The position numbers and the translations under genes were made by a program. A DNA stretch of 41,393 nucleotides from an uncultured Bacilli bacterium (lineage in GTDB: Bacteria; Bacillota_I; Bacilli_A; RFN20; CAG-826), in contig CALVYH010000008.1 of NCBI GenBank assembly GCA_944372115.1, forward strand, positions 1 through 41,393, given 5' to 3'. Position 1 is the first letter of the stretch, and each line of letters starts with the position of its first letter. Of this stretch, positions 1 through 41,393 are shown in pieces. The notes under the pieces are model-generated. The model was not told the DNA's origin. It searched no databases and was given only the letters and a program-made list of their open reading frames with translations.

Positions 1-9
1 TATTTTTAG

Positions 10-103
10 CAAAAAAGACCCCATAAAATATGGCAAAAAATAATAATTTCGTTGCCCCGTAAAATGTCGGAGTACCAGAGGGGTTCAAGTCCCCTCTTTT
101 TTG
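10..103 (+). other. tRNA-like T-arm/acceptor sequence, possible attachment site
   Basis: Positions 79-95 form a perfect T-arm (AGGGG, seven-base loop TTCAAGT, CCCCT). The following CTTTTTTG (96-103) pairs with CAAAAAAG at 10-17, giving an acceptor-like stem closing a 94-nt unit. Between them CCATA/TATGG (21-33) makes a hairpin, but there is no normal D-loop GG and no clear anticodon arm, and no encoded CCA. I therefore read it as a tRNA 3'-end copy or degenerate tRNA rather than a working tRNA. Its position just beyond an integrase gene suggests an att site. I found no second copy of the T-arm in the window. Confidence 0.4.
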
Positions 104-136
104 TTCTTTTAGAAGGAATTTGAACGTTTATTTTTA

Positions 137-152
137 CCATCGTTAACAATGG
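137..152. repeat. Diverged copy of the CCATTGTTAGCAATGG inverted repeat
   Basis: CCATCGTTAACAATGG is a near-palindrome that matches the motifs at 325-340 and 13772-13787 in 14 of 16 positions. It lies 3' of the integrase gene. Role unknown; integrase arm or core site, or operator, are possibilities. Confidence 0.4.
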
Positions 153-324
153 CAAAATATTATCTTGTAAGTTATTGCTAATTAATGATATAAGAGCGTC
201 AATCGAAACCATTTTTAATTAATGGAATATTCGGTTTTCCTTAAGTTGGACTTTCTATTATGACAAGACAAAAACTAAAAAAATCTAATTTAATCAATAG
301 CGTTTATTTTATTTATTATTGTAA

Positions 325-340
325 CCATTGTTAGCAATGG
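325..340. repeat. Inverted repeat CCATTGTTAGCAATGG, left copy
   Basis: The six-base arms CCATTG/CAATGG surround TTAG. It sits 19 bp from the stop codon of the integrase. The same 16-mer recurs at 13772-13787, and the flanks match (TAATACC...GGTTA) when the two copies are compared in opposite orientation, so they are inverted relative to each other. There is no T-run after it, so a terminator is unlikely. Confidence 0.6.
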
Positions 341-358
341 TATTATTATAAGTCCAAA

Positions 359-1615
359 TTAGTTATTTCTTTGTGTTTCATCATATAAGTTATTAACTGC
401 ATTAAAAGTACCATTTTTTAAATATTTAATATAATATTTTGCAGTTATAGTCATATCTGAATGTCTTAATTGTCTTGAAACAGTTTGAAGATCAGCATTA
501 TGTTCAAATAAGTTTGTACCACACGATTTTCTAAAGCAATGGATGTTACGATGAATACCACTAATTATTTTTGTTTTAGTTTTATCAAGTGTTAAAAAAC
601 CAGCCATTTCTTCATGGTAAAGATGAACCCTATAAGTAGTAGTTCTTGAAATTGGATCAAGAAAGAAAACATAGTCTTCATCAACTGCTTTATTAATCTT
701 TTTAAAATCCATTAATTTTTGATATAAACCTAAAGGAAGTGCACAAACATTTTCACTACTAGATGTTTTAGGTTTAGAGATTATATTTCTTGAATTTCTT
801 GACTCTCTAATATTTAATTGAGCATCATTATTTACTAATTTTATATCGCCAAATCTTAAAGCTAGTGCTTCACCTAATCTAATTCCAGTATAAAATAAAG
901 TTTCAAAAAATAATTTCCATTTATCATCATCATTAAATGTTGAAATATATTTTTTAAAGTCTTCAATTGTAAAAACTTTTTCAGTTAATTCTTTTGGTTT
1001 CTCATCATTTTTTAAAGGGAAACATAACTGTGCTTCACCCATCATAGATGGATCGAGATAACCGAAATTTATTGCAAATTGAATTATCTTTAAAAAACGT
1101 CTTTTTAAACGATTTTTCCTATTTAAGGTAATATCATCAAAAGAATTAATAAATTCGTTAAATTTATAAAAAGTAGGGCGATTAAAACATTCTTTAATAT
1201 TTTTGTTATCCTTAAAGAAAGGAATGAAATATTTATTAACTGAATATAATTCTGTTTGAAAAGTAGAAGTTCTTACTCCTTGTTTATATAGATTTAAATA
1301 TTCATCAAATAACTCATTAATAGTTATTTCTTTATTAACTTTAGAATTATTAAAAGAGATTAGATCTCTTTTAATTAAATCATTAATAACTATATCAGAA
1401 ATATTTTCTGATATAGATTGTTTTAATTCATTTTGTTCTTTTATCTTTAAAGGTAGTTTCCATTTAGAAGAATTTTGTATTTGATGTCTTTCTAATTTTC
1501 CATTTATTAAAAGGTTATAACCAACATAAAAGGAGTTCGTATCTTTTCTAATACGAATATAGTAGTTTAAACTATAATCCTTTTTAATTTTTAATAAATC
1601 TTCTGAATTATACAT
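359..1615 (-). CDS. Tyrosine-type site-specific integrase
   Basis: A 418-residue phage/ICE-type tyrosine recombinase that would catalyse integration and excision of the island. The catalytic set is visible: the first Arg in TGIRLGEALALRFGD, the HxxR pair in IHCFRKSCG, the third His in LRHSDMTITAKY, and the Tyr nucleophile in TAKYYIKY. The N-terminal third is an AP2-like plus SAM-like DNA-binding region, normal for integrases of about 400 residues. The ATG at 1615 is preceded by GGAG with a long spacer; a TTG one codon upstream (1618) is also possible. It lies directly downstream of the small 1635-1853 gene on the same strand and its 3' end faces the tRNA-like sequence, the usual int-att arrangement. 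Confidence 0.92.
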   Translation of the reverse strand: MYNSEDLLKIKKDYSLNYYIRIRKDTNSFYVGYNLLINGKLERHQIQNSSKWKLPLKIKEQNELKQSISENISDIVINDLIKRDLISFNNSKVNKEITINELFDEYLNLYKQGVRTSTFQTELYSVNKYFIPFFKDNKNIKECFNRPTFYKFNEFINSFDDITLNRKNRLKRRFLKIIQFAINFGYLDPSMMGEAQLCFPLKNDEKPKELTEKVFTIEDFKKYISTFNDDDKWKLFFETLFYTGIRLGEALALRFGDIKLVNNDAQLNIRESRNSRNIISKPKTSSSENVCALPLGLYQKLMDFKKINKAVDEDYVFFLDPISRTTTYRVHLYHEEMAGFLTLDKTKTKIISGIHRNIHCFRKSCGTNLFEHNADLQTVSRQLRHSDMTITAKYYIKYLKNGTFNAVNNLYDETQRNN

Positions 1616-1634
1616 CAATAATTTTCTTCTCTCC

Positions 1635-1853
1635 TTAATTTAAACTTTTTAATTCTTTTTCTAATGTTGAATTTAAACATTTTAAGAATGATTCAGTTGT
1701 TACCTTATTTGGCTCAGCTGGAACTCTTCCATCAAATTTAAGTTCACAAAGTTTTTTAATTACATAAGCTTTAGCACTTGAACAATCTAGATATATAGAA
1801 ATGTCCTTTGTAGAAACTCTTTGACTTTTAATAATTTCAATCTTACTTTTCAT
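1635..1853 (-). CDS. Small DUF3173/excisionase-like DNA-binding protein
   Basis: A 72-residue basic protein with a helix-turn-helix-like N-terminal part (KDISIYLDCSSAKAYVIKKL) and a C-terminal GRVPAEPNKVTTES segment. This resembles the DUF3173 proteins commonly encoded just upstream of tyrosine integrases in mobile elements, where they are thought to act as directionality factors; the assignment is by pattern only. A strong AAAGGAGGTGAT site lies 11 bases before the ATG chosen here; a GTG start four codons earlier would lie inside that site and is less likely. It is 20 bp upstream of the integrase and probably co-transcribed. Confidence 0.6.
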   Translation of the reverse strand: MKSKIEIIKSQRVSTKDISIYLDCSSAKAYVIKKLCELKFDGRVPAEPNKVTTESFLKCLNSTLEKELKSLN

Positions 1854-2172
1854 TAACTTAATCACCTCCTTTTTAATTTTCGATCATATTATATAAACTT
1901 TTTAAAATTCATGTGTGCTCAGATAAATGAACAAAAAGCAGGAGGTTAAAAGTAAAATTTTAACATCAAAAATAAGTAAGGTTTTCTACATGGTTCCATT
2001 TTAAAATTTAAGAAAAGATTGTGTTATTTAATTTTATTATTTACTTCAACATGTAATTAAAAAACAATGTTTTCTTTTTGTATTGAGGAGAGCTATTTAA
2101 AGTTAAAAATGAATTATAAAAAAGACTCAAATTGAATTTTTGGTAAAACACAATTAAAATATTTTTAAAATT

Positions 2173-2440
2173 TTTTGAAATTTATTTCTATACAGAAATA
2201 AATTTATAAGCGAAAAGGAACTTTTTGTGGTCAAAAATTTTTATATATATATTTCCATATGGAAATATATATATAAGAGTAGTGGGTACTTTTTGTGGCA
2301 AAAGGACTTTTTGTGGCTTTTTAAAAATTAAAATATTATCGATAGTTATCGCTGTTTTTCGATGTGGTCCCTTTTTGTGGCCTTTATAAATAAAACAATA
2401 ATATTATAACAGGATAAGGGAAATGGAACTTTTTGTGGCA
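2173..2440. repeat. Iteron and palindrome cluster, putative replication origin/operator
   Basis: Five copies of a 16-bp direct repeat with consensus GGAACTTTTTGTGGCA lie at 2217-2232, 2285-2300, 2302-2317, 2367-2382 and 2425-2440. A 12-bp inverted repeat (AAATTTATTTCT / AGAAATAAATTT) precedes the first, and a long perfect AT-rich palindrome centred on CCATATGG (about 2241-2274) lies between copies 1 and 2. The rest of 1866-2648 has no convincing gene. Iterons next to a winged-helix Rep-like gene suggest a plasmid-type or ICE-type origin, or an operator array for that protein. Confidence 0.65.
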
Positions 2441-2648
2441 CACACAAAAAAGTCGTCCATTTATCTGAGAAAGACAAGATTTTAGCTTTCCTATATGATT
2501 TAGCTGTAGCAATTAGAAATCTTAAATTTTTGGCCAAATTAGATTAAATCGATTTTTGTATTTCATTGCTATTTTCTTGAAAATTATTTGTTTCAATTTT
2601 ATTAAGATTGATCACTTAATTTTCAACATTTTGTGAAAGGAGAACCTT

Positions 2649-3251
2649 ATGGATTCAATCGAAAGTGAATTTGGAAAATTAAATAAATTTCCTTATGTTA
2701 CAATTTATGAATGGATGTATGATGATTTAGGATTATCCGCAAATCCATTAGTAATATTTGCATATATTTATAGAGAATTTGTTAATTATAATAAAACAAA
2801 ATTCAATAAAACAGAGATAGCTAAAAAACTTAGAATTACTACTCCAACAGTTATTTCAGCATTCAAATTATTTAAGAATGCTGAAATAATTAAATCATCT
2901 GATGAAAGAGATAATAACATTGAAGTTTGTACTATTAATGTTGCTAAGATTATTGCTTTAATTCATAACAACATTTTAAAAAGACTTACAGCAATGATTA
3001 AAAAGTATTCATCTAATAAAAATTATAAATATCAGAAACAATTAAACTTTCTTTTTCCTAATAAGGAAGACGGTCTATTATTTAAGCTATTAGATAATTT
3101 AAAAGAACCATGTAATTTGAAAATATTTAAAAATAACCTTGTAAATATTATTCAATTTGAAAATAAAATATTAAATGATGGAGAATATAAAAGACCGGTA
3201 ATTAATAAATCAAATTTTTGGAGTCAAGTTATGAAAAAGATACGTAAATAA
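2649..3251 (+). CDS. Winged-helix Rep-like / DNA-binding protein
   Basis: A 200-residue protein whose N-terminus (YVTIYEWMYDDLGLSANPLV followed by an aromatic-rich helix and KTEIAKKLRITTPTVISAF) matches the winged-helix domain seen in initiator and regulator proteins of plasmids and integrative elements. The C-terminal half is basic and unrecognised. A GAAAGGAGAA site lies 7 bases before the ATG. It stands directly downstream of the iteron-like array at 2217-2440, so the likeliest role is binding those repeats, either to initiate replication of the excised island or to regulate it. It is shorter than full RepA_N initiators, so it may be a regulator only. Confidence 0.6.
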   Translation: MDSIESEFGKLNKFPYVTIYEWMYDDLGLSANPLVIFAYIYREFVNYNKTKFNKTEIAKKLRITTPTVISAFKLFKNAEIIKSSDERDNNIEVCTINVAKIIALIHNNILKRLTAMIKKYSSNKNYKYQKQLNFLFPNKEDGLLFKLLDNLKEPCNLKIFKNNLVNIIQFENKILNDGEYKRPVINKSNFWSQVMKKIRK

Positions 3252-3357
3252 CTATAAAAATATTTTATAGTGACTATTAAAAAATTTTAGATTTCTTTTA
3301 TTAATTGTTCTTTTAAAAATAATTAAAAATATTTAGAGAAAGGGATATACGTTAAAT

Positions 3358-3480
3358 AGTTATCAAGTTAAAAGAAGACGTTTTTATTTTATTACTTAAA
3401 AAAATATTATTTCCTAGCAGTTATCAAGTGATAAAGTTTAGGTATAAAACAGAAACTTTAAAATCTGAATTGCTAGGAAA
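3358..3480. repeat. Structured intergenic element with paired 11-bp repeats
   Basis: The 3252-3611 gap has no gene. AGTTATCAAGT occurs at 3358-3368 and again at 3419-3429. The second copy sits inside a fold closed by TTTCCTAGCA (3410-3419) and TGCTAGGAAA (3471-3480), containing the hairpin TTATCA-AG-TGATAA (3421-3434) and the pair AAAGTTT/AAACTTT (3433-3439 / 3453-3459). It could be a small RNA, an origin structure or a recombination site; no family recognised. A separate hairpin ACTATAAAA/TTTTATAGT directly follows the upstream gene and may end its transcript. Confidence 0.45.
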
Positions 3481-3611
3481 CTAAAATAATTAAGAAAAGT
3501 GTCACCTTACTTTCATTTTTATTAACATCTATTTCTGTAAAACATAAATTTTATATATCAAAAAGTGTTATATTAATGTAAAATGTCATAAACGGTTCAA
3601 AGGTTTTAGTT

Positions 3612-3809
3612 ATGATTATAGATAATTACTCAAAAGCAATAAAAGAATTAAGAACCAAGATGATGCTCTCGCAAAAAGAAATGGCACAGCTTTTAGGAGT
3701 TTCTTTTGCATCGATTAATAGGTGGGAAAACGGAGTTCACGAACCAACAATTAAAATAAAGAGAAAACTTCGCTCGCTTTTTAATGAGTATGGTATAAAA
3801 ATTAATTAG
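3612..3809 (+). CDS. XRE-family regulator leading the restriction-modification operon
   Basis: A 65-residue single-domain helix-turn-helix protein (LSQKEMAQLLGVSFASINRW, then ENGVHEPT), typical of Cro/C1-type and controller (C) proteins. The ATG at 3612 follows a weak AAAGG. The stop is 12 bp before hsdR, and the hsdR ribosome site lies between them, so the regulator is very likely the first gene of the hsd operon and controls its expression, for example to delay restriction after transfer. The target operator is not identified. Confidence 0.8.
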   Translation: MIIDNYSKAIKELRTKMMLSQKEMAQLLGVSFASINRWENGVHEPTIKIKRKLRSLFNEYGIKIN

Positions 3810-3821
3810 AAGGAGAACGTC

Positions 3822-6134
3822 ATGACGGAAGAGGAAGTTAAACTTAATTTTATAACACCAGCAATTGAAGAGGCTGGTTGGTCAAAAAAACAGATTAGAA
3901 TGGAATATTCTATTACTGCTGGCAAAATCGTTGTTAGAGGTAATGTTGCTAAAAGATTACCTAAAATGAAAGCAGACTACGTTCTTTTTTATAAAGAAAA
4001 CCTTCCTTTAGCAGTTGTTGAAGCTAAAGACAATAACCATCGAGTCGGCGATGGAATGCAACAAGCATTAGAGTATGCTGACAAATTAGATATTAGGTTT
4101 GTATTCACTTCAAATGGAGATAATTTTTTGTTCCATGATAAAAAACTAGGAACAGAAAAGATTATAGAATTAGATGAATTTCCATCGCCAGAAACATTAT
4201 ACAGCGTAAAATATAAAGAGGAAATTCAAGCCTATCCAAATTTGGAAAAAGTATTGAATGAGCCATACTATTTTGGTGAAGGTACTTACTCGCCTCGATA
4301 TTATCAGCGTATAGCAATCAATAAAACTGTTGAAGCAATAGCCAAAGGTCAAGAAAGAGTGTTACTAGTTATGGCAACTGGTACTGGAAAGACATATATG
4401 GCTTTTCAAATTATTTGGCGTCTTTGGAAGTCAGGTTTAAAGAAGAAAATACTTTATTTGGCGGATAGAAATATATTAGTAGACCAAACGATAATCGGAG
4501 ATTTTAAACCATTTAAAAATTCAATGTACAAAGTTGAACATAAAAAGATGGATACCTCTTACGAAATTTATTTATCTTTATACCAACAATTATCTGAAAA
4601 TGAAACTGAAGACTCGCTGGCCTTATTAAAAGAGAGTTTTAATCCTGATTTTTTTGATCTAATTATAGTAGATGAATGCCATAGAGGTAGTGCAAGAGAA
4701 GATTCAAATTGGAGAAAGATTTTAGATTATTTCGACAAAGCAGTTAAAATAGGTATGACTGCAACTCCAAAAGAAACTAATGAAGTTTCTAATATTGATT
4801 ATTTTGGGGAACCGATTTATACATATTCATTAAAAGATGGAATAGAAGATGGCTTTTTAGCACCCTATAAAGTTATAAGATATGCAATTGACACTGACGT
4901 TTATGGGTATAGACCAACAAAAGGTAAAACCGATAAGGATGGTGAATTAGTCGAAGATAGAGAATATGGTGTTAAGGATTATGACAAAAACCTTGTTATC
5001 GATGAAAGAACCCAACTTGTTGCTGAGAAAATAACGGATTATTTAAAAAATACTAATAGGCTTGCCAAGACAATTGTTTTTTGTGTTGATATTGATCATG
5101 CTGAAAGAATGAGGCAAGCACTAGTTAATTTGAATTCAGATTTATGTGCGAATAACCATAGATATGTAATGAGAATTACTGGTGATAACGATGAAGGAAA
5201 AAAACAATTAGATAATTTTATTGATAACGATAGTGTTTATCCAACAATTGTTACAACTTCAAAATTAATGACCACAGGCGTAAATTGTCAAACTTGTAAA
5301 AATATCGTATTAGATAATATTTTCGGTGAAAATGGTATGACCGAATTTAAACAAATTATAGGTCGAGGAACTAGAATAGCTGAAGATTATGGGAAAATGT
5401 ACTTCACTATTTTGGATTTTAGAAATGCAACAAGATTGTTTGCTGATCCTAAATTTAATGGTCCTGATATTCAAGATATTGACTATGATCCTGAATACAA
5501 TAAAGGCAAAAGGCCAATTACTGTAAAAACGGATGAATCTGATGTTATTGATACTCAAGGCGAAGAAAAAGCAATAAAGAAAGTTTATATAAATAATGTT
5601 GCAGTTGAGCTTTTATCTGAAAGAGTTCAATATTACGATAATGATGGAAAACTAATAACTGAAAGTTTAAAAGATTTTACTAGGAAAAATGTTCTTAGAG
5701 ATTATGCTTCTTTAGATGATTTTTTACAATTTTGGACGAGCGAAGAAAAAAGATCTGCTATTATTCAAGAATTAGAAGATAAAGGGATATTTATTGAAGA
5801 ACTTAGAAAAATGTACCCCGCTGATGTAGATGATTTTGATTTGATATGTGATATTGCATACGGAATAAAGCCTCTAACTAAAAGTGAAAGAGCAAAAAAT
5901 AATCGAGTTAATGAGGTTTTGAATCATTATTCTGATCAATGCAAAGAGATATTAAACATTCTTCTTGAAAAGTACGCTAATGATGAGATAGATGATATTA
6001 CTGACCAAAAAATTTTAAAATTGCCTGACTTTAATGAATATGGAAGTCCAGTAAAAATAGCACGTATGTTTGGTGGGTTAAACGGATATTTACATGCTGT
6101 ACAAAACGTTCAACAAGCATTATACGCACATTAA
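3822..6134 (+). CDS. hsdR: Type I restriction enzyme, R (motor/endonuclease) subunit
   Basis: A 770-residue ATP-dependent translocase and nuclease subunit of a type I restriction complex. Near the N-terminus is a PD-(D/E)xK nuclease core (Asp52 in KADYVLFY, then VVEAKD with Glu68 and Lys70). The SF2 helicase motor follows: motif I MATGTGKT (residues 184-191), DECH box (284-287), TATP motif III and QIIGRGTR motif VI. Its length fits the shorter EcoEI-like HsdR group and it appears full length. AAGGAGAAC precedes the ATG. It is followed 20 bp later by hsdM, so R, M and S are one operon. Confidence 0.95.
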   Translation: MTEEEVKLNFITPAIEEAGWSKKQIRMEYSITAGKIVVRGNVAKRLPKMKADYVLFYKENLPLAVVEAKDNNHRVGDGMQQALEYADKLDIRFVFTSNGDNFLFHDKKLGTEKIIELDEFPSPETLYSVKYKEEIQAYPNLEKVLNEPYYFGEGTYSPRYYQRIAINKTVEAIAKGQERVLLVMATGTGKTYMAFQIIWRLWKSGLKKKILYLADRNILVDQTIIGDFKPFKNSMYKVEHKKMDTSYEIYLSLYQQLSENETEDSLALLKESFNPDFFDLIIVDECHRGSAREDSNWRKILDYFDKAVKIGMTATPKETNEVSNIDYFGEPIYTYSLKDGIEDGFLAPYKVIRYAIDTDVYGYRPTKGKTDKDGELVEDREYGVKDYDKNLVIDERTQLVAEKITDYLKNTNRLAKTIVFCVDIDHAERMRQALVNLNSDLCANNHRYVMRITGDNDEGKKQLDNFIDNDSVYPTIVTTSKLMTTGVNCQTCKNIVLDNIFGENGMTEFKQIIGRGTRIAEDYGKMYFTILDFRNATRLFADPKFNGPDIQDIDYDPEYNKGKRPITVKTDESDVIDTQGEEKAIKKVYINNVAVELLSERVQYYDNDGKLITESLKDFTRKNVLRDYASLDDFLQFWTSEEKRSAIIQELEDKGIFIEELRKMYPADVDDFDLICDIAYGIKPLTKSERAKNNRVNEVLNHYSDQCKEILNILLEKYANDEIDDITDQKILKLPDFNEYGSPVKIARMFGGLNGYLHAVQNVQQALYAH

Positions 6135-6154
6135 TTATAGGAGATTAAAATAAA

Positions 6155-7657
6155 ATGGCTATAAATAATTTAGTAAAAAGAATACAAGACATTATGAGAA
6201 ATGATGCTGGTGTCGATGGCGATGCACAAAGAATCAGTCAAATGACCTGGATGTTCTTTCTTAAAGTGTACGATTCAAAAGAAGAAGAGTGGGAAATGCT
6301 TGATGAAAACTACAAAAGCTTAATTCCTGATGAATTAAAATGGCGCAATTGGGCTGTAGACGATCATAGCAACAATGTCATTACTGGCGACACTCTACTT
6401 AATTTTATCAATAACACATTATTTCCTTTCTTTAAAGGAAGAGAGATAGAATTAAATTATAAAAAATATCGTCTTGAAATCAGTCAAAATACACCTTTAA
6501 AACAAAGGATTGTCCAATATGTCTTTGAAGATGCGTCTAATTATATGAAAGATGGTGTTCTATTAAGACAAGTAATAAATGTTATTAATGAAGTTGATTT
6601 TTCTGAATATAAAGAAAGACATGAATTTGGTAACATATATGAAACCATTTTAAAGAGCCTTCAAAGTGCAGGTAATGCAGGTGAATTCTATACTCCAAGA
6701 GCAGTTACTGACTTTATGGTTAAGATGATTAATCCAAAATTAGGCGAATCTGTAGCGGATTTTGCATGTGGAACAGGCGGTTTTTTGACATCGACTTTAA
6801 AGTATTTAGAGCCACAAAGAAAAAGCGAAGAGGATGTAGATAAATACAATAACACTGTATATGGAATTGAGAAAAAGCCTCTTCCTTATTTACTATGCAT
6901 AACCAACATGTTATTACATGACGTTGATGAACCTAAAATTTATCATATGAATTCATTAGAAAAGAATGTTAGAGATTATAAAGAAAATGATAAATTCGAC
7001 ATTATTTTAATGAATCCACCTTATGGCGGTTCTGAAAAAGATATTATTAAAAATAATTTTCCAGCCGAGTTGAGAAGTAGTGAAACTGCTGATTTATTTA
7101 TTGATGTTATCATGTATCGCTTAAAGAAAAACGGTCGCGCCGCAGTAATTATTCCTGATGGTTTTTTGTTTGGTGAAGATAATGCTAAAGTTGCAATTAA
7201 AACTAAGTTATTAAACGAATTTAATTTACACACAATAATTCGTATGCCACATAGTGTGTTTGCACCTTATACTTCAATTACCACTAATATTCTCTTTTTT
7301 GAAAATACTCATCCAACAGAAGAAACTTGGATTTATAGAATGGACATGCCAGAAGGATATAAAAACTTTTCAAAGACCAAACCAATTATGCTAGAGCATT
7401 TTAATCCTGTGATTGAATGGCGGATCAATAGAGAAGAGATTGTTATTGATACATTTCCTAAAGCCAAAAAATATACAAAAAAAGAATTAGAAGATAAACA
7501 TTATAATTTAGATTTATGTGGCTATCCTCATGAAGAAGATGAAATACTCGACCCACATGATTTAATAAAAGAATTCAGAGAGAAGAGAGCTGCATACAAT
7601 GCTGAAATGGAAGAAACACTGGATAAAATATTGGAGTTATTAGATGAAGACAATTAA
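6155..7657 (+). CDS. hsdM: Type I restriction-modification DNA methyltransferase subunit
   Basis: A 500-residue N6-adenine methyltransferase subunit. An N-terminal helical HsdM_N domain (about 1-140) precedes the N6_Mtase domain, with AdoMet motif I ADFACGTGGF (201-210) and catalytic motif IV NPPY (287-290). The motif GEFYTPR just before motif I is characteristic of HsdM. Length is normal and nothing is broken. The gene ends inside hsdS (14-bp overlap), implying translational coupling. With HsdS it forms the modification complex that protects host DNA. Confidence 0.96.
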   Translation: MAINNLVKRIQDIMRNDAGVDGDAQRISQMTWMFFLKVYDSKEEEWEMLDENYKSLIPDELKWRNWAVDDHSNNVITGDTLLNFINNTLFPFFKGREIELNYKKYRLEISQNTPLKQRIVQYVFEDASNYMKDGVLLRQVINVINEVDFSEYKERHEFGNIYETILKSLQSAGNAGEFYTPRAVTDFMVKMINPKLGESVADFACGTGGFLTSTLKYLEPQRKSEEDVDKYNNTVYGIEKKPLPYLLCITNMLLHDVDEPKIYHMNSLEKNVRDYKENDKFDIILMNPPYGGSEKDIIKNNFPAELRSSETADLFIDVIMYRLKKNGRAAVIIPDGFLFGEDNAKVAIKTKLLNEFNLHTIIRMPHSVFAPYTSITTNILFFENTHPTEETWIYRMDMPEGYKNFSKTKPIMLEHFNPVIEWRINREEIVIDTFPKAKKYTKKELEDKHYNLDLCGYPHEEDEILDPHDLIKEFREKRAAYNAEMEETLDKILELLDEDN

Positions 7658-9182
7658 AAATTTAACTGCCGACGAAATTAGAAAATCAATTCTTCAATTA
7701 GCAATTCAAGGTAAACTCGTAAAGCAAGATCCTAATGATGAGCCTGCCAGTGAGCTTGTCAAGAGGATTTATGAAGAAAAACAAAGACTAATCAAAGAAG
7801 GCAAAATTAAAAAAGACAAGAATGAATCTTATATTTATAAGGGCGACGATAATTGCTATTATGAGAAGATTGGGAAGGAAGTTAGAAATATAAATGATGA
7901 ACTTCCCTTTGCGATACCGGATAGTTGGACTTGGGTAAGACACAATTCAATTTTTGAAATTTTCGGAGGCTCTCAGCCGCCTAAAAGTAAATTCAGTAAA
8001 ATACCTAAAGATGGTTATATACGTCTTTATCAAATAAGAGATTATGGCCCAAATCCTGATCCAATCTATATACAAATAAAAGACGCACACAAAATAACAA
8101 AAAAAGGAGATATTTTGTTAGCAAGATATGGGGCTTCTGTAGGGAAAGTTTTTTGGGCAGATAATGGTGCTTACAATGTAGCTATGGCTAAAGTAGAAAA
8201 ACTATATGAGAGTAATTTTATCGATTTTAATTACATGTATGCTTTCTATAAAAGTCCTCTTTATCAATTACTTGTTAAAAATAATTCACGTAGTGCGCAA
8301 GCTGGTTTTAATAAAAATGATTTGAGCGAGTTATTATTACCAATCCCACCATTTGAAGAACAGAAAAGAATTGTAAAAAAAATACAAGGCTTTGAACCTT
8401 TAATTCAACAATATGAAAAACGCGAGAAATTACTTTCTAATTTAGAAACTTCATTTGAGGAAAAGCTAAAAGCATCAATTTTGCAGTACGCAATCGAGGG
8501 GAAACTCGTTAAACAAGACCCTAATGATGAACCAGCATCAGTTCTTCTTGAACGTATAAAAGCAGAGAAAGAAAAACTTATAAGTGAAGGTAAAGTTAAA
8601 CGAGATAAAAATGATTCTGCCATCTGGCAAAGTGACGATAAGAATTATTATCTAAACATTCCTAAGACATGGTCAGTAATACCATTAAAAAACATCTGTT
8701 CATTGATTACATGTGGTTATGCAAGTACTCCACAATATGAAAATAACGGAATACCTTTTATTTCTGCAAAAAATGTTAAACCATATAGATTTATTTTCAA
8801 AAATTTTAATTATATTTCTAAAGAATTATTTAATAAGATTCATAAAAATTATGTACCAGAATATGGAGATATTCTTCTTACACGTGTTGGTGCTGGAATT
8901 GGTGAGGCATGTATTATTGATATTAAGCAAGAATTTGGCATATATGTTAGCCTTACTTTAATTAAACTAATTGCCAAAGAAACTAATGAATATTTATTGT
9001 TAATACTACAATCCCCATACGGAAAAACTTTATCTAAATCAAATACATATGGAACTGATGCTTCTCAAGGTAATTTGAATGTAGATAAAGTTCGTAAATT
9101 TATTATTCCATTACCTCCTTTAAGTGAACAAACTAGAATAGTTAATAAGGTAAAATCTCTTTTTGAATTATTTTCTTCTTAA
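7644..9182 (+). CDS. hsdS: Type I specificity subunit, expressed copy
   Basis: A 512-residue target-recognition subunit. Two target recognition domains (about 80-235 and 340-510) are each preceded by a near-identical conserved segment containing GKLVKQDPNDEPAS, at about residues 22 and 284. The start overlaps hsdM and the ATG lies inside its last codons. Just upstream of each recognition domain is a sequence repeated in inverted orientation in the silent cassettes (7849-7870 and 8632-8651), so both halves can be exchanged by recombination. It is the only complete, start-bearing hsdS of the locus and so sets the current methylation specificity. Confidence 0.95.
   Translation: MKTIKNLTADEIRKSILQLAIQGKLVKQDPNDEPASELVKRIYEEKQRLIKEGKIKKDKNESYIYKGDDNCYYEKIGKEVRNINDELPFAIPDSWTWVRHNSIFEIFGGSQPPKSKFSKIPKDGYIRLYQIRDYGPNPDPIYIQIKDAHKITKKGDILLARYGASVGKVFWADNGAYNVAMAKVEKLYESNFIDFNYMYAFYKSPLYQLLVKNNSRSAQAGFNKNDLSELLLPIPPFEEQKRIVKKIQGFEPLIQQYEKREKLLSNLETSFEEKLKASILQYAIEGKLVKQDPNDEPASVLLERIKAEKEKLISEGKVKRDKNDSAIWQSDDKNYYLNIPKTWSVIPLKNICSLITCGYASTPQYENNGIPFISAKNVKPYRFIFKNFNYISKELFNKIHKNYVPEYGDILLTRVGAGIGEACIIDIKQEFGIYVSLTLIKLIAKETNEYLLLILQSPYGKTLSKSNTYGTDASQGNLNVDKVRKFIIPLPPLSEQTRIVNKVKSLFELFSS
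7849..7870 (+). repeat. hsdS inversion repeat 1, expressed side
   Basis: A 22-bp sequence just before the first recognition domain is perfectly repeated in inverted orientation at 11044-11065, with about 80% identity continuing into the domain boundary. It shares the core TATTATGAGAAGA with repeat 2, suggesting one recombinase recognises both. Confidence 0.8.
8632..8651 (+). repeat. hsdS inversion repeat 2, expressed side
   Basis: GTGACGATAAGAATTATTAT lies directly before the second recognition domain and is perfectly repeated in inverted orientation at 10218-10237. Inversion here would swap only the second recognition domain. Confidence 0.75.
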
Positions 9183-9183
9183 T

Positions 9184-9727
9184 AGAATTATTATGAGAAC
9201 TTACCTAATGGGTGGTGTTTAGCTTCTCTTGGCTTATTTGGTTTTTATAAAAAAGTCCTTTTGGTAGTTCGCTTACTAAATCAATGTTTGTTGATGAAAA
9301 GAAGCCAAATAGGGTTAAAGTATATGAGCAAAAGAATGCAATACAACATAATTATCAATTAGGAAATTATTATATTTCCAAAAGCAAATATGAAGAAATG
9401 AGAGGCTTTAGTGTATTTTCGGGCGACATTATTGTTTCATGCGCAGGAACCATTGGTGAAATATATCAACTCCCTATTGAAGCACCTATCGGAATAATTA
9501 ATCAAGCATTAATGAAAATAACCTTGTTTTATAATCATATAGCACCTTATTACATTATTTTACTTAAAGACAAGTTATATGAATTATCAAAAAGCGCAAA
9601 AGGAACGGCAATTAAAAATATTCCATCGTTTGATAAATTGAAACCAGCAAAAGTTTTACTACCACCCGAGAATGAACAAATTCGAATACTCAATCAATTA
9701 AAGAAAATATTTGATTTACTTTTATAA
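9184..9727 (+). pseudogene. Silent hsdS 3'-half cassette, frameshifted
   Basis: Starting with NYYENLPNGWCLASLG, the sequence encodes a third second-position recognition domain but has no start codon or ribosome site. Near 9255, after an A6 run, the frame shifts: the expected KKGPFGSSLTKSM is recovered only if one G is added, after which the frame is open to 9727. The direct repeat AGAATTATTATGAGAA at its left edge (9184-9199) matches the recombination region of the inverted cassette (10213-10228). It begins immediately after the hsdS stop and its 3' end overlaps the convergent inverted cassette by 38 bp. As written it would give a truncated specificity subunit if recombined into place. Confidence 0.85.
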
Positions 9728-11063
9728 CTATTTTCTTTTGCTCATTTAAAGGAGGAATGGGTAGGTATATCTTATTAAGCCTATCATTTGACATATGGAC
9801 GATGATATCTCCAGTTGATAACTGTTGCATACAGCATCTCCCATAAGGGGAATTAATAGCATATACAAGATATAGCGGATTCATATTATGGTTTGATAAA
9901 CAAGTCATATCTCCACCATAAGCTATTTGATCCTTTCCTAAATAAGCTAGTGCCATTGAAATGTCTTTCTTATTTTCACCCGTTAAAGTCATAAGAATGT
10001 CATTTTCATTTGCTTTATAGGCGTTTCTATATATTTCTAATGTGGTATGAGAAATTGCAGAAGAGAATGCAATTTTGTAAGTTGTATACAATTCACCATA
10101 TCTAATACATGGATAACCATTTTCCGCTATATCGGTACGTTTTATTCCGGAACCACGAGTGAGTGTTCCTAGTTGTCCTATTTTTGCTAATGACCAACCT
10201 GTAGGAATATTCTTCTCATAATAATTCTTATCGTCACCAAGAGTTATCTGAGAATCGCTCTTGTCCAGCTTGATTTTCCCTTCGTTAATAAGACGTTCTT
10301 TCTCCAATTTAATTCTTTCAAGAAGTTTAGAAGCTGGTTCATCATTTGGGTCTTGCTTAACAAGCTTACCCTCTATTGCATATTGGAGAATAGAAGCCTT
10401 TAACTTTTCTTCAAGTGACAACTCTAAATTAGTTAGTTTATTTTCGGCATTTTTATAATCCTCTAATAGAGGTTCGGCTTGATTTATTTTATTTAATATT
10501 CTTCTAGCTTCTCTTTCAGGTGGAATTGGAAAATATAGGTTAGCAAAACGTTCTTTGCTCAAATTATAAAAAGCTTGCCCCGATTTTTTAGTAATACCAT
10601 TCATAAGGGATTGAAATAAAGGGCTTGATACGAAATACATAATTATTTCTGAAATAAACGAAAGATTTAAAAACGGTCTAAAAATAAATACAAAGCCACC
10701 AGCTGTAACATTATTTAATCTCTGATTAACAATACATATTTTCCCAATATTCTCTAAGCTAGTAACTGATGGAGTTAGTAAATCATTAAGTTCAAGCATG
10801 ATATTTTCTGAAACTAGCTCTTCAGGAATGTAAAGATCGTTGTCTTTCAAAAAGAGATTAAATGGTTCGATATTTCCTCCTCTTAAAACTCTTATGTAAT
10901 TTTGTTTTTGAGTTAATATTGCTTGTTCTTTCTTAAATGAAGCACCAGTCTGTATATTTATGATATCTTTCAGCCTTATCCATGTCCAATTATCAGGTAT
11001 GTCAAAAGGAAGTTCATCAGTTATATTTTTAACTTCCTTGCCGATCTTCTCATAATAGCAATT
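9690..11063 (-). pseudogene. Silent inverted hsdS cassette with two recognition domains, no start
   Basis: The minus strand is open from 11063 to 9690 and encodes a nearly complete HsdS: NCYYEKIGKEV, first recognition domain, central conserved segment with GKLVKQDPNDEPAS, DDKNYYEK and a second recognition domain. It lacks the N-terminal conserved segment and any start signal; homology to the expressed gene ends exactly at the 22-bp inverted repeat 11044-11065 versus 7849-7870. It is storage for alternative halves, activated by inversion, rather than decay: no internal lesion is seen. A TTG codon at 10850 could mimic a start but is inside the first recognition domain. Confidence 0.88.
10213..10237 (-). 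repeat. hsdS inversion repeat 2, silent side
   Basis: The partner of 8632-8651 (20 bp, 10218-10237) also overlaps a 16-bp match to 9184-9199 (10213-10228), so it can pair with both forward second-position cassettes. Confidence 0.75.
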
Positions 11064-11065
11064 AT
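11044..11065 (-). repeat. hsdS inversion repeat 1, silent side
   Basis: Perfect inverted partner of 7849-7870. Inversion between the two would swap both recognition domains of the expressed gene. Confidence 0.8.
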
Positions 11066-11091
11066 AAAAAGTAAAAGGGCAAACTAAATAT

Positions 11092-11101
11092 GCTCACCCA
11101 T
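11092..11101 (+). repeat. Inverted repeat flanking the recombinase gene, left arm
   Basis: GCTCACCCAT lies 17 bp before the recombinase start and its reverse complement ATGGGTGAGC begins 12 bp after the stop (11934-11943). It could be a recombination site, a short-element end, or chance. Confidence 0.4.
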
Positions 11102-11118
11102 GAAAGGAGATATTAAAC

Positions 11119-11922
11119 ATGGATGATTTTAAATCATATTTAGTTAGCCTGAATTTAGCGGTTAACACAATAAATGCTTATTTGATAGCAGTGAAGAATT
11201 ATTTTCTTTATTTTAACGAAATTACTAAAACTAATTTGCTAGCTTGGAAATCGGAACTTATAGAGAAGTTTAAAGCAAAAACAGTTAATCTAAAGATTCA
11301 AGCTATTAATAATTATTTGGTTTTCATCGGTAAAGAAAATCTAAAAATTAAATCAGCAAAAGTACAACAACGATTATTTTTAGAGAATGTTATTAGTGAT
11401 TCTGATTATCAATTCTTAAAGAAGAAGTTGAAAAAAGAAAAGAATAAGCAGCGGTATTTTATTGTTAGATTTTTAGCAGCTACGGGAGCAAGAATAAGTG
11501 AACTTATTAAAATTAAAGTCGAGCACGTAATAAAAGGATATATCGATATTTATACCAAAGGAGGTAAGATACGAAGGATCTATATCCCTAAAGCGTTAAG
11601 AGTTGAAGCTGAAGTTCGGATTAGAAAGGATTTAAAGTTAGATAGCGGATATATTTTCGTTAATCGATATGGTGAAAGAATAACAAGCAGAGGTATATCT
11701 CAACAATTGAAGAAATATGCTATTAAGTTTGGGATAGATTCTAATGTTGTTTATCCTCATTCTTTTAGGCATCGTTTTGCAAAAAATTTTCTTGAGAAAT
11801 ACAATGACATAGCTTTATTAGCTGATTTAATGGGACATGAATCAATTGAAACTACCAGAATTTATTTAAGGAAAACTGCAAATGAACAACGAGAAATTGT
11901 TGATAATGTAGTAACCTGGTAA
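11119..11922 (+). CDS. Tyrosine recombinase of the hsdS inversion locus
   Basis: A 267-residue XerC/XerD-like recombinase with SAM-like N-terminal domain (about 1-85) and catalytic domain: Arg in ATGARISELIKI, Lys in TKGGKIRR, HSFRHRF (HxxR), LMGHESIETT (His) and Tyr in RIYLRKT. AAAGGAGATATT precedes the ATG. Its short, single-domain-arm-less form and its position next to shuffled hsdS cassettes match the recombinases that drive hsdS inversion in phase-variable type I systems; it is distinct from the 418-residue integrase. It is read away from the silent cassettes and flanked by a 10-bp inverted repeat (11092-11101, 11934-11943). Confidence 0.9.
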   Translation: MDDFKSYLVSLNLAVNTINAYLIAVKNYFLYFNEITKTNLLAWKSELIEKFKAKTVNLKIQAINNYLVFIGKENLKIKSAKVQQRLFLENVISDSDYQFLKKKLKKEKNKQRYFIVRFLAATGARISELIKIKVEHVIKGYIDIYTKGGKIRRIYIPKALRVEAEVRIRKDLKLDSGYIFVNRYGERITSRGISQQLKKYAIKFGIDSNVVYPHSFRHRFAKNFLEKYNDIALLADLMGHESIETTRIYLRKTANEQREIVDNVVTW

Positions 11923-11933
11923 AAAGAAAATTA

Positions 11934-11943
11934 ATGGGTGAGC
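11934..11943 (-). repeat. Inverted repeat flanking the recombinase gene, right arm
   Basis: ATGGGTGAGC, reverse complement of 11092-11101. See the left arm. Confidence 0.4.
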
Positions 11944-12041
11944 TTCTTTTATATTTAATAAATTAAAGAATTTTTATATTTATTTGCTTTTACTGTAAAA
12001 ATGAATAAAAATAAAATGACTTAATTAATTTAGGAGTGTTT

Positions 12042-12749
12042 ATGTTAAACAAAATTATTCATTTAGAGATTATTAACAAAGAAAGAGTAGAAAATGGTTT
12101 AAAAGATTATCTTAAAATAATGGATCTTTTTAATAAACTAGATGAACCAACGGAAGAATTTAAAAAAGTATTTAATAAATTTTATACATTAAAAAGAAAA
12201 CCTGTTTATTTTCGTAATGAATATTACTCCTGCCTTTTTTCAAATAAAAATAATAAAGATTTGAAATATGAAGATGTAATAAAAAAGTTATCTAAAATTA
12301 CTAATAAGGAAGAAAAATCATTTTCTTCTAAATTATTGCATACCATTAATCCTACAAAATATCCAATCATTGATAGAATTGTTTCTAATTTTATTGGATT
12401 AAAAGCAACGCCTTATAGTAGAGATAAAATTGAAGACGCATTAATTAGATATGAGAAAGTAACTAGTTTCTATAAAAGTTTTATAGAAACTAATAATTAT
12501 AAAGAATGTATATCATATTTTGATAATAACTTTGCTTATGCTAAGGATATTTCTAATCTAAAAAAAATCGATTTTTTAATATGGGGAACAATAGAAGAAA
12601 AAAAGAAAACAAAGTCTAAGAATAAATTTAAAATTAAATTAGAATTTGATGGAGAAGTAGCTAATTATTTAAGCAAAATTGATGATAAGAATGAATATAT
12701 TAAAGATTTAATATTAACTGATTTGAAAAATAAAAATTTAATAGATTAA
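12042..12749 (+). CDS. Unrecognised protein with a HhH-like conserved motif
   Basis: A 235-residue protein, lysine- and asparagine-rich, with no signal peptide or membrane segment. The middle contains SSKLLHTINPTKYPIIDRIV, which resembles a motif of uncharacterised cytosolic proteins related in sequence style to helix-hairpin-helix DNA-glycosylase folds; this is weak evidence. The C-terminal 60 residues are charged and look separate. The ATG at 12042 is chosen because TAGGAG lies 5 bases before it; a GTG two codons earlier overlaps that site. It follows the recombinase by 120 bp and meets the GNAT pseudogene tail to tail, with overlapping stop codons. Function unknown. Confidence 0.7.
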   Translation: MLNKIIHLEIINKERVENGLKDYLKIMDLFNKLDEPTEEFKKVFNKFYTLKRKPVYFRNEYYSCLFSNKNNKDLKYEDVIKKLSKITNKEEKSFSSKLLHTINPTKYPIIDRIVSNFIGLKATPYSRDKIEDALIRYEKVTSFYKSFIETNNYKECISYFDNNFAYAKDISNLKKIDFLIWGTIEEKKKTKSKNKFKIKLEFDGEVANYLSKIDDKNEYIKDLILTDLKNKNLID

Positions 12750-13666
12750 TCATTTATTTTCGTTGAAAAATAATGCGGTATCTTGTATTCATTATCTTCA
12801 TAAGTAGTTAATTTACCTTCATAAATCATCCCTTCTATAGAAGATGCTGCTTTAAATGATGGGATATTTGGTTCAATAACTATTATTTTAATTAATTTTA
12901 TTAAAGGTATTATTTCTTCATAAATATATTGATGATTAAAGTCGTTATAAAAGATAATCTTATTATTTTTTTATTGCTTCAATTACTTCTTTTAATCCTT
13001 CTTTCATATATCCTTTATCACGATATCTTTTAATTACATAATATGATAAAGAAACAGTATGTTCTTTATCATATTCTAGTTGGATAGCAATGTATCCGAC
13101 TATTTCGTTTTTATATTTTTCTATTAAGATAAAGTTAATATAATTATATGAAGAAGGATCACCTATTTGATAAGCAAAATCTTTATTTTGATAATCATAT
13201 CTATAGATATAATCATGTAGATAGTTAGCATATCCAATCTTATTAGGAGCTATTAATAATCTTATAGTTTCCATTAATTCAGTGTGATTAGAATTTATTC
13301 CTTCTTTACTAAATAATTCTTTATTTCTTTTATTTATTGCTCTTTTAAATTTATTAAAAAGAATAAAGTTGTGGTTATATGAACATAAAGAAAAAGTATT
13401 CCAAGCAATTCGTTTTAATTCTTCATCTTTAGAGTTATATAAACAACTTAAAAGTTTGTTAACTAAAGAAATATCACAAGCTATTTCTTTAGTTAATCCA
13501 TATTTATAAGTTATTTGATTATGTGTTAATCAACAAATTACTCTTAAAGTTAAAGATACATATCTTTCATAAGGATGTTCTTCAACATATTTATCATCTA
13601 AATAAAAATCATAATCAAAATGTTTAAAAAAGATTCTAATTTATATTTAAGTTCCCCTTTTGGCAT
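12746..13666 (-). pseudogene. Decayed two-domain protein with C-terminal GNAT acetyltransferase
   Basis: Reading the minus strand and joining frames gives MPKGELKYKLESF..., a helical N-terminal region, then METIRLLIAPNKIGYANYL, an IVGYIAIQLEYD / YYVIKRYRDKGYMKEGLKE core typical of GNAT N-acetyltransferases, and IEPNIPSFKAASSIEG near the end. Three lesions break it: an indel in the A6 run at 13626-13631, a TGA at 13530-13532 where Trp is expected (ICxLTHNQ), and an indel in the T7 run 12966-12972. The longest open piece, 12963-13274, could still make a truncated GNAT fragment. Start at 13666 is a guess, without ribosome site. Confidence 0.8.
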
Positions 13667-13771
13667 AACTTTATTATAAAGATAGAAGTAGGAGCAACAA
13701 TTGATATTGAAGTTATTTAAGGAATAAGGAATAAATTATCAATAGAAATAATTTTTTCTTTAAAATTAATA

Positions 13772-13787
13772 CCATTGTTAGCAATGG
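13772..13787. repeat. Inverted repeat CCATTGTTAGCAATGG, right copy
   Basis: Same 16-mer as 325-340; with flanks the two copies are inverted relative to each other. It lies in non-coding DNA between the GNAT pseudogene and the next gene and could mark the right end of the island. Confidence 0.6.
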
Positions 13788-13929
13788 TTATTTTACTTTA
13801 TGCTGTAAAAATAATTTGTTAATAATAAATTATAAATAAACCTATTTGTTGTCAGTATTTTTAAATCATTTAACTTAATTATTTTTACAATATTTTTTAA
13901 AATATTAAAAAGAGGAATTATTTTGGTAA

Positions 13930-14181
13930 ATGAAAAAGAATGAACTTGATAAAACCTTTTGGACTTCTGAAAGGTTAGCTAAAGCAAAAGAATTAGATGG
14001 TAAATATTTGAAAGAGATGACTCCTGAGGAAATAGATATTTGTGGTGGTGAACCAAGGGACTTATTACTAGGCAATGAGAATTCAAATATATATGAAATT
14101 ATTTGGTTTAATTTTATGCCTGTTTATCATTCTTTGCCTCCAAGGTGGGAAATAAACTGGGATGATTTGGATGAAAAATAG
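13930..14181 (+). CDS. Small hypothetical acidic protein
   Basis: An 83-residue acidic, tryptophan-rich protein (five Trp) without signal peptide, membrane helix or known motif. GAGG lies 14 bases before the ATG, a poor spacing. It precedes the GmrSD-like nuclease gene by 160 bp on the same strand and could belong to that locus, for instance as an accessory or inhibitor, but nothing in the sequence shows this. Confidence 0.55.
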   Translation: MKKNELDKTFWTSERLAKAKELDGKYLKEMTPEEIDICGGEPRDLLLGNENSNIYEIIWFNFMPVYHSLPPRWEINWDDLDEK

Positions 14182-14340
14182 CATCATAAAATTTTGATTA
14201 AACTGAACTATTTAAAACTCCATAGAATCAAATATATTGTGGAAACAAATTAAGTATAAAATTAATCAATTAATAGGATTTTAAAAATTGTTACAATTTT
14301 TATTATAATAATTAAGAATTAAAAAAGGCTGGAATAAAAA

Positions 14341-17136
14341 ATGGCAAATTATTTCGACGAAAAAAGAAGAAACAACTCTTTAGTTACTGTTGAAGCACTT
14401 CTAAGTGATACAGAAAATTACGGACCAAACGTTTTTCGCATACCAGATTATCAAAGAGGTTATGCTTGGGAATCGAACAAACAAGTTAACGATTTATGGA
14501 ACGACATAATTAGAGTTCTTAAGAATCCAAATAAAATAAGTAAACATTATACTGGAATGTTAACTTTAGAGGAAATGGACGATCAAGAAAAGAATTTTGA
14601 ATATTTGAATGGTTATAACGCTTTTTATGTTGTTGATGGTCAGCAAAGACTTACCACAATAATTATTTTTTTAGCATCTATATTTAAATTTTTAGAAGAT
14701 GAAAATAATGAAAATCTGCAAGGTGAATATTTAAAAAAAGGAAATATTTATAGATTTTTTTATTCAAATAAAAACGATGGTGATACAAGATCTTTCTTTG
14801 AGAATAGAATTTACTTAAATAATCTCGTGGAGAAAGATATGTTAAACATATATCTTAAAAATCTCGATAATTGCAAAAAGTTTATTGATGATAAATTAAC
14901 TAAAAATTCTGATATTGTTAAAGAGATTTTAGATGTAATTCTTCATAGATTGATATTTAATATTTACTTCGTTACAAAAGATTTTGACGTAAGAGTTACC
15001 TTTGAAACAATGAATAATAGAGGAAAAAAATTATCAAATTTAGAATTGTTAAAAAATAGACTTATGTATTTATCTTCCTTTTTTAATGTTAATGAAGGTG
15101 ATTTACTAAGAGATAAAATAAACTTTGTATGGAAGAATATTTATAAAAACTTATCTTATAAGAATTCATTTTTAAACGATGATGAATATTTACAAGCGCA
15201 TTGGTTTATATATCATAATTCTTTGAGCAAAAGAAGAGGTGATACTTACGTTTCGGAAATATTAAACGAAGAGTTCAGCATTGAAAATCCAATATTTTCT
15301 AGCCTCAATAGTAACGAAACACTTGCTACAGCATATAATGCCATTGATTCATATATAAAAAGTTTAGATAAATATAGTGAAATTTGGGGAATTATTAATA
15401 ATCCTATAGAAAAATATCCTGATGCAAAGCTTTTAAAAGGGGAAGAATATTTAGATGAAAAAAAATACTTAACCAAATTAAACAGAATAACATCTACTAA
15501 ATTTGCCAAATCTACAATAATGGCTTTTTATGGAGATAATGATTTATCTATTAAAGAAAAGTTAAAGTTTTATAAAAAACTTGAATTTTCATTATTTTTT
15601 AGAAAATGTATTGGTCAAAATAAAAATGATTACAGCTCATTAATTAAACATGCAAGAGAACTTATAAAAGCTAAGAATGAAAATAAACAAAAAATTCTTT
15701 ATGAGACACTGGATACAATTGGTGTTTATATAAATGAAAATAATTTAGAAAATTATTTATTTAATGAGTTTGAAAACTTTAATAATTATTTAAGAGATAA
15801 ACAATCATTTTTTTATAATCGGGATAGTTTAAAATATTTTCTTTATGAATATGATGAATATTTACAAGTATCAAATGTTACAACCCATAGCGTCGACTGG
15901 TCTTCAGTCAATATGAACTCTATTGAACATATTTTGCCTCAAAATACTGAGAAGTGTGAATACTGGCAAATTGTATTATCTCCGTTAAATCACGATGAAG
16001 CAAAAATTAATAAAATAACAAATTCCTTAGGAAATTTACTTTTATTATCAAAAGGCGAAAACAGCAGTCTTAAAAATTTTAGTTTCAAAACAAAAAGAAC
16101 CGCCTCATTTGAGAGTGAAAAATATGCTTATTGTTATGGTTCAAGATCTGCACAAAAAGTTGCATCAACAAATGAGAATTGGACTTTATTCGATATTTAT
16201 AAAAGAGAACAAGAATTATTTCAATTTATGTACGATAGATGGTTTAGAGATTTTACTGCTATCACGGAAGAGGAGTTTCTCAAGATGATTAATTCATTTG
16301 AAAATATAAGCATTGGGGAACAACCGGCACTAAGTGATAAATTGATTACTAAATTAAATAATTTTGATTTTACTAACGAAAATAAAATTAGAGTTCAAAA
16401 AACAACGAATGAAGATGACTGGTTCTCTAAATTACGTACCTATTTTGATTCTTCTAGATATAGTATTTGGTTGAACAAAAAAAATAAAGCATATGTAAAA
16501 AATGGTTTTGCCTTTATAGTGCACTCAAATAATATTGAATGTGGCTTTGAAGATGATAAAGGAACAGAATATGCAGCCTCTTATGAATTATTAACAAAAA
16601 AATTCACTGTTTTATATAAATCTAATTGGGAAGCTGTTGATTTAGAAAAAGATAATAGCGAAATGCTTAGATATTTCGTTCGCTCTTTCACTTTATTCTT
16701 AAAACAAAATGAAGATATTATAAAAAAACTAATTGATTTAACTAAAAAGAAACAAACTAATGACTTTGCCATCAATGATGATCCAACATGGTTTGATGAT
16801 TTAGCAAAACATTTTAATTTAGATAGTTTTAAAATTGAGAAAATGAATGGACATAAAAATTACAAAAAAGGCTTATTTTCTTTTAGAAAATATAAAAATA
16901 GAATCGAATGTGGTTTTGAAGATGAAAATGATGATGCTTATGAAGTTTTTTATTTTATGGACACAAATGATTTAAGAATAAATAAATTAAAGAAAGACAA
17001 TCGAGCTGGTAACGATGTTGATATTAATGATTTAACAAGTGAAACAGGAAAATACTTCAAACAATGTTTCTTATCGTATTTATGCGATCACTTTAATAAA
17101 GAAGTCTCCGATATAAATATATTGTTAAGCAAATAA
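14341..17136 (+). CDS. GmrSD-like DUF262/DUF1524 defence nuclease with duplicated C-terminal domain
   Basis: A 931-residue protein. The DUF262 (GmrS/ParB-like NTPase) domain shows IPDYQRGYAWE (34-44) and VVDGQQRLTT (97-106). The DUF1524 HNH nuclease domain shows SIEHILPQN (about 527-535) and NSLGNLLLLSKGENSSLKN. Single-chain DUF262-DUF1524 proteins are known type IV restriction or phage-defence nucleases that attack modified DNA. After about residue 690 comes an extra region with two related units, each starting WFxxL and containing IECGFED (about 692-800 and 813-925), which is not part of the usual family. AGGCTGG precedes the ATG. The gene is intact. Confidence 0.9.
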   Translation: MANYFDEKRRNNSLVTVEALLSDTENYGPNVFRIPDYQRGYAWESNKQVNDLWNDIIRVLKNPNKISKHYTGMLTLEEMDDQEKNFEYLNGYNAFYVVDGQQRLTTIIIFLASIFKFLEDENNENLQGEYLKKGNIYRFFYSNKNDGDTRSFFENRIYLNNLVEKDMLNIYLKNLDNCKKFIDDKLTKNSDIVKEILDVILHRLIFNIYFVTKDFDVRVTFETMNNRGKKLSNLELLKNRLMYLSSFFNVNEGDLLRDKINFVWKNIYKNLSYKNSFLNDDEYLQAHWFIYHNSLSKRRGDTYVSEILNEEFSIENPIFSSLNSNETLATAYNAIDSYIKSLDKYSEIWGIINNPIEKYPDAKLLKGEEYLDEKKYLTKLNRITSTKFAKSTIMAFYGDNDLSIKEKLKFYKKLEFSLFFRKCIGQNKNDYSSLIKHARELIKAKNENKQKILYETLDTIGVYINENNLENYLFNEFENFNNYLRDKQSFFYNRDSLKYFLYEYDEYLQVSNVTTHSVDWSSVNMNSIEHILPQNTEKCEYWQIVLSPLNHDEAKINKITNSLGNLLLLSKGENSSLKNFSFKTKRTASFESEKYAYCYGSRSAQKVASTNENWTLFDIYKREQELFQFMYDRWFRDFTAITEEEFLKMINSFENISIGEQPALSDKLITKLNNFDFTNENKIRVQKTTNEDDWFSKLRTYFDSSRYSIWLNKKNKAYVKNGFAFIVHSNNIECGFEDDKGTEYAASYELLTKKFTVLYKSNWEAVDLEKDNSEMLRYFVRSFTLFLKQNEDIIKKLIDLTKKKQTNDFAINDDPTWFDDLAKHFNLDSFKIEKMNGHKNYKKGLFSFRKYKNRIECGFEDENDDAYEVFYFMDTNDLRINKLKKDNRAGNDVDINDLTSETGKYFKQCFLSYLCDHFNKEVSDINILLSK

Positions 17137-17140
17137 ATTA

Positions 17141-17988
17141 TTAAATTTTACTAAACGATAAAGAATTATCCTCATTAATAACTAAAACATTGATGTAATA
17201 AGGAGAATCTATACAAATATTATCTTTTCCAAAATAAATATTATATGGATCATCTTTATTAAAATGAGATACGTATAAATGACCATGAATTACTTTATCA
17301 TAATTAAATTATTAAATGGTACTTTTGGTAATGATTTATTTGGATTATTATCAAGTTCAATTATTAATGACCGTGTTTCTTCTTCAACTAATAACTTTCC
17401 ATCATTTTTAATAAAATTATATTTATTAAAATTTTCTTTATATATTTCATAATCATATTTATATGTTAATCCACTATGACATAATAAATATTTATCATTT
17501 ATTACCAAATAAGGTAATAAATGATTTATGTAATATCTAAATTCTTCGCTTGCTCTAATTTTATTTAATACATTAGTTTGAAGTTCATCAATAACATAAC
17601 CGTTTTTATAAAAATAAGATAAATAAGCTCTTTCATCATTACTAAGTTTAAGTTTGTTGTCTTTAATTAATCCTTCAACAAAAGACTTAATTGTTTTAGT
17701 AGTGCCATTAGCGTAAATAACATTATAGTAATTTTGAAAATTAGAATATAACCGGCTTGCTAAAATAACTTCATGATTTCTCCATAAAGCAATACATCTG
17801 TCCCTTTTAATCATCGAATTAATATATTTACAAAGATTATAAGAATCATTTCCTCGATCAAAAAGATCTCCTAAAGATACCAAGATATGATTAGGATTAT
17901 CTTCTTCAAAACTTGATTCTTTTAATCTAGTTTTAAGTCCATCTAAGTTTTTTCCGTGTATGTCGCTAAAAATAAAATATTTGTTCAT
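17141..17988 (-). pseudogene. Decayed calcineurin-like metallophosphatase
   Basis: The N-terminus MNKYFIFSDIHGKNLDGL and GDLFDRGND match the intact paralogue at 28599-29462. Two faults are seen: the metal-binding GNHE is RNHE (Arg70, ALWRNHEV), and near 17300-17325 a frameshift cuts off the VIHGHLYVSHFN segment, which is still readable in the next frame down to 17141. The open part, 17290-17988, would give 232 residues lacking the last metal-binding His pair, so enzyme activity is unlikely. Confidence 0.85.
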
Positions 17989-18139
17989 ATAAGTTATTTT
18001 ATTAATTAAATGTTTGGATTTTAGATTATTTCTTTATTTTATTTGAAAGTTCAAACCATTTAATGATAAAAATTTTATGAAATAAATGAGAATAAATTTG
18101 ACTAATCATCTATATTGATTGATAAAATACTTTTGATTT

Positions 18140-19645
18140 TTAATCAAGACCAATGCTGTGGTTATACCATTTTTTTACAATATTTCCAGCATTTTTTGAT
18201 ATATCTAAAGTAATATTAACAGCATAAACATTTTCTCTATTTAAAGTTACAAATTCATTATTATTTACACGATTATAGACAACAATTGGTATTGTTTCGT
18301 TAAAAATTGCTAAATAGTCTTTTAATGAACCTATATAAAGTGGATTTAAAATTATTGCGTCATAATTATTTTCGTTATATTTTTCTTTAATAGAGTTCAT
18401 GAATGCTTGATCATTATTGCCATCGCCAACAATTGTATCAACTGTATAGCCTATTTTTTCTAAATAATAAAGCAACGATTTAAATAAACGTTGAGCAATA
18501 GAATCAAAACTTGAATAAGAAGTTAATAATATTTTCTTTCCTTTAACTTCATTATTTACCTCAACTTTTCTCTTTGCATCGATATCATAGTCTTCTATAT
18601 CTTTTCTTAAAACAGTGGCATAATCAGTTAAAATTAAGTTTTTATCAAGGTACGTAAAGTCCAAAGGAACTTTACCGCCATAAAATACATCGACTACAGG
18701 CTTTTTATCTGTAATTAAATTTCCTACTAAAACAGCCGTCAAAAGAGCTTGATCTTCAAAAGGAAATGCAACTGTGCCGTCAAATTCTCCACCCAACATT
18801 TCGTTGAATGCTATTCCGTCGAACCCTAAAATTGGTATACTTGGATTTAAGTTATCTGCTTTGCTGGCGGCAATAGCTAATGAATCGTTATTAGCAATTA
18901 TTAAATCTAGTTTATTTTCGTACTTTATTACCGCATTATGAATTATTTCAGTCGCAACTTTATCACTCCAAGGTATGCCGTTATCATCTACACATAAACC
19001 TATTTTCAAAAGATTTGATTTAAAATTTCCTTCTTTAGCAATTTCATTTATTGCGTCAATCGCGCCTTTAGTCCTTAAATTAGCGTCATAATGTTCTTCT
19101 TGTCCTTTTAAAATAATATAACCTAATTCACCATCATTTAATGCTTCTTTTAGATAATCATTTGCATTTATTTCAGGTATTTTTTCGATTTCGTTTCCGT
19201 AAGGATCAACTTTTATTGTAGTGTATAAAATATCGTTATCTTTATCATAAAAAGTATTTCCACTTTCTTTATTATCAAAACTAGCGAAAACATTGATTTC
19301 TTTTTCCATAGTAGTGTTATATGTATAAGTTTTAGATAAATTATCAAATACTAGATTTTTGTCCTCATAAGAAATGGTTGTTAAGTTATTATCTAAAGAA
19401 AAAGATGTTAAATAATAACCATCATTTGGTACAATTTTAAAACTTATTGATTCCCCAATCTTTGCACTAGCTGCTGAAGGGATAACGTAGCCATTAGTTA
19501 AATCTTCTACATTTATACCGAAGTTCTTATTTTCGTCCTCATCCTCATACTCATTATTATGATTTCCATTAGATGAAAAACACGAAGTTAGTAAAAAAGA
19601 AGTAACTAACGAAATTGAAAAAAATGATATAAATTTATTCTTCAT
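18140..19645 (-). CDS. Sugar-binding lipoprotein with swapped lobes
   Basis: A 501-residue lipoprotein: signal peptide ending LLTSC (lipid-modified Cys22), acidic linker, then a small beta domain (about 43-125) of the Gram-positive surface repeat type (VPNDGYYLTSFSL). The rest is a periplasmic-binding-protein (Peripla_BP_4, MglB-like) fold in reverse order: residues 171-320 match the C-terminal lobe (GYIILKGQEEHYDANLRT, LDLIIANNDSLAIAA, IPILGFDGIA), and 369-495 match the N-terminal lobe (KKILLTSYSSFDSIAQRL, YDAIILNPL, IPIVVYNR). No ABC transporter genes are near, so it may be a sensor or orphan binder. GAGGA lies before the ATG and a TATAAT -10 at 19668-19673. Confidence 0.85.
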   Translation of the reverse strand: MKNKFISFFSISLVTSFLLTSCFSSNGNHNNEYEDEDENKNFGINVEDLTNGYVIPSAASAKIGESISFKIVPNDGYYLTSFSLDNNLTTISYEDKNLVFDNLSKTYTYNTTMEKEINVFASFDNKESGNTFYDKDNDILYTTIKVDPYGNEIEKIPEINANDYLKEALNDGELGYIILKGQEEHYDANLRTKGAIDAINEIAKEGNFKSNLLKIGLCVDDNGIPWSDKVATEIIHNAVIKYENKLDLIIANNDSLAIAASKADNLNPSIPILGFDGIAFNEMLGGEFDGTVAFPFEDQALLTAVLVGNLITDKKPVVDVFYGGKVPLDFTYLDKNLILTDYATVLRKDIEDYDIDAKRKVEVNNEVKGKKILLTSYSSFDSIAQRLFKSLLYYLEKIGYTVDTIVGDGNNDQAFMNSIKEKYNENNYDAIILNPLYIGSLKDYLAIFNETIPIVVYNRVNNNEFVTLNRENVYAVNITLDISKNAGNIVKKWYNHSIGLD

Positions 19646-19667
19646 AAAAGAGTCCTCGATTGCTGTT

Positions 19668-19673
19668 ATTATA
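19668..19673 (-). promoter_or_regulatory. -10 element of the lipoprotein gene
   Basis: TATAAT on the minus strand, 23 bp upstream of the start codon; no convincing -35 hexamer at normal spacing. Confidence 0.5.
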
Positions 19674-19742
19674 ACATAATTTTATGATCAAAATTTTTAA
19701 AACATCTTAATGATAAAATCAGACTTTTATATTAAAAAACTT

Positions 19743-20729
19743 TTATTTTTTATGTTTTTTAATGTTTTTAAATCCAAAATAATAAAAATTAAATAATCTA
19801 TTAGTTAATTTTTCATTATCCAAAACTAATGCTTCACTTCCAAAACGTGAAAAATATTGAAATAGTTGATTTATTGAACACTCAAAATAATATATATCAT
19901 CTTCAATCTTTAATGGTTTAGGTCGATTAATAAAGATTTTAGTAAACATTTTTTGACCCTTTTTAGTTAATCTTATTTTACAGTTAATAATTGGTGAATT
20001 AATAAATTGAGGATCATTTTTATCTAAATCATTATTTATATTATCTTTTAAAGATGATGAAAGTTCATCTTTAAAAGATCTAGATATTCTTAAATCTTTA
20101 AGTTTATATAAATTAATAACATTATAAGAAGTAGAAGTATAATAAATTAAATAGGCAAATTGTCTATCTTTAGAATTAAATATCCCTAAAGGTGATACTT
20201 CATATTTTTCTTCTATATTATTACTTATTATTTTAAAGAATATCTTCTTATTATTTTTAATAGCACTATTAATTAATTCTATTTCTTTTTTAAAGATTAT
20301 TCTTTCTCTTTCATCTTGATTAAGTTTAGCATATTCATTAAATAGTTTTCTTAAATATCCACTTATTGTAAAAATATAAGAATAATTAGAATATTCTATA
20401 TCAACTAAAGCATCATTAGATTCTTTAGTTGATATAAATGTTAACTCATATTCTTTTTTATAATCACTTTCTTCATTTCTTTCTTTAATTTTTAAAATAT
20501 CATTAACTAATTCTTCTTTATTTTTAATATCTTTTAATAATAAAAGAAGATTATCTTCTAATTTATTAATATTAGAATTAATTACTTCATAATAGTTAGA
20601 TATCAAATGATTAATAAATTTATTTTTATTAGTATCTCCATTAGCTTTATAAAATCTAAAAGCATCTATATCATTTAATATAGTTGAATAAGTGTAATAT
20701 GATAACATTACTTTATATTTATTACTCAT
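19743..20729 (-). CDS. RHH-WYL domain transcriptional regulator
   Basis: A 328-residue regulator. The N-terminal 60 residues (YKVMLSYYTYSTILNDIDAF, NKNKFINHLISNYY) look like a ribbon-helix-helix DNA-binding region. Residues about 165-225 form a WYL ligand-sensing domain (KIFFKIIS, EVSPLGIFNSKDRQFAYLI, INLYKLKDLRIS), followed by a WCX-like tail. RHH-WYL proteins occur widely in gut Firmicutes, often as regulators of defence loci. It is divergent from the large structured RNA, sharing a 132-bp intergenic region, so it may control that RNA. No good Shine-Dalgarno site precedes the start. Confidence 0.8.
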   Translation of the reverse strand: MSNKYKVMLSYYTYSTILNDIDAFRFYKANGDTNKNKFINHLISNYYEVINSNINKLEDNLLLLLKDIKNKEELVNDILKIKERNEESDYKKEYELTFISTKESNDALVDIEYSNYSYIFTISGYLRKLFNEYAKLNQDERERIIFKKEIELINSAIKNNKKIFFKIISNNIEEKYEVSPLGIFNSKDRQFAYLIYYTSTSYNVINLYKLKDLRISRSFKDELSSSLKDNINNDLDKNDPQFINSPIINCKIRLTKKGQKMFTKIFINRPKPLKIEDDIYYFECSINQLFQYFSRFGSEALVLDNEKLTNRLFNFYYFGFKNIKKHKK

Positions 20730-20849
20730 AAGTTTATATTTTATCTACCTTTATTAATAAAATAATAATAAAAAATACGATAATTATCAATATAAATATC
20801 TACTATATAAATAAAAAATAATAGTATATTAATCTTTTATTTTGATGTT

Positions 20850-20855
20850 TATAAT
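20850..20855 (+). promoter_or_regulatory. -10 element of the large structured RNA
   Basis: TATAAT, positioned so that transcription would begin near 20862, at the first paired bases of the RNA. The -35 match is weak. It lies in the region shared with the divergent WYL regulator. Confidence 0.6.
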
Positions 20856-20861
20856 ATCGTT

Positions 20862-21441
20862 GTAACCTGATGAAGTTGGTCTTACAGACCGTCAGGATTC
20901 TTAGAACGTGAGTGGTTTAATAAGGATACTTATTAAATAGCAAATACCTTATATAGAGATATATAAGGAAGGTTTTTGGATTAGCCTTGTTCTAAGAAGT
21001 GCTCTTATTAAATTCTCTAGTTAAGGCAATGAGCGATCCGGATCTATAAGTGGCTATTATCGCTAGCTAAGCCCGCCCTCCTGCAAGTAGTGTGAGAGAC
21101 TACCAAGCAAGTGGCAAATTCAATAAAGATCTCTGAGGTGGCGTTTAAGTAATTAAACTATAAGGATTGCAAACAAATGGTGCGAGTAGCTAAATCCGAC
21201 TCAGCTGCGAAGGGAAAACGAATATATAGTTTTTGTGAAACTACATCCGACGTTTAGTGAAAGTTGCTAGGAAATCTAGCCTAATCTATCAATCTTCTAA
21301 TTTAGAAGATGGAGTTAGTAGTGTATAAGTCGCTCTTATACGCTCGGGCTAACTTCGATTAGTGGCCGAATAAACAAAATTTAATTAAGAGTAAGGCGAA
21401 GGCCTACAAAATAATTTATCCCTACACTAAAGTGTAGGGAT
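20862..21441 (+). ncRNA. Large ornate structured RNA, ROOL-like candidate
   Basis: About 580 nt with no ORF and visibly higher GC than its surroundings. Perfect local helices abound: TTCTTAGAAC (20898-20907) with GTTCTAAGAA (20989-20998); TTTAATAAG-GATA-CTTATTAAA (20916-20937); CCTTATATA-GAGA-TATATAAGG (20947-20968, GNRA loop); GTTTAA-GTAA-TTAAAC; GTATAAG/CTTATAC; GCTAG/CTAGC; and a final 10-bp hairpin at 21418-21441. No RNase P, tmRNA or SRP signatures are seen. Length and multi-helix build fit the ROOL family (about 580 nt, gut and rumen Firmicutes, mobile elements), whose members assemble into RNA cages; OLE (about 610 nt) and GOLLD are alternatives. The family name is my inference; that it is a structured RNA is nearly certain. 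Confidence 0.85.
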
Positions 21442-21510
21442 ATAGAAATTAACTTAAATAGTTTATTAATAATAAAAAACATAATTTATTGGAGGTTTTA
21501 AAAGTATTTT

Positions 21511-22014
21511 ATGACAAACATTATGAATAATGTTGAGATTATGAAAGAATTAAAAAATTTAGCAAGAGAAAAAGATGAAATATTAGGCTATGAAAATAGA
21601 AATAAAGAAACATCTTACGCAGAAAATGAAACACCTTTAAAATCTCCATATGATTATAAAGATGTTAGCGAAAGATTGGAGAGTTTAAATCTTAAAGAAA
21701 GAAAACTTAAATTAGCTTTATTAAAGGCTAATAATGAAATTATTTTAGATGATTACAATATCCCTTTATCAATAGCATTAATCTATCTTGCTCAAGAAAA
21801 TATAAATTTAGAAAGATTAAAAAAATTAGCAAATAAAGATGCTCTTACGAGAACAACATTAATTAGAAGAGCAAATTCGATTGAATATACTAAATTGAAT
21901 TATGAATTAAAAGATGTTAGAAATGATCTTCAAATTGCAAGAAAAAACATTCAAAAACTACAAATGTTAATCGATTTAGCTAACCTCACAAATGAGGTGG
22001 AAGTTGACATTTAG
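21511..22014 (+). CDS. DIP1984/septicolysin-like helical protein
   Basis: A 167-residue, highly helical, charged protein. The C-terminal pattern (LIYLAQENINLERLKKLANKD, then TLIRRANSIEYTKLNYELKDVRNDLQIARKNIQKL) resembles the DIP1984 family, small proteins of unknown function predicted to form coiled coils. The match is by pattern only and the N-terminus differs. GGAGG lies 15 bases before the ATG; a second ATG four codons in is possible. It starts 70 bp after the large RNA with no T-run terminator between, so it might be read through from the RNA promoter. Confidence 0.6.
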   Translation: MTNIMNNVEIMKELKNLAREKDEILGYENRNKETSYAENETPLKSPYDYKDVSERLESLNLKERKLKLALLKANNEIILDDYNIPLSIALIYLAQENINLERLKKLANKDALTRTTLIRRANSIEYTKLNYELKDVRNDLQIARKNIQKLQMLIDLANLTNEVEVDI

Positions 22015-22335
22015 TATGCTTACATAAAACTAGTTTTATATATTTATTTACCTTTTATTTAAATATTTAGAAAATAATATCATTTTACGCAAAATATTTT
22101 ATTGTTATGGTTGGGTTGTTTAAACTTTAATCGTTATAGATATTAGGTTTATTAAGTTAATTAATATTGTTTATAGTTGAAGTTAATAATTCATATTTGA
22201 TGAGTCAAATTGTAATAATTATTGTTTTTTATTTATTTTGAAAAATAAAAACTTTTAAAATAGAAATTATTGAAGTAGAAGGTTATAGATAATTTCTTTT
22301 TTTTATAAAGATTCTTAATTTAAAGGAGATTAAAA
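22015..22335. other. AT-rich intergenic region without gene
   Basis: No gene seen on either strand. A 16-nt palindrome ATAAAACTAGTTTTAT lies near 22024-22039, just after the DIP1984-like gene, and might contribute to transcript ending. Confidence 0.4.
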
Positions 22336-22473
22336 ATGCCAAAGGAATATGTAATTAGCGATTTACATTTTAATCATAAAAATATTCTAGATTACGAAAG
22401 AAATGAATTTAATGATATTAACGATAAATTTTTTCTAATCTTACTAATTAATGAAGATATTTTTTCTTTTTAA
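22336..22473 (+). pseudogene. N-terminal fragment of a phosphoesterase
   Basis: A strong AAAGGAG precedes an ATG that opens 45 codons beginning MPKEYVISDLHFNHKNILDY. ISDLHFNHKNI is the first metal-binding motif of a calcineurin-like phosphoesterase family different from the copies at 17.1 and 28.6 kb. The sequence then diverges and stops; the remaining motifs (GNHE, HGH) are absent. It is a truncated remnant. Confidence 0.65.
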
Positions 22474-22556
22474 TAATGATGTCAAATAAACTTTGGGAAA
22501 TACCTAGATATTAAGTTTGTTTTTAAATATAATTTAGAGAATAAGAGAGTTTAATT

Positions 22557-23906
22557 ATGAAATTTCAAGAAACCGAAACCACAGAACTAAAAAGAAAATT
22601 AACTAAAGATTTTATTAAAGAAGTAGTTGCTTTTTTAAATACTAGAAATGGAATTATTTATGTTGGTGTTGATAATAATGGAGACGTATTGGGTGTTTCG
22701 GATGTTGACAAAACGATGCGAGAAATAAGAGATATTATAAGAGATCAGATTCTTCCAACTACTGAAGGTTTATGCGAAATTGAATCGATGGAAGAAGGTG
22801 AAAAAACAATCATTGTTGTTAAAGTAAATAAAGGCAATAAACTTTATTACATTAAAAAAGAAGGAAGAAGCGCAACTGGTTGTTTTTATCGAGATGGAAC
22901 AACCTGTCCTCCAATGACTGAGTATGAAATAGAAAGAAGATGGAAGTTTTCCCTTGCAACAGAAGATTTATTAAAAGAAACACGAGCTTCATATAGCCCA
23001 TTGTCATTTAGACAGTTAAAAATATTTTACAATGAGGCAGGAATGACTTTAAATGATGATACTTTTGCTACTAATTTAGGGTTGTTTACTAAGAATGGCG
23101 AATATAATAAGATAGCTGAATTACTTTCAGATAAGAATCACGTAGGGTTTATTTATGCTAGATATGATGGAAATGATAAATCAGCTTTTAGTGAGACTGT
23201 TGATTTTGGAAATCAATGTGTTCTTACCGCTGTTGAAAAGTTGATGTATCGATTGGAGGCTGAAAATAGAGGCATTACAGAGATTTCCGCAACTACAAGA
23301 AGCACTAAGACTTTGATTGACATCGATTGTTTAAGAGAAGCCGTTTATAATGCACTTGCTCATAATGATTGGATAAATGGTGGAGTGCCCTCTGTCTATG
23401 TTTACAATAATAGGATAGAAGTTATTTCGTATGGTGGGCTTCCTTTTGGTCAAACCGAAGAAAATTTCTTTAAAGGTATTAGTAAACCTAGAAGTGAAAG
23501 CTTTATTAGAATTTTGAGAGATTTGGATTTTGCGGAAAGAACGGGTCATGGTATTCCTCAAATAATCGCTAAGTATGGTAAGAGAGCTTTTGATATTGCT
23601 GAAAGTTTTATACTGGTTACCTTGTCATATAATTCTGAAGTTATTTCGAAACTTTCGAAGAATGAGCACCTAAATGAGCACCTAAATGAGCACCTAAATG
23701 AGCAACCAAAAATTAGTGCTAACGATAGAGAGAATTTTGTAATACAAATGATTAAAAATAATCCTTATACCACTTATGATGATATTTCCGTGAAGTTAGG
23801 AGTTTCAATTGCAACAGTACGTCGTATATTCTCCTCATTAAAGAAAAAAGGAATAATTATTGGCTCAAGAGAAAATAAGCATGATAAATGGACAATAAAA
23901 GACTGA
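22557..23906 (+). CDS. AlbA_2 (Schlafen-like) DNA-binding/ATPase regulator
   Basis: A 449-residue protein with an AlbA_2 domain at the N-terminus (ETTELKRKLTKDFIKEVVAF, LNTRNGIIYVGVDNNGDVLG), a divergent HATPase_c_4-like region (LREAVYNALAHNDW, RIEVISYGGLPFGQ, RDLDFAERTGHGIPQII) and a C-terminal winged helix (TYDDISVKLGVSIATVRRIF). Such proteins are common in bacterial genomes as putative transcription regulators or defence-linked factors; a precise role is not known. Between the ATPase and winged-helix regions a 12-bp unit repeats in frame (residues NEHLNEHLNEHLNEQ). It ends with TGA, supporting the standard code. Confidence 0.88.
   Translation: MKFQETETTELKRKLTKDFIKEVVAFLNTRNGIIYVGVDNNGDVLGVSDVDKTMREIRDIIRDQILPTTEGLCEIESMEEGEKTIIVVKVNKGNKLYYIKKEGRSATGCFYRDGTTCPPMTEYEIERRWKFSLATEDLLKETRASYSPLSFRQLKIFYNEAGMTLNDDTFATNLGLFTKNGEYNKIAELLSDKNHVGFIYARYDGNDKSAFSETVDFGNQCVLTAVEKLMYRLEAENRGITEISATTRSTKTLIDIDCLREAVYNALAHNDWINGGVPSVYVYNNRIEVISYGGLPFGQTEENFFKGISKPRSESFIRILRDLDFAERTGHGIPQIIAKYGKRAFDIAESFILVTLSYNSEVISKLSKNEHLNEHLNEHLNEQPKISANDRENFVIQMIKNNPYTTYDDISVKLGVSIATVRRIFSSLKKKGIIIGSRENKHDKWTIKD
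23663..23704 (+). repeat. In-frame 12-bp tandem repeat (GAGCACCTAAAT)
   Basis: Three full copies plus a partial fourth encode (NEHL)3NEQ in the linker of the AlbA_2 protein. Gain or loss of units keeps the frame and changes linker length by four residues. Confidence 0.85.
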
Positions 23907-24079
23907 TTTTATTTCTAATTTTAAGTGCAAAAATTTTTAATATTTAAACAAATACATTGCCAAAAAAGGGAACTTTTGGGGAACTTTTATCTATAGTTTA
24001 AACTTTTCTAATTTTTATCAAAATTTCAAAACATCGATAAATATCGTATTTTTCTAAATATCTAAATATTAAGATAGTA

Positions 24080-24493
24080 TTAATTATAAATCCGGCAGAA
24101 GGCACCAAAAGTTAAAAAACATCGAATATTCTCGCGAAATATTCGTTTAGATATATAAAGTAAGGTAGGACATTCGAGTCCTATTTTTTTTATTCTTTCT
24201 TTAGCTTCAACGATATTCCTATAAGTATTTTTAGAAATAATATCTAAAACTTTATCAAATTCTAAAACGCTATATAAAGTTGTTTCACCTAATATTTTAT
24301 TAACAAACCCCTTAGTCACTAATCTATTTAATACATCATATACTAACGATCTAGAAACACCTGATTCTTTAGCTACTTCATAACCATTTAATAGACGAAA
24401 TTTAACTAAAGCAAGATAAACTTTAGCTTCATTTAAAGTAAAGCCAATATTAATTAAAAAGTCATATGATTTATCATTAGACGCTATATTCAT
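24080..24493 (-). pseudogene. Truncated TrmB-like transcriptional regulator
   Basis: The first 110 residues form a TrmB-type winged helix (INIGFTLNEAKVYLALVKF, VSRSLVYDVLNRLVTKGFV) and the start of the usual coiled coil. Normal TrmB proteins have 240-270 residues with a sugar-sensing C-terminal domain; here the frame runs into 25 unrelated residues and stops at 137, so the sensor domain is lost. It may still act as a minimal DNA-binding protein. A -10 TATAAT (24501-24506, minus strand) and a TCGACA -35 at 16-bp spacing lie upstream. Confidence 0.65.
24123..24145. repeat. Inverted repeat CGAATATT/AATATTCG
   Basis: Perfect 8-bp arms around the loop CTCGCGA, in the divergent tail of the TrmB-like fragment. 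May mark the truncation junction or be a hairpin. Confidence 0.5.
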
Positions 24494-24516
24494 TACAACT
24501 ATTATAAAAATTTAAA

Positions 24517-24526
24517 GACAATTGTC
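24517..24526. promoter_or_regulatory. Palindromic operator candidate GACAATTGTC
   Basis: A perfect 10-bp palindrome overlapping the presumed -35 (TCGACA, 24523-24528) of the TrmB-like gene, a position suited to autorepression. Confidence 0.4.
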
Positions 24527-24718
24527 GATAGTGATAATAAATATAACTATAAATATTAATTTTAATATTAATCTTTAAGAATTTACTTTAATTAAATGAT
24601 TCTAATAATCTTATTCAAATAATAAATAATCTAAATCTTTATAATCAATAAGTGGATTTTTACACCAAAAAATTAGTGCTAACAACATGGAGTTCAAGCC
24701 GATAAAGCAAAAGAATCA

Positions 24719-24840
24719 ACCTTTTTAAACATAGAATTTTTATATTTATATAAATTATAAGAATCATTCGCTCTATTAAAAAATACCTTAAAGTTAATAA
24801 GATATGAGTAGAATTATATTTTCAAAATCAAATATTTTTT
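24719..24840 (-). pseudogene. Remnant of a metallophosphatase gene
   Basis: Minus-strand nucleotides align with the 17816-17930 part of the decayed metallophosphatase (the GDLFDRGNDSYNL region): GAATGATTCTTATAAT and CATATCTT are shared, but many stops and indels are present. It is a third, nearly erased copy of this gene. The surrounding 24494-24998 gap otherwise holds only AT-rich sequence. A 16-nt string AAAAATTAGTGCTAAC at about 24665 also occurs in the AlbA_2 gene (about 23708), hinting at a duplicated scrap of that gene. Confidence 0.5.
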
Positions 24841-24948
24841 ATATTTTATTCATTTTGTACCAATTTAGGAACTGTTAATTATTGCGATAGGTTTGAAAGA
24901 AATGAAGCTTTTAAAAGATAATATTAAAGCGAAATGTTTAAATTAAAC

Positions 24949-25000
24949 TGCTAATATATTATCACTTTATTGATATTTTTAGTAGAAAATGCTAATATAT
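24949..25000. promoter_or_regulatory. HipB operator candidate: two TGCTAATATAT direct repeats
   Basis: TGCTAATATAT occurs at 24949-24959 and 24990-25000, 41 bp apart (about four helical turns). The second overlaps the hipB start codon. TA antitoxins of this type repress their own promoter by binding repeated operators. Confidence 0.5.
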
Positions 25001-25295
25001 GAACACTATGAAAAATATATTTGATATAAGTGATTTTGTTTCGGCTTTAACGATAGAAAAAACTACATATGACTTAGTCAATCGATTTGTTAAAAGAAGA
25101 AAAGAGGTGAAACTTTCTCAAAAAAAACTTTCAATAAAATCTGGTGTTTCTTATTCAAGCATTAGAAGATTTGAAAATAGTGGAGAAATATCTTTAACAT
25201 CTCTACTTAAACTAGCTCAAGCAATTGATTGTTTAGAAGATTTTTATGATTTATTCAAAAATCCTAAAATTTTGTCATTGAAGGAGATAAAATGA
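24999..25295 (+). CDS. hipB: HipB-like antitoxin (XRE)
   Basis: A 98-residue XRE protein (KLSQKKLSIKSGVSYSSIRR, then FENSGEISLTSLLKLAQAI), the antitoxin and repressor partner of the HipA-like kinase. Its TGA stop overlaps the ATG of hipA (ATGA), so the two are translationally coupled. The start at 24999 lies inside a repeated motif and lacks a ribosome site; the ATG three codons on (25008) is an alternative. Confidence 0.88.
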   Translation: MNTMKNIFDISDFVSALTIEKTTYDLVNRFVKRRKEVKLSQKKLSIKSGVSYSSIRRFENSGEISLTSLLKLAQAIDCLEDFYDLFKNPKILSLKEIK

Positions 25296-26395
25296 AGATA
25301 AACATAAATAAATTAACTATTAAATATAATAATGAAATTGTAGGTTATTTAGTTCAACTAGATGAAGAAAATATCGCTTTTCAATATAATGATGCTTGGA
25401 TTGAAAAAGGTTTTTCTATTTCGCCTTTCTCCTTACCTTTATCTGATAAAGTCTATATAAATAGAAAAAGAAACTTTGATGGTTTGTATGGTGTTTTTCG
25501 TGATTGTCTTCCAGATGGATGGGGGAGCCTTTTGACGATAAGAGCATTACAAAAAATCGGTGTTGATTATAATAAATTATTACCTCTTACAAAATTATCG
25601 TTGATTAACGAGAGCGGTTTAGGTGGACTTTCTTTCGAGCCGTTTAATCAAATAGAGAAAAATAATATAAATATTGATCTAGATCTTTTATCTAAAAATG
25701 CAAAAGAAATATATGAAGGATCAAATATAAATCAAGATTTTGATACTATTTATAAATTAGGAGGAAGTTCTGGTGGAGCTAGGCCAAAAATTCATTTGAA
25801 AATAGGAGAAGAATGGCGGATTATTAAATTTCCAACTCGTTATGATGGCGATAATATCGGAATAGAAGAATACAACGCCAATAATTTAGCAAAAAAATGT
25901 GGTATTAATGTTAACGAATTTAAACTTTTTGATTCTAATATTTGCCAAGGCTATTTTGCGAGTAAAAGATTTGATAGATTAGCCAATAAAAGAGTTCACG
26001 TTATATCTCTTTCTTCTTTACTCGAAACAACTCATACAATTCCAAACTTAGACTATATTCATTTGTTTGAAGTAATAAATGTAGTATGTATCGATAAAGA
26101 AGAAAATATAAAAGAAGCCTATAAAAGAATGTGTTTTAATGTTTTATACGGGAATAAAGATGATCATGGTAAAAACTTTTCTTTTTTATATGATGAAATT
26201 AAAAAAGGATATGTATTATCACCTGCTTACGACTTAACAAAAACTCCTTTTAAATTAGAACATGAAATGAGCGTTAATGGTAATGGGAAACCAGAAATAA
26301 AAGATTTAAAAGATGTTGGAAAAATAATAAAATTATCTAATCGTTATTGTAATGATGTTATCGAAAATATCCTAAAAATTATAAACAATAGATAG
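25292..26395 (+). CDS. hipA: HipA-like toxin kinase
   Basis: A 367-residue serine/threonine kinase toxin. It has the N-terminal couple_hipA region (DGLYGVFRDCLPDGWG), the glycine-rich GGSSGGARPK segment (157-166), the catalytic NKDDHGKNFS (288-297) and the metal-binding SPAYDL (310-315). HipA kinases phosphorylate translation targets such as glutamyl-tRNA synthetase and halt growth; the target here is not known. AAGGAG lies just upstream inside hipB. The catalytic set is complete, so it is probably active. Confidence 0.92.
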   Translation: MKININKLTIKYNNEIVGYLVQLDEENIAFQYNDAWIEKGFSISPFSLPLSDKVYINRKRNFDGLYGVFRDCLPDGWGSLLTIRALQKIGVDYNKLLPLTKLSLINESGLGGLSFEPFNQIEKNNINIDLDLLSKNAKEIYEGSNINQDFDTIYKLGGSSGGARPKIHLKIGEEWRIIKFPTRYDGDNIGIEEYNANNLAKKCGINVNEFKLFDSNICQGYFASKRFDRLANKRVHVISLSSLLETTHTIPNLDYIHLFEVINVVCIDKEENIKEAYKRMCFNVLYGNKDDHGKNFSFLYDEIKKGYVLSPAYDLTKTPFKLEHEMSVNGNGKPEIKDLKDVGKIIKLSNRYCNDVIENILKIINNR

Positions 26396-26409
26396 AGTTT
26401 TTAATAAGA

Positions 26410-27792
26410 TTAATCTTTATAAAAATCCTTTAATGTAAATAAGTTATATTTTTCTTTGTCAAAATCATTTTTAAATCCATTTTTAGAAACAAATCCTAAT
26501 TTATAGAAATTTATGTCTAAATTCTTGATTTGTTCTTCCTCTTCTGTGATAACTTTTTTACCTATTTTATCTTTTGTAAATTTACATTCATATGAAATAT
26601 AACCTTTTTTGTCTTTAGTTACACAATCAAATTCTCTATTGGTTTTATTTTTCGCATCGTTATAAAAATATGTTCCTATTTCTGTTATAACTGGATTTAT
26701 TTCTCCTTTTATGTTTTTTCTATGTAGAAAAGATTTCGTAATTTCTTCAAATTTTTTAGGTATATAACTACTGTAAAAGTCTTCTTTTATGAATGCTTCA
26801 AAAAATTGATCTGGATTTTCTCTTAATTCAATATAAGATGTATCGTACAAATAACGATAATAGAAACTTAAAAAATTGTCTTCAAAAACAAAGAAAGTTT
26901 TTCTATTGTTAGATTTGTCATTAATTGGTGTTATTCTTTTAACGATATCCATATCTTCAATTTTTTCTAAAAGATATTCGTTTCTGTTGTTACCCTTAGA
27001 TTTGAGAGCCGAGATGATATCGGATTTTTTTGTTTTTCCTTTTGATATAAGAGAAATAGTTTGACTTAATAGTGGTAAGTTTTTAGTTTCAGAATATATA
27101 GAATTTACTCCGAATTCTAGTATAGAATTTCTAGAAATAATTAAGTTCTTAATATTATCTAAGGCTGTTAAATTGCTATTAATTAGGCTATTAAAAAATG
27201 GTAAGCCTCCAATCGCAGAATACATAATGATTTTATCTTCATCACTATAATTTTTATAAAATAATGAAGCTTCATAATAATCAAATGGCCTTACTGGAAT
27301 TATATGATTAAATCTGCCGTAACAATGAGAACTATGCTCAAGGAGTTTAATCATTAAACCTACATAACTACCAGAGACAACAATTTTTAGTTTTGAATCA
27401 TTAATATATTTATCGATAAATACAGCAAGGATTGATTCGACAGTAAAATCTCGTTCAAGCAAGAAAGAGAATTCATCTATAATTAAAATTATTTTTTTCG
27501 TCAATGATTGTTCGAATATAAATTCGAAAATACTTTCAAATGAGTGAAAATCAATATAATTTATATTAAAAACATCTTTTATTTTTTTGCTTAGTCTATT
27601 AATATTAAGTTCCAAAGTTCCTCTAACAGCTTCAAATTTTATGATAATGTAATCTTTAGTCCCTTTTAGTGAATTATTAATTAACTCAGTTTTCCCAACT
27701 CTTCTTCTTCCATAGATTAATATTGACTCAAATTTGTCGGAATTATAAGCGTTAATTAGTTCAGTTAGTTCTTTTTCTCTACCGATAAACAT
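26410..27792 (-). CDS. AAA ATPase with DUF234-type C-terminal nuclease-like domain
   Basis: A 460-residue archaeal-type AAA ATPase. Walker A is YGRRRVGKTE (26-35), Walker B IILIIDEFSF (about 100-110), and an arginine-rich sensor region follows. The C-terminal DUF234 region contains a PD-(D/E)xK-like pattern (REFDCVTKDKKGYISYECK). These proteins are numerous in gut Bacteria and Archaea; their role is unsettled, with mobile-element, defence and toxin-like ideas proposed. GAGGAGA lies before the ATG. Upstream are three palindromic repeats at about 75-bp spacing. It converges on hipA. Confidence 0.88.
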   Translation of the reverse strand: MFIGREKELTELINAYNSDKFESILIYGRRRVGKTELINNSLKGTKDYIIIKFEAVRGTLELNINRLSKKIKDVFNINYIDFHSFESIFEFIFEQSLTKKIILIIDEFSFLLERDFTVESILAVFIDKYINDSKLKIVVSGSYVGLMIKLLEHSSHCYGRFNHIIPVRPFDYYEASLFYKNYSDEDKIIMYSAIGGLPFFNSLINSNLTALDNIKNLIISRNSILEFGVNSIYSETKNLPLLSQTISLISKGKTKKSDIISALKSKGNNRNEYLLEKIEDMDIVKRITPINDKSNNRKTFFVFEDNFLSFYYRYLYDTSYIELRENPDQFFEAFIKEDFYSSYIPKKFEEITKSFLHRKNIKGEINPVITEIGTYFYNDAKNKTNREFDCVTKDKKGYISYECKFTKDKIGKKVITEEEEQIKNLDINFYKLGFVSKNGFKNDFDKEKYNLFTLKDFYKD

Positions 27793-27808
27793 AACATTAT
27801 CTCCTCTT

Positions 27809-27992
27809 ACAAATTAATTTGTAACAAATTTATTTGTATTATAACTAAAAGAATTTTATTAATAAAGGCTTATTTTTATTTTTACAAATTAATTTTTAAC
27901 AAATCGATTTGTATTATATCTTAAAAAATGTAGTAAGATATTTTAATTTGTTATTTTATAAATTCATTTTCAACAAATCGATATGAATAAAA
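27809..27992 (-). promoter_or_regulatory. Three ~35-bp promoter/operator repeats, 75-bp period
   Basis: Copies start at 27809, 27884 and 27958 (the last diverged). Each contains two adjacent ACAAAT..ATTTGT-type palindromes; on the minus strand copies 1 and 2 are directly preceded by TATAAT. Copy 1 begins 17 bp before the ATPase start codon. This looks like a multiplied promoter-operator, probably autoregulatory. Confidence 0.65.
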
Positions 27993-28160
27993 TTGTGCAA
28001 TAATAATGATTATTTATGTTTTCTTGACAACAATATCGATAATCTTTTTTTGTGTAACTTTGGAATATTTTCGTACCGTTTTTGAATAATTTTAAAAATT
28101 TTTAACTCTTACATCCTTTTGATTGGATAACTTTAACGCATAATAAACATAATCCATATA

Positions 28161-28337
28161 TCATTTATCAAACAAATCCTCAAGAGAAGGAATTAATCTG
28201 AGAAGAATTTTCAAGTCTCTAATAATATGAAATTTATCAGAGAGATAAATAAAAAATACAAACTTCGATTTTTTATAAAAGTTTTGAATATATGTAGCTA
28301 AATCGCTATTAATAAAATAAGGAAAATATTTAAAGAA
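28161..28337 (-). pseudogene. Possible gene remnant (58 open codons, no start)
   Basis: The minus strand is open for 58 codons ending IIRDLKILLRLIPSLEDLFDK before a TGA, with no start codon or ribosome site. It could be the tail of a lost gene, or chance in AT-rich DNA. The rest of 27993-28366 shows nothing. Confidence 0.25.
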
Positions 28338-28366
28338 CTATTATTTGGTAATAGACATAGAAAAAT

Positions 28367-28403
28367 AAAAAGATGCAGTAAAGTATTAAATCTGCATCTT
28401 TTT
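28367..28403. terminator. Rho-independent terminator
   Basis: AAAAAGATGCAG pairs perfectly with CTGCATCTTTTT around a 13-nt loop, with T-runs on both strands, so it can act in both directions. Confidence 0.75.
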
Positions 28404-28598
28404 TAATCCTACAACAATTATGAAAATTTAAAAAAAGGAGGTCTTTAGATAGAGAATTTTTTATTTGATAATCTTGTGATTACTAAATCAAGTAAATGGA
28501 GGATTCATTAAAAATTTTTATCTAAATATGTAGGATTTTTTGCTCTTTTTTATCGAGCTTTTATGCTATTATTATAAAGAAAAGAACAGGATTTTTAA

Positions 28599-29462
28599 AT
28601 GAAAAAATATTTTATTTTTAGCGATATTCATGGTAGAAATTTAAATTCCTTATTAAATGAATTAAAATTAGCATCTTTTGATATAAATAATAATGAACAT
28701 ATCTTAATTTCTTTAGGTGATTTATTTGATAGAGGCGATGATAATCTTAATCTTTTATTTTTTGTTAATGAGATGATTAAGAAAAATAGGATGATGGTTT
28801 TATGGGGTAATCATGAAGTAATGTTAAAAGAATTTATTGATTCTTCTTTTAAAAGATGGAGCAATGTTTTAAATGTTAATGGAATAAATATAACTATCTA
28901 TGATTTTTTAACATATTTAAATAACAATAATAAAAGATTAGAAGATATTGAAGGAACATCTTTCTTTAATTTCTTTAAATATGGATTAGTTGATGAAACT
29001 ATTAAACCTCTATTTAAAAAGTTAAAAAAATTTAACGAATTAAATTTTTATTTTTCTTCATTAAAACCATATTATGTTTTAAATAATGCATATTTATTAT
29101 GTCATAGTGGGGCAACTAATATGGAAAGTTATTCTTCTTATAATATTAAAAAAATAGAAAAAGAAACTTTTTCATGCATTATTCCAACTTTAAAAAATGG
29201 TGTTATTGATCCATCAAGTAATGTTTTATTTGATAAACATGGTTTTAATAAAGTAATTCATGGACACTTATATGTTAATCATTTTAATATTGATGATCCA
29301 TATAATATTTATTTTGGCGAAAATAATATTTGCTTAGATTCTTTTTATCATATAAACGTTTTAGTAATTGATGAAAATAATAATATGTCACATGTTTTAT
29401 ATGATAATAAAAGAAAAATTAAAGAAACATCTACTTATTTAAAAAGTAGATATAGTTATTAA
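28599..29462 (+). CDS. Calcineurin-like metallophosphatase, intact copy
   Basis: A 287-residue PP2A/PrpE-like phosphatase. Metal-binding motifs are all present: SDIHGRN (D-x-H, near residue 8), GDLFDRGDD (about 41), WGNHEVM (about 70), CHSGA and IHGHLYVNH near the C-terminus. The substrate is not evident; relatives dephosphorylate proteins or dinucleoside polyphosphates. An AGGA sits 7 bases before the ATG. A decayed copy (17141-17988) and a remnant (24719-24840) lie on the other strand, so the family has multiplied here. Its stop overlaps that of a convergent gene relic. Confidence 0.88.
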   Translation: MKKYFIFSDIHGRNLNSLLNELKLASFDINNNEHILISLGDLFDRGDDNLNLLFFVNEMIKKNRMMVLWGNHEVMLKEFIDSSFKRWSNVLNVNGINITIYDFLTYLNNNNKRLEDIEGTSFFNFFKYGLVDETIKPLFKKLKKFNELNFYFSSLKPYYVLNNAYLLCHSGATNMESYSSYNIKKIEKETFSCIIPTLKNGVIDPSSNVLFDKHGFNKVIHGHLYVNHFNIDDPYNIYFGENNICLDSFYHINVLVIDENNNMSHVLYDNKRKIKETSTYLKSRYSY

Positions 29463-29725
29463 AACAATAAATCAATGTTAGGAAGGAATACTCCATATTC
29501 GTTAACATAATTATAGATAGAAAAAACAAAAGAAGATGATAAATCCAATTTATAATATTCGTTTTTATTGTTTAAAAATAAACTTTTAAAATGTTCTGAA
29601 AAAAGTAGTGGATAACCTATTTTTTAGAATAAATGAAATAAAAAGTATTTTCATCTTCAATCTTTATGAATATTCGTTTAACTATGATGGTTTTTTATTA
29701 AATTATAAAAATATTTTTATCAACA
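29459..29725 (-). pseudogene. Decayed gene, C-terminal part only
   Basis: On the minus strand two frames join into a plausible protein tail: KTIIVKRIFIKIEDENTFYF, IYSKK, then IGYPLLFSEHFKSLF and a C-terminus ending GVFLPNIDLLF. The break is an indel in an A6 run near 29620-29626. The upstream part cannot be followed. I do not recognise the family; a WYL-type C-terminal region is conceivable. A 65-codon plus-strand frame (29608-29805) over it lacks coding character. Confidence 0.4.
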
Positions 29726-29863
29726 TTATTGATGAAAACACACATTTAAGAAATGCTATTGAATATACTTTTAAATATAATGAAGATGTAGAAATTATTA
29801 AATAATTTATATATTTTTAATTAACATCTATTTAAATTTCAACTAAAAAATTATTCTTTGTTA

Positions 29864-29901
29864 TATAATAATTTTAGTCTTTTTATTATTAATAAAAAGA
29901 C
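29864..29901 (+). promoter_or_regulatory. Promoter and operator hairpin of the HTH-LRR gene
   Basis: TATAAT at 29864-29869 is followed 7 bp later by an 11-bp perfect inverted repeat, GTCTTTTTATT (29877-29887) / AATAAAAAGAC (29891-29901). It would lie at the start of the transcript of the next gene, a good place for binding by that double-HTH protein or for an RNA hairpin. Confidence 0.5.
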
Positions 29902-29952
29902 GATATTTATTTAATTTTAAAATATTTAAAAATAGATAAAAAATATATATAT

Positions 29953-31692
29953 ATGGATAAAATTAATTATGGAGAATACATTAAAAAAAGAAGAGTTGAG
30001 TTAAATCTTTCTCAATCAGATTTAGCTAATGTTTTATCTTGTTCATATCAAGCTATTTCTAAATATGAAAATAATAGTGTTAAAGTAGATATTTCGTTAA
30101 TCTCTAAACTTGCTAAAGTATTAAAAGTCGATTTAGATTCTTTTTTACTTAAAAAATATGAAAAAAATAATGATTATTGTGATTATTTAGAATTTGACTA
30201 TACTAAATTTTTAAACAAATTAAATTATTTAAGAGAAAAAAGATGTATTACCCAAAAAGAATTAGCAAAACAAGTTAATATTTCTTCTTCTAGAATTTCT
30301 AAATTAGAAAAAGGTAACGCTAATTTAAAGGCTGAAGAATTTTTAGCATTTGCAAAGTATTTTAATTGTTCATATTCTTCTCTTTATTTTGGAATGAGCG
30401 AAGAAGAATTAGAAAAAAATATAGTAGAAAAAGAGAATTTACTTATTGAAAATAAAAGAATTCCTTTTAAAGAAAGAATTAAAAAACCATCTATTTATAT
30501 TCCTTTATCAATTGCTTTAGTTATTGCTTTAGCATTAATTATCACTATTCCTTTATCATTATTTAATAACAATTCTTTCTCCTCTTATAATGATGATTTT
30601 ATTTTTACAAGTGATGAAAAAGGATTAATTATTACTGATTATAAAGGAGAAAATAATACTTCAATTACTATTCCTTCATCTATAAATAATGAAAAAGTAT
30701 ATAAAATTGCTTCTAAAGCTTTTAATAGTGAAGATTTAGTTAAAGAAATTTATATTAGTGAAGGAATAGAAGAAATTGAAAGCAATGCTTTCAATTTTCT
30801 ATCTTCTTTAAAAGAAGTTTATCTTCCTTCTACTTTAAAAATATTAGAAGATAATGCTTTTAATATTTCTTATTCTTTATCAAATATTTATTTAAATAAT
30901 GGTAGTAATTATTTTTCTTTAGATGAAGATGGTAATTTATATTCATTTGATAAAAAAGAATTATATCGAGTTTTACCTAAAAATAATTATGTTGATTTTA
31001 ATATTTTAGAAGGCGTTGAAATAATTAAAGGAGGGGCATTTGATTCGAATTATACTTTAACAAATGTTATTTTTCCTTCTTCTTTAAAAACTATTAATTC
31101 ATCTGCATTTAATGATTGCTATTTAATAAATGAACTTAATTTTAATGAAGGATTAGAAACTTTAAGTGTTAATGCTTTTACGGGATTAAATAAATCATTA
31201 AAAATAATTAATTTACCATCAACTTTAAAAAATATGAACGGTAATCCTTTTTATAACTATCCTCATTTAAAAGAGATTAATATTAGTAGTGAAAATAAAT
31301 ATTTCACTACTATTGATAATATATTGTATTCAAAAGATTTATCTAGTATTTATACCTTCCCTTCTTTATATAAAGAAAATAGTTTTATTCTTCCTGAGGG
31401 AGTTAAAAATATCGAAATATTTGCTTTTAATAATTTAATTAATTTAGAATCATTAGTTTTACCTTCGACTATTGAACTTGCTAAAGATAGAGGTATTTGT
31501 TATAACGAATCTTTAGAATCTATTTTAATTAAAAAAGGTGCGAAAAACTTTAAATATAGAAGTATTTATGGGTGCAAAAATAGCGATGTTTATTTAGAAT
31601 ATCCTTCTTTACCTTCATCTTTTGATAAAGAATTTACTGATAGTGAAATATTTTTTGAAGGAGAATGGGATAATAAAGAAAATATTGAATAA
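29953..31692 (+). CDS. Membrane-anchored double-XRE regulator with leucine-rich-repeat ectodomain
   Basis: A 579-residue protein with three parts. Two XRE helix-turn-helix domains lie in the cytoplasm (about 8-62, RRVELNLSQSDLANVLSCSY; and 89-142, REKRCITQKELAKQVNISSS). One hydrophobic helix (181-204) crosses the membrane. The outside part (about 225-560) has BspA/LRR_5-type repeats such as EIESNAFNFLSSLKEVYLPS and TINSSAFNDCYLINELNF. The build suggests a one-component receptor that binds DNA inside and a surface or peptide ligand outside. No Shine-Dalgarno site precedes the ATG. It is followed 27 bp later by the next gene. Confidence 0.85.
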   Translation: MDKINYGEYIKKRRVELNLSQSDLANVLSCSYQAISKYENNSVKVDISLISKLAKVLKVDLDSFLLKKYEKNNDYCDYLEFDYTKFLNKLNYLREKRCITQKELAKQVNISSSRISKLEKGNANLKAEEFLAFAKYFNCSYSSLYFGMSEEELEKNIVEKENLLIENKRIPFKERIKKPSIYIPLSIALVIALALIITIPLSLFNNNSFSSYNDDFIFTSDEKGLIITDYKGENNTSITIPSSINNEKVYKIASKAFNSEDLVKEIYISEGIEEIESNAFNFLSSLKEVYLPSTLKILEDNAFNISYSLSNIYLNNGSNYFSLDEDGNLYSFDKKELYRVLPKNNYVDFNILEGVEIIKGGAFDSNYTLTNVIFPSSLKTINSSAFNDCYLINELNFNEGLETLSVNAFTGLNKSLKIINLPSTLKNMNGNPFYNYPHLKEINISSENKYFTTIDNILYSKDLSSIYTFPSLYKENSFILPEGVKNIEIFAFNNLINLESLVLPSTIELAKDRGICYNESLESILIKKGAKNFKYRSIYGCKNSDVYLEYPSLPSSFDKEFTDSEIFFEGEWDNKENIE

Positions 31693-31719
31693 TAAAAATT
31701 AAATAAATTAGATAAAAAA

Positions 31720-33246
31720 ATGAATAAAGAATTTTCTTTTAACATATTTAACGCAAAAGGTTTTATTAAAAATCCTTTAAGAAATTATAGGCAAGCTGAA
31801 GAGCTTGCCAATATTTCTAAAAGGAATTTAGATGAAAAAATGATCAATGATGAAGAGTTTTTTCTATATTCTTTAAATTATGAAATTGCTGAATCTTTAA
31901 AGATTTATTATTTTTATTTATTATCGAAAGATTCGCAAGATTTTGATATAACTATGTTTTTAATAGTTAGAAGACTTTTAGAACTTTTAGCAATTTTAAC
32001 TTTATATAAAGAAAAGCTATTTTTACCACTTAATTATCGTCTTTTTAAATTACAAGCTTTAAAAAAGATTGGTAAAAATGAAAAGATAAAAATATCAAAA
32101 CAATTAAATATTAAAATTGAAACTTTAGAAAATATGCTTTTAGATTATACCCCGATTTATCTTTTTGGAATTGTTGAAGATTATTCTCATTATCGAAATA
32201 TAATTTTTAAAGCTTTTGATATTGAAGGAGCAGCTTATTATGATGCTTTAGGAGTTTTAATTCATCAAGCTTCATTAAATTCACTCGATTTTAATCCTAA
32301 ATTAAGAGAATGTTTTGTTAAAAGTTCGATGGATTTAACTAATATATTTTCTTTTGTTTTATCAAATATTAAAAAATTACCACTAATAAAAGAAGAAGAT
32401 GATCCTGCTTATAACGATCTTTATGATAAAACTATGGATTTTTGGATTGAATTAAATAGATTATATCATCTTGATGTTGTTTTTATGTTTGATGAATCTA
32501 ATTTAATGAGTGATTTTTTTACCTTTATTCAACTTAGTCTAAAAATTTTTCTTTTTTGTTATAAAAAAGGATTTAAAAAATACATTATCAATTATTTTAA
32601 ATATATGTTTGAAAGAATCGCTCTTTATGATTATTTAATTTCTAATGTTAAGGGTGAAGAGACTGTTTTAAATTTTAAAACTTATTCATTATTTTCATTT
32701 TTTTCAATAGTTTATGCTTATAGTGCTAAAAGTGATTTTATTTATGAAAATTTTTATTCAGAAAAAGATGAATTATTAGAGGAATACAAAAATAAATATA
32801 AGAAAAGTAAGAATTTTTTATATACAAAAATGATTAGTTCACCTCAATATGCAATTTATTTAAAAGATCAAACATTTACTGAATCGGTTTTAAATATGTT
32901 AAATAAATATTTTGATAATAATAAAGAATTTGTTTCTTATTATTTATCTATTTATAAAAATGCTATTGATTTATCCCATGCTTCAATCTTTTTAGCATTT
33001 TCTATAGTAGAAAATATAGATAAAAAGATTGAAGATGGATTTATTTTATTTTCTAAATTTGTAAATAATGCTTTTAATTATTTTATTGATGATGATTCTT
33101 ATTTTGTTAACTCTTCTAATTTAAAAGGAAGTTTGGAAGAAAATGATGAAATTACAAAATTAAGATTAAAAATTATTAATTTAAGAAGTGAGTTTAATGA
33201 ATTAGCAGAAATGATTAATGTATTTTATAGAAATGAAAATTTTTAA
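31720..33246 (+). CDS. Unrecognised large helical protein
   Basis: A 508-residue, almost all-helical protein without signal peptide or convincing membrane span. Two halves look distantly alike: RRLLELLAILTLY with a following YSHYRN segment, and FERIALYDYLI with a later IDLSHASIF segment, which recalls HEPN/DUF5677-like helical bundles but without a clear RxxxxH catalytic motif. It follows the HTH-LRR receptor by 27 bp on the same strand and probably shares its transcript. No ribosome site is visible. A TATAAT -10 after it (33279-33284) drives the next cassette. Confidence 0.7.
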   Translation: MNKEFSFNIFNAKGFIKNPLRNYRQAEELANISKRNLDEKMINDEEFFLYSLNYEIAESLKIYYFYLLSKDSQDFDITMFLIVRRLLELLAILTLYKEKLFLPLNYRLFKLQALKKIGKNEKIKISKQLNIKIETLENMLLDYTPIYLFGIVEDYSHYRNIIFKAFDIEGAAYYDALGVLIHQASLNSLDFNPKLRECFVKSSMDLTNIFSFVLSNIKKLPLIKEEDDPAYNDLYDKTMDFWIELNRLYHLDVVFMFDESNLMSDFFTFIQLSLKIFLFCYKKGFKKYIINYFKYMFERIALYDYLISNVKGEETVLNFKTYSLFSFFSIVYAYSAKSDFIYENFYSEKDELLEEYKNKYKKSKNFLYTKMISSPQYAIYLKDQTFTESVLNMLNKYFDNNKEFVSYYLSIYKNAIDLSHASIFLAFSIVENIDKKIEDGFILFSKFVNNAFNYFIDDDSYFVNSSNLKGSLEENDEITKLRLKIINLRSEFNELAEMINVFYRNENF

Positions 33247-33278
33247 AGTTAATAACTTTAAAATCACTTGATAAATGT

Positions 33279-33284
33279 TATAAT
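33279..33284 (+). promoter_or_regulatory. -10 element of the first surface cassette
   Basis: TATAAT in the 123-bp gap before the 4-TM protein gene; a small palindrome AAAGTTAATAACTTT at 33245-33259 sits just upstream near the -35 area. Confidence 0.45.
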
Positions 33285-33369
33285 ACGTTTAGTTGTTTTA
33301 AAGAAAGAAAATTTGTGCAATTAAGAATTATTTTATTAGCTAATTTTTAGCAAAAAGGATATATAGAAT

Positions 33370-34269
33370 ATGACAAAAACAAAATACGTTTTAACAGGAT
33401 TAATGATTTTTTTTGGAATTCTTTTTTTAGGAGGATTCTTTTTGCCTTTTTATAGTGCAAATATTGTTGGAAGTTTAGGTTCTCAAAGTGTTAATGGTTC
33501 TTTAACAGCTAGTGGAATTGGCTTTATTTTAGGACTTAGTGCTATAAAAACAGGCTATTTCGAAACAAAAAATATTTTTGTTCAACAAAATATTTTATTT
33601 ATGGTAATTGGTATTTTAGCTGTTATCTTACTTGTTTTAGCAATTGTTTCAATTGCTTTAAAACATAAAGATTCAGTTATGTATCATTTTTTAAATTTAA
33701 TTGCTGGAATAATTGGTGTTACATCAATGTTTTTACTTATTTTTTCTTTACAAATCTCTAATATTTCATTAAGAGGTGAATTAGTTGGTTATGAACATCT
33801 AATTCAAAGTGAAGGATTAGCTTATGGATCATTAATTTCTATTTTTGGAAGTGGAATTTATGGTCTTTTAGCTTTAGTTTTAACTTTCATTTCATTCTTC
33901 GGATATAGAATTGCTAGAAAATTCAATAAGAGAAAAGGTTATGCTGGTCCATTAATTGAAGAAGAAAAGAAATTAAAATTAGGATTTAACGGTTCTAAAT
34001 TATTAGAAAATAAATATGTAGGTAAATTTATTGGTTTCTTTAAAAAAGAAGATAAAGAGGAAGTTCCTTCTTTAGAAGAAAAGAATGAAGAAACAATTAC
34101 CGAAGAAATTAAAAAGGAAGAAGAAAACAAAACAACTAAAGAAAAAAGCTTACAAGAAAAACTTGCTGATTTAGATAAACTTCATAACAATCATCAAATT
34201 TCTGATGCTGAATATAAAAAATTCCGTCAAGCATTAGTTGAAAAACACTATGCTGATAAAAATAAATAG
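33370..34269 (+). CDS. Four-TM membrane protein with SHOCT-like tail, copy 1
   Basis: A 299-residue protein with four hydrophobic helices (about 8-28, 75-98, 108-128, 155-180), a charged linker and a C-terminal SHOCT-like motif (LQEKLADLDKLHNNHQISDA, EYKKF). SHOCT motifs are short oligomerisation tails. Function unknown. AAAGGA precedes the ATG. It stands 20 bp upstream of the InlB-repeat lipoprotein gene and both are repeated as a pair at 37309-39665. Confidence 0.85.
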   Translation: MTKTKYVLTGLMIFFGILFLGGFFLPFYSANIVGSLGSQSVNGSLTASGIGFILGLSAIKTGYFETKNIFVQQNILFMVIGILAVILLVLAIVSIALKHKDSVMYHFLNLIAGIIGVTSMFLLIFSLQISNISLRGELVGYEHLIQSEGLAYGSLISIFGSGIYGLLALVLTFISFFGYRIARKFNKRKGYAGPLIEEEKKLKLGFNGSKLLENKYVGKFIGFFKKEDKEEVPSLEEKNEETITEEIKKEEENKTTKEKSLQEKLADLDKLHNNHQISDAEYKKFRQALVEKHYADKNK

Positions 34270-34289
34270 TTTTAAGAGAGGACTAAACA

Positions 34290-35630
34290 ATGAAAAAAAG
34301 TAAATTATTAAAAGTTTTATTAGTTGCCCCTTTATTTATTGGTTCAGTTTCTATTGCTTCTTGTGGTGTTTCAAATAGTAGTGATGCAAAATCACCATTT
34401 GTTGAACCAATTTTTGAAACATATACTTGTAGATTTTTTGATTCTACTGGAACAGAAGTAATTTATGAAACTACTGTTAAAGAACATGAAAACGTTACTT
34501 TTGAAGGTAGTTTACCTTCAAAAGATCCTACAACATATAATGAATATACATTTACAGGATGGAGTGAATCTTTAAATGATATTACTAAATCAACAGATTT
34601 TTATCCTGAATATAGGGAAGCTAAAAGAACTTATGAAGTAACATTTGTTGATGGTGAAGGAAATGTTTTAGAAAAAGTAGAAGTTGAAGCTGGTGAAAAA
34701 GCCGAATATAACGGCGCTACACCAACAAAACCTTCAGATGATGATTTTGATTATACATTTAGTGGATGGACTTCTGATATTAGCGAAGTAACTGGCGATA
34801 TGACTGTATCTCCTGTTTTTACTCAAAGCGTAAGAAAATATGATGTTACTTTCTTTGTTGATGGTAAACCAATTTTTACTCAAAAGGTAGAAAAAGGTAA
34901 AACAATTGGAACATATGAAGGACCAACCCCAACTAAACCTGATGAAGAAATTTCTACAATGTATAAAGTTGTTTATACATTTACAGGTTGGGATGTAAAT
35001 TTATTAACAACAGTTGTTAATGGAAATATGAGTGTTAATGCTCAATTTAGTAGCCATCAAGAATTATCTGATCGTGTTGATTTTGGTGATTTAGTTGATG
35101 GAAACCATGGTAACACAAGTGGTGAAACAGGAAATGTAGAAGAAGACAAACCTGGAGAAGGAAATGAGGGAGAAACAATAAATTATAAAATTATTTTTAT
35201 AGGTGAAGATGAAACTTTCCCTGGATATTATTTAGGTGTTGATGAATCTAGAAACTACTATTTATTACGTTATGTAAGTAGTGCAATTGTTGTAACTGAT
35301 ACTAATGGAATTAAAGAAACCGTTTCTGTTGAATATAATGTTCCATTTGAATATAAAAAGATTAAAGATGCAACTGGAACATTTAAAGTTACTTTCCCAG
35401 ATGGAAAAGGTGAAATATTATATACATTTAGTATGAATGCTTCTGAATTAAATGTTGTTCAAGCAACTAACATTCGTATATCAACTAGTAATAGTTATGT
35501 ACAAAATTATGTATCTTCAGCAGAATATATTTTAACTCACGATATTGTTCCAGAACATAACGTTCAATTAAGAGGATATATTTCTAGATTAGGAGATCTT
35601 CTTCCTGCTGGATTTAACCCATATTTATAA
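34290..35630 (+). CDS. Lipoprotein with InlB_B (Listeria/Bacteroides) repeats, copy 1
   Basis: A 446-residue surface lipoprotein: signal peptide ending SIASC (Cys25), then three InlB_B/Flg_new repeats (each with a V-x-F-x-D strand, an ATPTKP-like turn and YTFTGW/YTFSGW) up to about residue 255. An acidic, glycine-rich linker and a unique C-terminal domain of about 145 residues with no recognised family follow. GAGAGGAC precedes the ATG. Likely anchored outside the membrane, partner of the preceding 4-TM protein. Confidence 0.88.
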   Translation: MKKSKLLKVLLVAPLFIGSVSIASCGVSNSSDAKSPFVEPIFETYTCRFFDSTGTEVIYETTVKEHENVTFEGSLPSKDPTTYNEYTFTGWSESLNDITKSTDFYPEYREAKRTYEVTFVDGEGNVLEKVEVEAGEKAEYNGATPTKPSDDDFDYTFSGWTSDISEVTGDMTVSPVFTQSVRKYDVTFFVDGKPIFTQKVEKGKTIGTYEGPTPTKPDEEISTMYKVVYTFTGWDVNLLTTVVNGNMSVNAQFSSHQELSDRVDFGDLVDGNHGNTSGETGNVEEDKPGEGNEGETINYKIIFIGEDETFPGYYLGVDESRNYYLLRYVSSAIVVTDTNGIKETVSVEYNVPFEYKKIKDATGTFKVTFPDGKGEILYTFSMNASELNVVQATNIRISTSNSYVQNYVSSAEYILTHDIVPEHNVQLRGYISRLGDLLPAGFNPYL

Positions 35631-35653
35631 AATATTTAATATAATAAAATGAC

Positions 35654-35686
35654 AAAAATCTCATATCGCCATGATATGAGATTTTT
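35654..35686. terminator. Bidirectional rho-independent terminator
   Basis: A 14-bp perfect stem (AAAAATCTCATATC / GATATGAGATTTTT) with a GCCAT loop between the convergent lipoprotein and ATPase genes; T-runs on both strands. Confidence 0.85.
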
Positions 35687-36938
35687 ATAAATCTAAACTA
35701 TTATCATCTAATAAAAAATCAAAAAGATTTAAATATAAGTAACCTTTATCATCTTTAGAAGTTAAATAACCGTTTTTAATAACTAATACTTTTTTATTAT
35801 TGTCATTTAATAAAGTAAAAGGTCTTATTTCTTGATATTTTTTATCTTCATTACTAATTTCATAAGCACCTTGAATATAGTATGTTTTATTATTTTTCTT
35901 TGCTACAAAATCAATTTCAAGTTCTTTTCGATAGCTTATACCTTTCTCGTTTTTACCATTATAAATTAAACTTCCTAAATTTACTTCATAACCTCTTTTA
36001 ATTAATTCGTTATAGATTAAATTTTCCATTAAATGAGTTTCTTCTAAGTTATTAAAAGATAAAATAGCATTTCTAATTCCTAGATCACTAAAAAAATATT
36101 TCTTTGGTGGATTAATTAATTTTTTGCCTTTTAAATTATCTTTTTTAATCATATTGATTAAAAAAGAATCTTTTAAATAAGAAATATATTTATTTAAGGT
36201 ATAAGTAGATATTTTTTCTTTCTTTATTGAATTAAAAGAATTTGAAAGTTTTAACAAAGAAAATCTTGAACCAATGGATGAAGCCAAAAAAGAAGTTAAT
36301 TCATCAAATTCATCAAGATGTTTTATTTTATAGCGTTCTTCTATATCTTTATAATAAGTTTCTTTTAAAACATTAATTAAATATTCTTTTTTATCGTTTT
36401 CATTATTAAATTCAATAAGTTTTGGTAAACCTCCAAATTTTATATATTCATTATAAGCATCATTAATATTTTTATTAGCTAATTCATAATATTCTTTAAA
36501 ACTTAAAGGGTTTATTCTAATTTCTATTCCACGGTCATTAAATTCAGTAATTATATCTTTTGACAAAAACTTAGCATTAGAACCAGTTACATAAACATTT
36601 AAGTTTTTTATATGATAAAAACCTAATAATAGATGAACAAAATCATCAACTAATTGTATTTCATCAAGCAATAAAAAGTAAGTAGAATCATCTTTTATAT
36701 TTTCATTAACGTATTTATATAGTTCGTCAGGATTTAAATATTTTTTGTTTTTATAATCATCTAAGGCTAAACGAATAATATGATCTTGATAAACTCCGTT
36801 TTTAATTAAATAATTATAAAAAAGTTCGTTTAAAAGAACTGATTTTCCCGCTCTTCTTAAACCAGTTATGATTTTAATTCGATTATCATTAATTTTTGAT
36901 ATTAACTTATTTAAATATTCTTTTCTCTCAAAATACAT
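35685..36938 (-). CDS. AAA_14/DUF4143 ATPase
   Basis: A 417-residue ATPase. Walker A is TGLRRAGKS (about 24-32), Walker B FLLLDEIQLV (about 88-97), then the TGSNAKFLS sensor. The C-terminal DUF4143 region has a nuclease-like pattern (RKELEIDFVAKKNNKTYYIQ; Gln at the usual Glu-x-Lys site). Family members are abundant in anaerobes but their role is undefined. It lies between the two copies of the surface cassette, on the opposite strand, and carries its own array of palindromes upstream. No ribosome site is visible before the ATG. Confidence 0.9.
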   Translation of the reverse strand: MYFERKEYLNKLISKINDNRIKIITGLRRAGKSVLLNELFYNYLIKNGVYQDHIIRLALDDYKNKKYLNPDELYKYVNENIKDDSTYFLLLDEIQLVDDFVHLLLGFYHIKNLNVYVTGSNAKFLSKDIITEFNDRGIEIRINPLSFKEYYELANKNINDAYNEYIKFGGLPKLIEFNNENDKKEYLINVLKETYYKDIEERYKIKHLDEFDELTSFLASSIGSRFSLLKLSNSFNSIKKEKISTYTLNKYISYLKDSFLINMIKKDNLKGKKLINPPKKYFFSDLGIRNAILSFNNLEETHLMENLIYNELIKRGYEVNLGSLIYNGKNEKGISYRKELEIDFVAKKNNKTYYIQGAYEISNEDKKYQEIRPFTLLNDNNKKVLVIKNGYLTSKDDKGYLYLNLFDFLLDDNSLDL

Positions 36939-36951
36939 ATTTTTAAATTTT

Positions 36952-37110
36952 TGCGTATATACGCACTTTTTACGAAATTATTATAACAAAATTATTAAAA
37001 ATAATAAAATCTTTTTAATATTTTTGCGTATTTACGCAATTATTTTAAATATAACTATTTTAATTCATATATAAATACTTAATTTTTTATAATTTTTGCG
37101 TATATACGCA
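36952..37110 (-). promoter_or_regulatory. Three TGCGTATATACGCA palindromes, 72-73 bp period
   Basis: Perfect or near-perfect 14-bp palindromes at 36952-36965, 37025-37038 (TGCGTATTTACGCA) and 37097-37110. The first lies 14 bp before the ATPase start and a minus-strand TATAAT (36979-36984) lies just upstream of it. The rest of the 36939-37308 gap holds no gene. Probably an autoregulatory operator array. Confidence 0.75.
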
Positions 37111-37308
37111 AAAGTTTTAAAAAATATCTTTATGTTTATTCTAAAAAAATTTATAAAAATTAGTAATTTCAAGTTAATAATATAGACTTTTTGATATAAA
37201 ATAATAAGGGTATAGATTATATAAATTCTTAATTTTAATAATTATTAAAATTAATTAAATATATAAGAGTATTTAATTTTTATTTAAAGAAAGGGATATT
37301 AGATAGAT

Positions 37309-38352
37309 ATGGCTAAAAAATATGTTTTTAATAGTTTGATGATTCTTGCAAGTTTACTAGCTTTAGGAGGATTAGTTTTTCCATTTTTTACTTGTTATAT
37401 TTCTCAAGTTTATGGAAATCATTTACTTCAAGGATCAATTTCAATTACTGGTTTAGCATTTGCCTTTGGTTTTGATGCTATCGGAACTGATTCATTTATT
37501 AATTCAGTAATTAGAGTAATTCGTCAGCCAATTGCAATGGTTATTTTAGTTTTGCTTGTAATTTCTTTTGTTTTTTCTCTTGTTTCTATATTTATAAAGA
37601 GAAAAAACTCAGTTTTATTTATTTCAACAAATTTAATATTCTCTATTTTAGCTTTAACAATCGGTTTCTTATCATCTTTTTCAAATAAAATAATGAATAT
37701 TACTTTAGATGGAGAAATTGGATTAAATCAAGGTGGAATATTGCTTGGAGGGGTAGTAAGTGAAGGAATAGGATTTGGCGCAATAATTACTGCTATTTGT
37801 TCATTTGTTTTAGGCATTTTAGCTTTAGCTTTAGCTCTTGTTTCATTTTTTGATTATCGTAATGAAGTTAAAAATTCTTCGCCTTATCCAACATTTAAAG
37901 GTAACGTTGATTTAACTAATGATAATTATCTTCTTGAAGGAGGAAAAGAAGTAAAAAGATTATTCTTCCATAAAAAAGAAAAAATTATTGATAGTGATGA
38001 ATCTTTAAATGATGAAAATAATGAAACTAATAATAATTTAACTACTAAAGGAGTAAATATTGTTGAAGAAGATAGTAATTCTTCTTTATTAAATGATGAA
38101 GAAAATATTGAAGTTAATAAAACAAGCGAAGAAATTAAAGATTCTTCACTTAATGAACCTCTTTTAGATGAAAATAATAATGAAAATATTGAAACACCTA
38201 AAGTTGAAACAAAGAAAAAAACTTTAGAAGAAAAGTTAGCTAATTTAAATAAATTAAGAGATGAAAATAAAATTAGTGAAGCTGAATATAAAAAATATAA
38301 AGAAGCAATGATTGAAGAACATTTTTCTTCTTCATCAACATTTTCTAAATAA
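37309..38352 (+). CDS. Four-TM membrane protein with SHOCT-like tail, copy 2
   Basis: A 347-residue paralogue of the 33370-34269 product with the same layout: four hydrophobic helices in the first 185 residues (N-terminus ...LGGLVFPFFTCYIS), a long acidic Asn/Glu-rich linker (about 225-305) and a SHOCT-like tail (LEEKLANLNKLRDENKISEA, EYKKY). The linker is longer than in copy 1. AAAGGGAT precedes the ATG. It lies 26 bp upstream of its lipoprotein partner. Confidence 0.85.
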   Translation: MAKKYVFNSLMILASLLALGGLVFPFFTCYISQVYGNHLLQGSISITGLAFAFGFDAIGTDSFINSVIRVIRQPIAMVILVLLVISFVFSLVSIFIKRKNSVLFISTNLIFSILALTIGFLSSFSNKIMNITLDGEIGLNQGGILLGGVVSEGIGFGAIITAICSFVLGILALALALVSFFDYRNEVKNSSPYPTFKGNVDLTNDNYLLEGGKEVKRLFFHKKEKIIDSDESLNDENNETNNNLTTKGVNIVEEDSNSSLLNDEENIEVNKTSEEIKDSSLNEPLLDENNNENIETPKVETKKKTLEEKLANLNKLRDENKISEAEYKKYKEAMIEEHFSSSSTFSK

Positions 38353-38378
38353 TTAGAATAAAAGGAGGAAAAAGAAAG

Positions 38379-39665
38379 ATGAAAAAAATTAGTTTAATTG
38401 CTTTAGCACTCGGATCTATTTTAACTTTAGCTAGTTGTAGCGACGCTTCTTATCCATTTTTAAATGCTTTAGTTAAAAAATATAATGTTACTTTTTTAAA
38501 CAATGACGGTTCTGTTCTTTTAAAAGATACTGTTTTTGAGCATCAAAATTATACATATAATGGTGAAACACCAACAAAAGAAGAAACTTCAACTCATTCA
38601 TATACTTTTTCAGGATGGGATAATTCACTTGATGATATTACTCGTGATACAATTTTTAGACCTATTTTTAATGAAACAAGAAGAACTTATACAGTTAAAT
38701 TCTTAAATGATGATAATTCACTTTTATGGGAAACAACCGTTGAAGCTGAAGGTAGTGTTACTTATAATTCATCTTTACATCCAATTCCTTCAAGATTACC
38801 TGATGAAACAACTTCTTGGGAATGGACTGGAGGTTGGATTATTGAAGATAATGAAGGGGTAAATGGTTCATCTTTAGATAATGTTATTTCAAATTTAACA
38901 TTAAAACCTGATTTTAAACCTTCTACTATTAAATATCTTGTTCGATATTATGATGAAGACGAAACAACAATTCTTTATGAAACAGAAGTTGATGCTGGAA
39001 GTTATGCTAAATATGAAGGACCAACACCAACAAAAGACGATGAATTATCTTCTAATGGCGAAACTAAAACTGTTTATACTTTTAAAGGCTGGGATAAAAG
39101 TGAAGCTACTACCCAAATTTTAAGTGATACTAATTTTATCGCTCAATATGAGAGTGAGGAACTTCCTAGTGATCGAACAACAGTAAGAGAATATATTCTT
39201 TCTCACTATAATCCAAATTATGATAAAGATGGTTATAATTATGTTTTATTATCAAATAATTATTATTTAGGTTATTCGAAAACTAATCGTGATTTCTCTT
39301 TAAGAGTAGAAAAAGAAGCATTCTCTTATTTATTAATTGATAATCACCGTGTTATTCCTTCAATTTCTTTAACTATTTCTTTTGATTATAACGAATTAAA
39401 AGAAAATGGAGGAGTAGTTGGTAATTTTATTTATCATATATCAGATGAATTAGGTGATATTAATACTAGATTTAATGTAAGCAGTTATGGAGAACCACCA
39501 ATGTTAAGTGCACCTAAAAATTTAGATCATGATGGGGTTGAAAATAACGAAACATTATCTAAATATATTGCTAATTCAGACAATGAACTTAGTTATGCTC
39601 TTTCAATGTTATCGATGAATGCAGCAACATATTTTGATACTAATTCATTACCTTATATTTATTAA
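38379..39665 (+). CDS. Lipoprotein with InlB_B repeats, copy 2
   Basis: A 428-residue lipoprotein paralogous to 34290-35630: signal peptide ending TLASC (Cys20), three InlB_B repeats (GETPTKEE, YTFSGWDNS; a Trp-rich middle unit; GPTPTKDD, YTFKGWDKS) and a C-terminal unique domain of about 150 residues (YNYVLLSNNYYLGYSKTNRD) recognisably related to copy 1 (FPGYYLGVDESRNYYLLRYV). A strong AAGGAGGAA precedes the ATG, and a terminator follows at 39693-39720. Confidence 0.88.
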   Translation: MKKISLIALALGSILTLASCSDASYPFLNALVKKYNVTFLNNDGSVLLKDTVFEHQNYTYNGETPTKEETSTHSYTFSGWDNSLDDITRDTIFRPIFNETRRTYTVKFLNDDNSLLWETTVEAEGSVTYNSSLHPIPSRLPDETTSWEWTGGWIIEDNEGVNGSSLDNVISNLTLKPDFKPSTIKYLVRYYDEDETTILYETEVDAGSYAKYEGPTPTKDDELSSNGETKTVYTFKGWDKSEATTQILSDTNFIAQYESEELPSDRTTVREYILSHYNPNYDKDGYNYVLLSNNYYLGYSKTNRDFSLRVEKEAFSYLLIDNHRVIPSISLTISFDYNELKENGGVVGNFIYHISDELGDINTRFNVSSYGEPPMLSAPKNLDHDGVENNETLSKYIANSDNELSYALSMLSMNAATYFDTNSLPYIY

Positions 39666-39692
39666 TTAATATATAAATATTTAATATAGTAA

Positions 39693-39720
39693 AAATCTTC
39701 TCTATTCTTAGAGAAGATTT
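39693..39720 (+). terminator. Rho-independent terminator
   Basis: AAATCTTCTCT pairs with AGAGAAGATTT (loop ATTCTT), followed by a T-rich stretch, 27 bp after the lipoprotein stop. Confidence 0.75.
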
Positions 39721-39816
39721 TATTTATATGATAAGTATTCTTTATAAGGATAGTTTTATTCATGGATTTTTTAGACTTTATGTATTTTGGTAAAAAATCT
39801 TATTTCATCCAGAAAG

Positions 39817-39860
39817 TGTGTAAATTTACACATATTTTGGGCGAAATATTGTGTAAAATT
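39817..39860 (+). promoter_or_regulatory. Palindrome TGTGTAAATTTACACA plus half-site
   Basis: A perfect 16-bp palindrome at 39817-39832 and a half-site TTGTGTAAAATT at 39849-39860 lie upstream of the ATPase pseudogene, echoing the palindromes before the two intact ATPase genes but with a different sequence. Confidence 0.55.
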
Positions 39861-39902
39861 CTTTTAATATTATAAAGTTTGTTTTATATTTGATTATTTT
39901 TT

Positions 39903-40311
39903 ATAGAAAAATATATAAAAAAAAGAAGATTGGAAGAAATTAAATAACCATAAACCTCTTGTTATTGAGGGTCTTAGACAAGTCGGAAAAACAACAATAG
40001 TCAAAGAATTTGCTAAAAATAATTATAAAAAAGTAGTTTATCTTGATTTTAGGAAAGAACCTAAATTTAAATCTGTTTTTGATGATGGCTAGGATATAGA
40101 TAAAATTATTCTAAAATTAAGCGCATTAAATGAAGAGTTTAATTTTATTGAAAAAGAAACTGTAATTATTTTTGACGAAATTCAAGACGCACCTAAAGCG
40201 AGAGGCAGTTTGAAATATTTAATGCCTTTAAAAGAGTTTTCTCTTTTAAAGGTTTTTAAATTTGATAATTGTTCTTTTTTATGTCCTAAAATGAATTTTA
40301 TAATTTTATAA
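39903..40311 (+). pseudogene. Degraded AAA_14-type ATPase
   Basis: The reading KPLVIEGLRQVGKTTIVKEF (Walker A) followed by ETVIIFDEIQDAPKARGSLK (Walker B) identifies the N-terminal half of a third ATPase. It is broken by an indel in an A8 run near 39916-39923 and a TAG at 40090-40092. After about 40224 the similarity ends, so more than half of the protein is missing. Confidence 0.8.
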
Positions 40312-40332
40312 ATTAAAAATAAGAGAAACTAT

Positions 40333-40512
40333 ATGAAAGAGAAATTTGGTTGTGAGCAAAGTAAACTTAATGGATTATTGAATTTAATAAAAGGGGTAAA
40401 GATAAATGAATACGAAATATTGGATTCTATTTTAAATGATAAAACTTATCTTTTGTACGGCGTCTATAATAATGAATTTAGTAGATTTTATCGATTATTT
40501 AAATCTTGCTAA
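40333..40512 (+). CDS. Small hypothetical ORF
   Basis: Fifty-nine codons starting MKEKFGCEQSKLNGLLNLIK after an AAGAGA sequence. No motif or family is recognised. It overlaps the start of the WYL pseudogene in another frame and sits among decayed genes, so it may be a relic or chance. Confidence 0.3.
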   Translation: MKEKFGCEQSKLNGLLNLIKGVKINEYEILDSILNDKTYLLYGVYNNEFSRFYRLFKSC

Positions 40513-41212
40513 ATTTTATATTGATACAAAAAGAGGAACTAATTGAGGATATCGCCTATTTGATAAATTAGAAACATCAAGTTTACTTGTTTCTAATATT
40601 GCTTTATGTTTGATGCTAGCCTCTAAACGCAATAAGAAATTAGGTGAATATTTAAAAGATATATCTAATATAATCAAATATAACATTATTGAAGGTGATA
40701 ACGAAATAACTAGTGATACTCTAAATAAATTAATTAAAGTGGTTACTTCAATTGAAGATAGACTAGGAATAACTTTTAAATATAAAGTTATTAAAGGTAC
40801 TTATTATATAATTGGATTAGACTTAAAGGATAAAAAAGTTAAAGCATATGATTTAAATTATATCGAAAATATTAAATATAGAGATAAATTTAAGCTTGAT
40901 AAAAACTTATTAAGCAAAATAGAAGATAAACTTGATAATTATGGTATTAAGTTTGATTTAAATGAAGATAAAATTTATTTATTGAGAGTTAAATGTAAGA
41001 ATGAAAATGTTTTAGATAAATTTATTAAGTATTACGAAAATAAAGGCAAAGTTGATGGACTTATATTTGAGGTAATAGGAAACAGCGAAAATGAACTATT
41101 TTACCCTCTTTTAAGAACTTCATCTAAAGACTATGTTATTTTGAATTCGAAGTTTAAAAAATCTTTTACTTCTTTTTTAAAAAATTATTTAAATAACGTA
41201 AAGAAAAACTAG
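40472..41212 (+). pseudogene. WYL-domain regulator interrupted by TGA
   Basis: From the ATG at 40472 the frame runs to 41212 (247 codons including stop) with one internal TGA at 40544-40546, where Trp is natural (RGTNxGYRLFDKLE). The body has WYL-like features (GTYYIIGLDLKDKKVKAYDL, then NYIENIKY) and a WCX-like C-terminal part (IYLLRVKCKNENVLDKFIKY). A restart at 40610 or nearby could still give 200 residues lacking the N-terminal region. Confidence 0.65.
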
Positions 41213-41229
41213 TTTTATTTTTGTATTTA

Positions 41230-41393
41230 TTAGTTTTTTAAAGAAGTAATAGGAAGAACATAGACTCCATCCGGTCTTTTATAACTAGCATTAGTAAGAC
41301 CACAAATTACAATTAAACTAGAAGCTTTTTTGCCACCATTTTTTGATATTTCTTCATTAATTCTAATTAAATTAGATGCTGCTTCATCTATTT
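41230..41393 (-). CDS. C-terminus of a fourth AAA/DUF4143-type ATPase (partial)
   Basis: Fifty-four codons on the minus strand run off the window edge and end KRPDGVYVLPITSLKN. The pattern (EEISKNGGKKASSLIVICGL, then a DGVYVLPI ending) is the usual C-terminus of DUF4143-containing ATPases. Stop TAA at 41230-41232. It converges with the WYL pseudogene. Confidence 0.7.
   Translation of the reverse strand, partial: IDEAASNLIRINEEISKNGGKKASSLIVICGLTNASYKRPDGVYVLPITSLKN

Follow-up and report, generated by a model that had tools for sequence, protein, structure and literature searches.

The window, a 41,393-nt stretch from the genome of an uncultured Bacilli bacterium, contains an RNA gene at positions 20842-21425 of the + strand that matches the Rfam ROOL family (RF03087). 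The cmscan match to the window covers the complete model (1-574 of 574) and scores 202.6 bits (E 2e-44), twice the Rfam cut-off of 99.1 bits. A first-pass annotation, made from the letters alone, had called a probable ROOL-class RNA at this place and had suggested an Infernal search as a check; by homology the RNA is indeed a full-length ROOL. It is the sole Rfam match in the 41-kb window, where OLE, GOLLD and group II introns gave none, and the 1.25-Mb genome holds one copy. The interval 20862-21441, described earlier as free of ORFs and GC-rich, is overlapped by no reading frame longer than 33 aa, and the G+C content of 20842-21425 is 37.2% versus 25.1% for the window, a value equalled by just 0.07% of 584-nt windows. 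The + strand folds at -169 kcal/mol; 100 dinucleotide-shuffled sequences average -135.5 ± 6.6 (z = -5.05), none of them reaching so low a value. The minus strand also folds (z = -5.3), so that fold energy alone makes no strand call and the orientation (+) is given by the covariance match.

A TATAAT at 20850-20855(+), read from the sequence and already pointed out in the first-pass annotation, is the probable -10 box of the ROOL promoter and varies little among the four orthologous loci with the divergent layout; this + strand promoter gave no -35 match. Fold and sequence place a perfect hairpin without a U run at 21418-21441(+), 3′ of ROOL. This hairpin is a probable weak terminator or processing site, and canonical terminators are found at its position in the orthologues of genomes G002 and G029. 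Of the limits first proposed for the RNA (20862-21441), the start is near a likely transcription start and the end at 21441 takes in the extra hairpin, the covariance-defined RNA being 20842-21425.

A DNA search returned ROOL orthologues in four congeners, with 84-97% identity across some 549 nt. When the five species are aligned, most of the variation falls in a central segment and at both termini. Sixteen of 167 predicted pairs show compensatory changes, altered on both sides, and most pairs are invariant, as counted on RNAalifold's own structure and not on the published ROOL structure. Between the window and G002, the ROOL DNA is 86% identical while the neighbouring proteins share 51% and 36%, so the RNA seems tightly constrained. 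With its full-length covariance match, its size of about 580 nt and its variable middle, the window RNA resembles known ROOLs such as the L. salivarius lncRNA and env-120; terminators 3′ of the RNA are a further likeness, present here in relatives of the window. Assembly into hollow multimers has been demonstrated for other ROOLs (PMC12286853, PMC12191101). Though structures have been solved, no function, regulator or protein partner of ROOL is reported in the literature cited here.

The gene for P0001 (19743-20729, minus strand; 328 aa) starts 120 nt from the ROOL -10 box and runs in the opposite direction. Pfam yields only a sub-threshold WYL match for this protein. An AlphaFold (AF2) model built from 28 homologues has a pLDDT of 91.9 and replaces a poor earlier one made from five sequences (pLDDT 55). 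The model predicts, in a single chain, a tandem RHH (RHH1, strand 4-9 and helices 11-23 and 35-64; RHH2, strand 94-99 and helices 102-112 and 122-134), a WYL barrel (strands within 161-219) and a C-terminal domain (247-327). This predicted architecture is that of WYL1 of type VI-D CRISPR-Cas13d (PMC6547453), which is also the best structural match (PDB 6oaw; Z 22.6 over 318 of 328 residues) and is recovered as a single protein in a profile search with P0001 (E 8e-30). The next structural matches reach a Z of about 11, mainly over the WYL part. BrxR, CapW, DriD and PafBC (Z 8.6-11.4, again with mainly the WYL part covered) are like P0001 in their WYL and C-terminal parts, and BrxR also in having inverted repeats upstream (PMC9122601), but P0001 differs from them in its N-terminal tandem RHH and in having a non-coding RNA gene as its partner. 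The divergent RHH-WYL regulator proposed in the first-pass annotation is thus supported by model and profile, as well as by a ROOL pairing that recurs in 10 genomes (see below). None of the window proteins scanned matched Cas13d; P0001 differs from WYL1 in being paired with ROOL, and the WYL1 family is thereby extended beyond Cas13d.

WYL1 binds ssRNA, among others through the RHH2 arginines 131 and 133 of RspWYL1 (PMC6547453). In our reading of the alignments, these two residues correspond to Glu95 and Thr97 of P0001. This substitution points to DNA rather than RNA as the ligand of P0001, without proving it. The shared divergent promoter region, defined in a four-species alignment at 20730-20849, offers several candidate sites for such binding. 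It contains a sequence match to a regulator-side promoter (TTGATA-17-TATTAT, 20790-20762 on the minus strand) and a conserved near-palindrome, TACGATAATTATCA, which is a candidate operator at 20776-20789 and is present in all four divergent loci of the genus. Two + strand copies of a TATCTAC repeat are candidate half-sites, copy 1 (20742-20748) being found in the same place in four of four species and copy 2 (20797-20803), which is short, AT-rich and weak alone, in three of the four. In the window's genus the repeats are two TATCTAC copies plus TACGATANTTATCA.

Candidate operators of other kinds appear in more distant relatives. A GTTCC-N7-GGAAC dyad lies immediately upstream of the regulator in all four loci of one clade (L063, L070, L074 and L059, in the last of which the regulator probably begins upstream of its listed start), and occurs six times in the 635 kb of all loci compared, the clade's own loci included. 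G164 and G085 carry two GGGTCA repeats. Exact-repeat statistics for single intergenic regions were mostly not significant, the exception being a 12-nt direct repeat in G039; the dyad, being shared by four loci, is better evidence for an operator than repeats seen at a single locus.

The association of the two genes extends well beyond the window. ROOL was found by DNA search in five of 26 genomes of the genus, and a close P0001 orthologue (E below 1e-150) in exactly the same five, which answers in the affirmative the first-pass suggestion to look for co-occurrence of the WYL gene with the RNA. By chance such an overlap would arise once in 65,780, a figure that ignores kinship, two of the five being close relatives. 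The genes are divergent and adjacent in four of these genomes; G002 has both on one strand, with the regulator 2.5 kb downstream of ROOL, so the two need not be neighbours. Across the order, the regulator family is present in 39 of 279 genomes. At six of 20 further loci scanned (L071, L075, L063, L070, L074 and L059), ROOL is directly divergent from the regulator, in G164, G085, G256, G253, G251 and, in a different family, G039. The total for the order is 10 genomes with the divergent, adjacent layout and an eleventh, G002, linked at 2.5 kb. These 11 genomes span five genera, two families and three regulator clades. ROOL is therefore repeatedly paired back to back with a WYL1-like regulator gene. 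This pairing appears to be new: no paper naming both ROOL and WYL was found in the open-access literature, subscription papers lying mostly outside the scope of that search.

ROOL is absent from sixteen loci (L078-L093) whose member of the regulator family is either a weaker or a second one. A model search that did detect ROOL among 11 congeners gave no positive in 10 genomes from two sister genera without the regulator. The regulator was the starting point for finding the pairs outside the genus, and the ROOL census comprises 26 congeners by DNA, 11 by model and 10 other genomes; all are draft assemblies, several from uncultured bacteria. On a tree of 28 regulators the ROOL label changes three times, two of the changes being forced by well-supported branches, and shuffled labels show far less clustering. 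ROOL-linked regulators fall in three clades, mostly with one kind of partner per clade.

The partners of the remaining regulators bear on what this family may control. At loci without ROOL, the regulator diverges from an RtcB RNA ligase gene in five cases and from a DUF2828/DUF7788 gene in another five, of which Pfam identifies three and similarity two. Six more have an SCO0854-like gene in this position, three of them recognised by NCBIfam with scores below its cut-off and the others by similarity. In G085 one regulator faces ROOL and another RtcB. DUF2828 presumably resembles Ro60/TROVE proteins. The RNA-repair operon of Salmonella, rsr-yrl-rtcBA, comprises RtcB, a Ro60 homologue and small RNAs, and is switched on by damaged tRNA via RtcR (PMC7790460). 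The likeness consists in a nucleic-acid-sensing regulator accompanied by RtcB and a non-coding RNA; RtcR, however, is an enhancer-binding protein with a CARF domain, whereas here RtcB and ROOL each have a separate paralogous RHH-WYL protein alongside. In three genomes (L099, L088 and L090) an htpG-like gene is also found close to a member of the RHH-WYL family.

In view of the conserved divergent pairing, the promoter region that both genes share and the conserved dyads, we consider it reasonably likely that the locus makes ROOL, as identified by homology, under the transcriptional control of the back-to-back WYL1-like protein and in response to damage or phage. P0001 would sit on the shared promoter through its tandem RHH, and its WYL domain would detect a nucleic-acid fragment arising from RNA or DNA damage or from phage attack, as described for other WYL regulators. 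Detection would induce ROOL, whose cages would then build up and enclose a cargo or take it out of circulation, the simplest candidates being, speculatively, damaged or idle translation RNAs. ROOL at this locus would then probably be a chromosomal gene under a nucleic-acid-sensing regulator, serving in an RNA-damage or conflict response. The L. salivarius ROOL argues against induction, being abundant without known induction, and its deletion gave no clear phenotype (PMC5643018). The phage and clostridial ROOLs compared have no such regulator nearby either, so ROOL can work without it. Assignment to an RNA-damage response is guilt by association, based on the regulator relatives that face RtcB and DUF2828 and on the comparison with the Salmonella operon. 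We propose only tentatively the wider scheme in which ROOL cages are an inducible part of a chromosomal RNA-damage response, with WYL1-family paralogues sensing RNA fragments and switching on RtcB, DUF2828 or ROOL; if true, ROOL would be an RNA-made compartment handling damaged RNA. The pairing in five genera, together with relatives divergent from RNA-repair genes, provides a lead to the control and purpose of ROOL.

Since WYL1 itself binds ssRNA, P0001 might act on RNA, which is a point against the DNA-regulator reading. The protein could then be a partner of ROOL in folding, assembly or cargo loading, as WYL1 is for Cas13d target RNA, and the divergence would merely be gene order. The resemblance of the WYL barrel to Hfq/Sm and the strict co-occurrence of ROOL and regulator in the genus are in keeping with such a role. 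A ROOL-specific binder would not, however, explain why relatives are arranged just as divergently beside protein-coding genes (RtcB, DUF2828, SCO0854-like); the dyads in the shared promoter region and the failure of P0001 to keep the RHH2 arginines of WYL1 likewise speak against an RNA-binding partner, which we regard as rather unlikely.

Published descriptions of ROOL emphasise phage and prophage DNA, tRNA islands and a megaplasmid (PMC12286853, PMC5643018), and non-prophage regions are also mentioned (PMC12191101). The phage ROOLs and most clostridial ROOLs that we compared lie among tRNAs, sometimes with tmRNA. This phage/prophage tRNA-island setting, a habit and not a defining feature of ROOL, is not that of the window: in contrast to known ROOLs, no tRNA array, tmRNA or phage structural gene is seen around the RNA, which has the divergent RHH-WYL regulator instead, with housekeeping-like neighbours in other genera. 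The window has no tRNA genes and neither do eight of the 10 other ROOL-regulator neighbourhoods; in L039 and L096, tRNAs are at least 2 kb from ROOL. In other genera the pair adjoins nusA-infB-rbfA-, ppa-, tldD- and htpG-like genes, as named from sequence and not by profile. No close match to the ROOL DNA was found in phage and plasmid collections; a single phage pattern match was rejected as a chance match. Judged by their neighbourhoods, ROOLs appear to occupy two settings, the phage/tRNA-array one already described and a chromosomal one paired with a regulator.

The region around ROOL is rich in defence genes, as the first-pass annotation had stated, with type I restriction-modification, GmrSD, Schlafen-AlbA, HipA/HTH and integrase genes. 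These neighbours, a patchy distribution (five of 26 genomes of the genus) and ROOL 3′ fragments in G028 that show loss or rearrangement would suit a pair carried along by a mobile defence island or prophage remnant and travelling together by chance. We consider this very improbable, as the layout is kept in distant genera beside housekeeping-like genes, outside tRNA arrays, and across regulators just about 25-35% identical. The G028 fragments are 3′-terminal (L051:1566-1827 and L052:7237-7328; 90% and 85% identical) and may have been left behind when recombination or integration took place at the 3′ end of ROOL; one adjoins DUF262/GmrSD-like genes and the other is near an integrase-like gene split in two frames. 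Elsewhere, two tandem ROOL RNAs 120 nt apart occur in a Clostridia MAG from sheep omasum (L017:1124-1760 and 1881-2419), and ROOL lies near a tmRNA gene inside a tRNA array in one viral contig and one Clostridiaceae genome (L005:5381-6324 and L012:3160-4522). Within the window, type I specificity genes on both strands and a tyrosine integrase at 7644-11922 have the layout of an invertible hsdS cluster, and a single protein encoded at 29953-31692 joins two HTH domains, at its N-terminus, to BspA-type leucine-rich repeats.

Downstream of ROOL, the + strand encodes P0002 (21511-22014; 167 aa), a coiled-coil-like, lineage-limited orphan with homologues in G033 and G002 only, at the same place in the former and 5 kb from ROOL in the latter. 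The first-pass annotation had read this gene as DIP1984-like, a reading that found no Pfam, NCBIfam or PDB match, even at relaxed E-values, and had asked whether it co-occurs with the RNA; it is missing from eight of 11 ROOL loci. The idea that regulator, RNA and downstream gene form a unit of three thus holds for the first two, whose pairing is general, but not for P0002, which adjoins ROOL in two close species and is absent at those eight loci. G028, G029 and, in another genus, G085 have instead an AAA+/M41 protease-like gene 3′ of ROOL. A conflict system of regulator, RNA and exchangeable effector, either a P0002-type coiled coil or the protease, with ROOL as antitoxin or scaffold, would accommodate both downstream genes, but is most unlikely given that neither follows ROOL at the other loci and that a hairpin, canonical in two of the three, separates ROOL from the next gene in G002, G028 and G029. 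The AAA+/M41 proteins, encoded directly after ROOL in three species of two genera (L038:6382-7623, L039:11278-12507 and L095:10493-11809), are about 410-440 aa long, short for FtsH. A truncated metallophosphoesterase gene lies at 22337-22473 of the window; its intact homologue follows the P0002 gene in G033 (L037:9125-9733).
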